DNA of 64,000 nt from Acidobacteriota bacterium. Its GTDB lineage: Bacteria; Acidobacteriota; Blastocatellia; Pyrinomonadales; Pyrinomonadaceae. Made by a program: the position numbers and the translations under genes. Positions 1 through 64,000 of this stretch are shown here, piece by piece (position 1 is the stretch's first letter; each line of letters opens with the position of its first letter). The DNA is taken from NCBI GenBank assembly GCA_019639235.1, contig JAHBSG010000004.1:1-64000 (forward strand). Reading direction: 5' to 3'. The notes under the pieces were generated by a model that did not search any database, was not told the origin of the DNA, and saw only the letters and a program-made list of their open reading frames with translations.

Positions 1-68
1 TCGTGAATATCCGACACCTTCAACATGCCCGAATCAAAGGGCACTATTTCGGGGTAAAGTTGCTTCAT
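1..68 (-). CDS. pip: Proline iminopeptidase, N-terminal fragment
   Basis: Only the first 22 codons lie in the window; the gene runs off the left edge. The visible peptide begins MKQLYPEIVPFDSGMLKVSD. This matches the opening of alpha/beta-hydrolase proline iminopeptidases (family S33), where a YP...YDSGxLxVSDxH segment precedes the oxyanion and nucleophile motifs. These enzymes remove N-terminal proline from peptides in the cytoplasm. A GGTGAG stretch about 12 bases before the ATG could be the ribosome-binding site. The catalytic Ser, Asp and His are outside the window, so the call rests on the N-terminal signature alone. It lies downstream of the secreted protein and asnB on the same strand. 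Confidence 0.7.
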   Translation of the reverse strand, partial: MKQLYPEIVPFDSGMLKVSDIH

Positions 69-185
69 ATACGAAGATTATCTCACCAAGGCTGAAGGAC
101 GAGCAATCTCAGTGGTTGATTTGGATAAATGACCGTTCATTGCAGGACTGTATACAAAAATCGACACGAGGAAGACGACCTTCGA

Positions 186-827
186 CTATTTTGATGCACT
201 TACCGAGACCCTCTCTTGTATCTGCCTCTCAATTTGAGACTTGAAACCGTCCGACAAATTTTCGCAGGAGGATAAACTCGTCCCGTAGCTGATTACAACC
301 TCGGCCTTCCCATCTTCGGAAGACGTAAAATACTGCTTCAAATAAAAAGGCAATGCAAAATTGAATCCTGTTTTGCGGATAAACTGTATTTGCGGGTTAC
401 CATTCAATTCGGTTTCGTCTTCCGCACTTGCGCATTGTTCTCTGGATGTGAACGTCAGCCCGTTCAGCTTACCCGGGGTCAGGTTACTGTAATCCAGCCC
501 GCCACTGCCGTCCGTGTGTGTTTCTGCATGAACCATAACTAAATACTTTCCATCGGAAAATGCAGCAAACGAAACATTGAATTGTTTTTTGTCATACGTC
601 GGCCGGTGATGAAGTTCGCCGAGTAGTTTAAATGCAGGATCTATTTTGATCTCATACTTTGCCTGGTGCGTGGTCTTAACACTGTTGCCGCGAACGGTTA
701 AATAATCGAAACCTGATTGCTGAGCCGATCCGGGAGAGAAACCGAAGAGAACCACTCCCATTAAAGAAATCCAGAAGACCGCAGGCACTAGACGAGGGGC
801 ATCGATCAATTTGTATATCGGTGACAT
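186..827 (-). CDS. Secreted protein of unknown function
   Basis: I do not recognise a family. The start at 827 gives a short N-terminus followed by a hydrophobic stretch (about residues 15-35) and an AQQ cleavage-like site, so export is likely. The mature part of about 175 residues is polar, beta-rich in appearance, with two Cys that could form a disulphide. The ATG overlaps the asnB stop codon as TGATG, which suggests translational coupling. An ATG 27 bases upstream at 854 is an alternative start inside the asnB tail. Neither start has a clear Shine-Dalgarno sequence. The stop lies at 186 and the 118 bases between it and the iminopeptidase start hold nothing I can name. Confidence 0.65.
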   Translation of the reverse strand: MSPIYKLIDAPRLVPAVFWISLMGVVLFGFSPGSAQQSGFDYLTVRGNSVKTTHQAKYEIKIDPAFKLLGELHHRPTYDKKQFNVSFAAFSDGKYLVMVHAETHTDGSGGLDYSNLTPGKLNGLTFTSREQCASAEDETELNGNPQIQFIRKTGFNFALPFYLKQYFTSSEDGKAEVVISYGTSLSSCENLSDGFKSQIERQIQERVSVSASK

Positions 828-2767
828 CACGCTGACAAAAAATTCCGACTCCATAACTGAAAGACGAGCAGCGTCCAGAGTTCCTTGTGGTGCGAGGCTC
901 GGCCGGTTTCGTGTTCGGTGATGAGACGCTGGACGTAGTCGGGGTTGAAGAGGCCCTGTTGCTTTAACCTCTCGGGTGCGAGCATGTCGTGCATCAGCGG
1001 ATTGAGGCGGCCTTTGAGCCATTCGGCGATCGGGATGCCGAAGCCTTTTTTCGGGCGGTGAAGGATATCCTGCGGGAGCAGGTCCCGCATCGCCTCTTTC
1101 AGGATGACCTTGCCGCTCTTGCCTTTCAGCTTGTATTCGACCGGGATAGACGCGGCGAACTGGCCGACACGTGGGTCAAGGAAAGGTGCACGCGTCTCCA
1201 GGCTGACTGCCATCGCGGCCCGATCGACCTTGGTCAAAATATCCTCGGCGAGATAGTAGTTTATGTCGGCGTACTGCATCTGCTCGATGACATTTTTTGC
1301 ATCGGAACCGCCGACGAGTTCACGCACGCCGCTGTAAATGTCGGCATCGGTTTGAGCGAGAAAATCCTTCGAAAAAAGCTGCTTGTGCTGGTCGACCGAG
1401 AACGAACCGAACCACGAATGGTGCCGCGTAACGTCGTCGTAATGCGAGGCACGGACGAACCGCTTTGCCTTGTAATCGAACGACATATTCTTGGTCGAAA
1501 CGGGCAGTGCGTTGACGAGCGGCTCAATGAAACCGCGGCGGAGGATCGACGGGATCGCCAGATACTTTGCCGCCACGGTGTGGGCGTAATACATCGGATA
1601 GCCGGCGAAAAGCTCGTCGCCGCCGTCGCCGCCGAGTGCGACCGTGACGTGCTTGCGGACAAAACGGGCAAGCAGAAAGGTCGGTATCAGCGAGCCGTCG
1701 GACATCGGCTCATCGAGCCAGGTGCCGATCTCCGAGATCAGGTCGCCGGCGGTCGCGGCGGAAAGCTTGTCTTCGTAATGCTCGGTGTTAAGGTGCCGGG
1801 CGACCTGCCTCGCGTATTTCGATTCGTCAAAGCTGTCTTCCTCAAACCCGATCGAGAAAGTCTTTACGCGCTCGGTCGCGTGCTGAACGGCAAAGGCCGC
1901 GACAGTCGATGAGTCGATTCCGCCGGAAAGCAGAATGCCGAGCGGAACATCCGAGACAAGCCGCATTCGGACGGCATCGGAGAGCAGATCGCGGAGTTCT
2001 TCTGCTTTACGAACGAGCGTTCCATCTCCGCTCAGAGAACCACCCCGGCCTTCGGCCACGCCTCCTTCGAAAGGAGGGGAGCTAGTCCAAGAGATATCCC
2101 AATAGCGGCGGGTTGTTACTTCGCCGTTCTCGACCGTGAGGACGTGTGCGGCCGGAAGTTTGTGGATGCCTTTGAAGATAGACATCGGCGCCGGGACGTA
2201 GTCGAAGGAGACGAAGTGGCGGAGCGCGTTCAGGTCGAGTTCGGGCTTGACGGCGGGGTGGGCGAGTATCGCTTTTAGCTCAGAGGCCCAGATCAGCGTG
2301 TCATCGAAGACGCCGTAATATAGCGGCTTTTCGCCGAAGCGGTCGCGGGCGATGACCAGCTTCTTTCGCCGCGAATCCCACAGCGAAAAGGCGTACATAC
2401 CGTTTACGTGTTCGAGCAAGCCCTCGCCATACTCTTCGTAAAGGTGCGGCAGGACCTCGGTGTCGGACTTGGTGGTAAACTTGTGGCCTTTCTTTTCGAG
2501 CTCAGCGCGAACCTCGCGGTAATTATAAAGCTCGCCGTTCATCATCACGACGACCGACCGGTCGCAATTGAATACAGGCTGGTCGCCGGTCTCAAGATCG
2601 ATGATCGAAAGCCGCCGCATGCCGAGCGCGACCGTCTCATCAAGCCACAGCCCCTCCGAATTCGGCCCCCGATGCACGATCGTGTCACACATCAAGTGCA
2701 GCACCTGTTCGGCACCGCCGTTCGAATCAGATCGTTTTAGGTTTATCCAACCCGCTATTCCACACAT
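827..2767 (-). CDS. asnB: Asparagine synthase (glutamine-hydrolysing)
   Basis: Transfers ammonia from glutamine to aspartate with ATP, or aminates a sugar or peptide substrate as related enzymes do. The start at 2767 is set by the MCGIAGW motif, which places the Ntn nucleophile at Cys2; longer readings only translate an upstream repeat. The glutaminase domain fills about residues 2-200 (RRLSIIDLETGDQP, MMNGELYNYREVR). The synthetase domain follows with the PP-loop LSGGIDSS near residue 280 and the GGDGGDELFAGYP segment. At 646 residues it is of usual length apart from about 15 linker residues encoded by a palindromic repeat (2041-2082). The next genes upstream and downstream are co-directional. 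Proximity to a GT2 glycosyltransferase leaves open a role in surface polysaccharide amidation. Confidence 0.92.
   Translation of the reverse strand: MCGIAGWINLKRSDSNGGAEQVLHLMCDTIVHRGPNSEGLWLDETVALGMRRLSIIDLETGDQPVFNCDRSVVVMMNGELYNYREVRAELEKKGHKFTTKSDTEVLPHLYEEYGEGLLEHVNGMYAFSLWDSRRKKLVIARDRFGEKPLYYGVFDDTLIWASELKAILAHPAVKPELDLNALRHFVSFDYVPAPMSIFKGIHKLPAAHVLTVENGEVTTRRYWDISWTSSPPFEGGVAEGRGGSLSGDGTLVRKAEELRDLLSDAVRMRLVSDVPLGILLSGGIDSSTVAAFAVQHATERVKTFSIGFEEDSFDESKYARQVARHLNTEHYEDKLSAATAGDLISEIGTWLDEPMSDGSLIPTFLLARFVRKHVTVALGGDGGDELFAGYPMYYAHTVAAKYLAIPSILRRGFIEPLVNALPVSTKNMSFDYKAKRFVRASHYDDVTRHHSWFGSFSVDQHKQLFSKDFLAQTDADIYSGVRELVGGSDAKNVIEQMQYADINYYLAEDILTKVDRAAMAVSLETRAPFLDPRVGQFAASIPVEYKLKGKSGKVILKEAMRDLLPQDILHRPKKGFGIPIAEWLKGRLNPLMHDMLAPERLKQQGLFNPDYVQRLITEHETGRASHHKELWTLLVFQLWSRNFLSA
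2041..2082. repeat. Palindromic repeat inside asnB coding sequence
   Basis: CCTCCTTCGAAAGGAGG at 2061-2077 is a perfect 7-bp-arm hairpin. Beside it is a second small hairpin, GGCCTTCGGCC at 2047-2057. On the minus strand the element is read in frame as SSPPFEGGVAEGRGG, in the linker between the glutaminase and synthetase domains of AsnB. The Gly/Pro-rich peptide is unlike the flanking enzyme sequence, which suggests insertion of a mobile palindromic element without breaking the frame. Confidence 0.7.
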
Positions 2768-2770
2768 AAA

Positions 2771-2850
2771 AAGTGAGCAGTGAGCGGTTAGCAGTAAGCA
2801 GAAGGCTGGAACCAATGAATACTGCTCACAGCTCACTGCTTACGGCTCAT
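2771..2850. repeat. Word-built inverted repeat (GAGCAGT family)
   Basis: The left arm reads roughly aGTGAGCAGTGAGCGGTTAG and the right arm CTGCTCACAGCTCACTGCTT. The two arms are reverse complements built from a 7-base word (GTGAGCA/GTAAGCA) repeated with drift. It fills the gap between asnB and the glycosyltransferase, and the right arm contains the glycosyltransferase stop codon (2847-2849). It could fold into a long hairpin in the transcript. Confidence 0.7.
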
Positions 2851-3851
2851 TCCGCAAATCCGATCTTCTCCCGCACCGCATATATCGCTTTGTCCTGCGA
2901 TTCGTGGTAGGTGCGGACGAGCAACTCGGCCAATAACCCCATCAAAAAGAACTGTATCGAGATGGCGAACATCACGATGCAGAGGATGGGGAGCGGCGTT
3001 TCGACGAAGTCGGCCTGATACTGCGGCATTCCGACGAGCCCGGCAAACTTGAGAAAGACAGCATAAAGGCCGGAGAAGATAGAGGCCGCAAGGGCGAGCA
3101 TTCCGAATGTGCCGAAAACGTAGATCGGCTTCGTATGGTACTCGGCCATGAACTTGATGGTCATCAGGTCGAAGATCACTTTGATCGTCCGCGAGATGCC
3201 GTATTTCGATTTGCCGGCCGTGCGTGCGTGGTGATCGACCGGGATCTCGGTAACGCGTGCTCCGGCCCACGAGGCATAGATCGGGATAAAGCGGTGCATC
3301 TCGCCGTAGAGCTTTACGTCCTTCAGCACGTCGCGGCGATAGGCTTTGAGCGAGCAGCCGTAATCGTGGAGAGGCACATCGCCGATCCAGGAGATGATCT
3401 TGTTGGCGATCATCGAAGGTATCTTCCGCGAGACCATCTTGTCCTGCCGGTTGCGTCGCCAGCCGGAAACGACATCATAGCCTTCGTCGAGCTTATCGAG
3501 CAGGCGTTTGATGTCGGCCGGGTCGTTCTGCAGATCGGCATCCATCGGGATCAGTATCTCGCCGCGGGCGGCGTCAATGCCGGCACTCATTGCCGCGGTC
3601 TGGCCGTAATTACGGCGGAGCGAGATGACGCGGACGCGGTCGTCCTCGGCGGCGATCTCTTTCAGTATCGCAAGGCTCTTGTCGGTCGAGCCGTCATCGA
3701 CGAATATCACCTCGGCAGTCTTGCCGAGCGCGTCGAGAGCCGCCTTGATCTTCGCGTGCATTGGGCGGAGGTTGTCCTCCTCGTCAAGCACGGGCAGAAA
3801 GAGCGAAAGCTCCGGTGCGTCGGTTCGTTTATTTGAAGTTTCCGAATCCAT
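2847..3851 (-). CDS. GT2 glycosyltransferase, DPM1/GtrB/ArnC-like
   Basis: Inverting family 2 transferase that loads a sugar from a nucleotide donor onto a polyprenyl phosphate at the inner membrane. The N-terminal GT-A domain shows LFLPVLDEEDNL, FVDDGSTDKS and the catalytic metal region MDADLQNDP near residue 105. The motif DYGCSLKAYRR and the acceptor loop GKSKYG are typical of polyprenyl-phosphate glycosyltransferases. Two hydrophobic segments (about 245-270 and 285-310) form the C-terminal membrane anchor usual for the GtrB branch. The 334-residue length fits. The stop codon lies in a repeat arm that separates it from asnB on the same strand. The donor sugar cannot be told from sequence. 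Confidence 0.9.
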   Translation of the reverse strand: MDSETSNKRTDAPELSLFLPVLDEEDNLRPMHAKIKAALDALGKTAEVIFVDDGSTDKSLAILKEIAAEDDRVRVISLRRNYGQTAAMSAGIDAARGEILIPMDADLQNDPADIKRLLDKLDEGYDVVSGWRRNRQDKMVSRKIPSMIANKIISWIGDVPLHDYGCSLKAYRRDVLKDVKLYGEMHRFIPIYASWAGARVTEIPVDHHARTAGKSKYGISRTIKVIFDLMTIKFMAEYHTKPIYVFGTFGMLALAASIFSGLYAVFLKFAGLVGMPQYQADFVETPLPILCIVMFAISIQFFLMGLLAELLVRTYHESQDKAIYAVREKIGFAE

Positions 3852-3963
3852 TTCAGTAAATCCGATAAACCTAATAATCTAGAACTTTCACGCGGGAAAA
3901 TACAGCACGCGCGAGCGGTTGGCATAAGAACTAGCACCGTTCGTGCACCGATTGGGCGAAAAC

Positions 3964-4995
3964 ATGAATCGAAGAACCTTTATTGGGATACCGGCCGCGG
4001 TTGCCGCTGCTGCTCATTTGTCGCCGGCTGATGCTCAAACGGCCGCTCTGCGTTCGGGCATGAAAGTGAAGCTGCCGGTCGTGGTTTCCACATGGGACAG
4101 CGGCATCCGGGCGAATGCGGCCGCGTGGCCGGTGTTGGCCCGCAAGGGTTCGGCGCTTGATGCCGTCGAGGCTGCGGGGCGTGCGGCGGAGCTCGAGCAA
4201 AGCTGCTGCGTCGGGCTCGGTGCGAACCCGGACCGCGACGGAACGGTGACGCTCGATGCCTGTATCATGAACGGCAACGGCGACTGCGGCAGTGTCGCGT
4301 ACCTTGAGCGGATCAAGCATCCGGTCTCGGTCGCCCGGAAAGTAATGGAACTCACGCCGCATGTCCTGCTCGCCGGCCGCGGAGCACAGCAATTTGCCGC
4401 GGCGAACGGATTCGCTATCGAGAGCGGCGAGCTTTCGCCCGAGGCGGAGCGGGAATGGAAAAAGTGGCTCGAGAAATCGAACTACAAGCCGGAGATCAAC
4501 ATCGAGAACAAGAAGGTCTCGCAGGCGGCCCCGTATTTCTTGAGCGAAGGCTCGCCGAACCACGACACCATGGGCACCGTCGCGATCGATTCGAGAGGCA
4601 AGCTCGCCGGAATGGTAACGACCAGCGGGATGGCATTTAAGATGCACGGCCGCGTCGGCGATTCACCGATCATCGGTGGAGGGCTTTTCGTTGATGACGA
4701 GGTCGGAGCAGCGACAAGTTCGGGCGTTGGCGAAGAGGTCATCCGCATCTGCGGGACGCACACCGTTATCGAACAAATGCGAATGGGCCGCTCGCCCGAG
4801 CAGGCTTGCCGCGAGGCCATCCGCCGAATCGTCAAACGCGACCCGGCCAAGGCAAAGGAATTTCAGGTCGGTTTCGTCGCCATCTCACGCCGCGGCGAGG
4901 TCGGCGCATTTGCGATTCAGAGGGGCTTTACGTTCTCTATCACGAATGCTGAATTTCCGGATGGCAAGGTCTTTCAAGCGAAAAGTCATTTTTAA
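3964..4995 (+). CDS. N4-(beta-N-acetylglucosaminyl)-L-asparaginase, Tat-exported
   Basis: Glycosylasparaginase of the Ntn-hydrolase class that cleaves the GlcNAc-Asn bond of glycopeptides. The start at 3964 gives MNRRTFIGIPAAVAAAAHL, a twin-arginine signal with an AQT cleavage-like site near residue 25, so the folded enzyme is probably exported. The autoproteolysis site is NHDTMGTVAID, with Thr202 becoming the N-terminal nucleophile of the beta subunit. VGDSPIIGGGLFVDDEVGAA and the GxGE segment follow as in known members. Length (343 residues) is normal. It diverges from the glycosyltransferase across a 112-bp gap. Role inferred: use of external glycopeptides. Confidence 0.92.
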   Translation: MNRRTFIGIPAAVAAAAHLSPADAQTAALRSGMKVKLPVVVSTWDSGIRANAAAWPVLARKGSALDAVEAAGRAAELEQSCCVGLGANPDRDGTVTLDACIMNGNGDCGSVAYLERIKHPVSVARKVMELTPHVLLAGRGAQQFAAANGFAIESGELSPEAEREWKKWLEKSNYKPEINIENKKVSQAAPYFLSEGSPNHDTMGTVAIDSRGKLAGMVTTSGMAFKMHGRVGDSPIIGGGLFVDDEVGAATSSGVGEEVIRICGTHTVIEQMRMGRSPEQACREAIRRIVKRDPAKAKEFQVGFVAISRRGEVGAFAIQRGFTFSITNAEFPDGKVFQAKSHF

Positions 4996-4996
4996 C

Positions 4997-5124
4997 CACA
5001 AAGCACACAGAGGGCACGGAGAGGTTTTCAGAAGTGGCTCCTAAGGTCGTCCTGTTGCGGGTTTTGATTCGCCACGTGATCGAAAGATTCTTGACCTCGG
5101 TGCTCTCTGTGCCCTCTGTGGCCA
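4997..5124. repeat. Word-built inverted repeat (CACAGAGgGCACaGAG family)
   Basis: The left arm at about 4998-5025 carries CACACAGAGGGCACGGAGAG and the right arm at about 5096-5122 carries CGGTGCTCTCTGTGCCCTCT. They are reverse complements made of the word CACAGAGG/CACGGAGA. The repeat fills the gap between two convergent genes (glycosylasparaginase and HIT protein), where it may end transcription from both sides. A half-copy of the same word family is at 61630-61647. Confidence 0.7.
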
Positions 5125-5125
5125 A

Positions 5126-5440
5126 CTAGTTCGGGTCGCCGGAGTTGATGTGAAAATGCAGGTGCTTTGAGTCCTGGTATTCGCCGAGGTTGGTGAGGAC
5201 GCGGGCGGCACCGTATTCTTCGAAGACCCGGGCGGCGACCTCTTTTATGACGTCGAAGATCTCGATGAGCAGATCGCTTTCGACCTCGAGAACAGAGGCG
5301 ACGTGCCGCTTCGGCACAACCACGATATGCACCGGCCAGAACGGCCGAGTGTGGTGATAGGCAAGAACGTTCTCCGTCTCAAGCATCTTCTCGACCGGCG
5401 TCTTTCCCGAAAAAACCTCTTCGCAATAGAAATCGGACAT
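5126..5440 (-). CDS. HIT family nucleotide hydrolase/transferase
   Basis: Small histidine-triad protein of the Hint branch, which hydrolyses nucleoside phosphoramidates or related adenylated molecules. The triad HLHFHI sits near residues 93-98, close to the C-terminus, with the preceding PVHIVVVPKRHVASV strand and F-Y-C-E-E opening. Length of 104 residues is usual for stand-alone Hint proteins. It begins 6 bp after the PIN-toxin stop, so it is probably cotranscribed with the toxin-antitoxin pair upstream. That adjacency may be accidental. Confidence 0.9.
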   Translation of the reverse strand: MSDFYCEEVFSGKTPVEKMLETENVLAYHHTRPFWPVHIVVVPKRHVASVLEVESDLLIEIFDVIKEVAARVFEEYGAARVLTNLGEYQDSKHLHFHINSGDPN

Positions 5441-5446
5441 TGGCGC

Positions 5447-5851
5447 TTACTCCCAGTCTTCTATTCTTAGGCCATTCACTCGACCAAACTCTTTTACGTT
5501 GTGTGTAACAAGCGTGAGGTCGTTTGCCAGGGCTGTGGCGGCAATTAGGATGTCGTAAGCCCCAATGATCGTGCCTGTCCTGGACAGGTCAGCCCGAATC
5601 TTGGCCGCATGTCTGCACGCTGTGTCGTCAAATGGCAGCGATTCGAACTGCTCAAGAAATGCTTCCTGTATCTGAAGCGAACGAACCGGGTCGGAACTCC
5701 TCATCGACCCAAAGAACATTTCATATTTCACCACCGAGCAGACAGCGATCTCTTCGGCCGGAGTGGCTGCAATTCTTGATAGTACGTTCGAATTAGGAAA
5801 CTTGATGTAAACAATGCAAACGTTTGTATCGAGGAGATATTTCGGCGTCAT
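5447..5851 (-). CDS. vapC: VapC-like PIN-domain toxin
   Basis: PIN-domain ribonuclease of a type II toxin-antitoxin system. The acidic active-site pattern is visible: LLDTN (Asp8), a Glu in the VVKYEMFFG segment, and GAYDILIAATAL containing the third acidic position, ending with LVTHNVKEF. The 134-residue length is standard. Its ATG overlaps the upstream antitoxin stop as ATGA, a classic coupled arrangement. Family members usually cut tRNA or rRNA; the target here is unknown. The HIT gene follows after 6 bp. Confidence 0.88.
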   Translation of the reverse strand: MTPKYLLDTNVCIVYIKFPNSNVLSRIAATPAEEIAVCSVVKYEMFFGSMRSSDPVRSLQIQEAFLEQFESLPFDDTACRHAAKIRADLSRTGTIIGAYDILIAATALANDLTLVTHNVKEFGRVNGLRIEDWE

Positions 5852-6096
5852 TGATCAATTGGGTCGCGATCCTGCATCGGAGGCTGATCGCGTTCGGGAA
5901 AGTCAGGGATCGCGCCGGCCGTCGCCTCAAAGAAGCCGATCGGGTATCCCATTTCATCGCGTTCGACGTCGTCCTTCTTTCCGTTTTCGTTCTCATCGAG
6001 CGGAAGGATGATGACCTCGACATCGCGGTTGCGGAATTCGGCCGGGACATGGAAAACAGAGGGGAGATTCTTGATGGTCTCTTTATAAAAGTTCAT
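5848..6096 (-). CDS. Antitoxin partner of the PIN toxin
   Basis: 82-residue protein directly upstream of, and overlapping by 4 bp, the VapC-like toxin. The N-terminal half (NLPSVFHVPAEFRNRDVEVI) resembles the short beta-strand/dimer segment of VapB-like antitoxins. The C-terminal tail (GFFEATAGAIPDFPERDQP) has the aromatic-acidic pattern that commonly wraps the PIN active site in such pairs. A GAGGAGG ribosome-binding site lies about 10 bases before the ATG. The antitoxin role is inferred from gene order and this pattern; DNA binding is not demonstrated by the sequence. Confidence 0.75.
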   Translation of the reverse strand: MNFYKETIKNLPSVFHVPAEFRNRDVEVIILPLDENENGKKDDVERDEMGYPIGFFEATAGAIPDFPERDQPPMQDRDPIDQ

Positions 6097-6138
6097 TTGC
6101 TCAAAACCTCCTCGGCCTAAATTTTAGCACATGGGCTT

Positions 6139-6927
6139 TTACTTTCTCGCGACGATGACGATCGAGACACCAAAGGGGAAGTCGAGGTTTTTGAGAATGT
6201 GCCGCTCGGCGGAGAAAATCTTGCCGAAAAGTCCGTTGAGGGCCGAGACGTTTATGTTGTTTTCCGAGTCGGGCTTGATGCCGGTCAGCTTCATCAGCGT
6301 GCGGCCGCCAAGTATCGGGGCAAAGAAGGTGAAGTTTGCGTAGGTCGCCCGCTCGACCGTATAGCCGGCTTTTTCGAGCCGCTCGACGATCTCTTTTCTC
6401 GTGTAGCGGATGCGATGGTGCGAGATATCGTCCTGCACGCCCCAGAGCCACATGAACGCCGGGACGAAGATCAGCGAATAGCCGCCGGTCTTCGTAATGC
6501 GGTGCATCTCTTTGAGGCCCGCGACGTCGTCATCGAGGTGTTCAACGACGTCTAGGGCGGTCGTGATATCAAAGGTCTCGTCCGCATAGGGTAGCTTCTC
6601 GGCAAGGCCTTTTTGAACGGCCAAGCCCTTGCGGCGGCAGAATTCGAGAGCTTCGTCCGAAACATCAACGCCCTCGGCCGAGCCGAACTGCGAGAGCATT
6701 TCAAGATTCGCCCCTGTCCCGCAGCCAACATCCAAAATACGGAGCGGAGCGCGGACACTCTTGTCCGCATCGAGCGTAGCGAGAGTGCTCAAACGATTCG
6801 CAACGATGGTTCTCAAAAAACTCTCTAAGATCGCCCGGCGGCCGACGAACCACCAATGGCTATCCTCCACGCGATCCATTATCGCGTAGGTGTGCTGCTG
6901 CATTTCCCGCGGAAGTGCCGTGCTCAT
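6139..6927 (-). CDS. SAM-dependent class I methyltransferase
   Basis: Rossmann-fold methyltransferase. Motif I is ILDVGCGTG near residue 64, followed by EGVDVSDEALEF (motif II) and TALDVVEHLDDD (post-motif). The N-terminal HTYAIMDRVEDSHWWFVGRR block is common in methyltransferases encoded with glycosyltransferases of surface polysaccharides, so a sugar or lipid-linked substrate is plausible. About 16 residues just before motif I (LSTLATLDADKSVRAP) are encoded by a palindrome-bearing stretch and look inserted. The start may be at 6927 or at the ATG eight codons later (6903). Substrate unknown. Confidence 0.85.
   Translation of the reverse strand: MSTALPREMQQHTYAIMDRVEDSHWWFVGRRAILESFLRTIVANRLSTLATLDADKSVRAPLRILDVGCGTGANLEMLSQFGSAEGVDVSDEALEFCRRKGLAVQKGLAEKLPYADETFDITTALDVVEHLDDDVAGLKEMHRITKTGGYSLIFVPAFMWLWGVQDDISHHRIRYTRKEIVERLEKAGYTVERATYANFTFFAPILGGRTLMKLTGIKPDSENNINVSALNGLFGKIFSAERHILKNLDFPFGVSIVIVARK
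6751..6768. repeat. Perfect palindrome inside methyltransferase coding sequence
   Basis: GCGGACACTCTTGTCCGC: 7-bp arms with a 4-base loop. It is read in frame as part of a peptide of about 16 residues (ATLDADKSVRAP) immediately before SAM motif I. The neighbouring bases (GAGCGTAGCGAGAGTGCTC) look like further repeat sequence. A hairpin this clean in a coding region suggests a palindromic element inserted in frame. Confidence 0.6.
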
Positions 6928-7011
6928 AAAAAGAATTATGCCACAAATGGAGGAGACGTGAGCAGTAGCGTGCGTGCCCGTCCTTGTTCGGTCGTTTTCA
7001 GGGCACCCTCC

Positions 7012-7668
7012 TTACCAGTCGGGTTTCTGCCTGAGGCCCAAAAGTTCGCTGGCGTGCGGGCCTTGGTTGCCGTCGGGCGAGAGGCCGTAGCTTTCGCTTA
7101 GGCGGCGATGGATGCCCTCAAGGTCAAGGAAACAAGGGCCTGCCTCTTCTTTGCGGCCGAGGATCATCAGGTGCAAGCCTTCGTGGAGATATTCTTCACG
7201 GTCGATGCAGAGCATATACTCGCCCGAGGTCCGGTGAGCCTCGAGCTCGAGCTCATAAAGCGTCGGGTCAAACATCGAGAGCGGGTTGACGTCCGCCTTG
7301 GAAAAGCTTTCGATCGTCCGGGCAAAGTCGTAAGCATGTCGGCCCTCGTGGACGAAGGTGCCCTCGCAGCCGCGTTGGCCGCCTGTATCGATCGTCTCCT
7401 CGGCGATGGCGATATAAACCTCGCCAAAGGCCTCGCGAAGCCCGATCCGGCCGTCAGCGATCTTATCGTTTGTCTCACCGGGGTCGATCAGGCCCGTGAT
7501 GCCCGAGGCATTGATCTCCGCGACCGGCTTTACCCGAATCGTCATCTCCGAGCCGAGAATGTGGCGTACGATCACCTTTTGCTCGTCCGTTCCGCGCTCG
7601 GCTATCACCTCGAGAGCTTCCTCGACCGATCTGCGGTACTTCCTGTCAATGCCGTTGTCGAATTTCAT
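7012..7668 (-). CDS. Unknown protein with HExxH motif (putative zinc peptidase-like)
   Basis: No family recognised. The motif HEGRH (His107-Glu108-xx-His111) inside GTFVHEGRHAYDF matches the zincin signature HExxH. A later acidic/His helix (LYELELEAHRTSGEYML) could supply a third ligand. No signal peptide or membrane helix is visible, so it should be cytoplasmic. The start at 7668 is preferred over 7716, because the extra 16 codons of the longer form begin inside an intergenic repeat. The C-terminal part (HRRLSESYGLSPDGNQGPHA) is polar. Protease activity is inference from one motif only. Confidence 0.6.
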   Translation of the reverse strand: MKFDNGIDRKYRRSVEEALEVIAERGTDEQKVIVRHILGSEMTIRVKPVAEINASGITGLIDPGETNDKIADGRIGLREAFGEVYIAIAEETIDTGGQRGCEGTFVHEGRHAYDFARTIESFSKADVNPLSMFDPTLYELELEAHRTSGEYMLCIDREEYLHEGLHLMILGRKEEAGPCFLDLEGIHRRLSESYGLSPDGNQGPHASELLGLRQKPDW

Positions 7669-7700
7669 AAAACCGCTCGAGCCCTCACAGATGAAGTAAA

Positions 7701-7785
7701 TTTTAACAGGATACACAGGATAAATGGGATGTATTGGCTCTGGGTCCTCAGTCGTATCATGACCATCCTGTTGATCCTGTTAGAT
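7701..7785. repeat. Word-built inverted repeat (ACAGGAT family)
   Basis: The left arm (7703-7731) reads TTAACAGGATACACAGGATA and the right arm (7764-7785) reads ATCCTGTTGATCCTGTTAGA. The arms are reverse complements made of the word AACAGGAT repeated two to three times. It separates the HExxH gene from the methyltransferase downstream in coordinates; both genes are on the minus strand. Confidence 0.7.
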
Positions 7786-7798
7786 TTCTCTCAGGTAA

Positions 7799-8797
7799 TT
7801 AGTTCAATAATCGCCCGAAACCGCACCAGCTGTTGCTGTTGTGCCAGATGATCTCGACGTCTTCGGCCTTGATGTCTTTCCACCAATATTCAAACTCCTC
7901 TTTCGAGATGTAGAACGCCGTTGGGGCGACGAGGTGATCGAAGACGATGTTGTGTTGCTCGCGCCAGCCGAAGGTGCCGAGGTGGTTGAGATAGTCGTTA
8001 TAGAAGAGCTTTTTCGCGACCGGCTTTGCCGCGATATTCGCGGGGCGATAAACGAGTTTCGTCGTCAGAAATAGCGAGAGCGTCGGCAGCTTTGAAAGCT
8101 GATAAAGCACGGGCTGCGACATCTTTGAAGTAAAGCTCTCGCGGATGGGGTTGACGTATTTCGTTATCCACTCGTTGTTCTCGGCACCATAGACCCACGC
8201 CGAAATATGCCCGCCTTTCTGCACTTTTGACGCGAGCGAAAGGAATGCCTTCTTCGGGTCGGGCGTGTGGTGAAGCACGCCGACGCTGAAGGCGTAGTCA
8301 AACGCCCGCTTGAGCGGCAGCTTAAAGATATCGCACTGGATGATGTGAGCATTCGGCAGTTCTCTCGTCAATGCAAAAGCCGATTCGACGCCATCGCCGA
8401 GGTCGATGCCGACCACCTCTTTTGCTCCCCATTGGGCTGCGAGCTTGGTGTGCCGGCCCTTGCCGCAGCCGCCTTCGAGCACGACCTTGCCTTCAAAGAA
8501 CTCGGGTTTTACGGGCTGCAGCCAGCCGAGGAACTGTTCGTTATATTTAGGGTCTTCCTGGGTGAAATGCGTCCATTGCCAGCCGAAATTCTCGGCCGTT
8601 TCTGCCTTGTCCGCCTCGATCTTGCCGAGGTCCGCAAAGCGCGGAACGCCGCGGACGACCTTATATTCGCGGTCGCACTTCTTGCAGGTCAGAACGCCTT
8701 CGATTATCTCTTTGCCTTCATAGGTGCTGGCATAAGCTAGCAAAATGTCACCGCCACAAGTCGGGCAGGCCAGAAGGTCTAGTAATTTTTCTTTCAT
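7799..8797 (-). CDS. Methyltransferase with N-terminal Trm112-like zinc ribbon
   Basis: Residues 1-55 form a Trm112/YcaR-like zinc ribbon with CPTCGG and CKKC cysteine pairs. The rest is a class I SAM methyltransferase with motif I VLEGGCGKGRHT, motif II EVVGIDLGDG and the acidic FSVGVLHHTPDP region. Such fused proteins are common in polysaccharide and lipid biosynthesis loci, where the substrate is usually a sugar or lipid intermediate. No membrane helix is obvious. It is separated from the HExxH gene by a repeat. The natural substrate cannot be named. Confidence 0.85.
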   Translation of the reverse strand: MKEKLLDLLACPTCGGDILLAYASTYEGKEIIEGVLTCKKCDREYKVVRGVPRFADLGKIEADKAETAENFGWQWTHFTQEDPKYNEQFLGWLQPVKPEFFEGKVVLEGGCGKGRHTKLAAQWGAKEVVGIDLGDGVESAFALTRELPNAHIIQCDIFKLPLKRAFDYAFSVGVLHHTPDPKKAFLSLASKVQKGGHISAWVYGAENNEWITKYVNPIRESFTSKMSQPVLYQLSKLPTLSLFLTTKLVYRPANIAAKPVAKKLFYNDYLNHLGTFGWREQHNIVFDHLVAPTAFYISKEEFEYWWKDIKAEDVEIIWHNSNSWCGFGRLLN

Positions 8798-8927
8798 TAA
8801 CGCTCGATAACAGGTATCAGCCGCGGCTTGATACGAACGAAGATGATAACAATTTTAGGATTTGCCGACCATGGACGAGGCAAGTTCTCGTCTTCTAAAG
8901 ACCGTTATTAATAAATGCTTTGACCGC

Positions 8928-9523
8928 GCTCCGTAGGAGCCTAATGTTTGTAGAAGTATCCAAGCGAACGAATAAAAAGCTCCGTAGGAGCGACCCTATT
9001 CAAAAAAATCAAAGACGAACCGCTCATCGAAGTCGACTTCAAATTGGCGCAGCATCCGGGTGTATTCGTGTCTGAAGCTCTGCTTTCTATGTCTTTCTTC
9101 CTGATTCAGGACGTATTTTGCCACATCGTCCAACTGCGATCTTGAGTATGAGAAAGCCCCAAAGCCTTCCTGCCAATAGAACCGGCCGCGTACAAGCCTC
9201 CGCCCATTTATCCATTTGCCTGACGCGGTCTTGATGTCTCGAACCAAATCGGACAGCGCGATGTCGGGGTTAATGGCGATCAGGATGTGAATGTGGTCAG
9301 CAACACCGCCAATAAGCTTTTGGCCGCGGTTCCTTATAATTCCCACGATGTATTTGAAGAGTTCCTCCTTCCATTCGGGGGCAATAAGGCCGTCACGCTC
9401 GCGAACCGCAAATACGATCTGAACGTAGATTTGTGTATAGGTATTCGCCATGGGGCCGCTCCTACGGAGCTAGGTCTTCGTTTTTTACCCTTCTTCTACA
9501 AACATGTGGCCCCTAACGGGGCC
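8928..9523. mobile_element. RAYT-type transposase unit bounded by REP-like palindromes
   Basis: The palindrome GCTCCGTAGGAGC occurs at 8928-8940 and 8979-8991, and its inverted form GCTCCTACGGAGC at 9458-9470. A second 13-bp exact inverted pair flanks these: ATGTTTGTAGAAG at 8944-8956 and CTTCTACAAACAT at 9493-9505. GGCCCCTAACGGGGCC at 9508-9523 is another hairpin. All surround one IS200-like transposase gene. This is the architecture of a REP-associated tyrosine transposase locus; the ends of the mobile unit are inferred. Confidence 0.75.
8996..9451 (-). CDS. IS200/IS605-like Y1 transposase (RAYT type)
   Basis: 151-residue single-strand DNA transposase of the HUH family. The HUH motif is HIHILI near residue 66. 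The catalytic Tyr is probably in the SQLDDVAKYVLNQEERH helix. The WQEGFGAFSYS segment before it is typical of IS200-like and RAYT proteins. The gene is intact and framed by GCTCCGTAGGAGC palindromes on both sides, which favours a domesticated REP-associated transposase over a free insertion sequence. The ATG at 9451 lies 6 bp inside the downstream palindrome (9458). Confidence 0.9.
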   Translation of the reverse strand: MANTYTQIYVQIVFAVRERDGLIAPEWKEELFKYIVGIIRNRGQKLIGGVADHIHILIAINPDIALSDLVRDIKTASGKWINGRRLVRGRFYWQEGFGAFSYSRSQLDDVAKYVLNQEERHRKQSFRHEYTRMLRQFEVDFDERFVFDFFE

Positions 9524-9537
9524 GGCTTGACAGCTCT

Positions 9538-9999
9538 CTAGAAATATAACTTCTCGAAAAGGTAACTTTGGAGGTCACGCAAATGCCTTCCCCAATGGGT
9601 ACGGTACATTTCCTTGAAATGCCATAAAGCATCGTCAACACTCGTGTTCTCCCAACACCAAATTACTTCCTCCATTTCTCCGGTGATATCGCAAATATCA
9701 TCAATGGCGTCGCCAACGGCTACCTCGCCTGCGCCAATATTTTCGTTGATATCGAGAACAACGTTATACAAACCTAGATTTGGGAAATTACGGACCACAA
9801 TCTCTCTTAGTGCTGCATAATCTCTTAGGAGTACTTCGGGATAATCAGTTTCGTCAAAGATGTAATCAGCGAAATGGATTGCCAAGGCAAGGCGATCCAG
9901 AGCGAGATAGAGATTCTCTTCGCGTTCGTCAACAGGAAGGTCTCCTAACACTACATCCAAGAAAAACTCGACCGCTTGCCGTATTTCTTCTCTCGTCAC
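9538..9999 (-). CDS. Acidic protein of unknown function, possibly DUF5063-like
   Basis: 153-residue, strongly acidic, helical protein with no signal or membrane segment. The closing pattern (GDAIDDICDITGEMEEVIWC, ENTSVDDALWHFKEMYRTHW, GRHLRDLQSYL) recalls DUF5063 proteins, but I cannot confirm this by search. It starts with GTG at 9999, overlapping the stop of the next gene as GTGA, so the two are almost surely translated together. Immunity or accessory roles are common for such paired acidic proteins; here it is a guess. Confidence 0.6.
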   Translation of the reverse strand: MTREEIRQAVEFFLDVVLGDLPVDEREENLYLALDRLALAIHFADYIFDETDYPEVLLRDYAALREIVVRNFPNLGLYNVVLDINENIGAGEVAVGDAIDDICDITGEMEEVIWCWENTSVDDALWHFKEMYRTHWGRHLRDLQSYLFEKLYF

Positions 10000-10484
10000 C
10001 TGGCTCTTGCTTTGAATTCTTCGTATTCGCGATACGGGAACGGCTGGCGCCAGTTGAATTCGAATTCGTCGGTTTCACGGTCTTCGTAAAGTCGGGCGAA
10101 AGTCTCGCCGAAGGCACGGACTATCTCGGCGATCGGGCCGGTGTGTGAGTAGACCAGTTCGCGCGTCGCTGCGTCGCGTTCGTCGGTCGGGTATTGATAG
10201 ATCTCGATGGTCAGTTCATCGCCGTTTCGAACGAAATGAAAATCGAATTCTTCCGGGTCGCGGTTCCATTGGAGCAAATACTCGTTCGAGCTTGCACCCT
10301 CCCCATCGGTCGGGCTTCCGCCTTTGGAGGCGATCGCCGTCAGGATCCGCATCAGGTCCGGCAGGGCCGTCTCGTGCGGCGAATGGGCAGTCGTCGTATG
10401 AAATTCATTCACGCCGTCGAAAAATCCGATCGACATCCATCCGCACTGCGGGCTATTGAAACTTATTTCAAGTTTATCTGCCAT
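9996..10484 (-). CDS. Acidic protein of unknown function, coupled to the next gene
   Basis: 162 residues, no signal peptide. It opens with KLEISFNSPQCGWMSIGFF and has an aromatic and acidic C-terminus (DEFEFNWRQPFPYREYEEF). I do not recognise the family. It is the first gene of a two-gene unit; its stop codon overlaps the GTG start of the downstream acidic protein by 4 bp. Upstream lies an AT-rich inverted repeat shared with the divergent thyA gene. The compact pair of small acidic proteins resembles immunity-protein pairs, but no toxin is nearby. Confidence 0.65.
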   Translation of the reverse strand: MADKLEISFNSPQCGWMSIGFFDGVNEFHTTTAHSPHETALPDLMRILTAIASKGGSPTDGEGASSNEYLLQWNRDPEEFDFHFVRNGDELTIEIYQYPTDERDAATRELVYSHTGPIAEIVRAFGETFARLYEDRETDEFEFNWRQPFPYREYEEFKARAR

Positions 10485-10500
10485 AAAAACTACTCCGACA

Positions 10501-10594
10501 ATTGTAAATTGTTAATTGGTGATTGTTAATTGGTAGCGAAAGAATCTGACATCTTCTTCCAATTAACAATTTTTCAATTAACAATTTACAATTA
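10501..10594. repeat. AT-rich word-built inverted repeat (AATTGTTAATTG family)
   Basis: The left arm (10501-10534) contains ATTGTAAATTGTTAATTGGT and the right arm (10558-10594) contains CCAATTAACAATTTTTCAAT. The arms are reverse complements made of the word (T)TGTTAATTGG. It fills the gap between the divergent acidic-protein operon and thyA, and ends six bases before the thyA ATG, so it must include or displace both promoters. Confidence 0.75.
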
Positions 10595-10599
10595 AGCGA

Positions 10600-11445
10600 A
10601 TGCACCAATATCACGATCTGTTAAGGCATGTTTTGGCGAACGGGACGCGGCATGACGACCGGACGGGCGTCGGGACGATCTCGGCGTTCGGTTATCAAAC
10701 GCGGTTCGATCTGCGTGCGGGTTTCCCGATAGTGACGACGAAACGCGTGCCGTTTCGCTGGGTCGCGGAAGAGCTTTTCTGGTTCTTGAGCGGTTCGACC
10801 GATGAGGCCGATCTGCGTGCCCGCGGCGTCGATATCTGGCAGGAATGGGCGACTGCGGAGCAGACGGCGAGGTTTGGCAGGGAAGAAGGCGACCTCGGGC
10901 CGGTTTACGGCTATCTTTGGCGGTCGTTTGGCGGTGACTATCCGCAGCAGAACGGCGTTGACCAGATCGCGAGGCTGATCCGCGAGATCGAGACGAACCC
11001 GAATTCGCGGCGGCTGATCGTGACGGGCTGGAACCCGGAGACATGCGACGACGTCGCATTGCCGCCGTGCCACACGCTCTTTCAATTCAAGGTCGATGGT
11101 GGACGGACGCTGCATTGCCAGCTTTACCAGCGTTCGGCGGATGCGTTTCTGGGCGTGCCGTTCAATATCTCAAGCTACGCACTGATGACACACCTGGTCG
11201 CCCATGTCTGCGGGCTTGAGGTCGGTGAGTTCATACATACATTCGGCGACCTGCACATCTATTCCAACCACCTCGAACAGGTCGAGGAACTCCTCTCGCG
11301 GAAACCTTTAGAATTGCCGACGCTCGAAATACAGAACGCCGAGAACCTGAAAGGCCTCGACGGTTTGCTCGATTTCAAATTTGAGAATCTGAAATTAAAT
11401 AACTATCAGTCACACGGGAAGATAGCAGCACCGGTCGCGGTTTAG
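10600..11445 (+). CDS. thyA: Thymidylate synthase
   Basis: Converts dUMP to dTMP with methylene-tetrahydrofolate. The catalytic cysteine is Cys157 in [30 protein letters not shown] (dUMP and folate contacts) and [13 protein letters not shown] follow as in all ThyA proteins; the R-x-G motif [10 protein letters not shown] is near the N-terminus. At 281 residues it is close to the usual 264, lengthened slightly near the C-terminus. The reading frame continues through [14 protein letters not shown] at the end, matching the conserved C-terminal closing loop. The start is just after an AT-rich repeat. Confidence 0.97.
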
Positions 11446-11508
11446 TTTGAAGAATTCATGAAGACTCTTGGTCTTGGCCATACCGCCGTTTCAATCCAGA
11501 TTTGTTCA

Positions 11509-11538
11509 TTGCACATACATATAAGCTATATGTATAAT
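11509..11538 (+). promoter_or_regulatory. brnTA promoter with palindromic operator
   Basis: A -35 box TTGCAC (11509-11514) and -10 box TATAAT (11533-11538) are 18 bp apart. Between and over the -10 is an inverted repeat with 9-bp arms, ATACATATA (11515-11523) and TATATGTAT (11527-11535). This is a likely site for autorepression by BrnA, as known for this family. The -10 box ends 8 bases before the brnT ATG at 11547, so the mRNA may be leaderless. Confidence 0.75.
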
Positions 11539-11546
11539 AGACACTA

Positions 11547-11828
11547 ATGATCACTTGGGACGAAAGGAAGCGAAAGCAGGTGATCAAACACCACGGTGTC
11601 GATCTCGGCAAACTGGCGGATGTTCTTTCGGATCCATATGCGATCCATAACAGCGACCGCGAGCATTCGGATACCGAAGAGCGATGGTTGACTATCGGTC
11701 GGTCGGCTGAATATGGAATTGTTGCGGTGGTCTATACGTTTCGCGGCGAGGATGTACGGTTGATAACGGCAAGACGTGCTGAACGATGGATGGTGAGGAT
11801 GTATGAAAAGCAAAGAAAGAGAACATGA
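11547..11828 (+). CDS. brnT: BrnT-type ribonuclease toxin
   Basis: 93-residue toxin of the BrnT/BrnA type II system, a RelE-fold mRNA interferase. Family features visible are the ITWDERKRKQVIKHHGVD opening (usually W-D-xx-K), EERWLTIG in the middle and the closing VRLITARRAERWMVRMYE with the conserved RxAxxxE-like segment. It comes first, with the antitoxin second, as is usual for brnTA. The end overlaps the brnA start by 26 bp. Transcription probably starts at or next to the ATG from the palindromic promoter. Confidence 0.9.
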   Translation: MITWDERKRKQVIKHHGVDLGKLADVLSDPYAIHNSDREHSDTEERWLTIGRSAEYGIVAVVYTFRGEDVRLITARRAERWMVRMYEKQRKRT

Positions 11829-12153
11829 CGACGAGGTTTTCGCCGACGAGGCGGCGTTCAACAAACGCTTTCGAAGGCTCGCGGGCGCAGAACTTGCCGA
11901 TCACAAGAAACACCTTGCCAATGCCGTAGGCGAGAAGAAAAGCCGCATCACCATCTACTTCGATTCGGATGTCATCGAGACCTTTAAGCAAAGGGCAGAG
12001 ACCGAGGGCGTCGGCTATCAGACCCTAATGAACCGGGCTCTTCGGGATGCCGTTAAGAGTGACATTACCAAGTTGAAGCAAGAAAGCGTGAAGGAAGATA
12101 TTTTGAGCGACAAGCGTTTTCTCCGTCGGCTCAAGACCGCACTTTCGAGTTGA
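11803..12153 (+). CDS. brnA: BrnA-type antitoxin
   Basis: 116-residue antitoxin that binds BrnT and represses its own operon. The C-terminal ribbon-helix-helix is clear: RITIYFDSDVIETFKQRAET (strand and first helix) then GYQTLMNRALRDAV. The N-terminus is charged and acidic, as in BrnA, where it contacts the toxin. The gene overlaps brnT. The likely operator is the inverted repeat at 11515-11535. It ends 25 bp before the stop of the convergent OmpA-like gene. Confidence 0.9.
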   Translation: MKSKEREHDDEVFADEAAFNKRFRRLAGAELADHKKHLANAVGEKKSRITIYFDSDVIETFKQRAETEGVGYQTLMNRALRDAVKSDITKLKQESVKEDILSDKRFLRRLKTALSS

Positions 12154-12178
12154 ACAATCCTTAAAATTACTATTCCTC

Positions 12179-13405
12179 TTACTGCCGGACGACCGAGTAT
12201 TCGATCCGGCGGTTATAGAATTTGCCGAGGTCGGTGTCGTTGGTCGTTTTCGGACGGGTAGGGCCGTAGCCTTTTGTTTGAAGAGCTTCGGGGCGGACGC
12301 CGAAAGTGACGAGGGCATCTTTCACGGCCTTTGCACGGTTGTCGGAAAGCGTTTGGTTCGAGGCGTCGCTGCCAACGTTGTCCGTATGGCCGCCGACCTC
12401 AAGCACGACCGAAGGCGGAAGCTTCTGGATGAATCCGGCACCTTTCTTTAGGGCTTCCATCCGTTTCGCGGGGATGTCGAACTTGCCGCTCTCGAAATTG
12501 ATAATCAGGATGTTCAGAGCGTTCTTAAGCTGCTCTGCGGTGAATGGATCGGGCAGCCCGTCAAGGGCCGCGTTGTAGCAGCGTTCCGCCTTATCCTCTT
12601 CGCCAAGCCCGATGCGCGAACAATCCTCGCCGGGCTTGACGGCCGCCTGCCGACAGCGGGCGACGACCTCGCGCTTGCTCGAATTTACCGTTGCCGCTTC
12701 GCACTCGAATGCCGGATGAACTATGGTTATCGTGCGGTCGCCGCCGGGCCTTAAGTTCTGAAGCAACCTTGAGCCATCGGGCTGTTCGACTCCCCAAAGA
12801 ACGCCGTCAACGAAAATGTCGGCACCGATCGGCGGGTTGCGGACGACCGCATTGTAATTCGAGCCCGAATAATTCCAGAGAAGTACACCGACCAGTACCA
12901 CGACCGCGAACATGAACATCGCGAGCAAGCCTGCCGCCGCCCAAACCCAGCCGGGAATTCCGCCCTGGGCCTTTGCTGCCGCCTGCTCTTCGGCTGCGAC
13001 CTCGCCGGGTGTTGGCGGGACCTGCTCGTATTTTTGCCTTAGGTCGTCGGGAAGTTGGAAGTACGGCGTCGTCTTGCCGTAGCCTTCGTCGCCGCGTCCG
13101 CCGCCAAAGTCCGTATCCGGCACGCGGATGTTTGCCTGTGTCGCCCCCCAATCGACCTCGGGGGCTTTGCGGGAACCGGGATGCATCGTCTTGCCGAAAT
13201 CATCGTTGTCGATGTCGATCGGCTTGATGTTGGCAACGGTCTTGCCCCATTCGTCGGCGGTCGGCTGTTTGGGATAGTTGTAGTTCGTCTTGCTCCAATT
13301 GTCCCCGCCACCTGACGCACCGCTCCCGCCCGGCACCTTGATGTTAGGTACGGTCTCGGAAAAATCATCGGGCGGCGGCCCCGGTTTTTGGTTCGAATCA
13401 CTCAC
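12179..13405 (-). CDS. OmpA-like protein with repeat-rich cytoplasmic tail
   Basis: 408 residues. Residues 1-150 are proline- and acid-rich, probably disordered, and hold six copies of a motif aromatic-[GS]-x-Thr (DFSET, NWSKT, EWGKT, DFGKT, DWGAT, GYGKT; Thr at about 18, 40, 56, 73, 89, 112). A single membrane helix (about 153-177) follows, then a PEGA-like beta segment (GADIFVDGVLWG). The last 110 residues are an OmpA C-terminal peptidoglycan-binding domain (EVGGHTDNVGSDASNQTLSD, NRRIEYSV). The topology suggests an inner-membrane protein with the tail in the cytoplasm and OmpA domain on the wall. The threonine motifs could be kinase targets; that is inference. Confidence 0.85.
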   Translation of the reverse strand: MSDSNQKPGPPPDDFSETVPNIKVPGGSGASGGGDNWSKTNYNYPKQPTADEWGKTVANIKPIDIDNDDFGKTMHPGSRKAPEVDWGATQANIRVPDTDFGGGRGDEGYGKTTPYFQLPDDLRQKYEQVPPTPGEVAAEEQAAAKAQGGIPGWVWAAAGLLAMFMFAVVVLVGVLLWNYSGSNYNAVVRNPPIGADIFVDGVLWGVEQPDGSRLLQNLRPGGDRTITIVHPAFECEAATVNSSKREVVARCRQAAVKPGEDCSRIGLGEEDKAERCYNAALDGLPDPFTAEQLKNALNILIINFESGKFDIPAKRMEALKKGAGFIQKLPPSVVLEVGGHTDNVGSDASNQTLSDNRAKAVKDALVTFGVRPEALQTKGYGPTRPKTTNDTDLGKFYNRRIEYSVVRQ

Positions 13406-13482
13406 GATCGGACGGCAAAGGCCAAACTTTGACTAGGCAGATTGTAACACAACCCGCTCAAAAACCGGTCGATGGACTGGAA

Positions 13483-14385
13483 CTATTTGAGGGTCGGCGG
13501 CTGGGCGTTCTTGGCTCGGATCGCGATGCCCTCGTTGGCAAGAACAAGCAGGCGGCGATTATCGAAAGAGGTCGTATTTACAGGGATGTAGGACAGAAGA
13601 TAGCGGTTCTTTCTGAGCTCGTCGCAGATGAATTTCGCGGCCTGCTGGGCCTCATCAAGCGGGAACGCGAGCCCGCCGGTTCCTTCCGTCAACTGTGTTA
13701 TAACGGCACCGGCTTTCGGTTTTCCGCCTCGGTAGGCTCCGCCGGTTCGGTCCGGAACCTGAAGCGCATAAACGGTAATGTTCTGCGACTGCACCTCGGC
13801 GAACATCTCTTCGAACGAGACCTTGCTGCCGCGGTCAAGCCCGTCGCCGATGACAACAACGACCGTTTTTCGCGAGCCGGGCATCAGCGGGAGCAGAACC
13901 TCGCGGACCGTCGCGCTCATCGCGTCAAAAAGATTCGGGTTGCCCTGTTTGCGGAACGATTTGAGCGAGGCCTCAAGCTTTTCGGCACTGTCCGTCCATT
14001 CCTGAATGATCTCAGGCTTTTCGTCATAAGCGACGACGAAAAGCTGGTCGCCGTCGAAGATCTCGTAGGCGAATTCCATTACTGCCTTTTGCAGCTTTTC
14101 TATGTCGGCAGGGACAGTTTGCGAGTTATCGACAAGCAGGACGATCCTCGCCGGCGAGGGGTCGAAGCTGAAGTTGCGGATGCGTTGCTCGACCCCGTTC
14201 TCATAGAGAAAGAAGCTATCAGCCGTCAGCGGCTCTTTCTTATCGTCCGTCCGCCAGGCGGTTACATTGACAACAACGCCTTCAAGGTCCCCGCCGCGTG
14301 AACTGTGCCGCGATTGAGCCCCGGCCAATCCCGCAAGCAAAGCTGCGAGGGCCGTAATGAGCAGGGCTTTTTTGGCAGATCTCAT
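13483..14385 (-). CDS. Secreted VWFA-related acidobacterial protein
   Basis: Von Willebrand A-type domain behind a signal peptide. The start at 14385 gives MRSAKKALLITALAALLAG with cleavage after GAQ. The MIDAS-like motif is LLVDNSQT (family form DxSxS/T), with VIGDGLDRG later. The N-terminal strand VTAWRTDDKKEPLTADSFFL is the usual region before the A domain in the acidobacterial VWFA subfamily. It follows fmdB after 4 bp on the same strand. Function of this subfamily is not established; similar proteins occur at 20718 and 21798. Confidence 0.85.
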   Translation of the reverse strand: MRSAKKALLITALAALLAGLAGAQSRHSSRGGDLEGVVVNVTAWRTDDKKEPLTADSFFLYENGVEQRIRNFSFDPSPARIVLLVDNSQTVPADIEKLQKAVMEFAYEIFDGDQLFVVAYDEKPEIIQEWTDSAEKLEASLKSFRKQGNPNLFDAMSATVREVLLPLMPGSRKTVVVVIGDGLDRGSKVSFEEMFAEVQSQNITVYALQVPDRTGGAYRGGKPKAGAVITQLTEGTGGLAFPLDEAQQAAKFICDELRKNRYLLSYIPVNTTSFDNRRLLVLANEGIAIRAKNAQPPTLK

Positions 14386-14389
14386 CGGG

Positions 14390-14692
14390 TCAATCCTTCG
14401 ATGGGCCGGAAGTGGCCGCACTTTCGCTTTTCGCTTTTGATGCAGGTTCGGCCCCGGAGGTTGATTCCGAACTGGAACTTTTCTCGCCGGAAGCTTTTTC
14501 CGAGCCGCCTTGCTTTTTCGAATAATCGGTTATGTACCAGCCCGCGCCCTTGAACTGGAACCCCGAAAGCGACCATTGCTTTTCAAGCGAGCCGCCGCAT
14601 TCCTCACATATCTTTAGCGGTTCGTCTGTGACCTTTTGTCTTTTTTCAATATGCTGCCCGCACTCGCGACAGCGGTATTCGTAGATCGGCAT
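14390..14692 (-). CDS. FmdB-type zinc-ribbon protein
   Basis: 100-residue small protein. The FmdB zinc ribbon is clear: MPIYEYRCRECGQHIEKRQK with CxxC, then CEECGG, then WSLSGFQFKGAGWYITDY. The tail from residue 65 is Ser/Glu/Lys-rich and low complexity, as often seen in this family. FmdB proteins are widely called putative regulators, but the molecular role is unproven. It probably starts a two-gene operon with the VWFA protein. Confidence 0.9.
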   Translation of the reverse strand: MPIYEYRCRECGQHIEKRQKVTDEPLKICEECGGSLEKQWSLSGFQFKGAGWYITDYSKKQGGSEKASGEKSSSSESTSGAEPASKAKSESAATSGPSKD

Positions 14693-14845
14693 AACAATAA
14701 AATCGAATCTCTAAGGGCTTAATTCTTATCGCGTTGCGGCCGGGTTTAGAAATCTTTACAACCGAACCGCATCTGTTAACATTCTAACTTCGAAATCGCT
14801 GGGTGAAAAGCGTTTTGCCCGGTCTGAACGCTTTTCGGGGAGAAT

Positions 14846-15430
14846 ATGATGAAGCAATTATTTCTTGGATTTCTTTTTGTCTTTGTGGTGGCGGGCGGTG
14901 CATTTGCGCAGGGAAGCCAGCCAAAGCTCGAGGCGGTGCCGAAGGTCGAACTCGACCGATACCTCGGTAAGTGGTATGAGATCGCTAAGTACCCGAACAA
15001 GTTTCAAAAGCAGTGCGTCGGCAACACGACCGCGACATATTCGCGAAAGCAGAATGGCCGGCTTGAGGTGCTAAATGAGTGCCTGAAAAAGGACGGCACG
15101 ATGGAGGCCGCAAAGGGCGAGGCGAAGATCGCCGATAAGCAAACGAACTCTAAGCTCAAGGTGCGTTTTGCACCGGGTTTTATATCGTTCCTGCCGTTCG
15201 TTTGGGCTAATTACTGGGTCATTGACCTTGCACCGGATTATTCCTATGCGGTCATCGGCGAGCCCGGCCGCGATTACTTCTGGATCTTGGCTCGCGAGCC
15301 CGAGATGGACGACGCGACGTATCAGCAGATCCTGCGAAAGGCGGAGTCGATGGGGTTCAATCCCGGACGGGTAGAAAAAACGCCGCAGGGCGTCGAAGCC
15401 ATCCGCGGCGGTGTTTTGAACAGGTCGTAG
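14846..15430 (+). CDS. Bacterial lipocalin (Blc-like), exported
   Basis: Eight-strand beta-barrel lipocalin that binds hydrophobic ligands. The first conserved motif is GKWYEIAKYPNKFQ, and the family block YAVIGEPGRDYFWILAREPE matches the Blc branch. The signal peptide (MMKQLFLGFLFVFVVAGGAF) ends in AFAQG with no lipobox Cys, so the mature protein is likely periplasmic rather than a lipoprotein. Two ATG codons are adjacent at 14846 and 14849; the GGGGAG ribosome-binding site (14837-14842) gives better spacing to the second. It is convergent with trxB. Confidence 0.9.
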   Translation: MMKQLFLGFLFVFVVAGGAFAQGSQPKLEAVPKVELDRYLGKWYEIAKYPNKFQKQCVGNTTATYSRKQNGRLEVLNECLKKDGTMEAAKGEAKIADKQTNSKLKVRFAPGFISFLPFVWANYWVIDLAPDYSYAVIGEPGRDYFWILAREPEMDDATYQQILRKAESMGFNPGRVEKTPQGVEAIRGGVLNRS

Positions 15431-15441
15431 TTTCTTGATCT

Positions 15442-16443
15442 TCAGCTCGCGGCCGCACCGGCCTCGCTTTCGTGTTCCGCAAGAAAGCGTTCGGCATCGA
15501 TCGCGGCCATACAGCCCGTACCGGCAGCGGTTATCGCCTGCCGATAGTAAGAATCCTGGGCGTCGCCGCAGGCAAACACGCCCGGGATATTTGTTTTCAT
15601 CGATCTGCCTTCGGTCCTGAGATAGCCGGTTTCGTCCATCTCGAGCACGCCCTTGAACAGATCGGTGTTCGGCTTGTGGCCGATGGCGATGAAAACCCCC
15701 TGTGTTTCGTAATCGTAGGTCGCGTTTGTCTCGCTGTTAAAGAGCGTGATCTTCTCGACACCGGTTTCCTTCGTTCCATGGATCTCCTTGACCTCGGTGT
15801 TCCAGAGCACTTTGATCTTCTCGTGGTTGAGCACGCGGTCGGCCATGATCTTCGATGCTCGGAACTCATCGCGGCGGTGAATGACCGTCACTTCCGAAGC
15901 GAACTTGGTCAGGAAAAGGGCCTCTTCCATCGCCGTATCGCCCCCGCCGACGACCACGATAGGCTTGCCGCGGAAGAAAAATCCATCGCAGGTCGCGCAC
16001 GCCGAGACGCCGTTGCCGCCAAAGCCGTTCGGAACCGGGTCTTCTCCGGGAATGCCGAGCCACTTGGCCGAGGCTCCGGTCGAGATGATAAGCGTTTCGG
16101 CCTCGATGATGGTGGTGATCTCCTCGGCGTCCTGGCTTGATTTGCCGAAAAGCGTGAACGGCCGGTTCGCGAGATCGACACGGTCGATCCAGACATTGAT
16201 GATCTCGGTTCCGAACCGCTCGGCTTGTTTGCGAAACTCGTCCATTAGTGCCGGGCCCATGATTCCGTCGGCAAATCCTGGATAGTTCTCGACGTCCGTG
16301 GTTATGGTCAATTGGCCGCCGGGCTGAGGACCATCGATAACGAGCGGTTCAAGCTGGGCACGCGAGGCGTAGATCGCCGCCGTCAGGCCCGCCGGGCCCG
16401 AGCCGAGAATAACGACCTTCTTCTGAATCCTGTTTGGTTCCAT
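15442..16443 (-). CDS. trxB: Thioredoxin reductase (NADPH)
   Basis: FAD flavoprotein that reduces thioredoxin. FAD site GSGPAGLTAAIYASRA at the N-terminus, redox-active disulphide CATC (Cys149 and Cys152) followed by D-G-F, NADPH site VVVGGGDTAMEE, the IHRRDEFRAS segment, and closing FACGDAQDSYYRQAITAAGTG. The start at 16443 (MEPNRIQKK) leaves out nine weakly supported codons. Length of 333 residues is typical. It acts in the cytoplasm, and two exported thioredoxin-fold proteins are encoded at 62-63 kb. Confidence 0.96.
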   Translation of the reverse strand: MEPNRIQKKVVILGSGPAGLTAAIYASRAQLEPLVIDGPQPGGQLTITTDVENYPGFADGIMGPALMDEFRKQAERFGTEIINVWIDRVDLANRPFTLFGKSSQDAEEITTIIEAETLIISTGASAKWLGIPGEDPVPNGFGGNGVSACATCDGFFFRGKPIVVVGGGDTAMEEALFLTKFASEVTVIHRRDEFRASKIMADRVLNHEKIKVLWNTEVKEIHGTKETGVEKITLFNSETNATYDYETQGVFIAIGHKPNTDLFKGVLEMDETGYLRTEGRSMKTNIPGVFACGDAQDSYYRQAITAAGTGCMAAIDAERFLAEHESEAGAAAS

Positions 16444-16638
16444 TTGTTTTAAGCGTCGGCCTAAGTTCAATAATTATTTGATATAGGTTCGGCCTTTATA
16501 GTATAACTATCGAGTATTTGGTTAGTCGAACGTAAGGGCCGCTCCGTACCTATAGTGATTCCCGAATTTTCGGGTTCTATTCCGTCCGGGGGCAGTAAAC
16601 TCGGGCCAGATGCGTCCGTTCCTTTTTTCCTTTGTCAC

Positions 16639-17016
16639 ATGGTTACAACGAGCCAGCCCAAGTTTGAAGAAAGGCGATTTGCCCTTCGGATGGCGCTTCG
16701 CCTGCCGGTGGTCGTTTCCGGAAGGACCGAGGACGGAGCCGCCTGGAGCGAGCCGACCGAAACCGACGATATCTCAACGCTCGGCGCCCTTTTTCAGCTA
16801 AATCAGGAGATCGAGATCGGCGACAGCCTTTATTTGCGGTCGCACCGGCCGGATGGAGTCCCGGTCGAGGTAAAGGCAAAGGTCGTCCGCGTGACTCCGG
16901 CGAGCTACGGCTCGCACCGCGTCGGCGTTACGATCGTCGAACATCAGGAAAGCTGGCTGCGGCTTTTTGTCGCCTGGATCGCCGATGACAACATCGCCGA
17001 AGGCATGACCGAATAG
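16639..17016 (+). CDS. PilZ-domain protein (c-di-GMP binding)
   Basis: About 125-residue single-domain PilZ protein. The c-di-GMP contacts fit the canonical pattern: an Arg-rich RRFALRMALRL segment (RxxxR) and TDDISTLGA ((D/N)xSxxG). The start is taken at 16639 (MVTTSQPKFEERRF), since the upstream reading is Ser/Gly-rich and not typical. Partner unknown; no c-di-GMP enzyme is encoded nearby. The intergenic region before it diverges from trxB. Confidence 0.88.
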   Translation: MVTTSQPKFEERRFALRMALRLPVVVSGRTEDGAAWSEPTETDDISTLGALFQLNQEIEIGDSLYLRSHRPDGVPVEVKAKVVRVTPASYGSHRVGVTIVEHQESWLRLFVAWIADDNIAEGMTE

Positions 17017-17078
17017 GGACCGCACGAAAATCCAATACCAGGATCGGCAGGCCGAAAATTGCCTGTCGATAGTATTTT

Positions 17079-17861
17079 ATGAGCAACTATAATTCGATAA
17101 GCGTAGAGCACCGCGGGCACGTTGCCGTGCTCACGATAAACCGGCCGGAGAAGTTGAACTCGCTATCGAGCGAGGTGCATGCCGAGGGTATTGCAGCACT
17201 TGATGAATTTCGCCGCGACGACAACGTTCGTGTGGTCGTCATAACCGGTGCGGGCGAAAAGGCATTCATCGCCGGGGCGGACATCAGCGAATTTGAGGGC
17301 AAAACTCCGGTGACGCAGCGGGCGGTCTTCTACGAGCGGACGCTCTTTAATCAGATCGATCTTTTCCCGAAGCCGGTCATCGCGATGATCAACGGCTTTT
17401 GCCTCGGCGGCGGAAACGAACTTGCACTCGCCTGTGACCTTCGCGTCGCGAGCGACAATGCAAAGTTCTCGCAGCCGGAGATCAATCTCGGCATAATGCC
17501 TGGCGGCGGCGGAACGCAGCGGCTTACGCGCCTGATCGGCGAAGGCAGGGCGATGGAGATGATCCTCTCGGGCGATATGATCGATGCCGAAACCGCACAT
17601 CGCTTCGGGCTGGTCAATCACGTCTTTCCGCTTGCGGAGCTCGAGGCAAAGACGATGGAACTTGCCGAAAAGATCGCATCGAAAGCCCCGATCGCACTTC
17701 AGCTTTGCAAAGAAGCGGTCAAGTTCGCTTCGCGGTCGAACCTCGATGAAGGCCTGCGGCGTGAGGTCGACCTTTTTGCGATAGTCTTTTCGACCGAGGA
17801 TAAGCAGGAAGGCGTCTCGGCGTTTTTGGAAAAACGAAAGCCGGAGTTCAAGGGACGATGA
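17079..17861 (+). CDS. Enoyl-CoA hydratase/isomerase family protein
   Basis: Crotonase-fold enzyme, probably a short-chain enoyl-CoA hydratase in beta-oxidation. Oxyanion-hole strands are FIAGADISEF and MINGFCLGGGNELALACDLR. The two catalytic glutamates expected of hydratases fall in GGGNELALA and the QPEINLGIMPGGGGTQRL block, where the Glu is preserved. 260 residues is the common length. It is followed by a short repeat and then tRNA-Ala. Hydratase rather than isomerase is favoured but not certain. Confidence 0.92.
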   Translation: MSNYNSISVEHRGHVAVLTINRPEKLNSLSSEVHAEGIAALDEFRRDDNVRVVVITGAGEKAFIAGADISEFEGKTPVTQRAVFYERTLFNQIDLFPKPVIAMINGFCLGGGNELALACDLRVASDNAKFSQPEINLGIMPGGGGTQRLTRLIGEGRAMEMILSGDMIDAETAHRFGLVNHVFPLAELEAKTMELAEKIASKAPIALQLCKEAVKFASRSNLDEGLRREVDLFAIVFSTEDKQEGVSAFLEKRKPEFKGR

Positions 17862-17936
17862 TTGTAAATGGTGAATGGTGGATCGTGAGGTTACTTGTGC
17901 CACGCCACTCGTCCCTAACCACTCTTCACTCCCTTA
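17861..17936. repeat. Imperfect word-built inverted repeat (TGGTGAA family)
   Basis: The left arm (about 17868-17892) contains AATGGTGAATGGTGGATCGT and the right arm (about 17906-17932) contains ACTCGTCCCTAACCACTCTT. The arms match as imperfect reverse complements built on a GTGAATGG-like word. It follows the enoyl-CoA hydratase stop and may end that transcript. Confidence 0.55.
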
Positions 17937-17942
17937 CAGCCC

Positions 17943-17971
17943 TTGACGCGTCGCGGCAATTTCGGTAGATT
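17943..17971 (+). promoter_or_regulatory. Promoter of tRNA-Ala
   Basis: TTGACG (17943-17948) and TAGATT (17966-17971) are separated by exactly 17 bp, and the tRNA begins 28 bp after the -10 box. This is a good sigma-70-like match in the right place. Confidence 0.75.
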
Positions 17972-17998
17972 CTGAATTTGCCCTTCTGGGCGGAATTC

Positions 17999-18076
<78 letters not shown>

Positions 18077-18087
18077 TTCAAAAGCGA

Positions 18088-18115
18088 ACGGACGTCTTCG
18101 GGCGTCCGTTTTTTT
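18088..18115 (+). terminator. Rho-independent terminator of tRNA-Ala
   Basis: Stem ACGGACGTC (18088-18096) and GGCGTCCGT (18101-18109) close a TTCG loop, with one T-G pair, followed by a run of T (18109-18115). It starts 13 bp after the tRNA 3' end. Confidence 0.9.
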
Positions 18116-18131
18116 GCCGGGTGAAAGATCA

Positions 18132-18161
18132 TTGACCCGTCTTTTTCGGGTCTGATATACT
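18132..18161 (+). promoter_or_regulatory. Promoter with overlapping hairpin for the secreted protein
   Basis: TTGACC (18132-18137) and TATACT (18156-18161) are 18 bp apart. The spacer carries GACCCG...CGGGTC, an inverted repeat (18134-18152), which could be an operator. The predicted transcript has a leader of about 145 bases before the gene at 18312, in which I saw no known RNA motif. Confidence 0.6.
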
Positions 18162-18311
18162 TTAGGTGTAGGTTTCCTACGACCTCTCCACGATAAATCC
18201 CACTTCAGACCTTACTCGCCAATAGCTCTCGGATCGTGTTCCGATGGTGGTTTTGTCGTCATAAGCTCGAACGGTGAGCCTTCCGTTCGTGTCCCACCCT
18301 TCCTCATTACC

Positions 18312-19448
18312 ATGAAGATCTTAACGGCCTTACTATTTTGCTTCCTTACCATTTCGGCATCGGCTCAGGTGATCCAGGATTTCGAGGACGCTTCGGTACC
18401 CCTCCGGACAAACGACTGCTACGCATCGGCGTCGTTTTCGACCTCCACGACCAATGCAATAACGAACATTTCGGCGCGGAGTTCGCAACTGAGCAACCCG
18501 GCGAACCCGGCCATATATCAGCTTCCATTCATAGCTGTTGGAGCCGCCTCGGTACTCTCGTTCGACCATCGGCTGAGTGCGGCGAATGGTACTCGGAACC
18601 TGAGGGTGGAACTTTACAGCGCAGCCGATAACACCGCGAACTCCCTGAACAACCCTACCGAGATCTACAGCTTCGATTATTCGAATGCGGCAGTTCAGAA
18701 CGCGAGCATTGCTTTGAACGTCACAGGCGTCTTCCGGATCCGATTTGTCGCGACCGGCAGCGGTGGAAACTCGCGCGTTATCCTTGACAATATACAGGTT
18801 TCGAATGCTTCGCGTTCGACCATCGGTTCCGGCCAGGCCGTGGCATCGAGCCAATGCAATGCCGTGATCCCGGGTTCAACACCGCCGACCGCTGTTGACG
18901 ACATTCTCTTTGCGTCCGGGATGACACCCGTTTCGATAAACATACTTACGAACGATATCGCGGGAACTTCAGCCATCAATAACGACCGGGTCGATCTCAC
19001 GATTACGTCCTCTGCCGAAGAATCGACGCTTTCGGTGCCGGAGGGAGATTTCGTCGTTGCCGGCGGAGTTTTGACCTTTACACCTGGAGTTGGTTTTACT
19101 ACCTCATTCTCTATCAACTACACCGTAAAGGATGCTGCCGGGGCGACCTCAAACACCGGTACGGTCACGATAACAACACTCGGGCCAAGTTCTTCGCCGG
19201 TCGATGTTATTGGCCGTGTCGTTTACGATGATATGCGATCGGCCGGAATGACGAATGTAGAACTTGTCGACATCAAGACCGGCGAGACACGTGTTGTGAT
19301 GACGAATCCGTTTGGCTTTTTCCGCTTCGAAGGTGTACAGATCGGGACGCACCTGCTAACGGCACGCCGCAAAGGATATAGCCCGCAGTCCCTACTTGTC
19401 GATGTCACCGAGGAGATCAGCGATATTGTTCTTGTGTTGACACATTAG
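18312..19448 (+). CDS. Secreted multidomain protein with Ig-like and CarboxypepD-reg-like regions
   Basis: 378-residue exported protein. Signal peptide MKILTALLFCFLTISASAQ with cleavage at AQ. Residues 20-175 look like a beta jelly-roll, with repeated Asn/Ser-rich strands. Next comes an Ig/cadherin-like repeat beginning PTAVDDILFASG and ending FTPGVGFTTSFSINYTVKDAAG, then a carboxypeptidase-regulatory-like beta sandwich (PVDVIGRVVYDDMRSAGMTN, FGFFRFEGVQIGTH). Such modules are common on acidobacterial cell surfaces and in secreted adhesins. No catalytic motif is visible. It has its own promoter at 18132. Confidence 0.75.
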   Translation: MKILTALLFCFLTISASAQVIQDFEDASVPLRTNDCYASASFSTSTTNAITNISARSSQLSNPANPAIYQLPFIAVGAASVLSFDHRLSAANGTRNLRVELYSAADNTANSLNNPTEIYSFDYSNAAVQNASIALNVTGVFRIRFVATGSGGNSRVILDNIQVSNASRSTIGSGQAVASSQCNAVIPGSTPPTAVDDILFASGMTPVSINILTNDIAGTSAINNDRVDLTITSSAEESTLSVPEGDFVVAGGVLTFTPGVGFTTSFSINYTVKDAAGATSNTGTVTITTLGPSSSPVDVIGRVVYDDMRSAGMTNVELVDIKTGETRVVMTNPFGFFRFEGVQIGTHLLTARRKGYSPQSLLVDVTEEISDIVLVLTH

Positions 19449-19511
19449 TCGCGGTGGGTAATCATTCGAGAGGCCGGGCGGTGTCGAATGGCCGTCCGGC
19501 CTTTTCTAATC

Positions 19512-20021
19512 ATGAAAGCAATAATTCTATTCGTAGCGGCGGCGATCCTAGTTACCGCCGCGGCCGACGCCGTGCCGGCACAAAGTAAGCTCATAATTCT
19601 GGTTCGCCACGCGGAGAAGGACATCTCGGAGAACGCCGACCCGAACGATCCGCCGCTTAATGCTGCCGGTCTTGAGCGAGCTCAGCGGTTTGCCCGCGTG
19701 ATCGGGAAATATCGTCCGGGCGCATTTTACTCGACCGACTTCAAGCGGACCCGAGACACTGTCTCGCCGCTCGCAGCGAAACGCGGGAAGCAGGTTGAGC
19801 TTTACGACCCGCGGAAACCGAACGAGCTGATCGAAAAGGTTCTTGCGGGAAAGACGAAGCGTGTCGTCATCGCCGGCCATTCAAATTCGATCCCGGGCCT
19901 CGCCAATGCCATCACGAAAAAAGCGGTATTCCGCAATCTGGACGAGAGCGAATACACCGTGATCTGGCTGATCCGCCTTAAGGACGGAAAGGTCACGAAG
20001 GTCGAGTTGCTCGATTATTAA
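19512..20021 (+). CDS. Exported histidine phosphatase-superfamily protein
   Basis: Phosphoglycerate-mutase-fold protein with the RHAEK catalytic motif near residue 35 and a later AGHSNSIPGL segment carrying the second His. A signal peptide MKAIILFVAAAILVTAAADA precedes it, so it acts outside the cytoplasm. The start at 19512 is used rather than 19488, because the earlier eight codons only lengthen the signal. Length of 169 residues is short, like SixA-type proteins; no phospho-substrate can be named. It is followed by another secreted protein after 40 bp. Confidence 0.85.
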   Translation: MKAIILFVAAAILVTAAADAVPAQSKLIILVRHAEKDISENADPNDPPLNAAGLERAQRFARVIGKYRPGAFYSTDFKRTRDTVSPLAAKRGKQVELYDPRKPNELIEKVLAGKTKRVVIAGHSNSIPGLANAITKKAVFRNLDESEYTVIWLIRLKDGKVTKVELLDY

Positions 20022-20061
20022 GGCCTCGACCGCTCTCCTCGCATTTGAGAAAGGAAAGACG

Positions 20062-20637
20062 ATGAAAATACTCATTACCGCATTTATCGCCGTCGTGATC
20101 GCCGCCGGTTCGGCGGCCGCGCAAACGCCGCAGCCGAACGAGACGTTTTGGAAGAACCTCGAACAACTCTGCGGCAAGGCATTTGCCGGAACCGTTGTTG
20201 CCGATACGACCGGCGACGAGCGTTTCAAGGATAAAGCGATGGTGATGCACATCCGCTCCTGTCAAAAGGATCGCATTCGTATTCCGTTCGTAGTCGGCGA
20301 CGACCTTTCGCGAACGTGGGTGCTGACCCGCGGAAAGGGCCGCATTCTGCTCAAGCACGACCACCGGCACAAGGACGGCAAGCCCGATGAGGTAACGATG
20401 TACGGCGGTTGGACAACCAGCGTCGGTATGCCGACCCGCCAGATGTTTCCGGCTGACGAAGAGACCGTTAAGGTGATCGCCGCGGCCGCGACGAACGTTT
20501 GGTGGATCGATCTGGTCCCGGGCGAATATTTCACCTACAACCTTCGCCGGATGGGTTCGGACCGACTCTTTAGCGTCAAGTTTGACCTGACAAGACCGAT
20601 AGCCGCTCCGCCGGCTCCGTGGGGCTGGAAAGATTGA
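20062..20637 (+). CDS. Secreted protein of unknown function
   Basis: 191 residues with a signal peptide (MKILITAFIAVVIAAGSAAAQ). The mature part has WKNLEQLCGKAFAG near its N-terminus and a His-rich strand KHDHRHKDG. Two Cys (LCGK and SCQK) could pair. No family is recognised with confidence. It is downstream of the histidine phosphatase on the same strand and its transcript ends at the hairpin 20663-20698. Confidence 0.7.
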   Translation: MKILITAFIAVVIAAGSAAAQTPQPNETFWKNLEQLCGKAFAGTVVADTTGDERFKDKAMVMHIRSCQKDRIRIPFVVGDDLSRTWVLTRGKGRILLKHDHRHKDGKPDEVTMYGGWTTSVGMPTRQMFPADEETVKVIAAAATNVWWIDLVPGEYFTYNLRRMGSDRLFSVKFDLTRPIAAPPAPWGWKD

Positions 20638-20662
20638 TCGGGCCAACATCGCTTAGAACCAA

Positions 20663-20698
20663 AAGCCTCGTGTCACCTTGATGGACAACACGAGGCTT
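20663..20698. terminator. Terminator hairpin between convergent genes
   Basis: AAGCCTCGTGT (20663-20673) pairs perfectly with ACACGAGGCTT (20688-20698), an 11-bp stem with a 14-base loop. It lies between genes that end at 20637 (plus) and 20718 (minus), so it may serve both. Confidence 0.8.
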
Positions 20699-20717
20699 CG
20701 TTCTATCTCTAAACCAT

Positions 20718-21791
20718 TTACTGCTTTTCTTTCTTTGCGAAGTAGCCCTTTCGGTGGGTCAGTTCGACCTTCTGTTTCTGAAGCTCGGGGTTTACAACCT
20801 TCACCTCGATAGTGCGGTACGAGCCGTCAAGCCGCGTGTCCGTCGGTTCGTAGGCGACGAGATATTGCGACCGCATCTCTTCCTGGATCTGTGCAAAGGC
20901 CTCGCGAAGCTCCTGTTCGTCCCGCGGAAAATATGCACGGCCGCCGGTTCGCTCGGAAACACGGCGGAGCGAACCCTTATCCACGCCGTCGTAGAAGTTG
21001 TCGCCGATGCCGATCGAATAGATCACCGCTTCCGAACGCTGGGCGGCCTGAACGGCATCATCAAGCTTTTTCTGCCCGAATGTGTTCACGCCATCCGAAA
21101 GAAGGATGATAGCACGCCGCGTTCGCTCCGGTGCCGGTCCAAGTATCTCCTCGGAAGTGACCCAAACTGCATCCCAGATAGCCGTCGAACCCTGAACCTG
21201 CTGGTTGCGTCCGGAGATCGGTGGCGTGCCGGGAATTCGAGCCGCAACGCGGCCGCCGATATAGCCCGCCGGCGGCGTAAAACGAATATTCTCGATAGCC
21301 CTTCGGACCCGGGTCATATTGCTCGTCATTCCCTGCTCGAGCGTTGATTCGCCGGTGAAGCTGATCACAGCTACTTCGTCCTTCACCGGGCGGATCACCG
21401 AATCAAGAAACGATGTAGCGGCAAGTTTCAGTTCAGGGAGCGTCCGCTCCTGCGAGATGCTGACGTCGATCAGAATGGCAAGGCTGAGCGGAAGATCGAT
21501 CTGCTTTGAAAAGCCGGCGATGTCCTGCAATTGGCCATTCTCAAATATCTGAATATCTTCCGGCCGAAGCGTAAGCACAAGCCGGCGGTTGCGGTCCTGG
21601 GCCGTGAAAAGCACATTGACCGTTTCGACATTGATGCGGAGCGGTTCATCCTCGTCCTCGATCGGAGGCGGCGTCGGCGAGGGCGTTGCCTGTGCCATCG
21701 TCTGCCCGGTGAAAACGCTCCCCGCAAACAGCATGAACATCATGCCGAGGAAAAGGGACGATCGAAACACTTTGAATGAACTAAAACTCAT
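20718..21791 (-). CDS. Secreted VWFA-related acidobacterial protein
   Basis: 357 residues. Signal peptide ending MAQATP, a Pro/Glu linker, then the acidobacterial-type N-terminal beta region (FTAQDRNRRLVLTLRPEDIQ). The A domain opens with ILIDVSISQERT, a MIDAS DxSxS, and has ILLSDGVNTFG. It is the second gene of a tandem with the homologous gene starting at 22778; the gap is only 6 bp. The pair share the same layout and SPTPPP linker, so they look like a duplication. Binding partners are unknown for this subfamily. Confidence 0.88.
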   Translation of the reverse strand: MSFSSFKVFRSSLFLGMMFMLFAGSVFTGQTMAQATPSPTPPPIEDEDEPLRINVETVNVLFTAQDRNRRLVLTLRPEDIQIFENGQLQDIAGFSKQIDLPLSLAILIDVSISQERTLPELKLAATSFLDSVIRPVKDEVAVISFTGESTLEQGMTSNMTRVRRAIENIRFTPPAGYIGGRVAARIPGTPPISGRNQQVQGSTAIWDAVWVTSEEILGPAPERTRRAIILLSDGVNTFGQKKLDDAVQAAQRSEAVIYSIGIGDNFYDGVDKGSLRRVSERTGGRAYFPRDEQELREAFAQIQEEMRSQYLVAYEPTDTRLDGSYRTIEVKVVNPELQKQKVELTHRKGYFAKKEKQ

Positions 21792-21797
21792 CGCAAA

Positions 21798-22778
21798 TTA
21801 CCTTAAATTGTCGCGGACGGCACGATAGCTCGATTTCGTGCGTATCTTGTAGTCCTTTGCCTTCTCCCGGTCGCGGAAGCGAACTTCGATCCGTCGTTCA
21901 CGGCCGTCATAATTCTGATTCGCCGGGCGGTAGGTCAGGATGTACTGCCCGCGAAGTTCTTCCGAAATACGCTTGAATGCCCGTTCGAGCTCCAGCATAT
22001 TTCCCGTGAAAAATGCTTGCCCGCCTGTTTTCTCGCAAAGTTCGACGAGGTTCTTGTCGCCGGCGTCCTTTACCTGCCCGGCCTCAACGCCAGGCACCGT
22101 TCCGAGAAATCCTGCCTTTGTAGAGATAGCAAAGATGGTCGTTTCGGTTCGCTGTGCAATGTCGATCGCGTCGGCCAGCACCGCCCGGCTAAAGGTGTCG
22201 TCGCCATCGGAAATGATAACGATCACGCGGCGGCCCGGGGCATTGCGGAGTTTTTGATCGGAGAATTCCCAAATGGCGTCGTACATCGCCGTTTGTGAGC
22301 CGGTCTTCTTGATCTTTTCGACCGAGCGGTCAAGCAGGTCGAGCTTATCGGTGAAGTCCTGATGCAGCGTTATCTCGTTGTCAAAGGTCATGAACGCCGC
22401 CTGGTCCTTACGGAGCCGTGTGACCGTGTAGAGGAAGTTCTTTGCCGCTTCCTTCGAGAAGCCAAGCTTACCTGCGGTCGAGGGCGAGGTGTCCATCAAC
22501 ACGCCGACAAAGACCGGCGGATTCGTTCGCTCGTCGCTGAAGAAGGTCACTTCCTGCTCGACGCCGTCCTCGATCACGATAAAGTCGTCTTTTGTCAGGC
22601 CGGAAACCAACTCGTTCTTCTTCCGCGTGACCGTTACCGGCAGCCGGACCTCAAAGACCTTGACCGCGTCCGGATCATCGGGCGGCGGGGTCGGCGAAGG
22701 GTTCTGAGCCACGGCTGTTGCGGCCAGAAACACAGCGAATAACGGAAACGCAAAAAAGGAGATCGCGAACCTTTTCAT
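21798..22778 (-). CDS. Secreted VWFA-related acidobacterial protein
   Basis: First gene of the VWFA tandem. The start at 22778 (MKRFAISFFAFPLFAVFLAA) gives a clear signal peptide with AQNP cleavage; the seven-codon longer form adds nothing. Then an SPTPPPDDP linker, the family strand VRLPVTVTRKKNELVSGLTK, and the A domain with VLMDTSPSTAG (MIDAS) and IVIISDGDDTFSR. C-terminal YILTYRPANQNYDGRERRIEV matches the acidobacterial subfamily ending. About 326 residues. Likely cotranscribed with 20718-21791. Confidence 0.88.
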   Translation of the reverse strand: MKRFAISFFAFPLFAVFLAATAVAQNPSPTPPPDDPDAVKVFEVRLPVTVTRKKNELVSGLTKDDFIVIEDGVEQEVTFFSDERTNPPVFVGVLMDTSPSTAGKLGFSKEAAKNFLYTVTRLRKDQAAFMTFDNEITLHQDFTDKLDLLDRSVEKIKKTGSQTAMYDAIWEFSDQKLRNAPGRRVIVIISDGDDTFSRAVLADAIDIAQRTETTIFAISTKAGFLGTVPGVEAGQVKDAGDKNLVELCEKTGGQAFFTGNMLELERAFKRISEELRGQYILTYRPANQNYDGRERRIEVRFRDREKAKDYKIRTKSSYRAVRDNLR

Positions 22779-22935
22779 AATTACAGTCTCAAATCTCAAG
22801 ATATGATGATGCCGTAGGTGACGTATTTGTTGCCCTTAGGTAAACTTCAGTATAGCAAAACACGAGTCGGCAGGGCATTTCATCTAGTATTAGATTGGAA
22901 GCGGACGGGAAGTCCGCGTTTATATTTCAAGAGCA

Positions 22936-24297
22936 ATGGACCTAAACATCTTTCGTGAATACGACATCCGCGGCCGGGTCGGCCCGCAGCTTAACGAGGC
23001 GACCGTCGCGACCATCTCGCGGGCACTCGGCACCTTTTTCGCCGCAAACGGGGCGAAGCGGATCGCCGTTGGCTACGACGCACGCGAGAGCTCGCCCATT
23101 TTTGCGGAGATAATGCACCGCGAGTTGAACGCCTCGGGCTGCGATGTCGTAAGCATCGGAATGGTGCCGACACCCGTGCTTTACCACACTGTTTACACGG
23201 CGGACGTTGACGGCGGCGTGATGATCACGGGCTCGCACAACCCGGCGGACCACAATGGCTTCAAGATCTGCCTCGGCAAGGGAACGCTCTTCGGCGAGCA
23301 GATCCGCGAGATCCGCGATATTGCGCTTGCTGCCGAATTTGCCCAAGGCTCGGGAACAATAGAGCATCGGAATGTGCTCAATGCCTATTGCCTCGATGTT
23401 GTCTCTAACATCAAGATGGGCGACCGTCGGCTCAAGGTGGTCGTTGACGCCGGAAACGGAATGGGCGGTGTTACGGCGGTTCCGGTATATCAGGTGCTCG
23501 GTGTCGATTTGATCGAGCTTTTCACGAAGCCGGATTCGACGTTTCCGAACCATCATCCGGACCCGACCGTCGAGGAAAACCTGGAGCACCTTATCCAAGC
23601 CGTTACGGAATTTGAAGCCGATCTCGGTATCGCCTTTGACGGCGACGGCGACCGCATCGGCGTGGTGGACGAAAAGGGACGGATAATCTGGGGCGACGAG
23701 CTTATGGTGCTATTTGCGCGGGCGGTGCTTCGCGAACGGCCCGGTGCGACGATCATCGGCGAGGTAAAGTGCTCACAAAGGCTCTACGACGACATTGAAA
23801 AACACGGCGGGCGCAAGATAATGTGGAAGGCCGGCCATTCGCTTATCAAGGCAAAGATGAAGGAGACGGAAGCGGCCCTTGCCGGCGAGATGAGCGGCCA
23901 CATCTTCTTCGCCGATCGCTATTTTGGCTTCGATGACGCGACCTATGCCGGAGCGCGGGTGATCGAGATACTCTCGAAAACCTCCGAACCGTTCTCGAGT
24001 TTACTTGCCGACCTGCCCGAAACGCACTCAACGCCCGAACTTCGGGTCGATTGCCCGGACGAAACGAAGTTCAAGGTCGTCGAAAGGGTCTCCGACGCGT
24101 TCGCTCGTACACACGAAGTAATCACAATTGACGGTGCCCGCATCGTATTCGAACACGGTTGGGGGCTTGTCCGTGCGTCAAACACTCAGCCGATGCTTGT
24201 TTTGAGGTTTGAAGCGGATACTGCCGACCATCTCGACGAGATCCGGGATGAGGTGGAAGCGAAGGTCGCGGCGTTGATCGCGGCGACCGCCGCTTAG
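22936..24297 (+). CDS. Phosphomannomutase/phosphoglucomutase
   Basis: Alpha-D-phosphohexomutase of the AlgC/ManB type that interconverts sugar 1- and 6-phosphates for nucleotide-sugar synthesis. The catalytic phosphoserine loop is MITGSHNPADHNGFK, the metal loop AFDGDGDRIGVV, the sugar-binding loop GEMSGHIFF, and the phosphate-binding loop in the C-terminus, RASNTQP. 453 residues is normal. It is convergent with gdhA; the two stops are 5 bp apart. The product probably feeds glycan assembly such as the glycosyltransferases in this window. Confidence 0.95.
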   Translation: MDLNIFREYDIRGRVGPQLNEATVATISRALGTFFAANGAKRIAVGYDARESSPIFAEIMHRELNASGCDVVSIGMVPTPVLYHTVYTADVDGGVMITGSHNPADHNGFKICLGKGTLFGEQIREIRDIALAAEFAQGSGTIEHRNVLNAYCLDVVSNIKMGDRRLKVVVDAGNGMGGVTAVPVYQVLGVDLIELFTKPDSTFPNHHPDPTVEENLEHLIQAVTEFEADLGIAFDGDGDRIGVVDEKGRIIWGDELMVLFARAVLRERPGATIIGEVKCSQRLYDDIEKHGGRKIMWKAGHSLIKAKMKETEAALAGEMSGHIFFADRYFGFDDATYAGARVIEILSKTSEPFSSLLADLPETHSTPELRVDCPDETKFKVVERVSDAFARTHEVITIDGARIVFEHGWGLVRASNTQPMLVLRFEADTADHLDEIRDEVEAKVAALIAATAA

Positions 24298-24302
24298 AGC
24301 CT

Positions 24303-25718
24303 TTACGGGAAGATCCCGAGTTCCATATAGCTGACCGCGACCTTATCGATCGCGTTTACGAAGGCGGCCGTCCGAAGGTCGGTTATCTCATATCTGGCCG
24401 CGGTTTCGCGGAGCTGATGATAGGCCGAGATCATCGTTTCTTCGAGCCCCGAATAGACCAAGTCTGTCTCGTCGGCCCCTCGGGCGGCCATGCTCCGCTC
24501 CTCGGCACTCAGCGGCCGGCCGGTCTCTTTCTCGACCAGCGAAAGTATTCGGTCATATGCTGCCTGCTCGAACCGCTTCTCGATCCGCCCAAAACGCACC
24601 CGCGAAAGATTTTTCAGCCACTCGAAGTACGAGACCGTAACACCGCCCGCATTTATGTAAACATCCGGGACGACGAGGATGCCCTTCTGGTGAAGGATCG
24701 GCTCGGCATCGGAGGTGACCGGGCCGTTCGCCGCCTCGACGATCATCTTCGCATTGATATTACCTGCATTCGCCGATGTGATCTGGTTTTCGAGAGCGGC
24801 CGGGATCAGAATGTCGCACTCGATCTCAAGTCCGGCCTCGCGGGTCGGCAGATCGGCCGCACCTGCAAAGCCGAGGATCGAGCCCGTTTCTTTGCGGTGA
24901 GCCATCAATGCGGGAAGGTCGATGCCGTCCGGCTTATGTATGGCGCCTTCATATTCGGCCACGCCGACCAGCTTTGCTCCGCCCTCTGTAAAAAACTTTG
25001 CCGCGTGGTAACCGACATTGCCGAGGCCCTGGACGACGAAGCTCTTGCCTTCAAGCCCTTTATCGAGCCCGAGCTTCTGCATCTCCTCCGAGCTTTCACA
25101 GATCTCCCGCGTGCCGTAATAGACGCCAAGGCCGGTCGCCTCCGTGCGGCCGCGGATGCCGCCTTGCCCGACGGATTTGCCCGTAACGCAGCCGAGCGCA
25201 TCGATCTGTTCAGGGTGAAAGGCGAGATAGGTATCGGCGATCCATGCCATCTCGCGGGCACCGGTGCCGTAATCCGGAGCCGGAACGTCGAGCGCCGGGC
25301 CGATGAAGTTCTTTTTGATCAGCTCGGCCGTATAGCGGCGGGTGATCCGCTGGAGCTGGTCGGCGTCAAAATCCTTTGCGTTGATCTTGACCGCGCCTTT
25401 CGCACCACCGAAGGGCACATCGACGATGGCACATTTATATGTCATCAGCGTCGCGAGAGCCACAACCTCTTCCTCATTCGCATCGGCCGAATAGCGAATG
25501 CCGCCCTTGACCGGGAGCTTATGGTGGCTATGCTGTGCACGCCAGGCCTGGATCACCTTATAGCCCTCTTCCGTGCGGATCGGGAACTGAAACGAATAAA
25601 GGCTATTGCAAACGCGGATCTGCTCAAGCAAACCCTTTGGGTGCTTGGTCAGCGACGCGGCCTTGTCAAAATAATGGTCAACGCTTGAGAGAAAGCTCTT
25701 TCCCTGATCTGAACTCAT
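24303..25718 (-). CDS. gdhA: Glutamate dehydrogenase (Glu/Leu/Phe/Val dehydrogenase family)
   Basis: Oxidative deamination of glutamate or the reverse reaction. The substrate-lysine motif [17 protein letters not shown] and the [11 protein letters not shown] segment are intact. The NAD(P) fold has [35 protein letters not shown] and the C-terminal helix [12 protein letters not shown]-like region also fit. 471 residues is near the usual 420-450 with a slightly longer N-terminus. Coenzyme preference cannot be fixed by eye. Ends just 5 bp from the convergent phosphohexomutase stop. Confidence 0.92.
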
Positions 25719-25951
25719 CGCAATTTCTCCTTTTCCGGGAATGGTTTAGGAACGGTATTTAAGCACAGGTTCAAGCCTAAGGCTAAACCGGATACTTGAA
25801 AATCAGAAAAACGAGGTTCTCATCAGCACGGTTTCAAATGCTAAACTCTCAACAAGGCCACTCCCGATCGAAAGGTTCTGTTCCGGGATTCTTTTGTATC
25901 GCCTGATCGCCGGCAGGGATGATTGCGGCCGCCGGATATCCTTTCTCGCAC

Positions 25952-27243
25952 ATGATGAACGACACTACTCCACATATTCCCAATCGAGTTGCCATCGTAC
26001 TTCTGCTGGTCGTATTGGGGGGGCAACATATCTTCCGGTCTTGAGCCAGCCGTTCATCGAAGACGATTTTCACAACATTATGCTTGCGAGGGACCACGGT
26101 CCGGTCGGCCGGTGGTTCGGGGCGTTTGATGATGAGGTCAATCGGGTTCGGATGACGACGTGGGTGATGACGTCATTCATCGAATCCGTCTTTGGGCTTT
26201 ACCCGCCTGCTTTCTATGCGTTCTCGATCCTGCTCCACATTCTCAATTGCCTTCTGGTCTATATGCTCGGGGCTTGGCGGTTGATCGGTTACCGAATGAG
26301 TGCCTGGGCGGCGATCTTCTTTGCCGTTTATGAAGGCCACCAGGAAGCCGTGATGTGGTACTCGGCCTGCAATGAACTTTTGCTTTTCGTTTTCGGATTG
26401 CTCGCCTTGAATTGCTGGCTGCGCTTTCTGGAGCTCGGGGCAAGGCGGTGGCTTTGGTTCGCCGGAGCGATCGTCGCCTTTCTTCTCACCCTGCTTTCGA
26501 AGGAGTCTTCCGTCATCATTGTCCCATTGATGGTTCTGCCGCTGCTATCGGGGCGGGCCGACCTTCGCCGATACTTATATTTGCTGCCGTTCGCTGTAAT
26601 TGCCGCTATCTATACGTACTTCATAATCGAGACCCGCCGCAGTTCTTTCCGGTTCTCGGATGGCAGCTTCGACCTCGGGGCACCTTTCTGGATCACTTGG
26701 TCGCGGAGTATGTTCTCGCTGTTTTGGTTCTGGGGCCTTTTGGCGGTCGGCGTTCTCTTGTATTTCCGCGAACACCTCAAGCTGCTGTTCTGGTCGCTCG
26801 TTTGGTGCGGCATCAGCTTCGTGCCTTATATGTTTCTCTTGTATATGACGCGCGTACCGAGCTGGCAAACGTATCTGGCGAGTGCGGGACTCGCATTGAT
26901 CGTCGGAGCGGCGCTTGCACTGCTTTGGACAAAGGTCAGGACGAGACAAGGCACTGCGGCATTTGCGACACTCGTGCTGGTGATGTGCGCAGCGAATATC
27001 GGTTACCTTTGGACAAAGAAGCGCGGGCAGTATCTTGAGCGGGCACGGCCAACCGAACAATTGATCGAAGCCGCAGCCAAGACCGACGGCCCGGTTTACG
27101 TAGAGTGTTTTCCGCGGCCGCAGATAGTCGCCGATTCGGCAGTAGCCGTTGCGCTTAACAAGCCTTTTGGAACGCTGATCTGGAACACGCCTGCGAACAT
27201 GATCCCGGAGAATGCGACGAGAGTGTGCATTAGCGGGAACTAG
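25952..27243 (+). CDS. Membrane glycosyltransferase-like protein, frameshifted at a G7 run
   Basis: Multi-spanning protein (about ten hydrophobic segments) with an early PFIEDDFHNIMLARDHG acidic motif as in GT-C glycosyltransferases that use lipid-linked sugars. The long reading frame starts at a TTG at 25894 with a polar, unlikely N-terminus. In another frame, ATG 25952 gives MMNDTTPHIPNRVAIVLLLV, a good first membrane helix, and stops at 26035 after a run of seven G (26017-26023). One extra G would join the two frames through LGGGATYLP. I list the joined gene. It may be an assembly error, a broken gene or a slippage switch. Confidence 0.65.
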
Positions 27244-27349
27244 CCGGAAACTCACTTCGATCAAGTTGATATCATCCTCGCGTGAACTTCGCGTTGAAAA
27301 AGCAGGACGGTCGAAAAGCGTCCGAACTATTTCAGCGAGGAGTGTATCC

Positions 27350-27838
27350 ATGATGTCAATTTTCATTCGTGTTTTGGTGTTTGCGGCAGTCTTGGTTGTG
27401 GTTCAATCAGCGTTTGGGCAGCCGTCGGCCGTGACGGGTTATTGGAAGAACGGCAGTGTCGGTGCGATCCAATATAAGGATCGGGTCACGGGTTCGACCA
27501 AGCCCGGCCGCGGCAGCCTCTTTACCTACAAATTCAACCACAACGGAACCTACGAGTTCATCGGCTATATGGAGACGACGATGTACAACTGTACAACGAC
27601 GCTCTTTAACCAGATCACCGGGCGGTATACGGTGACCGAAGGCCGGATCGATCTTTCACCGGCAAAAGACCTCTGGAAGAGCACGAACTCCTGCGCCGCC
27701 AGCGGCAACCGGCAGCAGACGAAGACGCCGGTCAAACAGTCTTACGAGTTTCGCATCAGCGAAGACGAATATGGCAACGAGCAGCTTTGCCTTGCCGATG
27801 CGAAAGGCGAGACGTGCTATCGGCGTGAGGAAGAGTAG
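27350..27838 (+). CDS. Secreted protein of unknown function (lipocalin-like fold possible)
   Basis: About 163 residues, start at 27350 or the adjacent ATG at 27353; GAGGAG at 27337-27342 is the ribosome-binding site. Signal peptide MMSIFIRVLVFAAVLVVVQS followed by AFGQPS. Mature protein begins TGYWKNGSVGAIQYKDRVTG and is beta-rich, with four Cys that could pair. The YKFNHNGTYEFIGYMET block is typical of small beta-barrel proteins, but I cannot name a family. The role is unknown. Confidence 0.75.
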   Translation: MMSIFIRVLVFAAVLVVVQSAFGQPSAVTGYWKNGSVGAIQYKDRVTGSTKPGRGSLFTYKFNHNGTYEFIGYMETTMYNCTTTLFNQITGRYTVTEGRIDLSPAKDLWKSTNSCAASGNRQQTKTPVKQSYEFRISEDEYGNEQLCLADAKGETCYRREEE

Positions 27839-27913
27839 CCTCCGGGCAATGTTTGCGAACGGGCGGTCTTGGGGTAATATTTTTAAAACTCACGCTTTCC
27901 CCAAGATCGCCCA

Positions 27914-28561
27914 ATGAAAGAGAAAAATCTCATCCTCGCATTTGCAGTTTTGTTTTTAGCCGCCGGAGCGGTCACCCTCGTCGATGCCCAAACAAAGCCG
28001 GCATATTCCCATTCGGCTCAGAAGGCGTTCATCCCGGCGGACCTCGGAAAGGTTTATCTGGGCATGCCGCTTCGCGACTTTGCAAAGCAGATCGACATCA
28101 CAAAGGCCGAGTCGGATCATCGCTTCAGCTACCTCGAGTTGAACATTCCGTTTGCCAAGGGCAGCATAACCGGCCTCCGCGTCCGGGTCCACGGGCTTAC
28201 CGCCGAGCAGCTCGACGCGATGCATACGGAAGAAACGGTCAAAAAGACAGGTGAAAGCGGCGACGAATACGAGGCGACCGTAAAGCGGCCTCGGGCCGCC
28301 GCAATTCCGGCCGAAGGCGTGGTTTATTCGATGTATATCGAATTCCAGGACGGCTTTGACCTCAAAAGCTGGGCGGAGAAAACCTACGGCAAAGGCGAGG
28401 TGCGGGCGGCGAACGACGAGTACCACTTCTACGACCAGCAATGGGCCAAACGTTCCGGCGACGGCCTCGGCTGGCTCATCCGGGCGTTCTACCTTGGCAA
28501 GGGCAAGAGCCTCCAACTCCTCGGCCGCATCCCCGGAACAGAATGGGACCCCGAGGCCTAG
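27914..28561 (+). CDS. Secreted protein of unknown function
   Basis: 215 residues. Signal peptide MKEKNLILAFAVLFLAAGAV with a cleavage-like DAQT. Mature part contains KVYLGMPLRDFAKQIDITKA, resembling the start of small exported domains of the SmpA/OmlA-like style, but similarity is only in pattern. The rest (FQDGFDLKSWAEKTYGKG and FYDQQWAKRSGDGLGW) is unfamiliar. It follows the preceding secreted protein after 75 bp on the same strand. Confidence 0.72.
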   Translation: MKEKNLILAFAVLFLAAGAVTLVDAQTKPAYSHSAQKAFIPADLGKVYLGMPLRDFAKQIDITKAESDHRFSYLELNIPFAKGSITGLRVRVHGLTAEQLDAMHTEETVKKTGESGDEYEATVKRPRAAAIPAEGVVYSMYIEFQDGFDLKSWAEKTYGKGEVRAANDEYHFYDQQWAKRSGDGLGWLIRAFYLGKGKSLQLLGRIPGTEWDPEA

Positions 28562-28673
28562 CATCGTGTTGTTCGCTTTGTGGACTAGCCAACCAGTTTT
28601 TATTTCCCGCATCAAATCACTGTGTTAGCGTTTTAGCCACAATAAACGAATCTCAATCTCTAATCTCTTCACG

Positions 28674-30836
28674 ATGAAAAGGTTTATTTCACTCTGCCTA
28701 TTGTTGATCACTTTTTCGTACGTGGTCACGGCGAAGTCTGTTTTCTTTCAGACCGGACACACGCACGATATATTGCAGGTTAAGTTTAGCCCGGACGACA
28801 AGCAACTCATTTCGTACTCGGCGGCAGACGGTCGTTTATGCCTATGGGACGTTGGTTCTGGCCGTCTCCTGTGGATGACGAAGACCGGCTTCATACGTAG
28901 AGCGGACGAAAGGATCAACCTCAAAGAGTTTTACTGGGGTCAGGATCGTAGATCGATCCTCACAAGAAGCGAAAACGGAACTTTTCAGGTGTGGGACATT
29001 GGAACAGGAAAGATTCAGGCACTTGAGGATTCTAAACCGAGTATACCGCTCCAAGTTTCAAACAGAGAAAAGGTCGCCCATACAAAAGACGGTGACAAGA
29101 TCACCCTCGCGGATACGGGAGTGACTGGTCGAAGGCAGATTGAGCGATTTGGAAACAACTCGGCTTACGATGTGAGCAACGATGGATCAATGATCGCTGA
29201 AGGTGGCAGCTGGGGCGACGCATCAATCAGGATAACCGAGGTCAGAACGGGAAGGTCATGGTGGCTTGACGGCCATCCGAGCGTTGTCGGCGGCATCGCT
29301 TTTAGTGCGGACGGGCGATCCTTGGCGGTCGGTGGAAGTGACAAGGTTATTTATATCTTTGATGTCGCGAGGCGTGAGCTTACCGCCCGCTTGAACGGGA
29401 GCACGAGGCCCGTGAAATCACTAGTGTTCAGCCCCGATGGTCACACGTTGATCTCAACTGAAAAGTTTGGGGCTGCCAGAGTCTGGGGTTTAAAGGAAGG
29501 CAGACCGATCATTGAGGTGAAGGCGGAGAGCAGCCTTGGTTTTGAGAACGTTTCCTATTCGCCGGATGGAAAGTACTTTTTACTGAAGACCGATAGTACC
29601 GAGATCCAACTCTGGGACGCCGCAAAGCTCGAAGTAGCCCACCGCTTCAGAACTAAAGAGAAATTTGCAGAGTCAAGCGGTGGTATGACGTTTGGCTACG
29701 ATGCAGTTCCGGTTTCGTCCGCGGCGTTCAGCAATGACGGAAAAAGAATCGTGGCAGCTTACGATGACGGCACCATACGTGTTTGGGGCATACAAGAACG
29801 AGCGCAACTAAAGAAATTTAAGGCATGCGAAAACGTTACCATGGCGGCATACAGCCGAGATGGTCGGAAGATCCTTGCATACTGCAATAAGGCTGACAAT
29901 GAGCGAATCGCACTTTTCGATTCGAGTAGTGGGCGCGAGGTCTTTCGGTTTAATGAAAAGGTGACCGGATCGATCAAGAGTATTTCGATGAGCCCGGATG
30001 GGAAACACTTCGGGACATCTGACATAGTCGGTGACGTTTATCTATGGGAGTTGAACAGTCCGAAGCCGGTTCGTGAGTTCAACATCGGTTTTTCGGGCGA
30101 TGACGCGATCGCCTTCAGTCCTGACGGGATACTGATGGCAGTCGGTGGAAGAAATCAAAATCTCTTTCTATTCAATACGAGGACCGGCGAAAAACTTTGG
30201 CAGTTGATTCCCTCGTACCAACCGGGCGAACTGGAAACAAGACTGGACGAAGAAAGTAAAAAGCGCCGGACCGCTTTATTTAGGTTAGAAACTGATCGCG
30301 ACCGAGAGGCTGCGATCGAGACGGAGAAGTATCGATCTCAGGTGTATATCACATTTTCCCACTTTGGCGACATGGGTGACCCCGGTGAGAAGCGAATAAT
30401 CGAGTCGAACGATATGAGGGAAAGCGTAGTGAAAAAGCTGGAGACGGAGTCGAACGCTGTTTGGCTGCGTCTGCACAACGATTCTCCGCTGCCCATCAAG
30501 ATTCCGACGCAAAGTATGTATCTGCCGAACAAGGATTGCTTTTTTGAGTTTCCAGGTGGCAGTAAGGTTCTTGGTTTGTGCGACGATCGTGAGATTTACG
30601 TCTGGCATGGACTGCAGGACAAAGATCGAAAGTGGATCCCGTTCGGGTTTGATTTCGGCTCCAGCTCTTTACTATTGCCCAAAACTTCGGTCGTCTTCCC
30701 CGTTCCGCGTTCGGTCCTGAAAGGCGGAAACTCTATAGTGTTTGATTACACGTTCCTGAATGTGGGTTTGAATGAAAAGGTCAGCGACTACGGGCCTGAA
30801 ATGACCTTAAGGTTTCAGGACTCGGACTTGCCGTGA
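28674..30836 (+). CDS. Exported WD40-repeat protein
   Basis: 720 residues. A signal peptide (MKRFISLCLLLITFSYVVTA) precedes at least ten WD40 blades, each with the pattern of a GH and a WD pair, for example LQVKFSPDDKQLISYSAADG then LCLWDVGSG, and VAFSPDGILMAVGGRNQN then LFLFNTRTG. Blades span roughly residues 30-510. The C-terminal 200 residues (IESNDMRESVVKKLETESNA, YGPEMTLRF) lack blades and contain a long charged helix and a strand-rich tail. WD40 proteins serve as scaffolds; the partner is unknown. Its codon use looks less GC-rich than neighbours. Confidence 0.85.
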   Translation: MKRFISLCLLLITFSYVVTAKSVFFQTGHTHDILQVKFSPDDKQLISYSAADGRLCLWDVGSGRLLWMTKTGFIRRADERINLKEFYWGQDRRSILTRSENGTFQVWDIGTGKIQALEDSKPSIPLQVSNREKVAHTKDGDKITLADTGVTGRRQIERFGNNSAYDVSNDGSMIAEGGSWGDASIRITEVRTGRSWWLDGHPSVVGGIAFSADGRSLAVGGSDKVIYIFDVARRELTARLNGSTRPVKSLVFSPDGHTLISTEKFGAARVWGLKEGRPIIEVKAESSLGFENVSYSPDGKYFLLKTDSTEIQLWDAAKLEVAHRFRTKEKFAESSGGMTFGYDAVPVSSAAFSNDGKRIVAAYDDGTIRVWGIQERAQLKKFKACENVTMAAYSRDGRKILAYCNKADNERIALFDSSSGREVFRFNEKVTGSIKSISMSPDGKHFGTSDIVGDVYLWELNSPKPVREFNIGFSGDDAIAFSPDGILMAVGGRNQNLFLFNTRTGEKLWQLIPSYQPGELETRLDEESKKRRTALFRLETDRDREAAIETEKYRSQVYITFSHFGDMGDPGEKRIIESNDMRESVVKKLETESNAVWLRLHNDSPLPIKIPTQSMYLPNKDCFFEFPGGSKVLGLCDDREIYVWHGLQDKDRKWIPFGFDFGSSSLLLPKTSVVFPVPRSVLKGGNSIVFDYTFLNVGLNEKVSDYGPEMTLRFQDSDLP

Positions 30837-30895
30837 AGGCAGTCGGCAAACAGTCGCTTTAAGACTACCACCGCGTCTCTATTCACCGCGAAACT

Positions 30896-30961
30896 TTAGC
30901 TCTCGTTGACCTGTAGAACTGCTAGGAAGGCCTCTTGCGGGATCTCAATGCGGGCGGCTTT
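30896..30961 (-). pseudogene. Remnant of the lepA 3' end (last 22 codons)
   Basis: The minus strand reads [20 protein letters not shown], Ser, stop, which matches the LepA tail ([20 protein letters not shown], Glu, Ser, stop) at 32925-32990. By hand alignment 53 of 66 bases agree, offset 2029, same orientation, with a 20-bp identical core (30927-30946 and 32956-32975). Many differences are third-position changes, so both copies evolved as coding sequence. Homology begins in the stop codon of the secreted protein upstream. It looks like the displaced original end of lepA after an insertion. Confidence 0.8.
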
Positions 30962-31839
30962 TATTTTATCGTGACGATCTTAGTGACCGGCTGACCGCAG
31001 AAACCGCATCCATCGTCCACGGCTGCGGTGATCTTATAGGTTCCGGGCGGGACGCCGGTCAGATCCCAAACAACCTTCGCACCGGTGCCAATGATCCGTC
31101 CGGCGGAGACCACATAATCGTAAATGAGATGATCATTCTCAGGGTCGTGGGCTATGGTCGTTATCTTTATCTGTTTTGGTGTGAGTGCAGTTATGAGGTC
31201 GCGTTCAAGTTCAAGCACAGTAACATTTGCAGGCCCGTTCCGGAAGAAATCGGTTCCGGTTCGATCTTCAAGTTTCGTATTCCCGAACCAGCTCTCTAAC
31301 GTTACAAACTCTCGGGCTTTTTCGAATCCGCAAGGCTTGGCTTCAGAGGTAGTGGACGGAAATAGAATTACTTCCTCAACCTCGTCAGCCAAGATTTGAA
31401 CAGCTAGACCAAGTTTCTTGTCGTGATAGATGAAACTCGAGTCACTAAACTGGTACATCTGCTCTTTCGTAAATTTTGAAAGTTCAAATCCCAATTGCCC
31501 GATAGTCCTTTCAACCGACGAAGCTATTTCGATCCTAACGGCTTTGCCTTTCTCTGCCTGAAAAATCTCGTCTTCGTCCTCGTCACATTCCCCGGTCGAA
31601 AAATAGACAGTAATGTCCAGGTCTCCGAAGGTGAACTCATCGCGGTTGTCGTACGATCCGTCAATCGTGAAATCGAAGAATGTGTCTCTTACAGCGATGC
31701 GGTCCGCTTCCAAAAGCTTGACGGTCAGTGCCCGCTCAATCACATCACCCATCGACTGCGAATACACACCAACGCCGGAAACTGCCACAAAAACAGCCAT
31801 CAATAAAACTGCTCGTAATGCTTTGCTGTTCAAGTTCAT
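30961..31839 (-). CDS. Secreted protein with C-terminal PKD/Ig-like domain
   Basis: About 292 residues from ATG 31839 (MNLNSKALRAVLLMAVFVAV), a signal peptide ending VYSQS. The C-terminal 60 residues (HDPENDHLIYDYVVSAGRII, ...WDLTGVPPGTYKITAAVDDG, CGFCGQPVTKIVTIK) follow the PKD-like pattern seen in acidobacterial secreted proteins, with four Cys that could form two disulphides. The N-terminal region is unlike anything I know. It lies between the lepA remnant and the DUF1016 gene, within the inserted 2-kb unit; its stop overlaps the remnant. Confidence 0.75.
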   Translation of the reverse strand: MNLNSKALRAVLLMAVFVAVSGVGVYSQSMGDVIERALTVKLLEADRIAVRDTFFDFTIDGSYDNRDEFTFGDLDITVYFSTGECDEDEDEIFQAEKGKAVRIEIASSVERTIGQLGFELSKFTKEQMYQFSDSSFIYHDKKLGLAVQILADEVEEVILFPSTTSEAKPCGFEKAREFVTLESWFGNTKLEDRTGTDFFRNGPANVTVLELERDLITALTPKQIKITTIAHDPENDHLIYDYVVSAGRIIGTGAKVVWDLTGVPPGTYKITAAVDDGCGFCGQPVTKIVTIK

Positions 31840-31901
31840 AGAGGCGAGGTGAGACATCAACGTAAACGTATTCGGCGGGTAGCATGCTTGCTATTAAGCG
31901 T

Positions 31902-32918
31902 CTATGTCAATGCTTCGATCTCGGCGGCTTCTTCCAAGGTGCTAGTAAATTCTTTCAGCTTTGCGGCCAGCAATTTTTTGTCGGGCAGCTTGGTTTGGTA
32001 GTCTGCGATCATTGCCGGCGACATATTTCTTGCCAGCGCATATTCGACGACCGTTTCATCTTTGTCTCGGCAAAGTAGAACTCCTATGCTAGGGTTCTCA
32101 CTTTCTTTCTTCACATCTCGGTCGAGTGCTTCCAGATAAAAATTCAGCTTTCCTATGAATTCTGGTCGAAACTTATCTGTTTTTAGCTCAAACAATACGA
32201 GGCATCGTAACTCGCGATGATAAAACAACAGATCGGCAAAGAAATCGCTATTGCCAACTTGTAGTCGATATTCATCTCCGACAAATAGAAAATCCTTGCC
32301 GAGCTCGAGAATAAAGCCACGAAGTTGGGCGATCAATGCCCGCTGAAGGTCGCCCTCGCTATGAGGCTCCGGCAAGTTTAGAAATTCGAAGACGTAGCTG
32401 TCGCGAAACGCCCCATCGATCGCCGGATGTAATTCTCTCAACAGTGGTGAGAGTTTTTGATTTCCGATAAGTGTTCGTTCGAAAACAGATGCCGAGATCT
32501 GGCGGTCGAGTTCGCGTTTGCTGTAACCCTCCTTAGCGCAAAGTTTTAGATAGAACTCCCGTTCTTCCACAGTTCGACATCGGTTCAAAATTATCAGGTT
32601 ATGCGTCCAGCTAATTTCTCTCACCAGCGGTGAGAGTTTTGGTTCATCGCGATATGTCTCGTAAAACTGACGCATTCGCCAAAGGTTCTTGTCTGAAAAC
32701 CCTCTGGTTCCCGGTTCCGTCTTCGCAATAAACTCTGCTAGGTTTGTTACTACGGCGTCGCCCCAACTTCCACTAGCTATTTGCTTGCTAACGTACTCGC
32801 CAATGTTCCAATAAAGGTCTATCAGGTGCGTATTTACCGCACGTAGTGCTTTCCTTCGCGACTCGCGAATCAGATCGACAATAGCCAGGAAGTCGGGTTG
32901 CTGGGCAAGCTCAGGCAT
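31902..32918 (-). CDS. DUF1016 (YhcG-like) PD-(D/E)xK nuclease domain protein
   Basis: 338 residues. The N-terminal part matches the YhcG helical domain (NTHLIDLYWNIGEYVSKQIA, RGFSDKNLWRMRQFYETY). The C-terminal part holds a PD-(D/E)xK core: SDFFADLLFYHRELRCLVLF then ELKTDKF, giving Asp then Glu-x-Lys. The family is associated with defence and RNA/DNA cleavage in other bacteria, but the exact substrate is not known. It starts 6 bp after the lepA stop and precedes the PKD-like gene on the same strand. This is the main cargo of the unit inserted behind lepA. Confidence 0.9.
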   Translation of the reverse strand: MPELAQQPDFLAIVDLIRESRRKALRAVNTHLIDLYWNIGEYVSKQIASGSWGDAVVTNLAEFIAKTEPGTRGFSDKNLWRMRQFYETYRDEPKLSPLVREISWTHNLIILNRCRTVEEREFYLKLCAKEGYSKRELDRQISASVFERTLIGNQKLSPLLRELHPAIDGAFRDSYVFEFLNLPEPHSEGDLQRALIAQLRGFILELGKDFLFVGDEYRLQVGNSDFFADLLFYHRELRCLVLFELKTDKFRPEFIGKLNFYLEALDRDVKKESENPSIGVLLCRDKDETVVEYALARNMSPAMIADYQTKLPDKKLLAAKLKEFTSTLEEAAEIEALT

Positions 32919-32924
32919 AAGGAA

Positions 32925-34727
32925 TCAGCTTTCGTTTACCTTAAGAACAGCGAGAAAGGCCTCTTGCGGGATCTCGACGCGGCCGACCTTTTTCATTCGG
33001 CGTTTGCCTTCTTTCTGTTTTTCAAGGAGCTTGCGTTTGCGCGAGATGTCTCCGCCGTAACATTTGGCGATGACGTTCTTGCCCATTGCTTTGACGGTCT
33101 CGCGGGCGATCACCTTGTTGCCGATGGCCGCCTGGATCGGCACCTCAAAGAGCTGCCGAGGGATGAGTTCCTTCATCTTTGCGGTCAGCAGCCGGCCCTT
33201 TGACTGCGCCGTTTCCGAGTGGAGAATGAGCGAAAGGGCATCGACCGGTTCGCCGGAGACGAGGATGTCGAGCTTTACGAGCTTTGATTCCTGATAGCCC
33301 GATAGATGGTAGTCGAGCGAAGCGTACCCGCGCGAGACACTCTTTAGCCGATCGTAGAAATCGAGCACTATCTCATTGAGCGGCAGTTCATAGACCAGCA
33401 TCACGCGGTCTTTCGTAACGTACTCAAATTTTTTCTGCACGCCGCGTTTTTCATCAAGCAGCGGAAGTATGCCGCCGAGGAACGAATCGTTGGTCAGGAT
33501 CGTCGCCTCGATAAATGGCTCTTCGATCTTGGCGATTCGCCCGGTGTCCGGCATTTGCGAGGGGCTATCGATCTCGTGGACCTCGCCGTCGGTCGTCGTT
33601 ACGCGATAGCGGACGCCCGGGGCCGTTGTGATCAGGTCGAGGTTGAACTCGCGTTCGAGCCTTTCTTGAATGATCTCCATATGGAGCAGGCCAAGAAAGC
33701 CGCAGCGGAAGCCGAAGCCGAGTGCGGTCGAGGACTCAGGCTCGTAAAAGAACGAAGCGTCGTTCAGCCGAAGCTTGTCCATCGCGTCGCGAAGGTCTTC
33801 GTACTGCGCCGAATCGGTCGGGTAAAGCCCGGCAAAGACCATCGGCTTCACTTCTTGAAAACCCGGAAACGGGGCGTTCGTGGGCTTTGCCGCCTCGGTT
33901 ATCGTGTCGCCGATCTGCACGTCGGCGACCGTCTTGATCGAGGCGGTGATGAAACCGACCTCGCCCGGCCCGAGCTCGCCGATCGGTGTCGCTTTCGGCC
34001 GGTTTACGCCAACTGTTTCGACCAAATATTCACGACCGGTGTTGAAGAATTTGATCTTCGTGCCTTTCCTGATCGTGCCGTCGATCACGCGGAAAAGGAC
34101 GATCACACCACGGTAGCTGTCGTACCAACTGTCGAAGATGAGAGCCTTGAGCGGGGCATTTCGGTCACCCTTCGGCGGCGGAATCTTCTCGATTATCGCT
34201 TCGAGCACGTCCTCAACGCCGATGCCGGTCTTTGCCGAGGTGAGAACCGCCTCGCTTGCATCAAGCCCGACGATGTTCTCGATCTGCTCTTTGATCCGGT
34301 CGGGCTCAGCCGAGGGCAGGTCGATCTTGTTGAGCACGGGAACGAGCTCAAGGTCGTTCTCGATCGCAAGATATGTGTTCGCAAGCGTTTGAGCCTCTAC
34401 GCCCTGAGAGGCATCGACAACAAGCAGTGCGCCTTCGCAGGCCGAAAGCGACCGCGAGACCTCATATGAGAAATCGACGTGGCCGGGCGTGTCGATCAGG
34501 TTGAGCACGTATTGCTTTCCGTCGCGTGCCTTGTAGTCGAGCCGGACGGCGTGTGCCTTGATCGTGATGCCGCGTTCGCGCTCAAGGTCCATATCGTCCA
34601 AGAGCTGGTCTTCCATCTCGCGCTCGGCGACCGCGCCCGTAAGCTGGAGAATGCGGTCGGCCAGGGTCGATTTGCCGTGGTCGATGTGTGCGATGATCGA
34701 AAAATTTCTGATCGAACCGAGTTCCAT
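32925..34727 (-). CDS. lepA: Elongation factor 4 (LepA)
   Basis: Ribosomal back-translocation GTPase. G motifs: AHIDHGKST (G1), DTPGHVDF (G3), NKIDLPSA (G4). The C-terminal region has LepA-specific [20 protein letters not shown] and ends [20 protein letters not shown], the family tail. The start at 34727 (MELGSIRNF) removes nine unlikely codons. Length of 600 residues is standard. The tail is duplicated at 30896-30961. The following DUF1016 gene begins 6 bp away, so the native end of lepA may have been replaced by an insertion that kept the frame. Confidence 0.97.
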
Positions 34728-34822
34728 ATAAAACCGAAACGAAAAGTGTATCAAATGGCCAAACCGGGTGCATTCCGCCGGCGCATATACCTGCTAATAC
34801 CGCCCGGACGGGAAAAATTTCA

Positions 34823-34851
34823 TTGTGCTAACTTTTTGTTTTTGTTATACT
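34823..34851 (+). promoter_or_regulatory. Promoter of the YtxH-like gene
   Basis: TTGTGC (34823-34828) and TATACT (34846-34851) with a 17-bp spacer, in an AT-rich gap diverging from lepA. AAGGAG ribosome-binding sequence is a few bases before the ATG at 34913. Confidence 0.7.
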
Positions 34852-34912
34852 TAAAAGTCCCTGATATCAGACGGTTTTTATTGATCGCAGTCATTGCGAT
34901 AAGGAGATACAT

Positions 34913-35350
34913 ATGAGAAACGAATACGATAGGGAAGACGCAAACGTAAGCACGAAATTGACCTATTTGCTTATCGGCGGCGGGATCGGGGCGATCATTG
35001 CTCTGCTTTTTGCGCCGAAGTCGGGAGTCGAGCTTCGCGGCGATATCGCGGATGCGACCCGCAAGGGAATTGAAAAGGGCCGCGAGGCCGCACATCATCT
35101 CCAGGAAACGGCCGAGGAATATTACGAGGTTTCGCGCGAAAAAGCGGGCGAATTTCTTCACACCGCACAGGAGAAGGCCGAAGAGGTAGCTGAGAAGGCT
35201 CGTTCGGCAGCGGCACGCACGGCAAATCCATTTTCCGCTGCGGTCGAGGCCGGCAAAGAGGCCTACATCGCCGAAAAGCGGAAGACCGAAGCCAAGGCGA
35301 TCACAGAAGGCCGCCCGAGCTATCCGGTAAAGGACGGAGACAACAGCTAA
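34913..35350 (+). CDS. YtxH-domain protein
   Basis: 145 residues. A membrane segment with Gly-rich motif (LTYLLIGGGIGAIIALLFAP) followed by KSGVELRGDIADATRKG, the YtxH signature. The remaining 100 residues are charged, coiled and Ala/Glu/Lys-rich. YtxH proteins are stress-linked, with unclear function. It is the first gene of a pair, next to the DUF948-like protein, with a promoter at 34823-34851. Confidence 0.88.
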   Translation: MRNEYDREDANVSTKLTYLLIGGGIGAIIALLFAPKSGVELRGDIADATRKGIEKGREAAHHLQETAEEYYEVSREKAGEFLHTAQEKAEEVAEKARSAAARTANPFSAAVEAGKEAYIAEKRKTEAKAITEGRPSYPVKDGDNS

Positions 35351-35359
35351 GCATCGTCT

Positions 35360-35899
35360 ATGAATGTAAATGAGCCGCAATTTTGGATGATGGTCGCTTC
35401 GATCATCATCGCGGTCTGTTTTGTGGTGATGGCGTTCTCAATGATCGCCATTGCCTTGATCGTTCGTAAGGTGATCGGTACCGTGAACAGGATCGAGGAA
35501 CGGGTCGAACCGCTGATCGCAAAGGTCAACGCAATGAGCGATCAGGGCAAGGTTATGTCCGTTCACTTGACCGAGGTTTCGGAAAACCTTTCGACGGCCA
35601 CAAAATATCTGGCCGAATCGACCGAACTGATCAAGGACGAGGTCGCTGAGCTCAAGCAGCTCGTCGGCTCAACGGCGATCGTCGCCCGCGACAAGGTCGA
35701 ACTCGTCAGCCAGACGATCGATCGGACGCAGCGGCAGGTGACGACGACGACCGATTTCGTTCAGGAAAAGATCGTAGAGCCGGCACGTGAGATCGCGGCG
35801 GTCATGGCCGGTGTGCGAAAAGCGCTTGAGGTGCTTTTTGCTCCGGCCCCGAAACGCATCGATCGGGTTTACCTCGAGGACGAAATGTTCATCGGCTAA
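35360..35899 (+). CDS. DUF948-like membrane protein
   Basis: 179 residues. An N-terminal membrane helix (about residues 10-33) is followed by long amphipathic helices (NRIEERVEPLIAKVNAMSDQ and VHLTEVSENLSTATKYLAES), a coiled-coil type layout like DUF948 proteins. The gene follows the YtxH-like gene after 9 bp, and these two families are often neighbours. No catalytic motif. Role unknown but probably membrane-linked and stress-linked by context. Confidence 0.75.
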   Translation: MNVNEPQFWMMVASIIIAVCFVVMAFSMIAIALIVRKVIGTVNRIEERVEPLIAKVNAMSDQGKVMSVHLTEVSENLSTATKYLAESTELIKDEVAELKQLVGSTAIVARDKVELVSQTIDRTQRQVTTTTDFVQEKIVEPAREIAAVMAGVRKALEVLFAPAPKRIDRVYLEDEMFIG

Positions 35900-35920
35900 G
35901 CCGGATCGTAGCCAAAAAAC

Positions 35921-35960
35921 GGCACGGGGATGCGTTCGGGCTCTCCGTGCCTTTTGATTT
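35921..35960 (+). terminator. Terminator of the YtxH/DUF948-like operon
   Basis: GGCACGGGGA (35921-35930) pairs with TCTCCGTGCC (35942-35951), ten pairs with one G-T, then a T-rich stretch (TTTTGATTT, 35952-35960). It begins 21 bp after the DUF948-like stop. Confidence 0.85.
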
Positions 35961-36017
35961 GGCCGCCTGAGAAAGATTGAACAAGCGCGTTATTAATTTC
36001 GTAATACAGGGGCGAAG

Positions 36018-36650
36018 ATGCCGAAAAAATTCGACACAAATCCGCTCGATCCGGACTTTCCGGAGAAAGCAAAGGCGGCCGCGACCGCCGACGTCGGCGG
36101 TTACACGTCGCCGCAAAGTCCGTACAAGACCGCGGAGTTCCCAACCGCACCGCCGAGCGTGACCGAGGATGAGACGCGCCGTTTCGACGAAGCCGAGTTC
36201 AACGCCTATTCGTTTCACGGCGGGCCGGCCCCGGTAGCCGCCTACGCGGCCCCGGCCGCTGAGATGAACCGCGCTTCAAGCCGAAAGGAGGAGCGGACCG
36301 GACTGCCCGAAAAATGGCTTATCGGCCTGCCGTATTTGCCTTTCAAGATAGGCCTGATCGCCGGGTTGATACTGCTCTTGATCATTCCCAAGGAAGAGAG
36401 CAAAGTTCGGTTCCATGCCGCTCAGGGTTTGGCCGCACATGTAGGAATTCTGATCGTCATTACGATACTCGGGATCGTTGGCAACGCTACAGATCTCGCC
36501 GATCTCGGCAGCATCATCTTTACCATCGTCACTACGATAATGCTTATCATTTTTGCGATCAGGGCATGGACGGGGAAACCGGTGCATATCGAATCGGTTG
36601 ACGACCTGACCAATTGGCTCGAAGAAAAGATCGGTCCCCTCAAGACTTAA
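36018..36650 (+). CDS. DUF4870/Tic20-like membrane protein with disordered N-terminus
   Basis: 210 residues. Residues 1-95 are Pro/Ala-rich, low complexity, and include FPTAPPSVTEDETRRFDEAE. The rest has three to four membrane segments, with the Tic20/DUF4870 signature SKVRFHAAQGLAAHVGILIV. The function of DUF4870 is unknown. The SVTE motif (Ser47-Val-Thr-Glu50) recurs at the C-terminus of the next gene, which begins 4 bp after this stop, so the two form an operon. Confidence 0.82.
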   Translation: MPKKFDTNPLDPDFPEKAKAAATADVGGYTSPQSPYKTAEFPTAPPSVTEDETRRFDEAEFNAYSFHGGPAPVAAYAAPAAEMNRASSRKEERTGLPEKWLIGLPYLPFKIGLIAGLILLLIIPKEESKVRFHAAQGLAAHVGILIVITILGIVGNATDLADLGSIIFTIVTTIMLIIFAIRAWTGKPVHIESVDDLTNWLEEKIGPLKT

Positions 36651-36654
36651 TCCT

Positions 36655-37122
36655 ATGTATTGTGAACGGTGCGGGAAGCAAGTAAATGACGGCCTTAATT
36701 TCTGTAACGGCTGCGGAGCTCAACTCCGCAGAGAGAAAGAGAAGGACGAGGAGAGATCGGTCTTCAGCGGGCTTTTGTCGGCCTTGATCGCGGTAACAGT
36801 GGTCGGGCTGGGAGTGCTCGTCGGCTTTGTTGCCGTCCTTTCGGACAAGGTTCGCGATACCGGCGCACTTTTCGCTTTCGTCATCGTCTATCTTGCTACC
36901 CTTTTCGGCATTTGTTTTCTGATCGCCCGGCAGCTTGCGAAAGTCATCGATCGTGACCACACCGACCGGGGGCGCGTTGGGTCAGGAACGATCAGTGAGC
37001 CGGAGCGGCTGGTTCAGCTTCCGCCCAAATCTACCAACCCGCTCGAGGACTTCAACGGCCCGGCGAGCGTCACCGAGCACACAACCCGAACGCTCGACGA
37101 GGTCCCGGTCGAGCGCCGCTAA
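36655..37122 (+). CDS. Zinc-ribbon membrane protein
   Basis: 155 residues. N-terminal zinc ribbon ([20 protein letters not shown], two CxxC pairs) then a charged segment, two membrane helices (about 38-65 and 70-95) and a cytoplasmic tail ending [20 protein letters not shown]. The last 17 residues contain the SVTExxTRxxDE pattern also found in the preceding gene. The ribbon type is common in acidobacterial membrane proteins of unknown function. The stop region overlaps the stop of the convergent MBL gene by 4 bp. Confidence 0.82.
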
Positions 37123-37850
37123 TCCTGCGGACCAAAGACCTCTTTCAGGACCTCCGCATATTCAAGTATCGCCCGCTCGCCGTCGCCCGAGTAAATTGAA
37201 CCATGCATCGAGGCGATCGTCCGCGGCTTTAGGCCCGCGACCCGTTTAAGTGTGGCTTCGGTCTTGGGCGTGTAGGGCAGGTAGTCGGCAAGCGGGCTAG
37301 CCTGCATCTCGAGCATCGACTGCCGGACGCGGTCGATAACGCTGTCCGAGGTGAGCGCCGGAACGTCGCCGTTCTGGTGCAGAACATCAGAAGCGAAGAG
37401 TACGCCGGACGTCGTCTCGAAAAGTAACCCCGCCTCCCAGTTGTGAGGTACGTGCGGCGTCGAAATGAACCTGAACGTATGCGAGCCGGTAGAGAATTCC
37501 TCGCCGTCGATCATCCCCTTCGCCGGGTTCACATGCGAGAAATCATCCACGCTGACCATCTTCCCGACCATGCTGCAGACGGCTGTCGCCTGCGGGGCGA
37601 TCGCCTGCCATTCGTTGAGAGACCCGCATTCATCGGCTTCGAAATGGCTGAACCCGATCCAGCGAAGCTTTGCCGGATCGATCAGCGAAGCTACGGCTTC
37701 GCGAACCAACGGGAACAAGGCCCGCATTCCTGTGTGAAAGAGAAGCGGTTCCTCATCGCGGACAAGAAACTGGCTAAAGCCGAGGTTTCCCTCCGGGATG
37801 AACGTGTTGATGCGAAAAATGTCGGGTGCGATCTCGGTGATAGTTGTCAT
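37119..37850 (-). CDS. MBL-fold diiron oxygen-binding (flavodiiron-like) protein
   Basis: 243 residues. Metallo-beta-lactamase fold of the ODP branch. Iron-binding motif HFEADECGS (HxExD), then [20 protein letters not shown] with the second His group and [12 protein letters not shown]. Later Gly-rich [10 protein letters not shown] closes the site. Such stand-alone domains sense or reduce O2 or NO; no flavodoxin domain is attached here. No regulator neighbour is visible. Convergent with the zinc-ribbon gene. Role in oxygen sensing is inferred. Confidence 0.82.
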
Positions 37851-37912
37851 ACGTCCTCCAAAACGCGCGGGAGCAAATCACCTTATAACGCGAAATCGCA
37901 GCCGGCGAAATA

Positions 37913-39613
37913 TCAGAATGCGGCCTCGGGCTCGAGGTCGGGCGGCGTACGGCCCTCGCTTCGGAGTTTTACGAACGCGGTTATCACAAGAAAGATCGCG
38001 AGCCCGATGAGGACGAGCGACGCAACGCCGTTGACCATCTTGATGTCGAAACCACTGGAGGCCTGAAAGTTCCCGATCACAAGCGACGCGAGTGCCCACA
38101 GCGTTATCGAAAGCACGAACAGCATCGGCAGCAGCGTGAACGCGATCCGCTTGCGGGCCTTGTAAAGCCAGGCGGTGATCGAAAGCAAGGTCAATGCCGC
38201 AAGCAGCTGATTGGAGGCCCCGAAAAGCGTCCAAAACTCGACCCACGAACCCGGCTTTGCATAGAAGATCAAAAAGAACGGAAGCGCGACCGTTGCAAGT
38301 GTACCAATGAGTGCGCCAAGCCGGCCCGGCACTCCGATCAATTCCTGCACCAGATATCTCCCGAGCCGCATGCCCACATCGAGCGTATCGAAAACGAAGG
38401 TCGAAAACGCCATCGCCCCGAACGTGATCGCGAAAGGCAGATTCTCTTTTCCGATCAAAAGGGTTAGGAATTCGCCGATGCCGTTGCCGTAGATCTTCCC
38501 TGCGGCAAATGCCTTGCCGTCCGGCCCGTAGAGCAATTCGTTGCTGGCGATCATCACGATGACAAGAGCCATAAAGGCCACGAAGCCTTCGGCAAGCATC
38601 GCACCGTAGCCGATCGGCCGGGCGTGCGATTCCTTATCGAGCTGCTTCGAAGTTGTTCCCGAACATACAAGTCCATGGAAACCCGAGCAGGCTCCGCAGG
38701 CGATGGTGACGAAGAGGAACGGGAAAAGCAGGCCGGTCATTCCGCCGACGTCGAAAGATTTGAACGCGGGCTGCTGAATCGTGTAACCGCCGAAAAAGAT
38801 GCCAATGATGCCGAGTGCGATCGCCGAATAAAGCACGAAGCCGCCGAGATATCCTCGCGGCTGGAGCAGAGCCCAGACCGGAACGAGCGACGCGGCGATG
38901 CAATAGAGGAGGATGATCATTCCCCACGTCTGATGGCCGAACGCGAAGACGTTAGAGAACATTGTCCCGAGATAAGCGACGCCAAAGGTCGCCGGAACAA
39001 AGACGACGGTCGCGAGCCAGAGCGGCGGCTTTAGGAAGCGCTCAACGAGCCCGAGCAAGATCGATAAGCAAAGATAAGCGAGCGAGGCGAAGGCGACCGC
39101 TCCGCCGGGATTGAACGCAGTCGAACCGGCAAGTGCCTCATCGCCGGAGACGAACGTCCCGGCGGTGATGTCCGTAAAGGCGACGATAACGTAAACAAGG
39201 GCAAGCCAAATGAATGCCATCATCGCCCGGCCCGCCGCTCCGCCAAGCTTGTCGCGGGTGATCTCCGCGATGCTTCCCGCACCGTGGCGAACCGAGGAAG
39301 TAAGAGCCGAAAAATCGTGCACGGCACCGATCAGCACAACGCCGAACGCGATCCAAATGAGACACGGCAGCCAGCCGAAGGCCATTCCGGCGATGATCGG
39401 CCCGGCGATCGGTCCGGCGGCGGCGATCGCCGAAAAGTGCTGGCCGAAAAGATAGAAAGGGGCCGCCGGAACGAAATCCTGCCCATCCTCGAGCCGGTTT
39501 GCCGGCGTTACGCGGGTATCATCGAGCCGGAATTGGTTCGCGATCCAGCGGCCGTAGCCGAAATAACCGAAGACGAGCCAGGCGATGAAAACGACGGCAA
39601 GAAGTGTAAGCAT
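37913..39613 (-). CDS. cstA: Carbon starvation protein CstA (pyruvate/peptide transporter)
   Basis: 566 residues with about 16 membrane segments. The family block begins NRLEDGQDFVPAAPFYLFGQ, HFSAIAAAGPIAGPIIAGMA and later SVRHGAGSIAEITRD. CstA imports peptides or pyruvate; the E. coli pair is induced in carbon starvation. The gene is monocistronic on its strand, with MBL-fold downstream. Ends before the riboswitch-controlled terC region on the opposite strand. Substrate (peptide or pyruvate) cannot be fixed by eye. Confidence 0.95.
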   Translation of the reverse strand: MLTLLAVVFIAWLVFGYFGYGRWIANQFRLDDTRVTPANRLEDGQDFVPAAPFYLFGQHFSAIAAAGPIAGPIIAGMAFGWLPCLIWIAFGVVLIGAVHDFSALTSSVRHGAGSIAEITRDKLGGAAGRAMMAFIWLALVYVIVAFTDITAGTFVSGDEALAGSTAFNPGGAVAFASLAYLCLSILLGLVERFLKPPLWLATVVFVPATFGVAYLGTMFSNVFAFGHQTWGMIILLYCIAASLVPVWALLQPRGYLGGFVLYSAIALGIIGIFFGGYTIQQPAFKSFDVGGMTGLLFPFLFVTIACGACSGFHGLVCSGTTSKQLDKESHARPIGYGAMLAEGFVAFMALVIVMIASNELLYGPDGKAFAAGKIYGNGIGEFLTLLIGKENLPFAITFGAMAFSTFVFDTLDVGMRLGRYLVQELIGVPGRLGALIGTLATVALPFFLIFYAKPGSWVEFWTLFGASNQLLAALTLLSITAWLYKARKRIAFTLLPMLFVLSITLWALASLVIGNFQASSGFDIKMVNGVASLVLIGLAIFLVITAFVKLRSEGRTPPDLEPEAAF

Positions 39614-39742
39614 AGGCTTTCGCGGGCCGCCCGTAGGCGAGTGAGGCGTCGATTGAATCTACACGAGGCGGCGGCGTTAATTCAAGCCACGCGAATCTTG
39701 ACAAATATTTCTTGATTCGTTATCTTTCTAGCTGACAATTAG

Positions 39743-39833
39743 GCAAGGGGAGTAGATAGCCCTCCAGCGGTCCTTCAGGTCGTCAATACGAGCAGCGATG
39801 CTCCGGCCCGAAGGCAAAGTATCAAGACCTTGC
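39743..39833 (+). promoter_or_regulatory. yybP-ykoY manganese riboswitch upstream of terC
   Basis: The aptamer core shows GCAAGGGGAGTAG at 39743-39755, CGTCAATACGAG at 39781-39792 and AAGACCTTGC at 39824-39833. The P1 stem GCAAGG (39743-39748) pairs with CCTTGC (39828-39833). The yybP-ykoY class binds Mn2+ and is a known leader of TerC/Alx-family genes. A weak hairpin (about 39847-39870) and T-rich run (about 39873-39884) follow, compatible with transcription termination as the off state. The downstream gene is terC at 39910. Confidence 0.88.
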
Positions 39834-39909
39834 ACGACGTCACGTTTGATGTCCGTGTGAGGTTTTTTCTTTTGCGGACGTGAATTCGCTCGTTTAATGA
39901 GGATCACGT

Positions 39910-40938
39910 ATGAGTCTATTTCCGTTTGCTGAGTACTGGTGGTTCTATCTTGCATTCACCGGTTTCGTCCTTTTGATGCTAGCACTTGACCTCGGTGTTT
40001 TTCACCGAAAGGCACACGAGGTCTCGTTCAAGGAAGCGACGACCTGGAGCGTTGTCTGGGTCACGCTTGCTCTTGTCTTTAACTATCTTCTTTACCGCTA
40101 CACGCTCTGGAAGTTTCCGCAGGACGAACGGTTGATGGCGATACCGGGCTTCGTCCCGGACGCCGCGGCCTGGACCGTCTCGCTGGAGTTTCTGACGGGT
40201 TACATCGTCGAGAAATCGCTCTCGGTCGATAACATCTTCGTCTTCGTGGTGGTTTTTGCATACTTTGCGATCCCGCCAAAGTATCAGCACCGAGTGCTTT
40301 TCTACGGTATTCTCGGGGCTTTGGTCTTCCGAGCGATCTTTATCGGAATGGGATCGTGGCTGATGCAGTTCCACTGGGTCATTTACCTCTTCGGAGCGTT
40401 CCTGATCCTGACGGGGCTCAAGATGATGTTCGGCCCGGAGAAGCCGATCGATCCGGAAAAGAACCCGGTCATCAAGCTCTTCAAGAGGATAATGCCGGTT
40501 ACGCCAAAGATCCACGGCAAGAACTTCTTTGTTAAGGAGCACGGCCGATGGGCGGCGACCCCGCTATTCATCGCTCTGCTCTTCCTTGAGATGACGGACA
40601 TCATCTTCGCGGTCGATTCCGTGCCGGCGATCTTTGCGATCACGGCCGAGCCGATGATCGTCTTTACCTCGAACATCTTTGCGATCCTCGGCCTGCGGGC
40701 AATGTATTTCATGCTCGCTGGCGCGGTCGGAAAGTTCTATTTGCTTAAATATGGGCTTTCGATCGTGCTGGTCTTCGTTGGGCTCAAGATGGTCTGGCTC
40801 AATGACCTCTACGGCGGCAAGTTCCCGATCACGTGGTCGCTCGGTTTCATCCTTACGACCATCGCGATCTCGGTCGTCGCTTCGCTGATGTTTCCTCGCA
40901 AGTACGAAGAAACATTGGGCGGCGATCCGCTTCCGTAA
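39910..40938 (+). CDS. TerC-family membrane protein (Alx type)
   Basis: 342 residues with nine or so membrane helices. TerC signature blocks: SLEFLTGYIVEKSLSVDNIF, VFVVVFAYFAIPPKYQHRVL, and FLEMTDIIFAVDSVPAIFAI with conserved acidic residues inside the membrane. Alx/TerC proteins act in manganese homeostasis and metal export. That agrees with the yybP-ykoY riboswitch immediately upstream. Shine-Dalgarno GAGG about 9 bases before the ATG. The next gene, a thioesterase, starts 51 bp after its stop. Confidence 0.93.
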   Translation: MSLFPFAEYWWFYLAFTGFVLLMLALDLGVFHRKAHEVSFKEATTWSVVWVTLALVFNYLLYRYTLWKFPQDERLMAIPGFVPDAAAWTVSLEFLTGYIVEKSLSVDNIFVFVVVFAYFAIPPKYQHRVLFYGILGALVFRAIFIGMGSWLMQFHWVIYLFGAFLILTGLKMMFGPEKPIDPEKNPVIKLFKRIMPVTPKIHGKNFFVKEHGRWAATPLFIALLFLEMTDIIFAVDSVPAIFAITAEPMIVFTSNIFAILGLRAMYFMLAGAVGKFYLLKYGLSIVLVFVGLKMVWLNDLYGGKFPITWSLGFILTTIAISVVASLMFPRKYEETLGGDPLP

Positions 40939-40989
40939 CGATGCGTTCCTTAGGCCGCGGCCAACGCTGTGCTAAAATTCCGCCGAGCT

Positions 40990-41457
40990 ATGCACAGCGA
41001 AAGATCGGTACAGGAAATATATTCGCCGGGCGGGATCTGTTTTGGCTGCGGCCCGGCGAATGAGAAAGGGCTTCATATCAGGAGTTTTGAAGAGGGCGAC
41101 GAGATTGTCGCCGAGTGGCACGCCGAGCCGCACCATCAGGCATTTCCGGGCGTGCTGAACGGCGGCATCATCGGCGCCCTTCTTGACTGCCATTCCAACT
41201 GGGCAGCGGCCGTTCACCTTATGAAAAAGCGTGGCGAGGACGCGGCTCCGTGTACCGTAACGGCCGAGTTCCACGTCAAGCTGCTCCGGCCGACACCGGT
41301 CGATGGGCCGATCTCGCTTCGAGCCCGCGTGGTTGACTCGACCAATGATCGAGCGAGGGTCGAGGCCGAACTGATCGCCGGCGGCAAGGTCTGCGACACC
41401 TGCCGCGGCGTCTTCGTCGCCGTCAACGAAGGCCACCCGGCATATCATCGTTGGTAG
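40990..41457 (+). CDS. PaaI-type hotdog thioesterase
   Basis: 155 residues from the ATG at 40990 (MHSERSVQEI). The hotdog helix and catalytic region are FPGVLNGGIIGALLDCHSNW (family form HGGxxxxLxD; here NGGIIGALLD) with later strands AEFHVKLLRPTPVDGPISLR and CRGVFVAV. The segment CFGCGPANEKGLHIRSF precedes it, a common Cys pair in this subfamily. It likely hydrolyses an acyl-CoA. Partner genes are not obvious; it overlaps the region before the following DinB-like gene. Confidence 0.85.
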   Translation: MHSERSVQEIYSPGGICFGCGPANEKGLHIRSFEEGDEIVAEWHAEPHHQAFPGVLNGGIIGALLDCHSNWAAAVHLMKKRGEDAAPCTVTAEFHVKLLRPTPVDGPISLRARVVDSTNDRARVEAELIAGGKVCDTCRGVFVAVNEGHPAYHRW

Positions 41458-41474
41458 AGCCCCGCGAGACCGAA

Positions 41475-42008
41475 ATGGATAAAGCAAAGATCATCGAAGA
41501 ACTGAAGAGAACATATTTCGGATTCATTGCGTTCGTCGAACCGATGTCCGAAGCCGACTTTGAATACTCGCCCGACGGTGTAAAGTGGACGGCCGGCCAG
41601 CAGGCAGATCATCTTTGCCGTTCTCTAGCACCGCTCAACAAAGGAGCCGGAGCTCCCGAGTTTGTCCTGAAATCGATGTTCGGAAAGGCGGATCATCCAT
41701 CCGTCAGCTTTGACGAACTGGTCGCTCGATATCAGGCGGCGATCCCGGGGGTTGTTGCTCCCGACGCGTACAGACCGGAAGCGGTCCCATTCGAGAAAAA
41801 GGAAAAGCTTGTAAATGATCTTCGCGGGCAGGTAGAAGCTCTTTGCAAGAACGTCGAAAAATTTGACGAGAAAAAGCTCGACATTCTTGTACTTCCACAT
41901 CCGCTCCTTGGCAAGCTTACGATCCGCGAGATGCTCTATTTCACGATATATCACGCCGAACATCATCACCGGCATGTTGAACAGGGGCTCGCTGAGAGGC
42001 CATTGTAA
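41475..42008 (+). CDS. DinB-family four-helix protein
   Basis: 177 residues from ATG 41475 (MDKAKIIEELKR). DinB/YfiT fold: three His ligands are expected, visible as GQQADHLCRS and YHAEHHHRHVEQG at the C-terminus. Members bind metal and act as thiol-dependent transferases in detoxification. A second DinB-like gene is at 61697. The gene is tightly packed after the thioesterase, 17 bp away. Substrate unknown. Confidence 0.8.
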   Translation: MDKAKIIEELKRTYFGFIAFVEPMSEADFEYSPDGVKWTAGQQADHLCRSLAPLNKGAGAPEFVLKSMFGKADHPSVSFDELVARYQAAIPGVVAPDAYRPEAVPFEKKEKLVNDLRGQVEALCKNVEKFDEKKLDILVLPHPLLGKLTIREMLYFTIYHAEHHHRHVEQGLAERPL

Positions 42009-42021
42009 GGGTCGCGACGAG

Positions 42022-42573
42022 TTACTCGTATCGCGGCAATAGCCCCAACCGTTCAAGCCACTCATTTTGCTCTGCCATTAATCGCGGGAGATGGACGACG
42101 TCCGAGAGGGCGTAATCGACAAGTTCATCGGTCCAGATGCCGTCCCATTTGCGCGTAAATTTTGCCCGCTGCGTCTTGTCCAGATCGACGGCGAAATAGC
42201 GGTAAAGCGTATCGGCGAGTGAGGCCGATTGGTTCGCACCGCGGGTCAGCACCTTTTCAGCGACCATCGTATCGAAGACGTTGCAAACCCGATGCCCGGC
42301 GGCGGAGAGAAAATCGAGGTCAAAGCGGGCGTTGTGAAAGATCTTGATTATGCCTTCGTCGGCCAGAATATCTGCCAGCGGCCCGAGCCCGACGCCTTCA
42401 CTAAGCGGGACGAGGACATTGAATTCGCCATCAGAGAACTGCACCGAATAGAGCCGGCCCGACGTAGGGCTCAGCCCCGAGGTCTCGGTGTCGCAGCCGA
42501 GCGCCGCGGCCGACCGCAGCCGCTCGAAGGCTTCTGCTAGTTCTGCCTCAGTTCGCGTAATGAAAACGTCCAT
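42022..42573 (-). CDS. RNase D-like 3'-5' exonuclease domain protein
   Basis: 183 residues. DEDD exonuclease fold with Exo I LGCDTETSGLS, Exo II HNARFDLDFL and Exo III YALSDVVHL, which provide the four acidic residues and a Tyr. Only the catalytic domain is present; the HRDC domain of true RNase D is absent, so tRNA-processing identity is unproven. Probably cytoplasmic RNA trimming. Convergent with the DinB gene (stop 42022, 13 bp apart). Confidence 0.88.
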   Translation of the reverse strand: MDVFITRTEAELAEAFERLRSAAALGCDTETSGLSPTSGRLYSVQFSDGEFNVLVPLSEGVGLGPLADILADEGIIKIFHNARFDLDFLSAAGHRVCNVFDTMVAEKVLTRGANQSASLADTLYRYFAVDLDKTQRAKFTRKWDGIWTDELVDYALSDVVHLPRLMAEQNEWLERLGLLPRYE

Positions 42574-42622
42574 CGAGTATGGCTATAGTTTCAGGGAAAG
42601 TGGCGGCGGAAGCAATTGGGAG

Positions 42623-42672
42623 ATGAGGAGAAGAGGAGAAGAAGAGGTGACGCGGAGACGCGGAGACGCGGG
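42623..42672. repeat. Tandem GACGCGGA words (same family as in hemW and purL)
   Basis: 42648-42671 reads GACGCGGAGACGCGGAGACG then CGGG: three near-perfect copies of an 8-base word. Purine-rich copies of GAGGAGAA precede it (42623-42645). No clear opposite arm is nearby, unlike the other repeats. The same word builds the in-frame elements in hemW (54985-55070) and purL (58692-58773). Confidence 0.7.
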
Positions 42673-42738
42673 GATTTGAGGAAACGGTGTATGATTTATA
42701 TAGACTAGAATTGAGATTTAGAGCTTTTGCGGGAACGT

Positions 42739-43383
42739 ATGGCAGTGATAAATGAAATTGAGGCAAGGGTTTTGGGGAGCTTGGTCGAGAAGCAGTTGAC
42801 TACGCCGGAGTATTATCCGCTGACGCTGAATTCGCTGGTCGCGGCCTGTAATCAGAAGTCGAATCGCGACCCGGTGATGGCTCTCAGCGAATCGGAAGTG
42901 CTTGCCGCTGTTGATTCGATGCGGGACAAGAACCTCGTTTATCTTTTTCACGGCAGCACGAGCCGAACGGTGAAGTATAAGCATATGCTGCCCTCGGTGT
43001 TTGAACTCGACGAGGCAGGTGTGGCCGTGATAACGCTTCTGCTTCTCCGCGGGCCGCAGACCGCAGGCGAGATCCGCGGGCGAGCTGACAGGCTCCATGA
43101 ATTCGGTGCGATCAGCGAGGTGCAGGAAACTCTCGATGCCTTGGCACGCCGCGATGAGCCGTTGGTCGTAAAGCTCGAACGCCAGCCCGGCCAAAAAGAA
43201 GCCCGCTATGCTCATTTGCTCAGCGGCCCGGTCGATGCCGCAGCTTTCGTCGGGACCCGCAGTGCATCGCCGTCGCCCGCCGGCGACCGTTTGGCCGAAG
43301 TTGAGGCGCAACTCGCCGAACTCCGACAGGAATTCACGGAATTCAAAGCGATGTTCGAGGAGTTTCGCCGGCAGTTTGATTGA
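42739..43383 (+). CDS. YceH-like (DUF480) protein
   Basis: 214 residues from ATG 42739 (MAVINEIEARVLGSLVEKQL). Two winged-helix repeats characterise the family; the block TPEYYPLTLNSLVAACNQKS and later LLLRGPQTAGEIRGRADRLH match. The last 35 residues (LAEVEAQLAELRQEFTEFKA) form a coiled coil. YceH function is uncertain, perhaps regulatory. The start is taken at 42739 because a TTG 12 bases earlier has poor support. Confidence 0.88.
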   Translation: MAVINEIEARVLGSLVEKQLTTPEYYPLTLNSLVAACNQKSNRDPVMALSESEVLAAVDSMRDKNLVYLFHGSTSRTVKYKHMLPSVFELDEAGVAVITLLLLRGPQTAGEIRGRADRLHEFGAISEVQETLDALARRDEPLVVKLERQPGQKEARYAHLLSGPVDAAAFVGTRSASPSPAGDRLAEVEAQLAELRQEFTEFKAMFEEFRRQFD

Positions 43384-43384
43384 G

Positions 43385-45070
43385 CTACGGATGTCGTCGA
43401 ACCTGCACTTCGAACTCGCGGCTCGCAATTTCGCCGGGTTGTGCTGCATCCGAAACTGTCACCGTAAAGCCAAATGTCCCGGTTCGCCGCGGGCGCCCGA
43501 ACAGGATCCCGGTTGCCGGGTCGAGTCTTACGCCCGGCGGAAGGCTTCCTGCCGTCACTGACCAAGAAAAACTTCCTGTTCCACCTGAGGCGGTCAAGGG
43601 CGCGCTGAATGGCCTCAAAAAGATCGGATCCGCAACGACGGCCGTGATGATCTGTACCGGTGCAAATGCTGAATATTCGAAGGCACCAAGGTCCATCGGG
43701 CCTGCGGACGGCCGCGGAATGATCGACCGATGCTTTACGTACTGCGAAAGCAATGCGTTGTCAGGCAGAGTGTCCGGATGAAGTGAAGTGCCGGAGTCGA
43801 TCGCGGCAGAGCCGGCGGTGAGCGAAAAATTTTGGGCTGCGGTATCGGCGAAACCGGGTTGCGTTCCTGTGATCATCGTCGGGCCGCCCGAAACGCTTCC
43901 TGTAAATCCGCCGCCCTCATGCGAGTTTCGCCAACCGGCCTTTGCCCAGTTGTTCGCAAGCGTTAGTTGTCCGGCCTCGGCGAGCATTGCCATGCTGGTG
44001 CCGGCCGCGGTATTGAAAATGATGTTGTTGCGGGCATCGGCACTTTCGTCATTCGTCGAAAGCCGCATCAAAACGGTCGTCCCTGCACGCAGCGAATAGA
44101 CCGTATTGTTGTAGAAATAAAGCTTACCTTTTCGGTAGGTGGCGGGGTTTCCGTTATCACCGCCGTAGTGAACTACCTGGTTATTGCCGCCGTCCTGTTT
44201 GATCAATACATTTCCGTAGACGAACGTCTTGCGGTACGCCGGGTCATTTCGGATAACTGCCGTATCTTCGCCCTCGACCATGTCGATATTTCGGTTGCCG
44301 CCCTCGATCCAGTTGTAGCGAACGACCAACCCGGCCGACCTGTCCTTGAGGTTCACGCCCGGCGAACCGCTTCTGAGCGGGCCGAAACGGTTGAACTGAA
44401 ACGTGATGTTGATCGCCGCTGTGTAGTTGTTGTGCTGAAAGATGCTGCCGACGATACCGTTGCCGTAAATGTAGTTTCCTTCAACGAGAATATTGCGCGA
44501 CTGCGCCGAATCGGATGATGCTGCGAAGAGGCCGTTCGCTCCATCGGTGATGATGTTGTGGCGGATGATAATGTTCTCGCCCTTTTCAATGAAGATCGGC
44601 GACGCGGCCGATGCGTAATTCTGCACCACGTTGTTGCGGCCTGTGAACTGATGGTCGGGATGTGCTCCGCGTATCTCGAGGCCCTCGATTACGATGAACC
44701 GAGGCATCGTGTCGGCAGGAATATTTGCCCCGCCGATCTTGATCACGCCCCGCTGTTCGCTCCAGAAATTGAGGTTCGCGGGTGTCGTCGCGTTGACTCC
44801 GCTGATCACCGGCAACTCACCATTTGGGCCCGGAACGCCGGTTACGGTGATAGGTTGGTCTGAGGTGCCTTGGCGGCAGATCACCCACTTTTCTCGGTAC
44901 GGTTCGGGCCGCCAATGTACCCGCACGACGTCGCCGGGCTGAAGCGTTGCCCATGGCACGTCTGCAATGTCGTTCATGGCCGGATCATCTGGCCTAACGT
45001 CGTAGACCGCCGCGTGCGACGTCGCTATCGCCAAGAACAATAGAAATGCCAGGAAGATCGTTCTACGCAT
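43385..45070 (-). CDS. Secreted right-handed beta-helix protein with Ig-like tail
   Basis: 561 residues with signal MRRTIFLAFLLFLAIATSHA. Residues 25-340 form a parallel beta-helix with many short repeats (VIEGLEIRGAHPDHQFTGRN, NIIIRHNIITDGANGLFAAS, NILVEGNYIYGNGIVGSIFQ). The C-terminal 100 residues form a putative-Ig/He_PIG beta-sandwich (FSWSVTAGSLPPGVRLDPAT, GILFGRPRRTGTFGFTVTVS). It resembles polysaccharide lyase or pectinase-like surface proteins, but no catalytic residues can be named. The stop overlaps closely with the convergent YceH gene (1 bp apart). Confidence 0.8.
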   Translation of the reverse strand: MRRTIFLAFLLFLAIATSHAAVYDVRPDDPAMNDIADVPWATLQPGDVVRVHWRPEPYREKWVICRQGTSDQPITVTGVPGPNGELPVISGVNATTPANLNFWSEQRGVIKIGGANIPADTMPRFIVIEGLEIRGAHPDHQFTGRNNVVQNYASAASPIFIEKGENIIIRHNIITDGANGLFAASSDSAQSRNILVEGNYIYGNGIVGSIFQHNNYTAAINITFQFNRFGPLRSGSPGVNLKDRSAGLVVRYNWIEGGNRNIDMVEGEDTAVIRNDPAYRKTFVYGNVLIKQDGGNNQVVHYGGDNGNPATYRKGKLYFYNNTVYSLRAGTTVLMRLSTNDESADARNNIIFNTAAGTSMAMLAEAGQLTLANNWAKAGWRNSHEGGGFTGSVSGGPTMITGTQPGFADTAAQNFSLTAGSAAIDSGTSLHPDTLPDNALLSQYVKHRSIIPRPSAGPMDLGAFEYSAFAPVQIITAVVADPIFLRPFSAPLTASGGTGSFSWSVTAGSLPPGVRLDPATGILFGRPRRTGTFGFTVTVSDAAQPGEIASREFEVQVRRHP

Positions 45071-45186
45071 ATTCAGGTTTCGAAGACTCGGCGAGGGCAG
45101 GGAAACAAAAAACCGGGGAATGAAGGGGAAGCCCTATTATATAAAGAGTTCAATAGCGGGCAAAATTCTAGTCCGGCCAAAGAAAA

Positions 45187-45208
45187 AAGAGGCCGGAGCC
45201 TCTTTTCT
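45187..45208 (-). terminator. Terminator of the repeat-protein gene
   Basis: AAAAGAGGC (45187-45195) pairs with GCCTCTTTT (45200-45208), a 9-bp stem with a CGGA loop. Read on the minus strand it is followed by a run of T (45190-45181), 23 bp beyond the stop at 45231. Confidence 0.85.
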
Positions 45209-45230
45209 ACAGGAACGGTGGAAGAAACTG

Positions 45231-46133
45231 CTAGTTTACCCAAACGCCGATCTTCTTATTGACGATGTCGCCGACGCTGATGTTCGGGTTCTCGGTTCGT
45301 GCCTTGCGGACAAACTCGGCATCGACCTTAAAGATACGGAGTTTGACTACCTCTTCAGGATCAAGGTTGGTCAGCCCCTCGTTGCGAAGTGAGTTGAGAT
45401 ACTCGGGCGTGACCTTAAAGATGCTGTACTTCACAAGGTGCTCGAAGTTGTCCGCGCCAAAGCCCATGTCCTTAATGCCGCGGACGAATTCGGCATCGAT
45501 CTTGAAGATGCGAGCCTTGACGAGGTCGTCCATCGAGAGGTTCGGGAATCCGGTCGCCTTCATTTCCGCCATGAACTTGCCGTCGATCTTGAAGATAGCG
45601 GCCTTGAAAAGATCATCGAGTCCCAGTTTGCCGAAGTTTGCCGCGGCAAGGTCGTCGGCAAGTGCGGTTGTCACATTCAGCATCGCAGCCATGAAGAGCT
45701 TTTCCTCAAGGCTCGACTCACGCTTCGAATTTCCGTCCGAATCGAGGTCGAAGCCGCGTGCCCGAAGCCCATCGGCAAACGCGTAGCTGGGCGCGAAGCG
45801 ATAGGTACCGCTGCCCTTGCCGTCCGTAAACGTACCCTCGCATTGGATCGTCCCGGCTTCGCGTACGAGCGAGAAATTAACGCTTCCGTTCTGCAGGGCA
45901 CCTGAGTTTAGGCCGTTGAGTTCCGAAATGTCGTATGTCGAACCGTTCTGGTACTTGCCGCCGCGTTCGCCCTTTCGTTCAAAAGAAAGGTTGATCTTGC
46001 CGGAAGCGGCATCTTTGACCTTCGCCGTCCAGTTTCCCGAAACCGTATCCTGTGCGGCGATGATCCAATTGCCGAAAATGATGATGATAAATAGTGCGGC
46101 CGCCCGGCCAAAATAAGTAGAAAAATGCTGCAT
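45231..46133 (-). CDS. Secreted protein with four FK[IV]-x-x-E/K-F repeats
   Basis: 300 residues. Signal peptide with hydrophobic segment AAALFIIIIFGNWIIAAQ. A first region (residues 25-130) is beta-rich (SGNWTAKVKDAASGKINLSF). The C-terminal region carries four repeats of about 27 residues beginning FKIDGKFMAEMKATGF, FKIDAEFVRGIKDMGF, FKVTPEYLNSLRNEGL and FKVDAEFVRKARTENP, with a shared D-[LF/V]-V-K-x-x-I end. Similar VTPEY repeats are common in acidobacterial and Bacteroidetes proteins, often after BlaR1-type peptidases, but no peptidase is here. Function unknown. Confidence 0.78.
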   Translation of the reverse strand: MQHFSTYFGRAAALFIIIIFGNWIIAAQDTVSGNWTAKVKDAASGKINLSFERKGERGGKYQNGSTYDISELNGLNSGALQNGSVNFSLVREAGTIQCEGTFTDGKGSGTYRFAPSYAFADGLRARGFDLDSDGNSKRESSLEEKLFMAAMLNVTTALADDLAAANFGKLGLDDLFKAAIFKIDGKFMAEMKATGFPNLSMDDLVKARIFKIDAEFVRGIKDMGFGADNFEHLVKYSIFKVTPEYLNSLRNEGLTNLDPEEVVKLRIFKVDAEFVRKARTENPNISVGDIVNKKIGVWVN

Positions 46134-46232
46134 TAGTGCCTCCAGATGAAATGTTTATTGCCCGCAAGGGGTATTCAACGGAGAAACACCGAGAGTCGCA
46201 GATTTGTGACACACGGAATCAAGAGAAAAGAA

Positions 46233-46259
46233 AAAAGCCGGCCATCGCGACCGGCTTTT
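46233..46259 (-). terminator. Terminator of the TPR protein gene
   Basis: AAAAGCCGG (46233-46241) and CCGGCTTTT (46251-46259) form a 9-bp stem. Read on the minus strand it is followed by TTTTTTCTTTTC (46236-46225). It begins 23 bp beyond the stop at 46282. Confidence 0.9.
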
Positions 46260-46281
46260 GGCGAGATCAAAACCAGCTTTA

Positions 46282-47598
46282 CTAGTTCCTGCGGCGAGTG
46301 CTCGGGCGGGTCGTTTTCTGGGGCGTGATGTTCTTATCGGCCTTGAGTGCCTCGATAAGTCCCGCCGCGTCTGCTTTATAGCGGTGGCCTGCCGGAGCCG
46401 CTTCCGCAAACTTCTGAAGCAGGTTGGCTCCTTCCTGAAGTTGAGCGTCGTTACCGTTGAGGTAGCCCGCGTTGACAAGGCTAAGCCCGGCACCGGCCAT
46501 CGCATCAACGTTATCCGGAGCAGCTTCAAGCACGACCTTGTAGGCCGTTATCGCATTATCGGCATCGCCTGCAACACGATAATAGTCGGCGAGGATCAGC
46601 TGTGTTTCGAGCTTACGCTTGTCGTCAACCTCGGCTGCGAGGTTGGCGTCGAGAAGTGCCTTTACCGACGCGCCGGATTCGGGCATGGCCTGTTCGGTGC
46701 GGACCATCAGGCTAACTGTCTCACGAGCGCCATCGAGCGTCTGTTTTTTGAACTGCGCAACTACGTTCGCATCCGACGCGGTCGCCTTGGCGGCGAGGTC
46801 CCAAGCCTTTTGATACGAATCGATCGCATCCGAGAAATCCTGCTTGACCTTGGTCATCGCCGGGACCTTCTCGGCGGCCGGCTTGTTGGCGTTCTCATTG
46901 AAAGTTGCGACCGCTCGTTGGCGAAGCGAAAGTGCTTTATTGTTCAAGAAGAGTGGTGCAGCACCGGCGAATTCCGGATCGACCTTGTAGCCTTCGTCAA
47001 ACTTCGCGATCGCAAGATCGTAATTCTTCGCCGAGAATGCATCGCTGCCTTCCTTCAGCGTCCGCTGCCGGACCTCATTGCCGGTCTTGGCTCGTTCGTT
47101 CGCGGCCTCGACCTCTTTCCGCTTTGCATCGAACTCGGCCTGCTCCTTTTCCAGCTGTTTACGCTGCTCGGCGCTCATTTCAGCCGTTGGGGCAGGGCCA
47201 GCCTGTGAGGCTGCGGCACGGACCTCTTCCTCGGTCAGAATGCGGCCGTCACCGGGCGAGACGACGATCTCGATATTCTCCATTCCGGGTCGAACGTCCG
47301 GAAGATACTTCGGCGAGATGCCCGGGCCGCCGACCGCAAGGATCAGCCGTGCTCCGAAAAGCACTCCGGCGAAACTAAATTCGCCGCGGCGATTCGTCTT
47401 GGCCGAAGGAAGCTTACCTTTCGAGATATCCGAACGATATGCCTCTACAACGACATCGACCGCCGGGGCCTTGGTGCCGTCCGGTTGTTCGATGACGATC
47501 TTTCCGCGTACCGGTGCCGTTTGGCCAAAGGCCGTAAAACCAAGCGAGAGAACGAAGGCCGCAGCGGCCATCGAACCAAAAATCTTTCTCTTGAACAT
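46282..47598 (-). CDS. Secreted protein with CarboxypepD-reg-like and TPR regions
   Basis: 438 residues. Signal peptide ending AFGQTA, then a beta-sandwich (RGKIVIEQPDGTKAPAVDVV and KTNRRGEFSFAGVLFGARLI) of the carboxypeptidase regulatory type. A long charged coiled segment (residues 140-195, EQRKQLEKEQAEFDAKRKEV) follows. Residues 195-420 have TPR-like helical repeats (GSDAFSAKNYDLAIAKFDEG, ADYYRVAGDADNAITAYKVV). Such proteins are typical protein-protein scaffolds of the envelope. It is divergent from serC, with the terminator at 46233-46259. Confidence 0.8.
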   Translation of the reverse strand: MFKRKIFGSMAAAAFVLSLGFTAFGQTAPVRGKIVIEQPDGTKAPAVDVVVEAYRSDISKGKLPSAKTNRRGEFSFAGVLFGARLILAVGGPGISPKYLPDVRPGMENIEIVVSPGDGRILTEEEVRAAASQAGPAPTAEMSAEQRKQLEKEQAEFDAKRKEVEAANERAKTGNEVRQRTLKEGSDAFSAKNYDLAIAKFDEGYKVDPEFAGAAPLFLNNKALSLRQRAVATFNENANKPAAEKVPAMTKVKQDFSDAIDSYQKAWDLAAKATASDANVVAQFKKQTLDGARETVSLMVRTEQAMPESGASVKALLDANLAAEVDDKRKLETQLILADYYRVAGDADNAITAYKVVLEAAPDNVDAMAGAGLSLVNAGYLNGNDAQLQEGANLLQKFAEAAPAGHRYKADAAGLIEALKADKNITPQKTTRPSTRRRN

Positions 47599-47800
47599 AG
47601 CGATTTCTCCGATCTATCGGTCCTGATTCCTTCAGATCGCAGGACTAGGATGCAGAACCCGAGATTTGGGTTTATATTGGAATAAAGTTTACCCGAAAAC
47701 TATCGGATTTTCGAGAAGATCGGGATAAAAGGGACGGGAAACCTCAAAAATTAGGGCCGCAGGTTCAACAGGCGACCTTGAAGCCCTTATTTTACCGAAG

Positions 47801-48886
47801 ATGACGAGCCGTATTTTCAATTTCAGTGCCGGGCCGGCCGTAATGCCCGAACCCGTGCTTGAGCGGGCAAGGGAAGAGCTTCTCTCGCTCGGCCGAGCGG
47901 GCATGAGCGTGATGGAAATGAGCCATCGCTCGCCCGAGTTCGAGAGCGTTCTCCACAAGGCGGAAGCGGGAATTCGAGAACTTTTGGGCCTGCCGGCAAA
48001 TTACCGTGTGCTCTTCACCTATGGCGGAGCGACGATGCAGTTTTCGATGGTGCCGATGAACCTGTTGGCCGGCGGCCACGCCGACTACATCACCACCGGA
48101 GCCTGGAGCGAGAAGGCGATCGCGGAGGCCCGCCGTTTCGGCCGGGTGAACGAGATCTTCTCGACGAAGGGATCGGGTTTCCGCTCGGTGCCGGCAGATG
48201 AAGATATTGTCGTTTCCGCCGGTGCGGCCTATGTTCACTACTGCTCAAACGAAACGATCGACGGCGTTGAGTTTCCGTATGATCTGGATGCAGGAGGCAC
48301 TCCGGTCGTCTGCGATGCTTCGTCAAACATTCTCTCGCGGCCGATAGATGTCGAGAAATATGCGTTGATCTATGCCGGCGCCCAGAAGAACATCGGCCCG
48401 AGCGGCGTGACGGTCGTCATTATCCGCGAGGACCTGCTCGAACGCATCCCGGATGGCCTGCCGCTGCTGCTTGATTACCGCACATACGCGAGTACGGACT
48501 CGATGCCGAACACGCCAAATACCTGGGGCATATATCTCGTCGGGCTGGTAACGGATTGGCTCAGGGAGCAAGGCGGGCTCGCGGCGATGGCCGAGCGGAA
48601 TCGCGAAAAAGCAAAGCTGCTTTACGAGGCGATAGATGCGAGCGACGGCTTTTACCGCGGCCACGCCGAGCGGGCGGCAAGGTCGCTGATGAACGTCACA
48701 TTTCGCCTACCGAGTGAAGAACTTGAGGAACGGTTTTGTGCCGAGGCCGAACGCCACGGGATGAGCGGCCTCCGCGGCCACCGTTCGGTCGGCGGCATCA
48801 GGGCGTCGATCTACAACGCTTTTCCGCGAGAAGGCGTCGAGGAATTGGTAGGTTTCATGTCCGAGTTTCGCGATGAGAACGGCTAG
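47801..48886 (+). CDS. serC: Phosphoserine aminotransferase
   Basis: Transaminates 3-phosphohydroxypyruvate to phosphoserine in serine biosynthesis with PLP. The Schiff-base Lys is Lys196 in AGAQKNIGPSG. FNFSAGPAVMPEPVLERARE and MSVMEMSHRSPEF open the fold, and HRSVGGIRASIYNAFP binds substrate near the end. Length of 361 residues is standard. The stop overlaps the convergent selA stop by 4 bp. Confidence 0.96.
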   Translation: MTSRIFNFSAGPAVMPEPVLERAREELLSLGRAGMSVMEMSHRSPEFESVLHKAEAGIRELLGLPANYRVLFTYGGATMQFSMVPMNLLAGGHADYITTGAWSEKAIAEARRFGRVNEIFSTKGSGFRSVPADEDIVVSAGAAYVHYCSNETIDGVEFPYDLDAGGTPVVCDASSNILSRPIDVEKYALIYAGAQKNIGPSGVTVVIIREDLLERIPDGLPLLLDYRTYASTDSMPNTPNTWGIYLVGLVTDWLREQGGLAAMAERNREKAKLLYEAIDASDGFYRGHAERAARSLMNVTFRLPSEELEERFCAEAERHGMSGLRGHRSVGGIRASIYNAFPREGVEELVGFMSEFRDENG

Positions 48887-50304
48887 ACGGCCGCGATAGC
48901 AGCCATAAGTTCTTTTTCGTGTTCCGGCCGCACCGTCCGAAGGTCAATAAGCACTTTGTCCTCGGCGATGCGGACGATCACCGCGGGATTTCCTAGCCGC
49001 AGTCGTCGTTCTATTTCGTCTGCAGATACGCTGCGGCCCGTTAGTGCGACGAGCGTGGTTTCCGGATGTACGCCCGGAGCCGAACCGCCACCGATGGCAG
49101 ATTCTCCCCGCATTACGTAAACATCAAAGAAACGGCCCTCAGGCAACTTGCCTCGTAACTCGTTTGCAAAGGCCGTCGCCCGCGTTTCGATCTCAGCTTC
49201 CGGCATCGAAAGCATTCTCAGTACGTGAATCTCCTCGAAATGCGTCCCGCGTTCGTAGGCAAGCAGCGTTGCCTCGAGGGCTGCATAGGTCAGCTTGTCC
49301 GGCCGGAGTGCACGGTAAAGCGGGTGCCGACAGATCGTTTCGACTAGATCTCGGCGGCCGACGATGATGCCCGATTGCGGCCCGCCGAGAAGCTTGTCGC
49401 CGCTAAAGGCAACGAGATCCGCGCCTTCGGCGACGGAGCGTGAAATGAGCGGCTCATTGCCGAGCCCGTATTGGCTCAGATCGGCCAACGCTCCCGATCC
49501 GGCGTCCTCGAAGAACACAACGCCTTTCTCTCGTGCGAGTGCGGCAAGCTCCGCATTGCCGGGCGAAGAGGTGAAGCCGATGATGCGGTAATTCGAGGGA
49601 TGAACGCGAAGCAGCATCGCCGTGTTTTCGCCGATCGCTTTCTCATAGTCGGCGAGCTTTGTACGGTTGGTCGTGCCGACCTCTTTCAGAATGCAGCCCG
49701 AACGGGCGAGGACATCGGGCACGCGAAAATCTCCGCCTATCTCGACCAGTTCGCCGCGGGAAATTACAACTTCTCGGCCCGCGGCTAGAGCAGTAAGTGT
49801 CAAAAAAGCTGCCGAGGCGCAGTTGTTGACGATGACTGCGGCCTCAGCGCCCGTAAGCGATGCGATAAGCTCTTCCGCACCGCGTCCGCGCTTGCCGCGT
49901 TTGCCGGTGGCGATGTCGTATTCGAGTGTACAATAGCCGGCGGCGGTATCGGCGATCGCTCTTTTCGCGTTTTCCGAAAGCGGTGCCCGCCCAAGGTTTG
50001 TGTGAATGACGACGCCGGTCGCGTTGATCACACCCGAAAGCAGCGACCGCGAGAACTCATCGCGAAGCTGCCCGATGTGCTCAACGGCCTGCGCAGCCAC
50101 GCCGGCCTTCGATATCGCTTCCGTTCCTTTCCCGTTTATCAGGTCAGCCCGCAGATGCTCGACCGCAAGCCGTGCCCAGCTCTTGACCCGGCCGCTCCCG
50201 AATTCGGTTGACATCGCCGCAACAGCGTCGGCCTGGAGCAGCTCGTCGATCGACGGAAGTTGGCTCAATGGGTTAGGCATTGGTCGCTTGGCTGCTTCGG
50301 TCAT
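48883..50304 (-). CDS. selA: L-seryl-tRNA(Sec) selenium transferase
   Basis: Converts Ser-tRNA(Sec) to Sec-tRNA(Sec). The family blocks ATGVVIHTNLGRAPLSENAK, TGKRGKRGRGAEELIASLTG, FSGDKLLGGPQSGIIVGRRD (with the PLP Lys in GDKLLGG) and HPLYRALRPDKLTYAALEAT are intact. 473 residues is usual. Presence implies this organism inserts selenocysteine. No selB, selD or tRNA-Sec is visible in the window, so they must be elsewhere. The gene is convergent with serC. Confidence 0.95.
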   Translation of the reverse strand: MTEAAKRPMPNPLSQLPSIDELLQADAVAAMSTEFGSGRVKSWARLAVEHLRADLINGKGTEAISKAGVAAQAVEHIGQLRDEFSRSLLSGVINATGVVIHTNLGRAPLSENAKRAIADTAAGYCTLEYDIATGKRGKRGRGAEELIASLTGAEAAVIVNNCASAAFLTLTALAAGREVVISRGELVEIGGDFRVPDVLARSGCILKEVGTTNRTKLADYEKAIGENTAMLLRVHPSNYRIIGFTSSPGNAELAALAREKGVVFFEDAGSGALADLSQYGLGNEPLISRSVAEGADLVAFSGDKLLGGPQSGIIVGRRDLVETICRHPLYRALRPDKLTYAALEATLLAYERGTHFEEIHVLRMLSMPEAEIETRATAFANELRGKLPEGRFFDVYVMRGESAIGGGSAPGVHPETTLVALTGRSVSADEIERRLRLGNPAVIVRIAEDKVLIDLRTVRPEHEKELMAAIAAV

Positions 50305-50410
50305 TATCCATCAATAGCATACGGCGGATTTTTTTGGAATAGCCCGGGTGATAGCAATCTTGTTTAAAGAGGCCCTTTGCACGGAGGGCCGTCCCTCGCC
50401 CCTCAATCCT

Positions 50411-50737
50411 ATGGTTAACCGACACAAGATCTCATCCTCCATCCGTCAAATGCCGTCCCGGCTTGAAGAATCGGCAATGATCGATCAGGAGATCTCCCGG
50501 ATCGAAGAAGCGATCCGCAAGCTCAAGATCGATTTCGATATCTATTTCAACGGCTCGACCAAGCGCCCGCCTCTCGAGGCCCGCGCCCGTCTTGAAGCGA
50601 ACCTGAAGCGGCTGTCTGACAAGCGGAATTTGAACTACGGCCAGCGGTACCAGATGCAGGGGCTTATCGCCCGCTTTACGTCTTACCGCGAGCTCTGGCG
50701 GCGAACGCTGCGGGCACGAGGCGAAGAGCTGGTCTAG
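50411..50737 (+). CDS. Conserved hypothetical protein with DFDIYFNG...KRPP motif
   Basis: About 108 residues from ATG 50411; the frame is open from a GTG at 50348 and other ATGs occur at 50450 and 50477. I favour a mid start because the family-like core begins at EISRIEEAIRKLKIDFDIYF. The motif DIYFNGSTKRPP and the end RFTSYRELWRRTLRARGEEL match a small protein I have seen across myxobacteria and acidobacteria with no assigned role. No signal or membrane segment. No good Shine-Dalgarno for any start. Confidence 0.6.
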   Translation: MVNRHKISSSIRQMPSRLEESAMIDQEISRIEEAIRKLKIDFDIYFNGSTKRPPLEARARLEANLKRLSDKRNLNYGQRYQMQGLIARFTSYRELWRRTLRARGEELV

Positions 50738-50761
50738 CCTCGGGCGACATTGAGAAAACAA

Positions 50762-50791
50762 AAAGCGGCTGCCATTTTGGGCGGCCGCTTT
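50762..50791. terminator. Terminator hairpin between convergent genes
   Basis: AAAGCGGCTGCC (50762-50773) pairs with a GGCGGCCGCTTT segment (50780-50791), twelve pairs including a T-G, with a short ATTTTG loop. It lies between a gene ending at 50737 (plus) and the cold-shock gene ending at 50847 (minus). Confidence 0.85.
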
Positions 50792-50846
50792 GTTATTATC
50801 GCTTTCGATCAAATGCAGGTGATTGAAAACGGTCAAATTCTCAACT

Positions 50847-51056
50847 TCAGGCTCGGGCCTGCACGTTCTCAGCTTGCGGGCCTTTGGGACCGTTCGTCAC
50901 CTCAAACTCAACTTCCTGTCCTTGGATAAGGGTCTTATAGCCATCGCCAAGTATCGCGCTGTAGTGCACGAAAATGTCCTGTTCGCCGGGTTGCTCGATA
51001 AAGCCATAGCCCTTGGCGTTGTTGAACCACTTGACCATTCCTACTGTTTTAGACAT
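50847..51056 (-). CDS. Cold-shock protein (CspA family)
   Basis: 69 residues from ATG 51056 ([20 protein letters not shown]). RNP1 is KGYGFI and RNP2 is DIFVHYSAI, the single-strand nucleic acid contacts; [10 protein letters not shown] ends the domain as usual. AGGAGG ribosome-binding sequence (on the minus strand) lies about 11 bases before this start, which makes the earlier frame (51086) unlikely. Acts as an RNA chaperone. The 332 bp between it and kynA is long, as expected for a cold-shock leader. Confidence 0.93.
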
Positions 51057-51388
51057 CACTATTCTGATTCCTCCTACAAACCTCAAAAATCAATTTTCTT
51101 TCTGTCCGTTATCATGCGGCAGAACCAAACCTGGTAACCCCTTGATCGGAAAGCGTCGAAGATGAAGCACCGCCCTACCTTGATAGGGGAGAACCTCAAA
51201 GTTCAATCAAATCTTAAATTGCAAGACCTGTTGTTTAGACTACGCGGGTATAATCTTCGATGAAGGCGAATTTACTTATATTTAACGCCGGTGTCAAGCA
51301 CTTTTTCGGGAAAACCGACAAATTTATTGAAAATTGACAGAAAGTTGCCGATAGCCGATGATTACGGTGTCCAAATACAGGTTTCGCG
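51057..51388. other. Divergent intergenic region (cold-shock leader and kynA upstream)
   Basis: Over 300 bases between two divergent genes. I see no ORF of confident coding quality. On the plus strand there is a TATAAT at 51249-51254 directly before a 25-codon open frame (51260-51337), and TTGACA (51334-51339) with GATGAT (51357-51362), 17 bp apart, a plausible kynA promoter. The minus-strand half probably holds the cold-shock mRNA leader. No known RNA motif was recognised. Confidence 0.6.
51334..51362 (+). promoter_or_regulatory. Candidate promoter of kynA
   Basis: TTGACA (51334-51339) and GATGAT (51357-51362, four of six consensus positions) are 17 bp apart. Transcription would start near 51369, about 20 bases before the kynA ATG at 51389. 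A perfect -35 makes this credible. Confidence 0.5.
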
Positions 51389-52201
51389 ATGTCAACATCT
51401 TATGGCGGCGACGCACCGCTTTCATATAATAAGTACCTCAAAGTGCCGGAGCTTATCCGGCTGCAGCAAACGCTCTCCGAACCGGAAAGCCACGATGAAC
51501 TTCTCTTCATCGTCATCCATCAGACCTACGAACTCTGGTTCAAGCAGATACTTCACGAGCTTGACGCCTGCATCGGTTGGATGGATGAGGGGCGGCTTTT
51601 CCGGGCAAATCACTCGCTCCGCGGGGTGAATTCGATCGAGCGGATATTGGTCACGCAGATACATATTTTGGAATCAATGGCTCCGATCGGGTTCCTGGAG
51701 TTTCGCGATAAGCTAAACCCGGCGAGCGGATTTCAATCAATGCAGTTTCGCGAGCTTGAGTTTTCGTCCGGCGCAAAGGACCAGAAGATACTCGAATCAT
51801 TCAGTGACGATGAGTTCGCTTATGAGCGTTTGAAGGCGAGGTTCGAGGCACCCTCGCTTGCCGATGCCTTTTGGTCGCTGCTCGAAAGAAACGGCCTTGC
51901 GGCTGCAAGCTACGAGGAGCGGGTCAACTCGACCGTAAAAATGCTCGCAAAGCCCGAGCGATATGCCGAGCTTTACAATATGCAGGACCTGCTGATCGAG
52001 CACGACGAACTTGTCATCGCCTGGCGTTACAACCACATCCAAATGGTCGAGCGAATGTTGGGCATGAAACGCGGAACGGGCGGCTCGGACGGCGTCGGCT
52101 ACCTGACGACGACTCTCAAGAAGAAGTTCTTTCCCGAACTCTGGGAAGCGAGAACGCATCTGAAAATGGAGGATGTGTTGGCAGGTGATCAGGGGAGATG
52201 A
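51389..52201 (+). CDS. kynA: Tryptophan 2,3-dioxygenase
   Basis: Heme enzyme that opens the indole ring of tryptophan to N-formylkynurenine. Family motifs FIVIHQTYELWFKQ (active-site His and residues) near residue 42-55 and the C-terminal HDELVIAWRYNHIQMVERML with GMKRGTGGSDGVGYL are intact; the His in the second block ligates heme. At 270 residues it is normal for bacterial TDO. No kynU or kynB gene lies next to it. Downstream is a GATGA-word repeat. Confidence 0.95.
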   Translation: MSTSYGGDAPLSYNKYLKVPELIRLQQTLSEPESHDELLFIVIHQTYELWFKQILHELDACIGWMDEGRLFRANHSLRGVNSIERILVTQIHILESMAPIGFLEFRDKLNPASGFQSMQFRELEFSSGAKDQKILESFSDDEFAYERLKARFEAPSLADAFWSLLERNGLAAASYEERVNSTVKMLAKPERYAELYNMQDLLIEHDELVIAWRYNHIQMVERMLGMKRGTGGSDGVGYLTTTLKKKFFPELWEARTHLKMEDVLAGDQGR

Positions 52202-52400
52202 GAGATGATGAACGAGATGATAAATGAGAGAAAATAAGTGATAGATGATAATTGATAGATGAATCAGTGTGCAGCAACGAATGAGTCGATATCGTTACGG
52301 GCCGTTTGACGATTTTCCAGGACTTCCTTAAACCATCCATCCATCTATCATTTTTTTCACTTAACACCTTTCACTTCTTATTTATTCCGAAAGCAAAACG
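52193..52400. repeat. Word-built repeats (GATGA/GATAGA family)
   Basis: 52195-52262 holds repeated GATGAGA/GATGATAA/GATAGATGAT words. 52322-52385 holds CATCCATCCATCTATCATTT and CACTTAACACCTTTCACTTC, roughly the reverse complement. It fills the gap between kynA and the 5'-nucleotidase and overlaps the end of the kynA coding sequence slightly. The reiterated words make it another member of the word-built group. Confidence 0.6.
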
Positions 52401-52410
52401 AAATAGTGCC

Positions 52411-53937
52411 ATGTTAAAGATCCATTCGAAATTCGCATTCGTACTCCTGTTTAGTCTCTCTTTTGCAGCGGCGGTTGCCGGGCAGGAGCCGGAGACCGTT
52501 CGCGTTACGATCCTGCATTTGAACGACACTTACCAATTCACGCCTGTCGATGGCGGAAAGCGGGGCGGCCTTGCCCGCGTTATGACGCTTCGCAAAGAGG
52601 CCCTGAAAGACAATCCGAATACTCTGATGACGCTCGGCGGCGATACGCTTTCGCCTTCGGTCGAGACCCGAACCTATCGCGGCAAGCAGATGATCGATGC
52701 CTGGAACGCGGTCGGGCTCGACTACAGCGTGCTCGGCAACCACGAGTTCGACATCCGGACGAATGAAATACTTGACCGCATCAAGGAATCGCGGTTCACC
52801 TGGCTTGGTTCGAACGTCATCGACACAAAAACCGGCAAGATCTTCGCCGATATGCCGCCGTTCGTTATCCGCCAGATCGGCGGCGTCAAGATCGGATTCA
52901 TTGGCCTGCTGCTTCCGGAGACGAAAGAAACGTCTTCGATAGAGGAGCACCTTCAGGTGGCGGATTATTGCCAAACGGCGCAGGAGCTCATCCCGAAAAT
53001 GCGGGCCGCCGGTGCAAATACCATCATTGCAGTGACGCATCTTTTCATGGCACAGGACAAAAAGCTCGCGGCCTGCGCGCCCGGCATCGACCTGATACTC
53101 GGCGGGCACGAGCACACACTTCTGCAGTCATCGGCCGCCGGCGTGCCGATCTTTAAAATGTGGGCCGATGCTCGAGAGGTCGGCAAATTCGACCTATTCA
53201 TCGACAAAAAGACGGGCAAGCTTGCGAGCATGGATTGGCGAGTCATTCCGGTTACGGACCAGATCGCCGACGCTCCCGAATTCGCTCCCGTGATCGCCAA
53301 GTATAAAGATCTTCTCGACCAGCTTGAGGTGCGGATCGGTGCGACCTCGGTCCCGCTCGATGCGCTCTCCTATTCGGTGAGGAACAAAGAAACCGACATC
53401 GGGAATTTCATCGCCGATGCTTATCGCAATGCGGTCGGTGCCGATATCGGCTTTGTAAATGGCGGTTCGATCCGGGCGGATCTTTCTTACAACCCCGGGC
53501 CGCTAACGAAACGCGACGTGCTCTCGATGCTGCCCTTCAACAATCCGATCGTGAAGGTCGAGGTTACGGGGAAGATGTTGATGTCGATCCTTGAACACGG
53601 CGTTGCCCGCTCGGCCGAAGACAGCGAGCCCGGACGTTTCCCGCAGGTCTCGGGGCTTAAGTTCACCTTTGACGCGGGCAAACTGCCCGGCCAGCGTGTT
53701 ATAGACGCGACCGTTGGCGGAAAGCGGGTCGTGGACGATGCCGTCTATACCATCGCGACCTCGGACTTTCTCGTCTCGCGGTCCGGCGATGGCTACACGA
53801 TGTTCAAAGAAGCGAAAGTACTGCTCGCCGCGGACAAGGCACCAAAAGATTCCGAGGTTTTCGAAAAGGCGATAAAGGACTCCCCGAACGCGACCATCTC
53901 GCCGAAGGTCGAGGGTCGGATAACTAGATTGAACTAA
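52411..53937 (+). CDS. Exported 5'-nucleotidase/UshA-like metallophosphatase
   Basis: 508 residues from ATG 52411 (MLKIHSKFAFVLLFSLSFAA), a signal peptide ending GQEP. The calcineurin-like metal site is TILHLNDTYQF, LGGDTLSPS, VLGNHEFDI, TIIAVTHLF and LGGHEHTLL. The C-terminal substrate domain has NKETDIGNFIADAYRNAVGA and FVNGGSIRADL, matching the UshA group. It hydrolyses nucleotides or UDP-sugars outside the cytoplasm. The 35 extra codons in a longer reading are low complexity and excluded. Confidence 0.93.
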   Translation: MLKIHSKFAFVLLFSLSFAAAVAGQEPETVRVTILHLNDTYQFTPVDGGKRGGLARVMTLRKEALKDNPNTLMTLGGDTLSPSVETRTYRGKQMIDAWNAVGLDYSVLGNHEFDIRTNEILDRIKESRFTWLGSNVIDTKTGKIFADMPPFVIRQIGGVKIGFIGLLLPETKETSSIEEHLQVADYCQTAQELIPKMRAAGANTIIAVTHLFMAQDKKLAACAPGIDLILGGHEHTLLQSSAAGVPIFKMWADAREVGKFDLFIDKKTGKLASMDWRVIPVTDQIADAPEFAPVIAKYKDLLDQLEVRIGATSVPLDALSYSVRNKETDIGNFIADAYRNAVGADIGFVNGGSIRADLSYNPGPLTKRDVLSMLPFNNPIVKVEVTGKMLMSILEHGVARSAEDSEPGRFPQVSGLKFTFDAGKLPGQRVIDATVGGKRVVDDAVYTIATSDFLVSRSGDGYTMFKEAKVLLAADKAPKDSEVFEKAIKDSPNATISPKVEGRITRLN

Positions 53938-53940
53938 GAA

Positions 53941-54018
53941 TACTGGAAGACCGAAACTGATAGCTCGGAACTGAGTTTTATAACAGTTGTTAGTTTCGAG
54001 TTTTCAGTTTCCAGTTTC
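53941..54018. repeat. Imperfect inverted repeat (AACTGG/CAGTTT family)
   Basis: The left half (53941-53976) carries CTGGAAGACCGAAACTGATA and the right half (53984-54018) carries GTTTTCAGTTTCCAGTTTCG. They are imperfect reverse complements built from the word GAAACTGG. The repeat lies between the convergent 5'-nucleotidase and hemW, where it can serve as a shared terminator. Confidence 0.65.
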
Positions 54019-54021
54019 GCC

Positions 54022-55248
54022 TCAGATAAGTTCGACAAAAACTTCGTTAGAGTACAACATTCCTTTTCGGGTCAGTCGAAGGTGGCCTTCTGAGATCTCC
54101 ACCAGGCCACTTTCGTTTAACCTGGAGATGCTTTCCATCAAAACGGATCCAAACCGGTTGACATATGCAGATACACTAATGCCCTGGTTCATGCGAAGGC
54201 CGAGGAAGGCGAATTCCGATGCGAGGTTGATGGTTTCGCGGTAGGTCTCGGCGGATCCGGTGCGTTCGATCATTTCGACGTATCTGGCCGTGTCGCGTTC
54301 GTTAGCATAACGCTCGCGGCCGTCGAATGAATGGGCTGAGACGCCAAAGCCGACGACCGGTTCGAGCCGCCAGTATTTTGTGTTGTGGCGAGATTCAAAT
54401 CCGGGCTTGGCAAAGTTCGAGATCTCGTACTGCTCGTAGCCCGCGGCGGCGAGCCGGTCGAGCATCATCTCGTACATCTCGGCGGCGAGTTCGTCTTCGA
54501 TCGGCGTCCGGCGGCCGCTGCGGACCTGCTCGGCGAGCGGAGTCGATTCGTGAATTTCGAGCAGATAAAGCGAAAGGTGCTCGGGCTCCATCGCTATCGC
54601 TTCATCAAGATTTCGCGACCAATCCTCGACCGTTTGTCCCGGCAATCCGGCGATCAGGTCAAAGCTGATGTTCGCGAAGCCCGACTCGCGGAGCATCCGG
54701 TAGGTTTGCCGTGCGTCGTTCGCATCGTGCCCGCGGGCAAGCAGCTTGAGGTCGCGTTCGTTGAAGGTCTGGACGCCGAAACTCGCCCGGTTGATGCCGA
54801 GCCTTTTGTAAGCATCGAGCTTCTCCAGCGTTACCGTCGCCGGGTTCATTTCCATCGTGATCTCGGCCGATTCAGCCACAGAGTACACCGAGGTCACAGC
54901 GTTTAGAACTCTCTCTATCTGTTCGGGTTCGAGCAGCGAAGGCGTGCCGCCGCCGAAGTAGATGGTGTCGATGGGTTTAACGTAAGACGGAGAGACACTG
55001 AGACGCGGGGACACGGGGATTACTGCCGTAACGTTCTCCGCGTCGCCGCGTCCCTCTCTCTCCGCGTCTTTCTCTCTGTTCGCTAACGAACGCGGTTCCG
55101 TCCGGATCTCGCGGCAAAGCGCGTCGACGTACCGCTCGACGGCACCCGAGTCGCGATAAACGTCCGTCGCGAAGTCGCAGTACGAACACCGCGACTTGCA
55201 GAAAGGTATATGAAGATAGAGACCAGGTTTACTGCTTTGGTTGGCCAA
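54022..55248 (-). CDS. hemW: HemW-like radical SAM protein (heme chaperone family)
   Basis: 408 residues. Radical SAM cluster CKSRCSYCDF (CxxxCxxC) near residue 17; GGGTPSLL and the SAM-binding segments MEMNPATVTLEKL, SFGVQTF and ISFDLIAGLPGQT follow. YEISNFAKPGFESRHNTKYW, common to HemW, is intact, and the C-terminal HemN-type helical region is present. Residues about 53-91 (REKDAEREGRGDAENVTAVI and PVSPRLSVSPS) are an unusual insert encoded by a repeat. Its start overlaps the end of the upstream secreted-protein gene by 20 bp. Confidence 0.9.
   Translation of the reverse strand: MANQSSKPGLYLHIPFCKSRCSYCDFATDVYRDSGAVERYVDALCREIRTEPRSLANREKDAEREGRGDAENVTAVIPVSPRLSVSPSYVKPIDTIYFGGGTPSLLEPEQIERVLNAVTSVYSVAESAEITMEMNPATVTLEKLDAYKRLGINRASFGVQTFNERDLKLLARGHDANDARQTYRMLRESGFANISFDLIAGLPGQTVEDWSRNLDEAIAMEPEHLSLYLLEIHESTPLAEQVRSGRRTPIEDELAAEMYEMMLDRLAAAGYEQYEISNFAKPGFESRHNTKYWRLEPVVGFGVSAHSFDGRERYANERDTARYVEMIERTGSAETYRETINLASEFAFLGLRMNQGISVSAYVNRFGSVLMESISRLNESGLVEISEGHLRLTRKGMLYSNEVFVELI
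54985..55070. repeat. GACGCGGA-type inverted repeat inside hemW coding sequence
   Basis: Left arm GGAGAGACACTGAGACGCGG then GGACACGGGGA (54985-55017), right arm near CTCCGCGTCGCCGCGTCCCT (55037-55060) and CTCTCCGCGTC. The arms are approximate reverse complements of GACGCGGxGACGCGGAG words. It encodes about 35 residues between YVDALCREIR and IDTIYFGGG in HemW, a spot where related proteins have a much shorter loop. Confidence 0.72.
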
Positions 55249-56044
55249 TTTTGCGAAACGCCTCGGTCGTCATTAGGTACTTAATACTGCCGTCGATCGC
55301 GATCACGTAGACAAATTTCTGTGTGACGACCATCTCCGGCACGCTAGGCTTCCTCGCTAGCACGTGAAAAACGTCAGTGTCCTCTGGAACGTCGTCCAAC
55401 ACCGCAGTGTGAAAGCCCGTTTCCACTTTTGCACCTTCCGGAACTGAAAACTCGATGATCGACCGGTGCAGTTGGCGTGTTTCCAGCAGTTTCTCGCCAT
55501 CGGATGAGACAAGGAACCTTACGTCCCCGCCGAGCGGGAATACACCCAACCGAGTTTGTGCGGGCATATAGTAAACAAAAATGTTCCCTTTCTCCGCCGG
55601 CAATACGGCGACATTGTAAGGGCGGTTCTCCGCCGGTTCAAAGCTCGCTTTTGTAAGCTCGATCGCTTTTGCAGCATTGAGAAAATATCCGGAGAGTTCT
55701 TTCGGCTTTTCGAAACGAGTGACCTTGAACTCGGTCGGAGAAGACTGTTGTGTAGCTTCGAAAGCAACGAGATATTTGTTCCTCGCGTCGTTCAACCTCC
55801 CATAAACGACCGTCCATTTATCGCCGCTTCGCCCGGCGACATATCCCCGAACATTCGTCAATTCCGGATCCACCTCTCGAACGGCGTCTGTGGAGTGCCA
55901 CGCTGCTTGGTCATAGGAGAACAACTCCTTGCCGCGAGCCGTTATTTCAGCAAGTTCCTTTTCGCTTGCTGGAACCGTCCTTTGAGCGAGGGAAATCGAG
56001 CAAGATAAAAAGACAACTAACGCGATGAAGAAGAATCTTTGCAT
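55229..56044 (-). CDS. Secreted protein of unknown function
   Basis: 271 residues. Signal peptide MQRFFFIALVVFLSCSISLA with AQRT cleavage. It is mostly beta with repeated aromatic strands (DKWTVVYGRLNDARNKYLVA, FVYYMPAQTRLGVFPLGGDV) and a conserved-looking EFSVPEGAKVETGFHTAVLD. No family is recognised. It is upstream of hemW (20-bp overlap) and downstream of the AbgT transporter; all three are on the minus strand and may form one unit. Confidence 0.75.
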   Translation of the reverse strand: MQRFFFIALVVFLSCSISLAQRTVPASEKELAEITARGKELFSYDQAAWHSTDAVREVDPELTNVRGYVAGRSGDKWTVVYGRLNDARNKYLVAFEATQQSSPTEFKVTRFEKPKELSGYFLNAAKAIELTKASFEPAENRPYNVAVLPAEKGNIFVYYMPAQTRLGVFPLGGDVRFLVSSDGEKLLETRQLHRSIIEFSVPEGAKVETGFHTAVLDDVPEDTDVFHVLARKPSVPEMVVTQKFVYVIAIDGSIKYLMTTEAFRKIGQPKQ

Positions 56045-56062
56045 AACAAAATCCCCAAAATA

Positions 56063-57628
56063 TTACTGCGGTGCCGCTTCGAACTGGTAGAAGATCTCGG
56101 CGCCGGGGCCGAGCGGGAGTTCGAGTAGGTACCAGGCGACGAGGAAAAGCGTCCAGCCGATAAAGAAGACGATCGAGTATGGGATCATCAGCGACATTAT
56201 GGTGCCAATGCCCGCCTTCGGGTCGTACTTCTGTGCAAATGCGACGATCAGCGGAAAGTAGGACATCAGCGGCGTGATGATGTTGCAGACGCTGTCGCCG
56301 ACACGGTAGCAAGCCTGCGTCAGCTCGGGCGAATAGCCAAGCAACATCAGCATCGGGACAAAGACCGGAGCCATCACGGCCCATTTCGCCGAGGCGGAGC
56401 CGATGAAAAGATCGAGCACGATCGAGAGAATGACGAACGAGATGATGAGCGTGATGCCGCCAAGCTCAAGCGAACGAAGCACCTCGGCACCTTCAACGGC
56501 AAGGATCAGCCCGAGGTTCGACCAATTGAAAAAGGCAACGAACTGCGCCGCGAAGAACGCTAGCACAAGGTAAACCGACATCGTCCGCATGCCGCCTTCC
56601 ATCGCGTGGACAACGTCGTCGATCTTTTTGAAGCTCTTCGACGCAAAACCGTAAACCACACCGAAAAGAACGCCGCCGAAAAAGACGATGGCGATAATGC
56701 CTGTAAGGAACGGCGAGCGGATCAGGCTGCCGGTCTTCGCGTCGCGGAGGAAGCCGTCATCGGGTATCGTTCCCCAAAGTATCAACCCGACGAAAACGAC
56801 GGCGGCGATGCCGGTGTAAAGCAGCCCTCGCTTTTCATCCGCATTTAGCCGTTCGAGCTTATCGGCAACAACGTCGCCCTTGTATTCGCCAAGCCGGGGC
56901 ACGACCACCTTTTCGGTTATCCATGTCCCGAGCACGGTCACCAGAACGGTCGAGGCGGCAAGGAAATAGTAATTCGCCGCCGGCGTTACGATGTAGGCAG
57001 CGTCAAGGATCCGTGCCGCTTCCTGCGTCAGCCCCGCAAGCAAAGCATCGGTCGGGGCAAGCAGTAGATTCGCCGAGAAGCCGCCCGAAACCCCGGCAAA
57101 TGCCGCGGCGAGCCCCGCAAGCGGATGTCGCCCGACAGCGAGAAACATCAATGCCGCGAGCGGGATCAGCACAACGTAGCCAATGTCGCTCGCCATGTTC
57201 GAGATAACGCCCGCAAAGACGACCACCGCCGTCAGAAGCCGCTTCGGCGAGTTCATCACCAGCACACGCAGCACCGCGCCGATGAGCCCACTCGCTTCGG
57301 CGACCGTAATGCCGAGTATGCCGACGAGCACAACGCCAAGCGGAGCAAAGCCCGTGAAGTTCGTTATCAGGCCCGTGAGTATCCGGTGAAGGCCATCGAC
57401 CGTTAAGAGATTGACGGCCTTTATCGTCTCTTTCGTTCCCGGATGGACGACCGAAACATCGGCCCACGAGACGACCGCCGAAAGCACAAGGGCGAGCACC
57501 GCGAGAATAAAGAAAAGGAACGCGGGGTTTGGGATCTTGTTCCCGATCCGTTCAATGCGGTCGAGAATGCGGAAATAAAATGTGTCCGGCCGGGCGTCGG
57601 CGGGCGGTTCGATCTGAGAATTCTCCAT
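56063..57628 (-). CDS. AbgT-family transporter (p-aminobenzoyl-glutamate type)
   Basis: 521 residues with about 12 membrane helices. Family blocks: [80 protein letters not shown] and [20 protein letters not shown]. The AbgT family moves p-aminobenzoyl-glutamate or antifolate-type drugs with protons. No partner peptidase (abgA/abgB) is close. It is followed by a secreted protein on the same strand. Start at 57628 ([14 protein letters not shown]) fits. Confidence 0.93.
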
Positions 57629-57664
57629 GGTCAGCTCATGCCCGGCAGGTTTCCGGACTCAGGT

Positions 57665-59929
57665 TCAGCTAAGTTCGTGTTCAAGCGCCGATTCCCAGAT
57701 GGCCTCGAGTTCGGCGACGGGAGAGGAGACGGTACTTTGGCCGTCAAGAGAGATATTCAGAACATCATCGCGCACCGTGCCGATGACCGCAAAGGGAAGT
57801 CCGGCGGCGAGTTCGCGAACCCGGTCTAGATTCTCGGGGGCAAAGCTGATAACGACCCGCGTCGGCGACTCGGCAAATAGCGCGGCCTCGGCTGAAAGTC
57901 CGTTCGTTTCAAGCTCGATCTCGGCCCCGTGCGCCTCGCGGCCGAGCGACGAAAAGCACGATTCGGCGATCGCAACCGCCAGCCCACCCTCCGAGCAATC
58001 ATGAGCTGAGGAAAGCAGCATCGCGTCCGCCATTGCGATCAGGGCGTCCTGCAGCTTTCGCTCAAGGCCGAGGTCGATCCGCGGCAGGCGGCCCGAGGCG
58101 ATCATATCGGCGGTCGAAACCTCGACGATGGTAGCGGCAAATTCGCTTACGGAAAGATCGTCGCCGGTCGAGCCAAGAAGCGCGATCGCATCGCCGTCAT
58201 TCTTAAAACCCTGCGTGATTACCTTGCGAATGTCTTCGATCAGCCCGACCATGCCGATCGTCGGCGTCGGCAAGATGCCCTTGCCGTCGGTTTCGTTATA
58301 AAAGGAAACGTTGCCGGAGACGACCGGCGTTTCAAACGCCTCGCAGGCCTCGGCCATTCCGTCGATGACGTCCGAGAAGGAACGCATCACCTCGGGTCGC
58401 TCGGGCGAGGCGAAGTTGAGGCAGTTCGTTACCGCGATCGGCCGGGCGCCGACGCAGGCGACGTTGCGAGCCGCCTCGGCGACGGCATGCTTTGCGCCTT
58501 CGAGAGCATCGACGGCGACAAGCCGGCCGGGGCCGTCAAGGCACATCGCGATCGCCCGGCGGGTTTCCTTTACGCGGATAACGGCCGCATCGGCACCCGG
58601 CAGAACCGCCGTGTTCGTCCGCACCATCGAATCGTATTGCTCATAGACCCAGTGCTTTGAGGCGATGTTCGGCGAAGCTAGGAGCTGTTTCAGAGACGCG
58701 GCGACGTCCTGACGCGGTGACGCGGAGATGGGAAGCGCACCGTGTCTCTCGTTCTCCGTGTGCCCGTGTCGCACCGACTCGGCCATCGGCCGTTCATATT
58801 TCGGCGCTTCGTCGGTAAGTGCCATCACCGGAAGGTCGGCCGCGACCTCGCCGTTGTGGATGATCTTAAGGCGGTCGCCCTCGACCACCTTGCCGATGAC
58901 GACCGCGTCGAGGTCCCATTTATTGAAGATCTCGACGACCTCTTTCTCGCGGCCCTTGCGAGCGACGATGAGCATCCGCTCCTGCGATTCGGAAAGCATC
59001 ATCTCGTAGGCCGTCATTCCGGTCTCGCGTTGCGGAACGAGCGTCAGGTCGAGTTCGAGTCCGGTGCCGGCACGTGCGGCCATCTCGACCGAACTGCTCG
59101 TCAAGCCCGCGGCTCCCATATCCTGAATACCCTCGATCGCCCCAGACCGCATTGCCTCTAGGCAGGCTTCGAGCAGAAGCTTTTCAAGGAAAGGATCGCC
59201 GACCTGGACGGTCGGGCGCTTTTCGAGCGCCTCGTCGTCAAACTCGGCCGAGGCCATCGTCGCTCCATGTATACCGTCGCGGCCTGTCTTCGCACCGACG
59301 TACATCACCGGGTTGCCGATGCCTGACGCCTTTCCGAAAAAGATCTGGTCCTTACGGACAATGCCGAGTGCGAAGGCATTTACGAGCGGATTAAGCGAAT
59401 AGCTTTCGTCAAAGACGACCTCGCCGCCGATGGTCGGCACACCAAAGCAGTTGCCATAATGGCCGATGCCCTCGACGCAGCCTTTGAGTATCGAGCGATT
59501 GCGGTTCCCGTGGTTAGGGTGATCGAGCGGGCCGAAGCGGAGCGAGTTCATTGCAGCCACGGGCCGGGCACCCATTGTAAACACATCGCGAAGAATGCCG
59601 CCGACACCGGTCGCTGCTCCCTGAAAGGGCTCTATAAACGAAGGATGGTTGTGCGACTCGACCTTGAAGGCAACACACCAGTCGTCGCCGATATCGACGA
59701 CGCCGGCATTCTCGCCCGGCGGGACGATCACACGCGGGCCGCGGGTCGGGAGCCGCTTCAGATGCACTCGCGAAGATTTGTACGAACAATGTTCCGACCA
59801 CATCACACTGAAAACGCCGAGCTCGGTCAGGTTCGGCTCGCGGCCCATTATGTTGACGATCTTTTCGTACTCGGCGGGTGAAAGCCCGTGCTGCTCGACG
59901 ATCTCCGGCGTGATGGCTGCTTCGTTCAT
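57665..59929 (-). CDS. purL: Phosphoribosylformylglycinamidine synthase subunit II
   Basis: 754 residues. Small-type PurL, which makes FGAM from FGAR with ATP and ammonia from PurQ. Landmarks: [10 protein letters not shown] near residue 46, [54 protein letters not shown]-type [20 protein letters not shown], and in the second half [20 protein letters not shown] and [15 protein letters not shown]. Residues about 385-415 are an extra segment encoded by a GACGCGG-type repeat. The first 63 codons plus promoter are duplicated at 61361-61615. purS and purQ are not in the window. Confidence 0.95.
58692..58773. repeat. GACGCGG-type inverted repeat inside purL coding sequence
   Basis: Left arm GACGCGGTGACGCGGAG (58711-58727) and right arm CTCCGTGTGCCCGTGTCGC (58754-58772) are near reverse complements, with ACGCGG against ACACGG giving G-T pairs. 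It encodes about 30 residues ([20 protein letters not shown] then PRQDVAASL) between PKYERPMAE and KQLLASPN. Related PurL proteins have a short, variable linker there. Confidence 0.72.
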
Positions 59930-60064
59930 CTTCGGTTAACTTCCTCGGGTAAAAACAAAACAGTCATATTACCCTGTCAGGCCCGAGATGTCGATTGAAT
60001 CCTACGCATCTCGATCTAAGAAACGAAGACTTTTGTGAATTCAAATGCGATGCAAAGAAAAACA

Positions 60065-60094
60065 TTGACAAAAAAAAAACAACAAAGGTAGAGT
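60065..60094 (+). promoter_or_regulatory. Promoter of the inserted two-gene operon
   Basis: TTGACA (60065-60070) and TAGAGT (60089-60094) are 18 bp apart in an A-rich stretch, with AAGGAG just upstream of the ATG at 60144. The A-rich context (nine A after the -35) differs from the surrounding GC-rich DNA. Confidence 0.6.
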
Positions 60095-60143
60095 TGAACT
60101 ACTGGTCGTTCAGTCAGTAAATCCCATAATCAAGGAGAAACCA

Positions 60144-61067
60144 ATGTCAGAGAAGAAAGTTTGGAGCCGACGCATTCTATGGGCCGCGGGGTATGCGGCT
60201 GTCTTCATCGCTGCTTTCGTTTACCTGAAATCGGACAGTTCCCGAGGCACGACACTCAACGAGGCATATAAACAAGAGATCAGGAACGCTCTGGCAGAGA
60301 TCGACTTTCCTTCAAGCAACAATCTGGCCGAGATCTCAACAGCAACTGCCGATCTCTCAGATTTCATGAACTACCGGGCAGGTATTCAAATCGATCAAGC
60401 AAACAAGAATTTGCTGAATACCACTGAGCAGGGGTTTTGGAATGATTCCAGGATCATCAATCTGCACGGATTAGCAGAAGCAATGACAGAGGTCGCTGTC
60501 GAGCGAATTCCGACATTATCGAACCTTGAAATAGCGGCAATTACGGAATCGCTTCGAGGATTTGATGCCCCTGGACTTCCGGTGGGATACGTGAATGCTC
60601 GTAATTATGTGCATCTTAGAGGCCGAGTCATGAACTCGATGTTGGCAACATCGTTCTCAACTGAATTGACGAACCTCAGGGACGGACAGATCGATAGTAA
60701 AGTCACTCAAAATCTGATTCGATTGGCTCTTGAGAATGAGATCGATAGAAAGATGAAGCTGATACGGGAAGCGGAACCAGCGTTCTTTGCAAATTCGACC
60801 GATATGTCGCCAATTCAGGCACTTTTCGTGGCGTACGCAGTAGCTACAGATGACACATTGGTCCATAACCAGGTCGGACTTAATGGTCGATTGACCGCTG
60901 TTCACCAGTCACTTGTTCAACTTCATGGCTCCTTCCCGAGTCCAAGCGGGCATAAAGCTTTTGGGGACAACGGATATCTGCAAAGCACTCCGGCAGCGCT
61001 TGCTCTCAGTGGCCCCAACGTGACCCTTCTAATTAACAAAATCAACGCAAAGGGGGTGACACAATGA
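60144..61067 (+). CDS. Membrane-anchored helical protein of unknown function
   Basis: 307 residues. One N-terminal membrane helix (RRILWAAGYAAVFIAAFVYL) after a short charged start, so the remainder probably faces outside the cytoplasm. The rest is helical and polar with repeated patterns (LAEIDFPSSNNLAEISTATA, LRDGQIDSKVTQNLIRLALE). I recognise no family. Base composition is lower in GC than neighbours, suggesting transfer. The gene overlaps the following lipoprotein gene by 4 bp (ATGA). It is cargo of the insert between the two purL ends. Confidence 0.75.
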   Translation: MSEKKVWSRRILWAAGYAAVFIAAFVYLKSDSSRGTTLNEAYKQEIRNALAEIDFPSSNNLAEISTATADLSDFMNYRAGIQIDQANKNLLNTTEQGFWNDSRIINLHGLAEAMTEVAVERIPTLSNLEIAAITESLRGFDAPGLPVGYVNARNYVHLRGRVMNSMLATSFSTELTNLRDGQIDSKVTQNLIRLALENEIDRKMKLIREAEPAFFANSTDMSPIQALFVAYAVATDDTLVHNQVGLNGRLTAVHQSLVQLHGSFPSPSGHKAFGDNGYLQSTPAALALSGPNVTLLINKINAKGVTQ

Positions 61068-61300
61068 AGACATATCGAAAACCAGTTGGACACGTTCTTG
61101 TTTTCGCTCTGATGTTCATTGTTGCTTGCGGCGATAGCCCGCCTCCAGGCAATGGGAACTGCAACTACACGGTTCCTCCAGGCTCGATAGTTCAAGTCAG
61201 TTCGCCTGGTGTTGACGCTACGACCCGATCTGATACGGCTACTGGTACTGTTTCTGCACCGTGTAATTCGACGATCGTTGTTTTGGCACAGTTCGCATAG
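61064..61300 (+). CDS. Small lipoprotein of unknown function
   Basis: 78 residues. The N-terminus MKTYRKPVGHVLVFALMFIV ends with an AC lipobox (FIVAC), and the following GDSPPPGNGN linker is typical of lipoproteins. The mature part is Ser/Thr-rich with Cys residues (NCNYTVPP and APCNST) that could pair. No family known. Its start overlaps the stop of the membrane protein as ATGA, so the two are coupled. It ends 56 bp before the purL remnant. Confidence 0.72.
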   Translation: MKTYRKPVGHVLVFALMFIVACGDSPPPGNGNCNYTVPPGSIVQVSSPGVDATTRSDTATGTVSAPCNSTIVVLAQFA

Positions 61301-61356
61301 ATTTTCCGTCGACTCGAGAGATTCCTGCATGGGCTGTTTGTTTTTGTCGCAATCGG

Positions 61357-61548
61357 CTAATGGGTCGGGAGGCGCTTGAAGTGGACGCGAGACGACTTGT
61401 AAGAACAATGCTCCGACCACATCACGCTGAAAACGCCGAGCTCGGTCAGGTTGGGCTCGCGGCCCATTATCGTGACGATCTTTTCGTACTCTGCGGGTGA
61501 AAGCCCGTGCTGCTCGACGATCACCGGCGTGATGGCTGCTTCGTTCAT
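61357..61548 (-). pseudogene. Truncated purL 5' end (63 codons)
   Basis: Reads [20 protein letters not shown] and continues through [10 protein letters not shown] to RLPTH, then stop. It matches PurL residues 1-62 ([20 protein letters not shown]) with a few changes. It lies 1.6 kb upstream of the true purL, in the same orientation. The copy is cut within the first domain and cannot be functional as PurL. It may still have a promoter. Confidence 0.9.
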
Positions 61549-61615
61549 CTTCGGTTAACTTCCTCGGGTAAAAACAAAACAGTCACATTACCCTGTCAGG
61601 CCGTAGATGTCGATT
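61361..61615. repeat. Direct duplicate of purL 5' end and upstream region
   Basis: This 255-bp segment matches 59742-59996 at a constant offset of 1619. By hand count 21 bases differ (about 92 percent identity). The last 70 bases, upstream of the ATG, are nearly unchanged. The unique DNA between (59997-61360) holds the membrane protein and lipoprotein genes. Confidence 0.9.
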
Positions 61616-61696
61616 TCTCAGACGCTTTGCCACAGAGAACACAGAGAATCTGTTCGGGCATCTCTCGATCGGCTCTGCGGCTTCTGCGGCAGATAT

Positions 61697-62197
61697 CTAC
61701 TCCATCGCCGGGGCGCCCATGGCGGCCCACTCTTCTTTTGCCGGGCCGTAAACGCCGGGAACGGTGAGGCCGGCTTGCCGCATCAGGACGGTCATCTGGC
61801 CGCGGTGGTGCGTTTGATGAGCGATCAGATAGAACAGCGTCATCCCGCGGGCCCAGGTCTCGCCATACATCTCGTCGGTCTCAAGCAGCGTTTCATCGGT
61901 CCAGTTTGCCTCTACCTGTTCCTTTACAGACTCGGCCGCTTTTGCATAGGCGGCGCCGATCTCGGCCGATGTTGCCGGACACGGTTGTTCAAAGTCCGGT
62001 GCATCGACCTTTAGCCCGGTTAGCCCGAGCATCTCGCCCAGCGTTTGTGTATTGTGCCACGCAAGGAAACCGAGCGTCCGGCCTTCCTCGCTGACCCGCT
62101 GCCCGAGCGAAGCATCGGTAAGTGCCGCGATCACCTTTCCGGTCATCTCTGCCTCGTATTCCCAAGCCTTCTGAAAATCGCTAACTTGTCTGAACAT
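61697..62197 (-). CDS. DinB-family four-helix protein
   Basis: 166 residues from ATG 62197 (MFRQVSDFQKAWEYEAEMTG) with an excellent AGGAGG ribosome-binding site 6 bases before; the longer frame is excluded. DinB fold His ligands are probably in FLAWHNTQTLGEML and LIAHQTHHRGQMTVLMRQAG. Similar in fold but not closely in sequence to the protein at 41475. A thiol transferase or metal-binding role is usual for the family. It has a promoter at 62232-62260. Confidence 0.85.
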   Translation of the reverse strand: MFRQVSDFQKAWEYEAEMTGKVIAALTDASLGQRVSEEGRTLGFLAWHNTQTLGEMLGLTGLKVDAPDFEQPCPATSAEIGAAYAKAAESVKEQVEANWTDETLLETDEMYGETWARGMTLFYLIAHQTHHRGQMTVLMRQAGLTVPGVYGPAKEEWAAMGAPAME

Positions 62198-62231
62198 CGT
62201 AAACCTCCTGCGCAAATGTGTTGCAGCGATG

Positions 62232-62260
62232 AAACTATCACTCTCAAAAAAGACTGTCAA
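62232..62260 (-). promoter_or_regulatory. Promoter of the DinB-like gene
   Basis: On the minus strand TTGACA (62260-62255) and TAGTTT (62237-62232) with exactly 17 bp between. The gene starts at 62197, giving a leader of about 28 bases. Confidence 0.7.
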
Positions 62261-62296
62261 CCCCAGTGGGCGACAGTCATAATTTAGAGTTAATTT

Positions 62297-62854
62297 TTAC
62301 CGAGTCGGCTTAAGCAGCTTGTAGAGTTCGGCCTGCAGAACGTCGTGTTTGACGATGCCCTGCCGGAAGTACGACATCGTGCCGTCCGGTGCGTAAATTA
62401 CGGTGAAGGGAAGTGCCCCGGCCCAGTCCTTTGAGACCATCTGGATCGCCGCCGTCTCATCGGCGGTGACCAACAAAAAGGTCGGCATCGTCGCCTTCAT
62501 CTCTACTAGAAACTTCGGGACCGTGGTCGCGATCTCGTCTTCAAAGTCGAGCGAGATCGTTATGAAGTCGATCTTGCCCTTGTATTCCGCGTCGATCTTC
62601 ACAAGGTCCGGAAACTCTTCGCGGCAGGGCTCGCACCACGTCGCCCAAAAGTTGATCAGCAGCGGCTTGCCGTTCGGCTTCAGCAGTTCGGCAAAACGCT
62701 TTTCATCGATCTTCTCGACCTTTGGGCCCGCCGCCGGTGCAGGTTGTGCTGTATTGCGCCGCTGGCCTTGAGCGTCTGCCGCAAATAGAGAAGCAAAGAG
62801 CCACCCGAATGCGATGGCTCCTGCTATTGATCTAAACGTTAAACGTCGTTTCAT
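62297..62854 (-). CDS. TlpA-like exported thioredoxin-fold protein
   Basis: 185 residues. Signal peptide MKRRLTFRSIAGAIAFGWLF (Ala-rich end). Active-site motif WCEPC in LINFWATWCEPCREEFPDLV, as in TlpA/ResA proteins. GALPFTVIYAPDGTMSYFRQ carries the cis-Pro loop. It probably reduces or oxidises thiols in the periplasm. The gene starts 3 bp after the redoxin stop, so the two form an operon. Confidence 0.9.
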   Translation of the reverse strand: MKRRLTFRSIAGAIAFGWLFASLFAADAQGQRRNTAQPAPAAGPKVEKIDEKRFAELLKPNGKPLLINFWATWCEPCREEFPDLVKIDAEYKGKIDFITISLDFEDEIATTVPKFLVEMKATMPTFLLVTADETAAIQMVSKDWAGALPFTVIYAPDGTMSYFRQGIVKHDVLQAELYKLLKPTR

Positions 62855-62857
62855 TGC

Positions 62858-63460
62858 TTATTCGCCTGCCATTCCGGCACGCTTGATGGTGCAGCCGAAG
62901 GCATTCGTGCGGGTTTTCTCGATCGCCTTGCCGCCGAGAGCTGCATCGAACGCCGTCTTGAGGTAGTGGTCCTGAATGTTCTTGCCCGAACGGTCGTTGT
63001 CGATGGCACCGTGGTAGAGAAGAACACCTTCTTTGTTCACAAAATAAACCTCAGGGGTGACGGTCGCTCCGAGCTTATCGGCAAGGACGTTGCCTTTGTC
63101 GATAAGGACAGGGAACTTGTAGCCGACCTCTTTGGCGTCCGAAGTTACCCACTCGAGTGATTCGGTCGCGTTCGAATTGATACCGATGAAGCGGATGCCG
63201 CGAGCCTCGTATTCCGCAGCTATCGCGTTGATGCGGTCATTGTAGGCCTTGACCACAGGGCACTGAGCCGAGACCCAAACGAGAACGGCCCCGTTCGTGC
63301 CCATCAGGCTCGAGAATGAATGCTCTTTGCCGTCAATGCCGGTAAGCGTGAAGTTCTCGATCTTCTGACCGATCTCGATGCCGCCATCGGCCGAAACAGG
63401 TGTCAGGTTAAAAGCAAGAAGAGAGAACAATGCAACGAACAGAAAAAGTTTACGCCTCAT
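62858..63460 (-). CDS. Exported AhpC/TSA-type redoxin
   Basis: 200 residues. Signal MRRKLFLFVALFSLLAFNL then the redoxin fold: ENFTLTGIDGKEHSFSSLMG, VWVSAQCPVVKAYNDRINAI with a single Cys where thioredoxins have CxxC, and LGATVTPEVYFVNKEGVLLY. A second Cys is at TNAFGCTIKRAG near the end. Likely thiol peroxidase or redox partner outside the cytoplasm. It is the first gene of an operon with the TlpA-like protein. AAGGAG precedes the ATG. Confidence 0.88.
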   Translation of the reverse strand: MRRKLFLFVALFSLLAFNLTPVSADGGIEIGQKIENFTLTGIDGKEHSFSSLMGTNGAVLVWVSAQCPVVKAYNDRINAIAAEYEARGIRFIGINSNATESLEWVTSDAKEVGYKFPVLIDKGNVLADKLGATVTPEVYFVNKEGVLLYHGAIDNDRSGKNIQDHYLKTAFDAALGGKAIEKTRTNAFGCTIKRAGMAGE

Positions 63461-63493
63461 AGCTGGTTACTCCTTAATGAATAGAATCACTTG

Positions 63494-63523
63494 ATTGTAG
63501 CAATCAGGGGCATTGCCCGACAA
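63494..63523 (-). promoter_or_regulatory. Promoter of the redoxin operon
   Basis: On the minus strand TTGTCG (63523-63518) and TACAAT (63499-63494), 18 bp apart, about 34 bases upstream of the redoxin ATG at 63460. Confidence 0.6.
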
Positions 63524-63659
63524 TAAAAGTTCAATCGATTTTACGTCGATACCGAATCAGAGTTTCGTCTGCCCATAGAAAAAAGATTCGACCGCGTAAC
63601 GAATAGATATACTCTTTCCACAATAAAAATTCCGAAAAGCCCTTTCAAGACGCTTTTGC

Positions 63660-64000
63660 CTAACTGAAGATCCGCGGGACGCGACGTTGGACGCTGCGGG
63701 GAAGTAGGATCTCCATCGCATCGTCAACCGTTACGATGCCTGCCAGGTCGCCGTCATCGTCGATCACCGGGAGCGCCAAGAGGTTGTATTCCGAAATGGT
63801 CTGTGCAACTTCTTCCGCGCTTTCCGATGGATGGGCAAAGCGAAAATCGCTCCGCATGATGTCCTCGAGCTTTGCCTCGGGGTCTGCAAGGATCAGGCTC
63901 CGCAGGCTGATGATGCCCTTTAATTTCCATGATTCCTTTTCCTCGACGACATAAAGGTAATAGATCATGTTCGGCGTCTCGGCCATTTCACGGAGTCCGG
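63660..64000 (-). CDS. CBS-pair protein, N-terminus beyond the window (MgtE-like arrangement)
   Basis: The visible 113 codons hold two CBS motifs: YYLYVVEEKESWKLKGIISL with RSLILADPEAKLEDIM, and EYNLLALPVIDDDGDLAGIV with TVDDAMEIL. This resembles the cytosolic CBS part of MgtE magnesium transporters, but the protein stops after VQRRVPRIFS, so no membrane part follows. The frame is open to the right edge with no stop, so the true start is outside and the ATG at 63986 is probably internal. CBS pairs bind adenosyl ligands or Mg. Confidence 0.75.
   Translation of the reverse strand, partial: GLREMAETPNMIYYLYVVEEKESWKLKGIISLRSLILADPEAKLEDIMRSDFRFAHPSESAEEVAQTISEYNLLALPVIDDDGDLAGIVTVDDAMEILLPRSVQRRVPRIFS

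What the first reader, a model, noticed from the sequence alone, without database searches (positions are those of the whole stretch)
2041..2082. Second palindrome type in frame inside asnB
CCTCCTTCGAAAGGAGG plus a GGCCTTCGGCC hairpin encode SSPPFEGGVAEGRGG in the domain linker. It is a different element family from the GACGCGG one but has behaved the same way, which suggests tolerance of several palindrome families in coding linkers.
Basis: partly seen in the sequence, partly recalled or inferred. Interest (0 to 1): 0.65.

Follow-up and report, generated by a model that had tools for sequence, protein, structure and literature searches.

The report
Recurrent palindrome insertions in asparagine-synthetase linker
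A short hairpin-forming DNA repeat has inserted, in frame, into the loop joining the two halves of an acidobacterium's asparagine synthetase, and related species carry several unrelated repeats in that same loop, which shows that certain protein loops repeatedly collect small mobile-like DNA.

Summary
The feature is a 50-nt two-hairpin element at 2034-2083 (minus strand), encoding SSPPFEGGVAEGRGGSL in the linker between the two AsnB domains. It is a shortened copy of a dispersed family, here "A": AGCTCC-CCTCCTT-NNN-AAGGAGG-GGTGG-[covarying hairpin]-ACGGGGTGG-TTCTCT. There are about 42 copies in this genome, and 34 of 37 same-genus genomes carry it. It is not in Rfam, and strict-pattern matches turn up in many phyla. 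At least 16 copies lie in frame inside 12 Pfam-recognised genes here, nearly always in one sense and one antisense frame. AsnB orthologs decide the question. The same linker is empty in some species and holds family A, B, C or D in others. A-E share no similarity beyond chance, and B, C and D are dispersed in those genomes. AlaRS and GltX loops show the same pattern. The class is known (Rickettsia palindromic elements, intragenic REPs). New here are the family, the host group, and clear evidence for insertions of different origin at one site. The mobilising enzyme is unknown.

The parts
2034..2083 (-). Family A two-hairpin dispersed element, 50-nt shortened copy, read in frame by asnB (peptide SSPPFEGGVAEGRGGSL)
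   Evidence: covariance model R1 match, 60.3 bits; comparison with G031 shows a 9-nt in-frame loss in hairpin 2
2061..2077 (.). Hairpin 1 core, CCTCCTT-CGA-AAGGAGG, the 17-base palindrome of the finding
2047..2057 (.). Hairpin 2, GGCC-TTC-GGCC, the variable but covarying hairpin of the family
827..2767 (-). asnB, glutamine-hydrolysing asparagine synthetase; the element lies between GATase_7 (51-169) and Asn_synthase (257-640)
   Evidence: Pfam; solved homologs 1ct9 and 6gq3
55002..55068 (-). GACGCGG-type (family E) repeats, in frame inside a HemN/HemW-like radical SAM protein
   Evidence: absence from orthologs not tested
58695..58725 (-). GACGCGG-type (family E) repeats, in frame inside PurL between its two AIRS halves
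   Evidence: absence from orthologs not tested

Best explanation
The feature is one copy of a small, non-autonomous, dispersed palindromic element (family A, normally about 56-59 nt, two hairpins) that inserted into the asnB linker before this species split from its relative G031. It survives because the insert keeps the reading frame, has no stop in the frame used, encodes a short Gly/Ser/Ala/Pro-rich peptide, and lies in a flexible inter-domain linker. Unrelated palindromic families have inserted independently into the same linker in sister species, so the linker is a permissive site that samples whichever small element is active in each lineage. SHOWN: dispersal, in-frame position, empty and occupied alleles, several unrelated families at the same site, and the same pattern in AlaRS and GltX. 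INFERRED: that copies move by a single-strand (REP-like) process acting on the hairpins, that out-of-frame or disruptive insertions were removed by selection, and that the peptide is neutral.
For: Dispersed family: 29 exact palindromes and 42 model hits below E 1e-6 in this genome; 34 of 37 same-genus genomes have it. Structure kept by compensatory change: hairpin 2 here, and both hairpins across distant phyla, with 118 double-change cells against 27 in shuffles (that alignment was fitted to the model and leans towards it). In-frame insertion into Pfam-recognised genes: 16 internal copies in 12 genes, including MutS2, AlaRS, GltX, an M1 aminopeptidase and an acyl-CoA ligase with three. Frame use: 32 of 33 genic copies in three genomes use two of six frames, although four of the six frames of a 58-mer are open. 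AsnB linker: 12 to 49 codons, six short empty examples and several unrelated families. Families B, C and D are dispersed in those genomes; A-E are mutually unrelated. The AsnB tree mixes element types (G000 A beside G010 C; G004 A beside G032 C; G011 A beside G034 B). Same pattern in AlaRS and GltX loops.
Against: No clean empty site with near-identical flanks was found, so exact insertion boundaries and any target duplication are unknown; nearest relatives mostly carry inserts at the same sites. None of the ten Y1-transposase loci in this genome is flanked by family A, so the mobiliser is unidentified. AsnB tree support is moderate, and exchange of linker segments between lineages could account for some replacements.
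Confidence: 0.86

Rival explanations
1. The inserts are functional: mRNA hairpins at a domain boundary slow the ribosome, or the peptide improves the linker, so palindromes were recruited by selection whatever their family.
For: Different families, all hairpins, sit at one inter-domain boundary in AsnB; hairpins are intact in young copies.
Against: Several species have short element-free linkers. In AlaRS the site is a loop inside a domain, not a boundary. Dispersed repeats in these genomes are largely palindromes, so hairpins at the site need no extra cause. The decayed G011 copy has lost its stem with about four synonymous and four non-synonymous changes, no sign of purifying selection on the peptide (hand count).
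Confidence: 0.07
2. [quoted passage not shown]
For: Same site in many species; A is shared at the identical base position by G000 and G031.
Against: [quoted passage not shown] A, B, C and D each match an independent dispersed family in the same genomes, often at few mismatches. Short empty linkers exist.
Confidence: 0.04
3. The linker is an actively targeted integration hot spot (sequence- or structure-directed), rather than merely a tolerated one.
For: Repeated hits on the same loop in AsnB, AlaRS, GltX and a GltD-like protein.
Against: No shared target sequence was apparent, and unrelated families would all need the same target. Survivorship at tolerant loops explains the pattern more simply.
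Confidence: 0.08

Closest known systems
Rickettsia palindromic elements (RPEs) and Wolbachia palindromic elements
   Same: [quoted passage not shown] orthologs sometimes carry different groups near one site (PMC3767692, PMC10969869).
   Different: Different host phylum and, as far as seen, different sequence. Here the families at one site are demonstrably unrelated and separately dispersed; for RPE-4/6/7 the authors favoured a single origin and left hot spots open.
CGTC-tagged REPs (PMC3733652)
   Same: Read on the other strand, hairpin 2 is preceded by CGTC and followed by CCA in most copies; intragenic copies are described; no linked transposase is known.
   Different: Hairpin 2 has a 4-6 bp stem rather than 8-9 bp, lacks the near-invariant AT start of the stem, and is fixed to a second conserved hairpin.
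GTAG REPs with REP-associated tyrosine transposases (RAYT/TnpA-REP)
   Same: Small hairpin repeats; the genome encodes Y1 transposases, some with matching hairpins at both flanks.
   Different: No GTAG foot on the hairpin and no Y1-transposase gene flanked by family A.

Membership tests
Protein-coding palindromic element / intragenic REP (RPE-like, as a kind) | Short palindromic repeat dispersed in the genome | tested here: met
Protein-coding palindromic element / intragenic REP (RPE-like, as a kind) | Copies inside recognised genes without breaking the frame | tested here: met
Protein-coding palindromic element / intragenic REP (RPE-like, as a kind) | Absent from the same gene in some relatives | tested here: met
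Rickettsia palindromic elements (by descent) | Sequence relationship to the named RPE families | not tested
   RPE consensus sequences were not compared
CGTC REP | Terminal CGTC tag and CCA tail | tested here: met
   complement of the GACGGG and GTGG that flank hairpin 2 in most copies
CGTC REP | 8-9 bp stem with AT at its first two positions | tested here: not met
   4-6 bp stems of varied sequence
GTAG REP / REPtron | GTAG at the foot of the hairpin | tested here: not met
   consensus; only a subfamily has GGTAGA, well away from the stem
GTAG REP / REPtron | Copies flanking a Y1 transposase gene | tested here: not met
   (own genome only)
MITE | Terminal inverted repeats and target-site duplication | tested here: inconclusive
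   no terminal inverted repeat in the consensus; no clean empty site for a duplication test
Rfam RNA family | Match to a curated model | tested here: not met

The most novel reading that the evidence does not exclude
Certain protein loops in this genus are true recurrent integration sites for several unrelated palindromic element families, so element turnover continually rewrites the same linkers of core enzymes, perhaps with functional effect on folding or translation.
Probability: 0.2. Interest if true: 0.78.

Novelty: new variant of a known kind. Interest (0 to 1): 0.57.

Why it matters
Work on Rickettsia left open whether different palindromic elements at one gene position are separate insertions at hot spots or one insertion that diverged (PMC3767692). 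This genus answers that for its own case: the occupants of one linker are unrelated, and those tested are independently dispersed. It gives a group with dozens of sequenced species in which insertion, in-frame survival, stacking and decay can be followed gene by gene. It also yields a natural map of insertion-tolerant loops in core enzymes.

Tried and rejected
The fold energy of the asnB copy alone gave nothing. A search for family A around Y1-transposase genes gave no match. Joined flanks of twelve copies were prepared and six were searched against four relatives for empty sites; most sites there were occupied too, so no boundary or duplication could be read. A literature search by sequence fragment returned only unrelated papers. 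Rfam gave nothing for the element. Long ORFs across the GAT-loop subfamily (L014, L039, L043, L044, L048) were not counted as insertions: they lack domains on both sides of the element.

Full report
1. What is there. The window is G000:C34:1-64000 of a 3.84-Mb genome. asnB lies on the minus strand, with GATase_7 at residues 51-169 and Asn_synthase at 257-640. The complete element is 2034-2083 and is read as SSPPFEGGVAEGRGGSL in the linker between the two domains.

2. It is a dispersed family. The exact palindrome with a three-base loop occurs 29 times in the genome and never in the reversed control. The copies share AGCTCC-CCTCCTT-ACG-AAGGAGG-GGTGG, a variable hairpin, then ACGGGGTGGTTCTCT. 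The variable hairpin changes by compensatory substitutions (18 double-change cells; shuffles average 5.8). A covariance model finds 42 copies below E 1e-6. A subfamily with a GAT loop and a GGTAGAAAG tail also exists. 34 of the 37 same-genus genomes carry the family but none of 23 other same-class genomes, and in a wider acidobacterial sample only members of this genus matched. Both hairpins covary across those phyla (on an alignment fitted to the model). Rfam has no match.

3. It enters genes in frame. In this genome 16 internal copies lie in 12 genes with Pfam support: MutS2, a P-type ATPase, a GltD-like oxidoreductase, a DUF4153 protein, a thioredoxin-reductase-like protein, AlaRS, an acyl-CoA ligase (three copies), a reductase/ligase protein, an M1 aminopeptidase (two), GltX, an M14 peptidase (two) and AsnB. 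G013 adds DnaE, GidA/MnmG, GltX, ABC, aldehyde-oxidase-type and GltD-like proteins. Across G000, G013 and G009, 32 of 33 genic copies use one sense frame (SPPYEGGVAAASADGVVL type, 24) or one antisense frame (mostly ENHPVGETPTPLLRKEGS type, 8). The single exception is at a protein N-terminus. Four of the six frames of the usual 58-mer are open, so the choice of frame suggests selection for harmless peptides. ORFs were chosen for being open across the element, so this count says nothing about how many frameshifting insertions were lost. In G013 two copies lie head to tail 57 bases (19 codons) apart. In G003, by contrast, almost all sampled copies are intergenic. In-frame cases outside Acidobacteriota include a polyketide synthase and a Patescibacteria formyltransferase.

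4. AsnB orthologs. All 41 genomes searched in the genus have an AsnB match; 30 loci were aligned. The linker ranges from 36 to 147 nt. Six are short and element-free. Others hold family A (G000, G031, G013, G004, and a decayed copy in G011), B with EPGAVATG (G012, G015, G034), C with ADTPVRMSVASTR (G010, G020, G032), or D with PTNFSL/TNLSL (G005, G035, G062). E, with TQRRK-type 8-base repeats, is stacked next to others in G012, G015, G017 and G031. Model scores confirm the A copies. B, C and D are dispersed in the genomes concerned, including hits at these very AsnB positions; E was not searched genome-wide. No pair among A-E is more alike than shuffled sequence. G000 and G031 share the insertion point exactly (TGG ACT AGC TCC), and the G000 copy has lost nine bases of hairpin 2. 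A short contig, C39, in the same assembly carries a second AsnB allele with A plus E at the same site, either a paralogue or a related strain. The AsnB tree places different element types as sisters, though ten of its 27 inner branches are unresolved.

5. Other genes agree. The AlaRS loop after SGGQVGDTG is empty in several species. In others it holds A in two antisense frames, B, or a PPATAGGS family related to B. The GltX loop before NIET holds A, an AETRPVGSV family, or nothing.

6. How it works. Shown: dispersal, in-frame position, empty and occupied alleles, and unrelated families at one site. Inferred: copying by a single-strand process acting on the hairpins, followed by selection that leaves only in-frame insertions in tolerant loops. 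The mobiliser is not identified. The genome has ten Y1-transposase loci, some with matching hairpins of their own at both flanks, but none next to family A. Insertion boundaries could not be read, because close relatives mostly carry inserts at the same sites.

7. Known and new. In-frame palindromic elements are known as Rickettsia palindromic elements (PMC10969869, PMC3767692) and intragenic REPs (PMC3733652). The last paper already suggests that insertions may be neutral in flexible linkers. For Rickettsia, PMC3767692 left open whether different elements at one site are separate insertions or one that diverged, and favoured a single origin for RPE-4/6/7. Here separate origins are clear. The element resembles CGTC REPs in its tag and tail but fails their stem criterion, so it is not filed there. 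That the finding is a new variant of a known kind rests on the held literature; subscription papers could not be searched.

Noticed in passing
window 55002-55068 and 58695-58725: 8-base GACGCGG(A) tandem repeats in frame inside a HemN/HemW-like radical SAM protein and PurL; the same repeat type is stacked in AsnB linkers of four relatives.
   Followed up: partly
L341 (G013, DnaE), 1165-1420: Several family A copies alternating with an IQNPKSKIQN-encoding repeat at a 102-base period inside the DNA polymerase III alpha gene.
   Followed up: no
L049 (G000:C39): A 4-kb contig of the same assembly carries a second, about 89% identical asnB with families A and E in its linker; a paralogue or a related strain.
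   Followed up: partly
window 2061-2077 and family A consensus: Each arm of hairpin 1 is a perfect Shine-Dalgarno/anti-Shine-Dalgarno pair (AAGGAGG/CCTCCTT); whether this matters for translation is unknown.
   Followed up: no
L062, L063, L068, L069: Y1-transposase genes flanked on both sides by their own 8-bp-stem hairpins, matching in three of the four loci (REPtron-like), distinct from family A.
   Followed up: no
G003 versus G013 loci (L331-L362): Family A copies sampled are almost all intergenic in G003 but about half lie inside long ORFs in G013.
   Followed up: no
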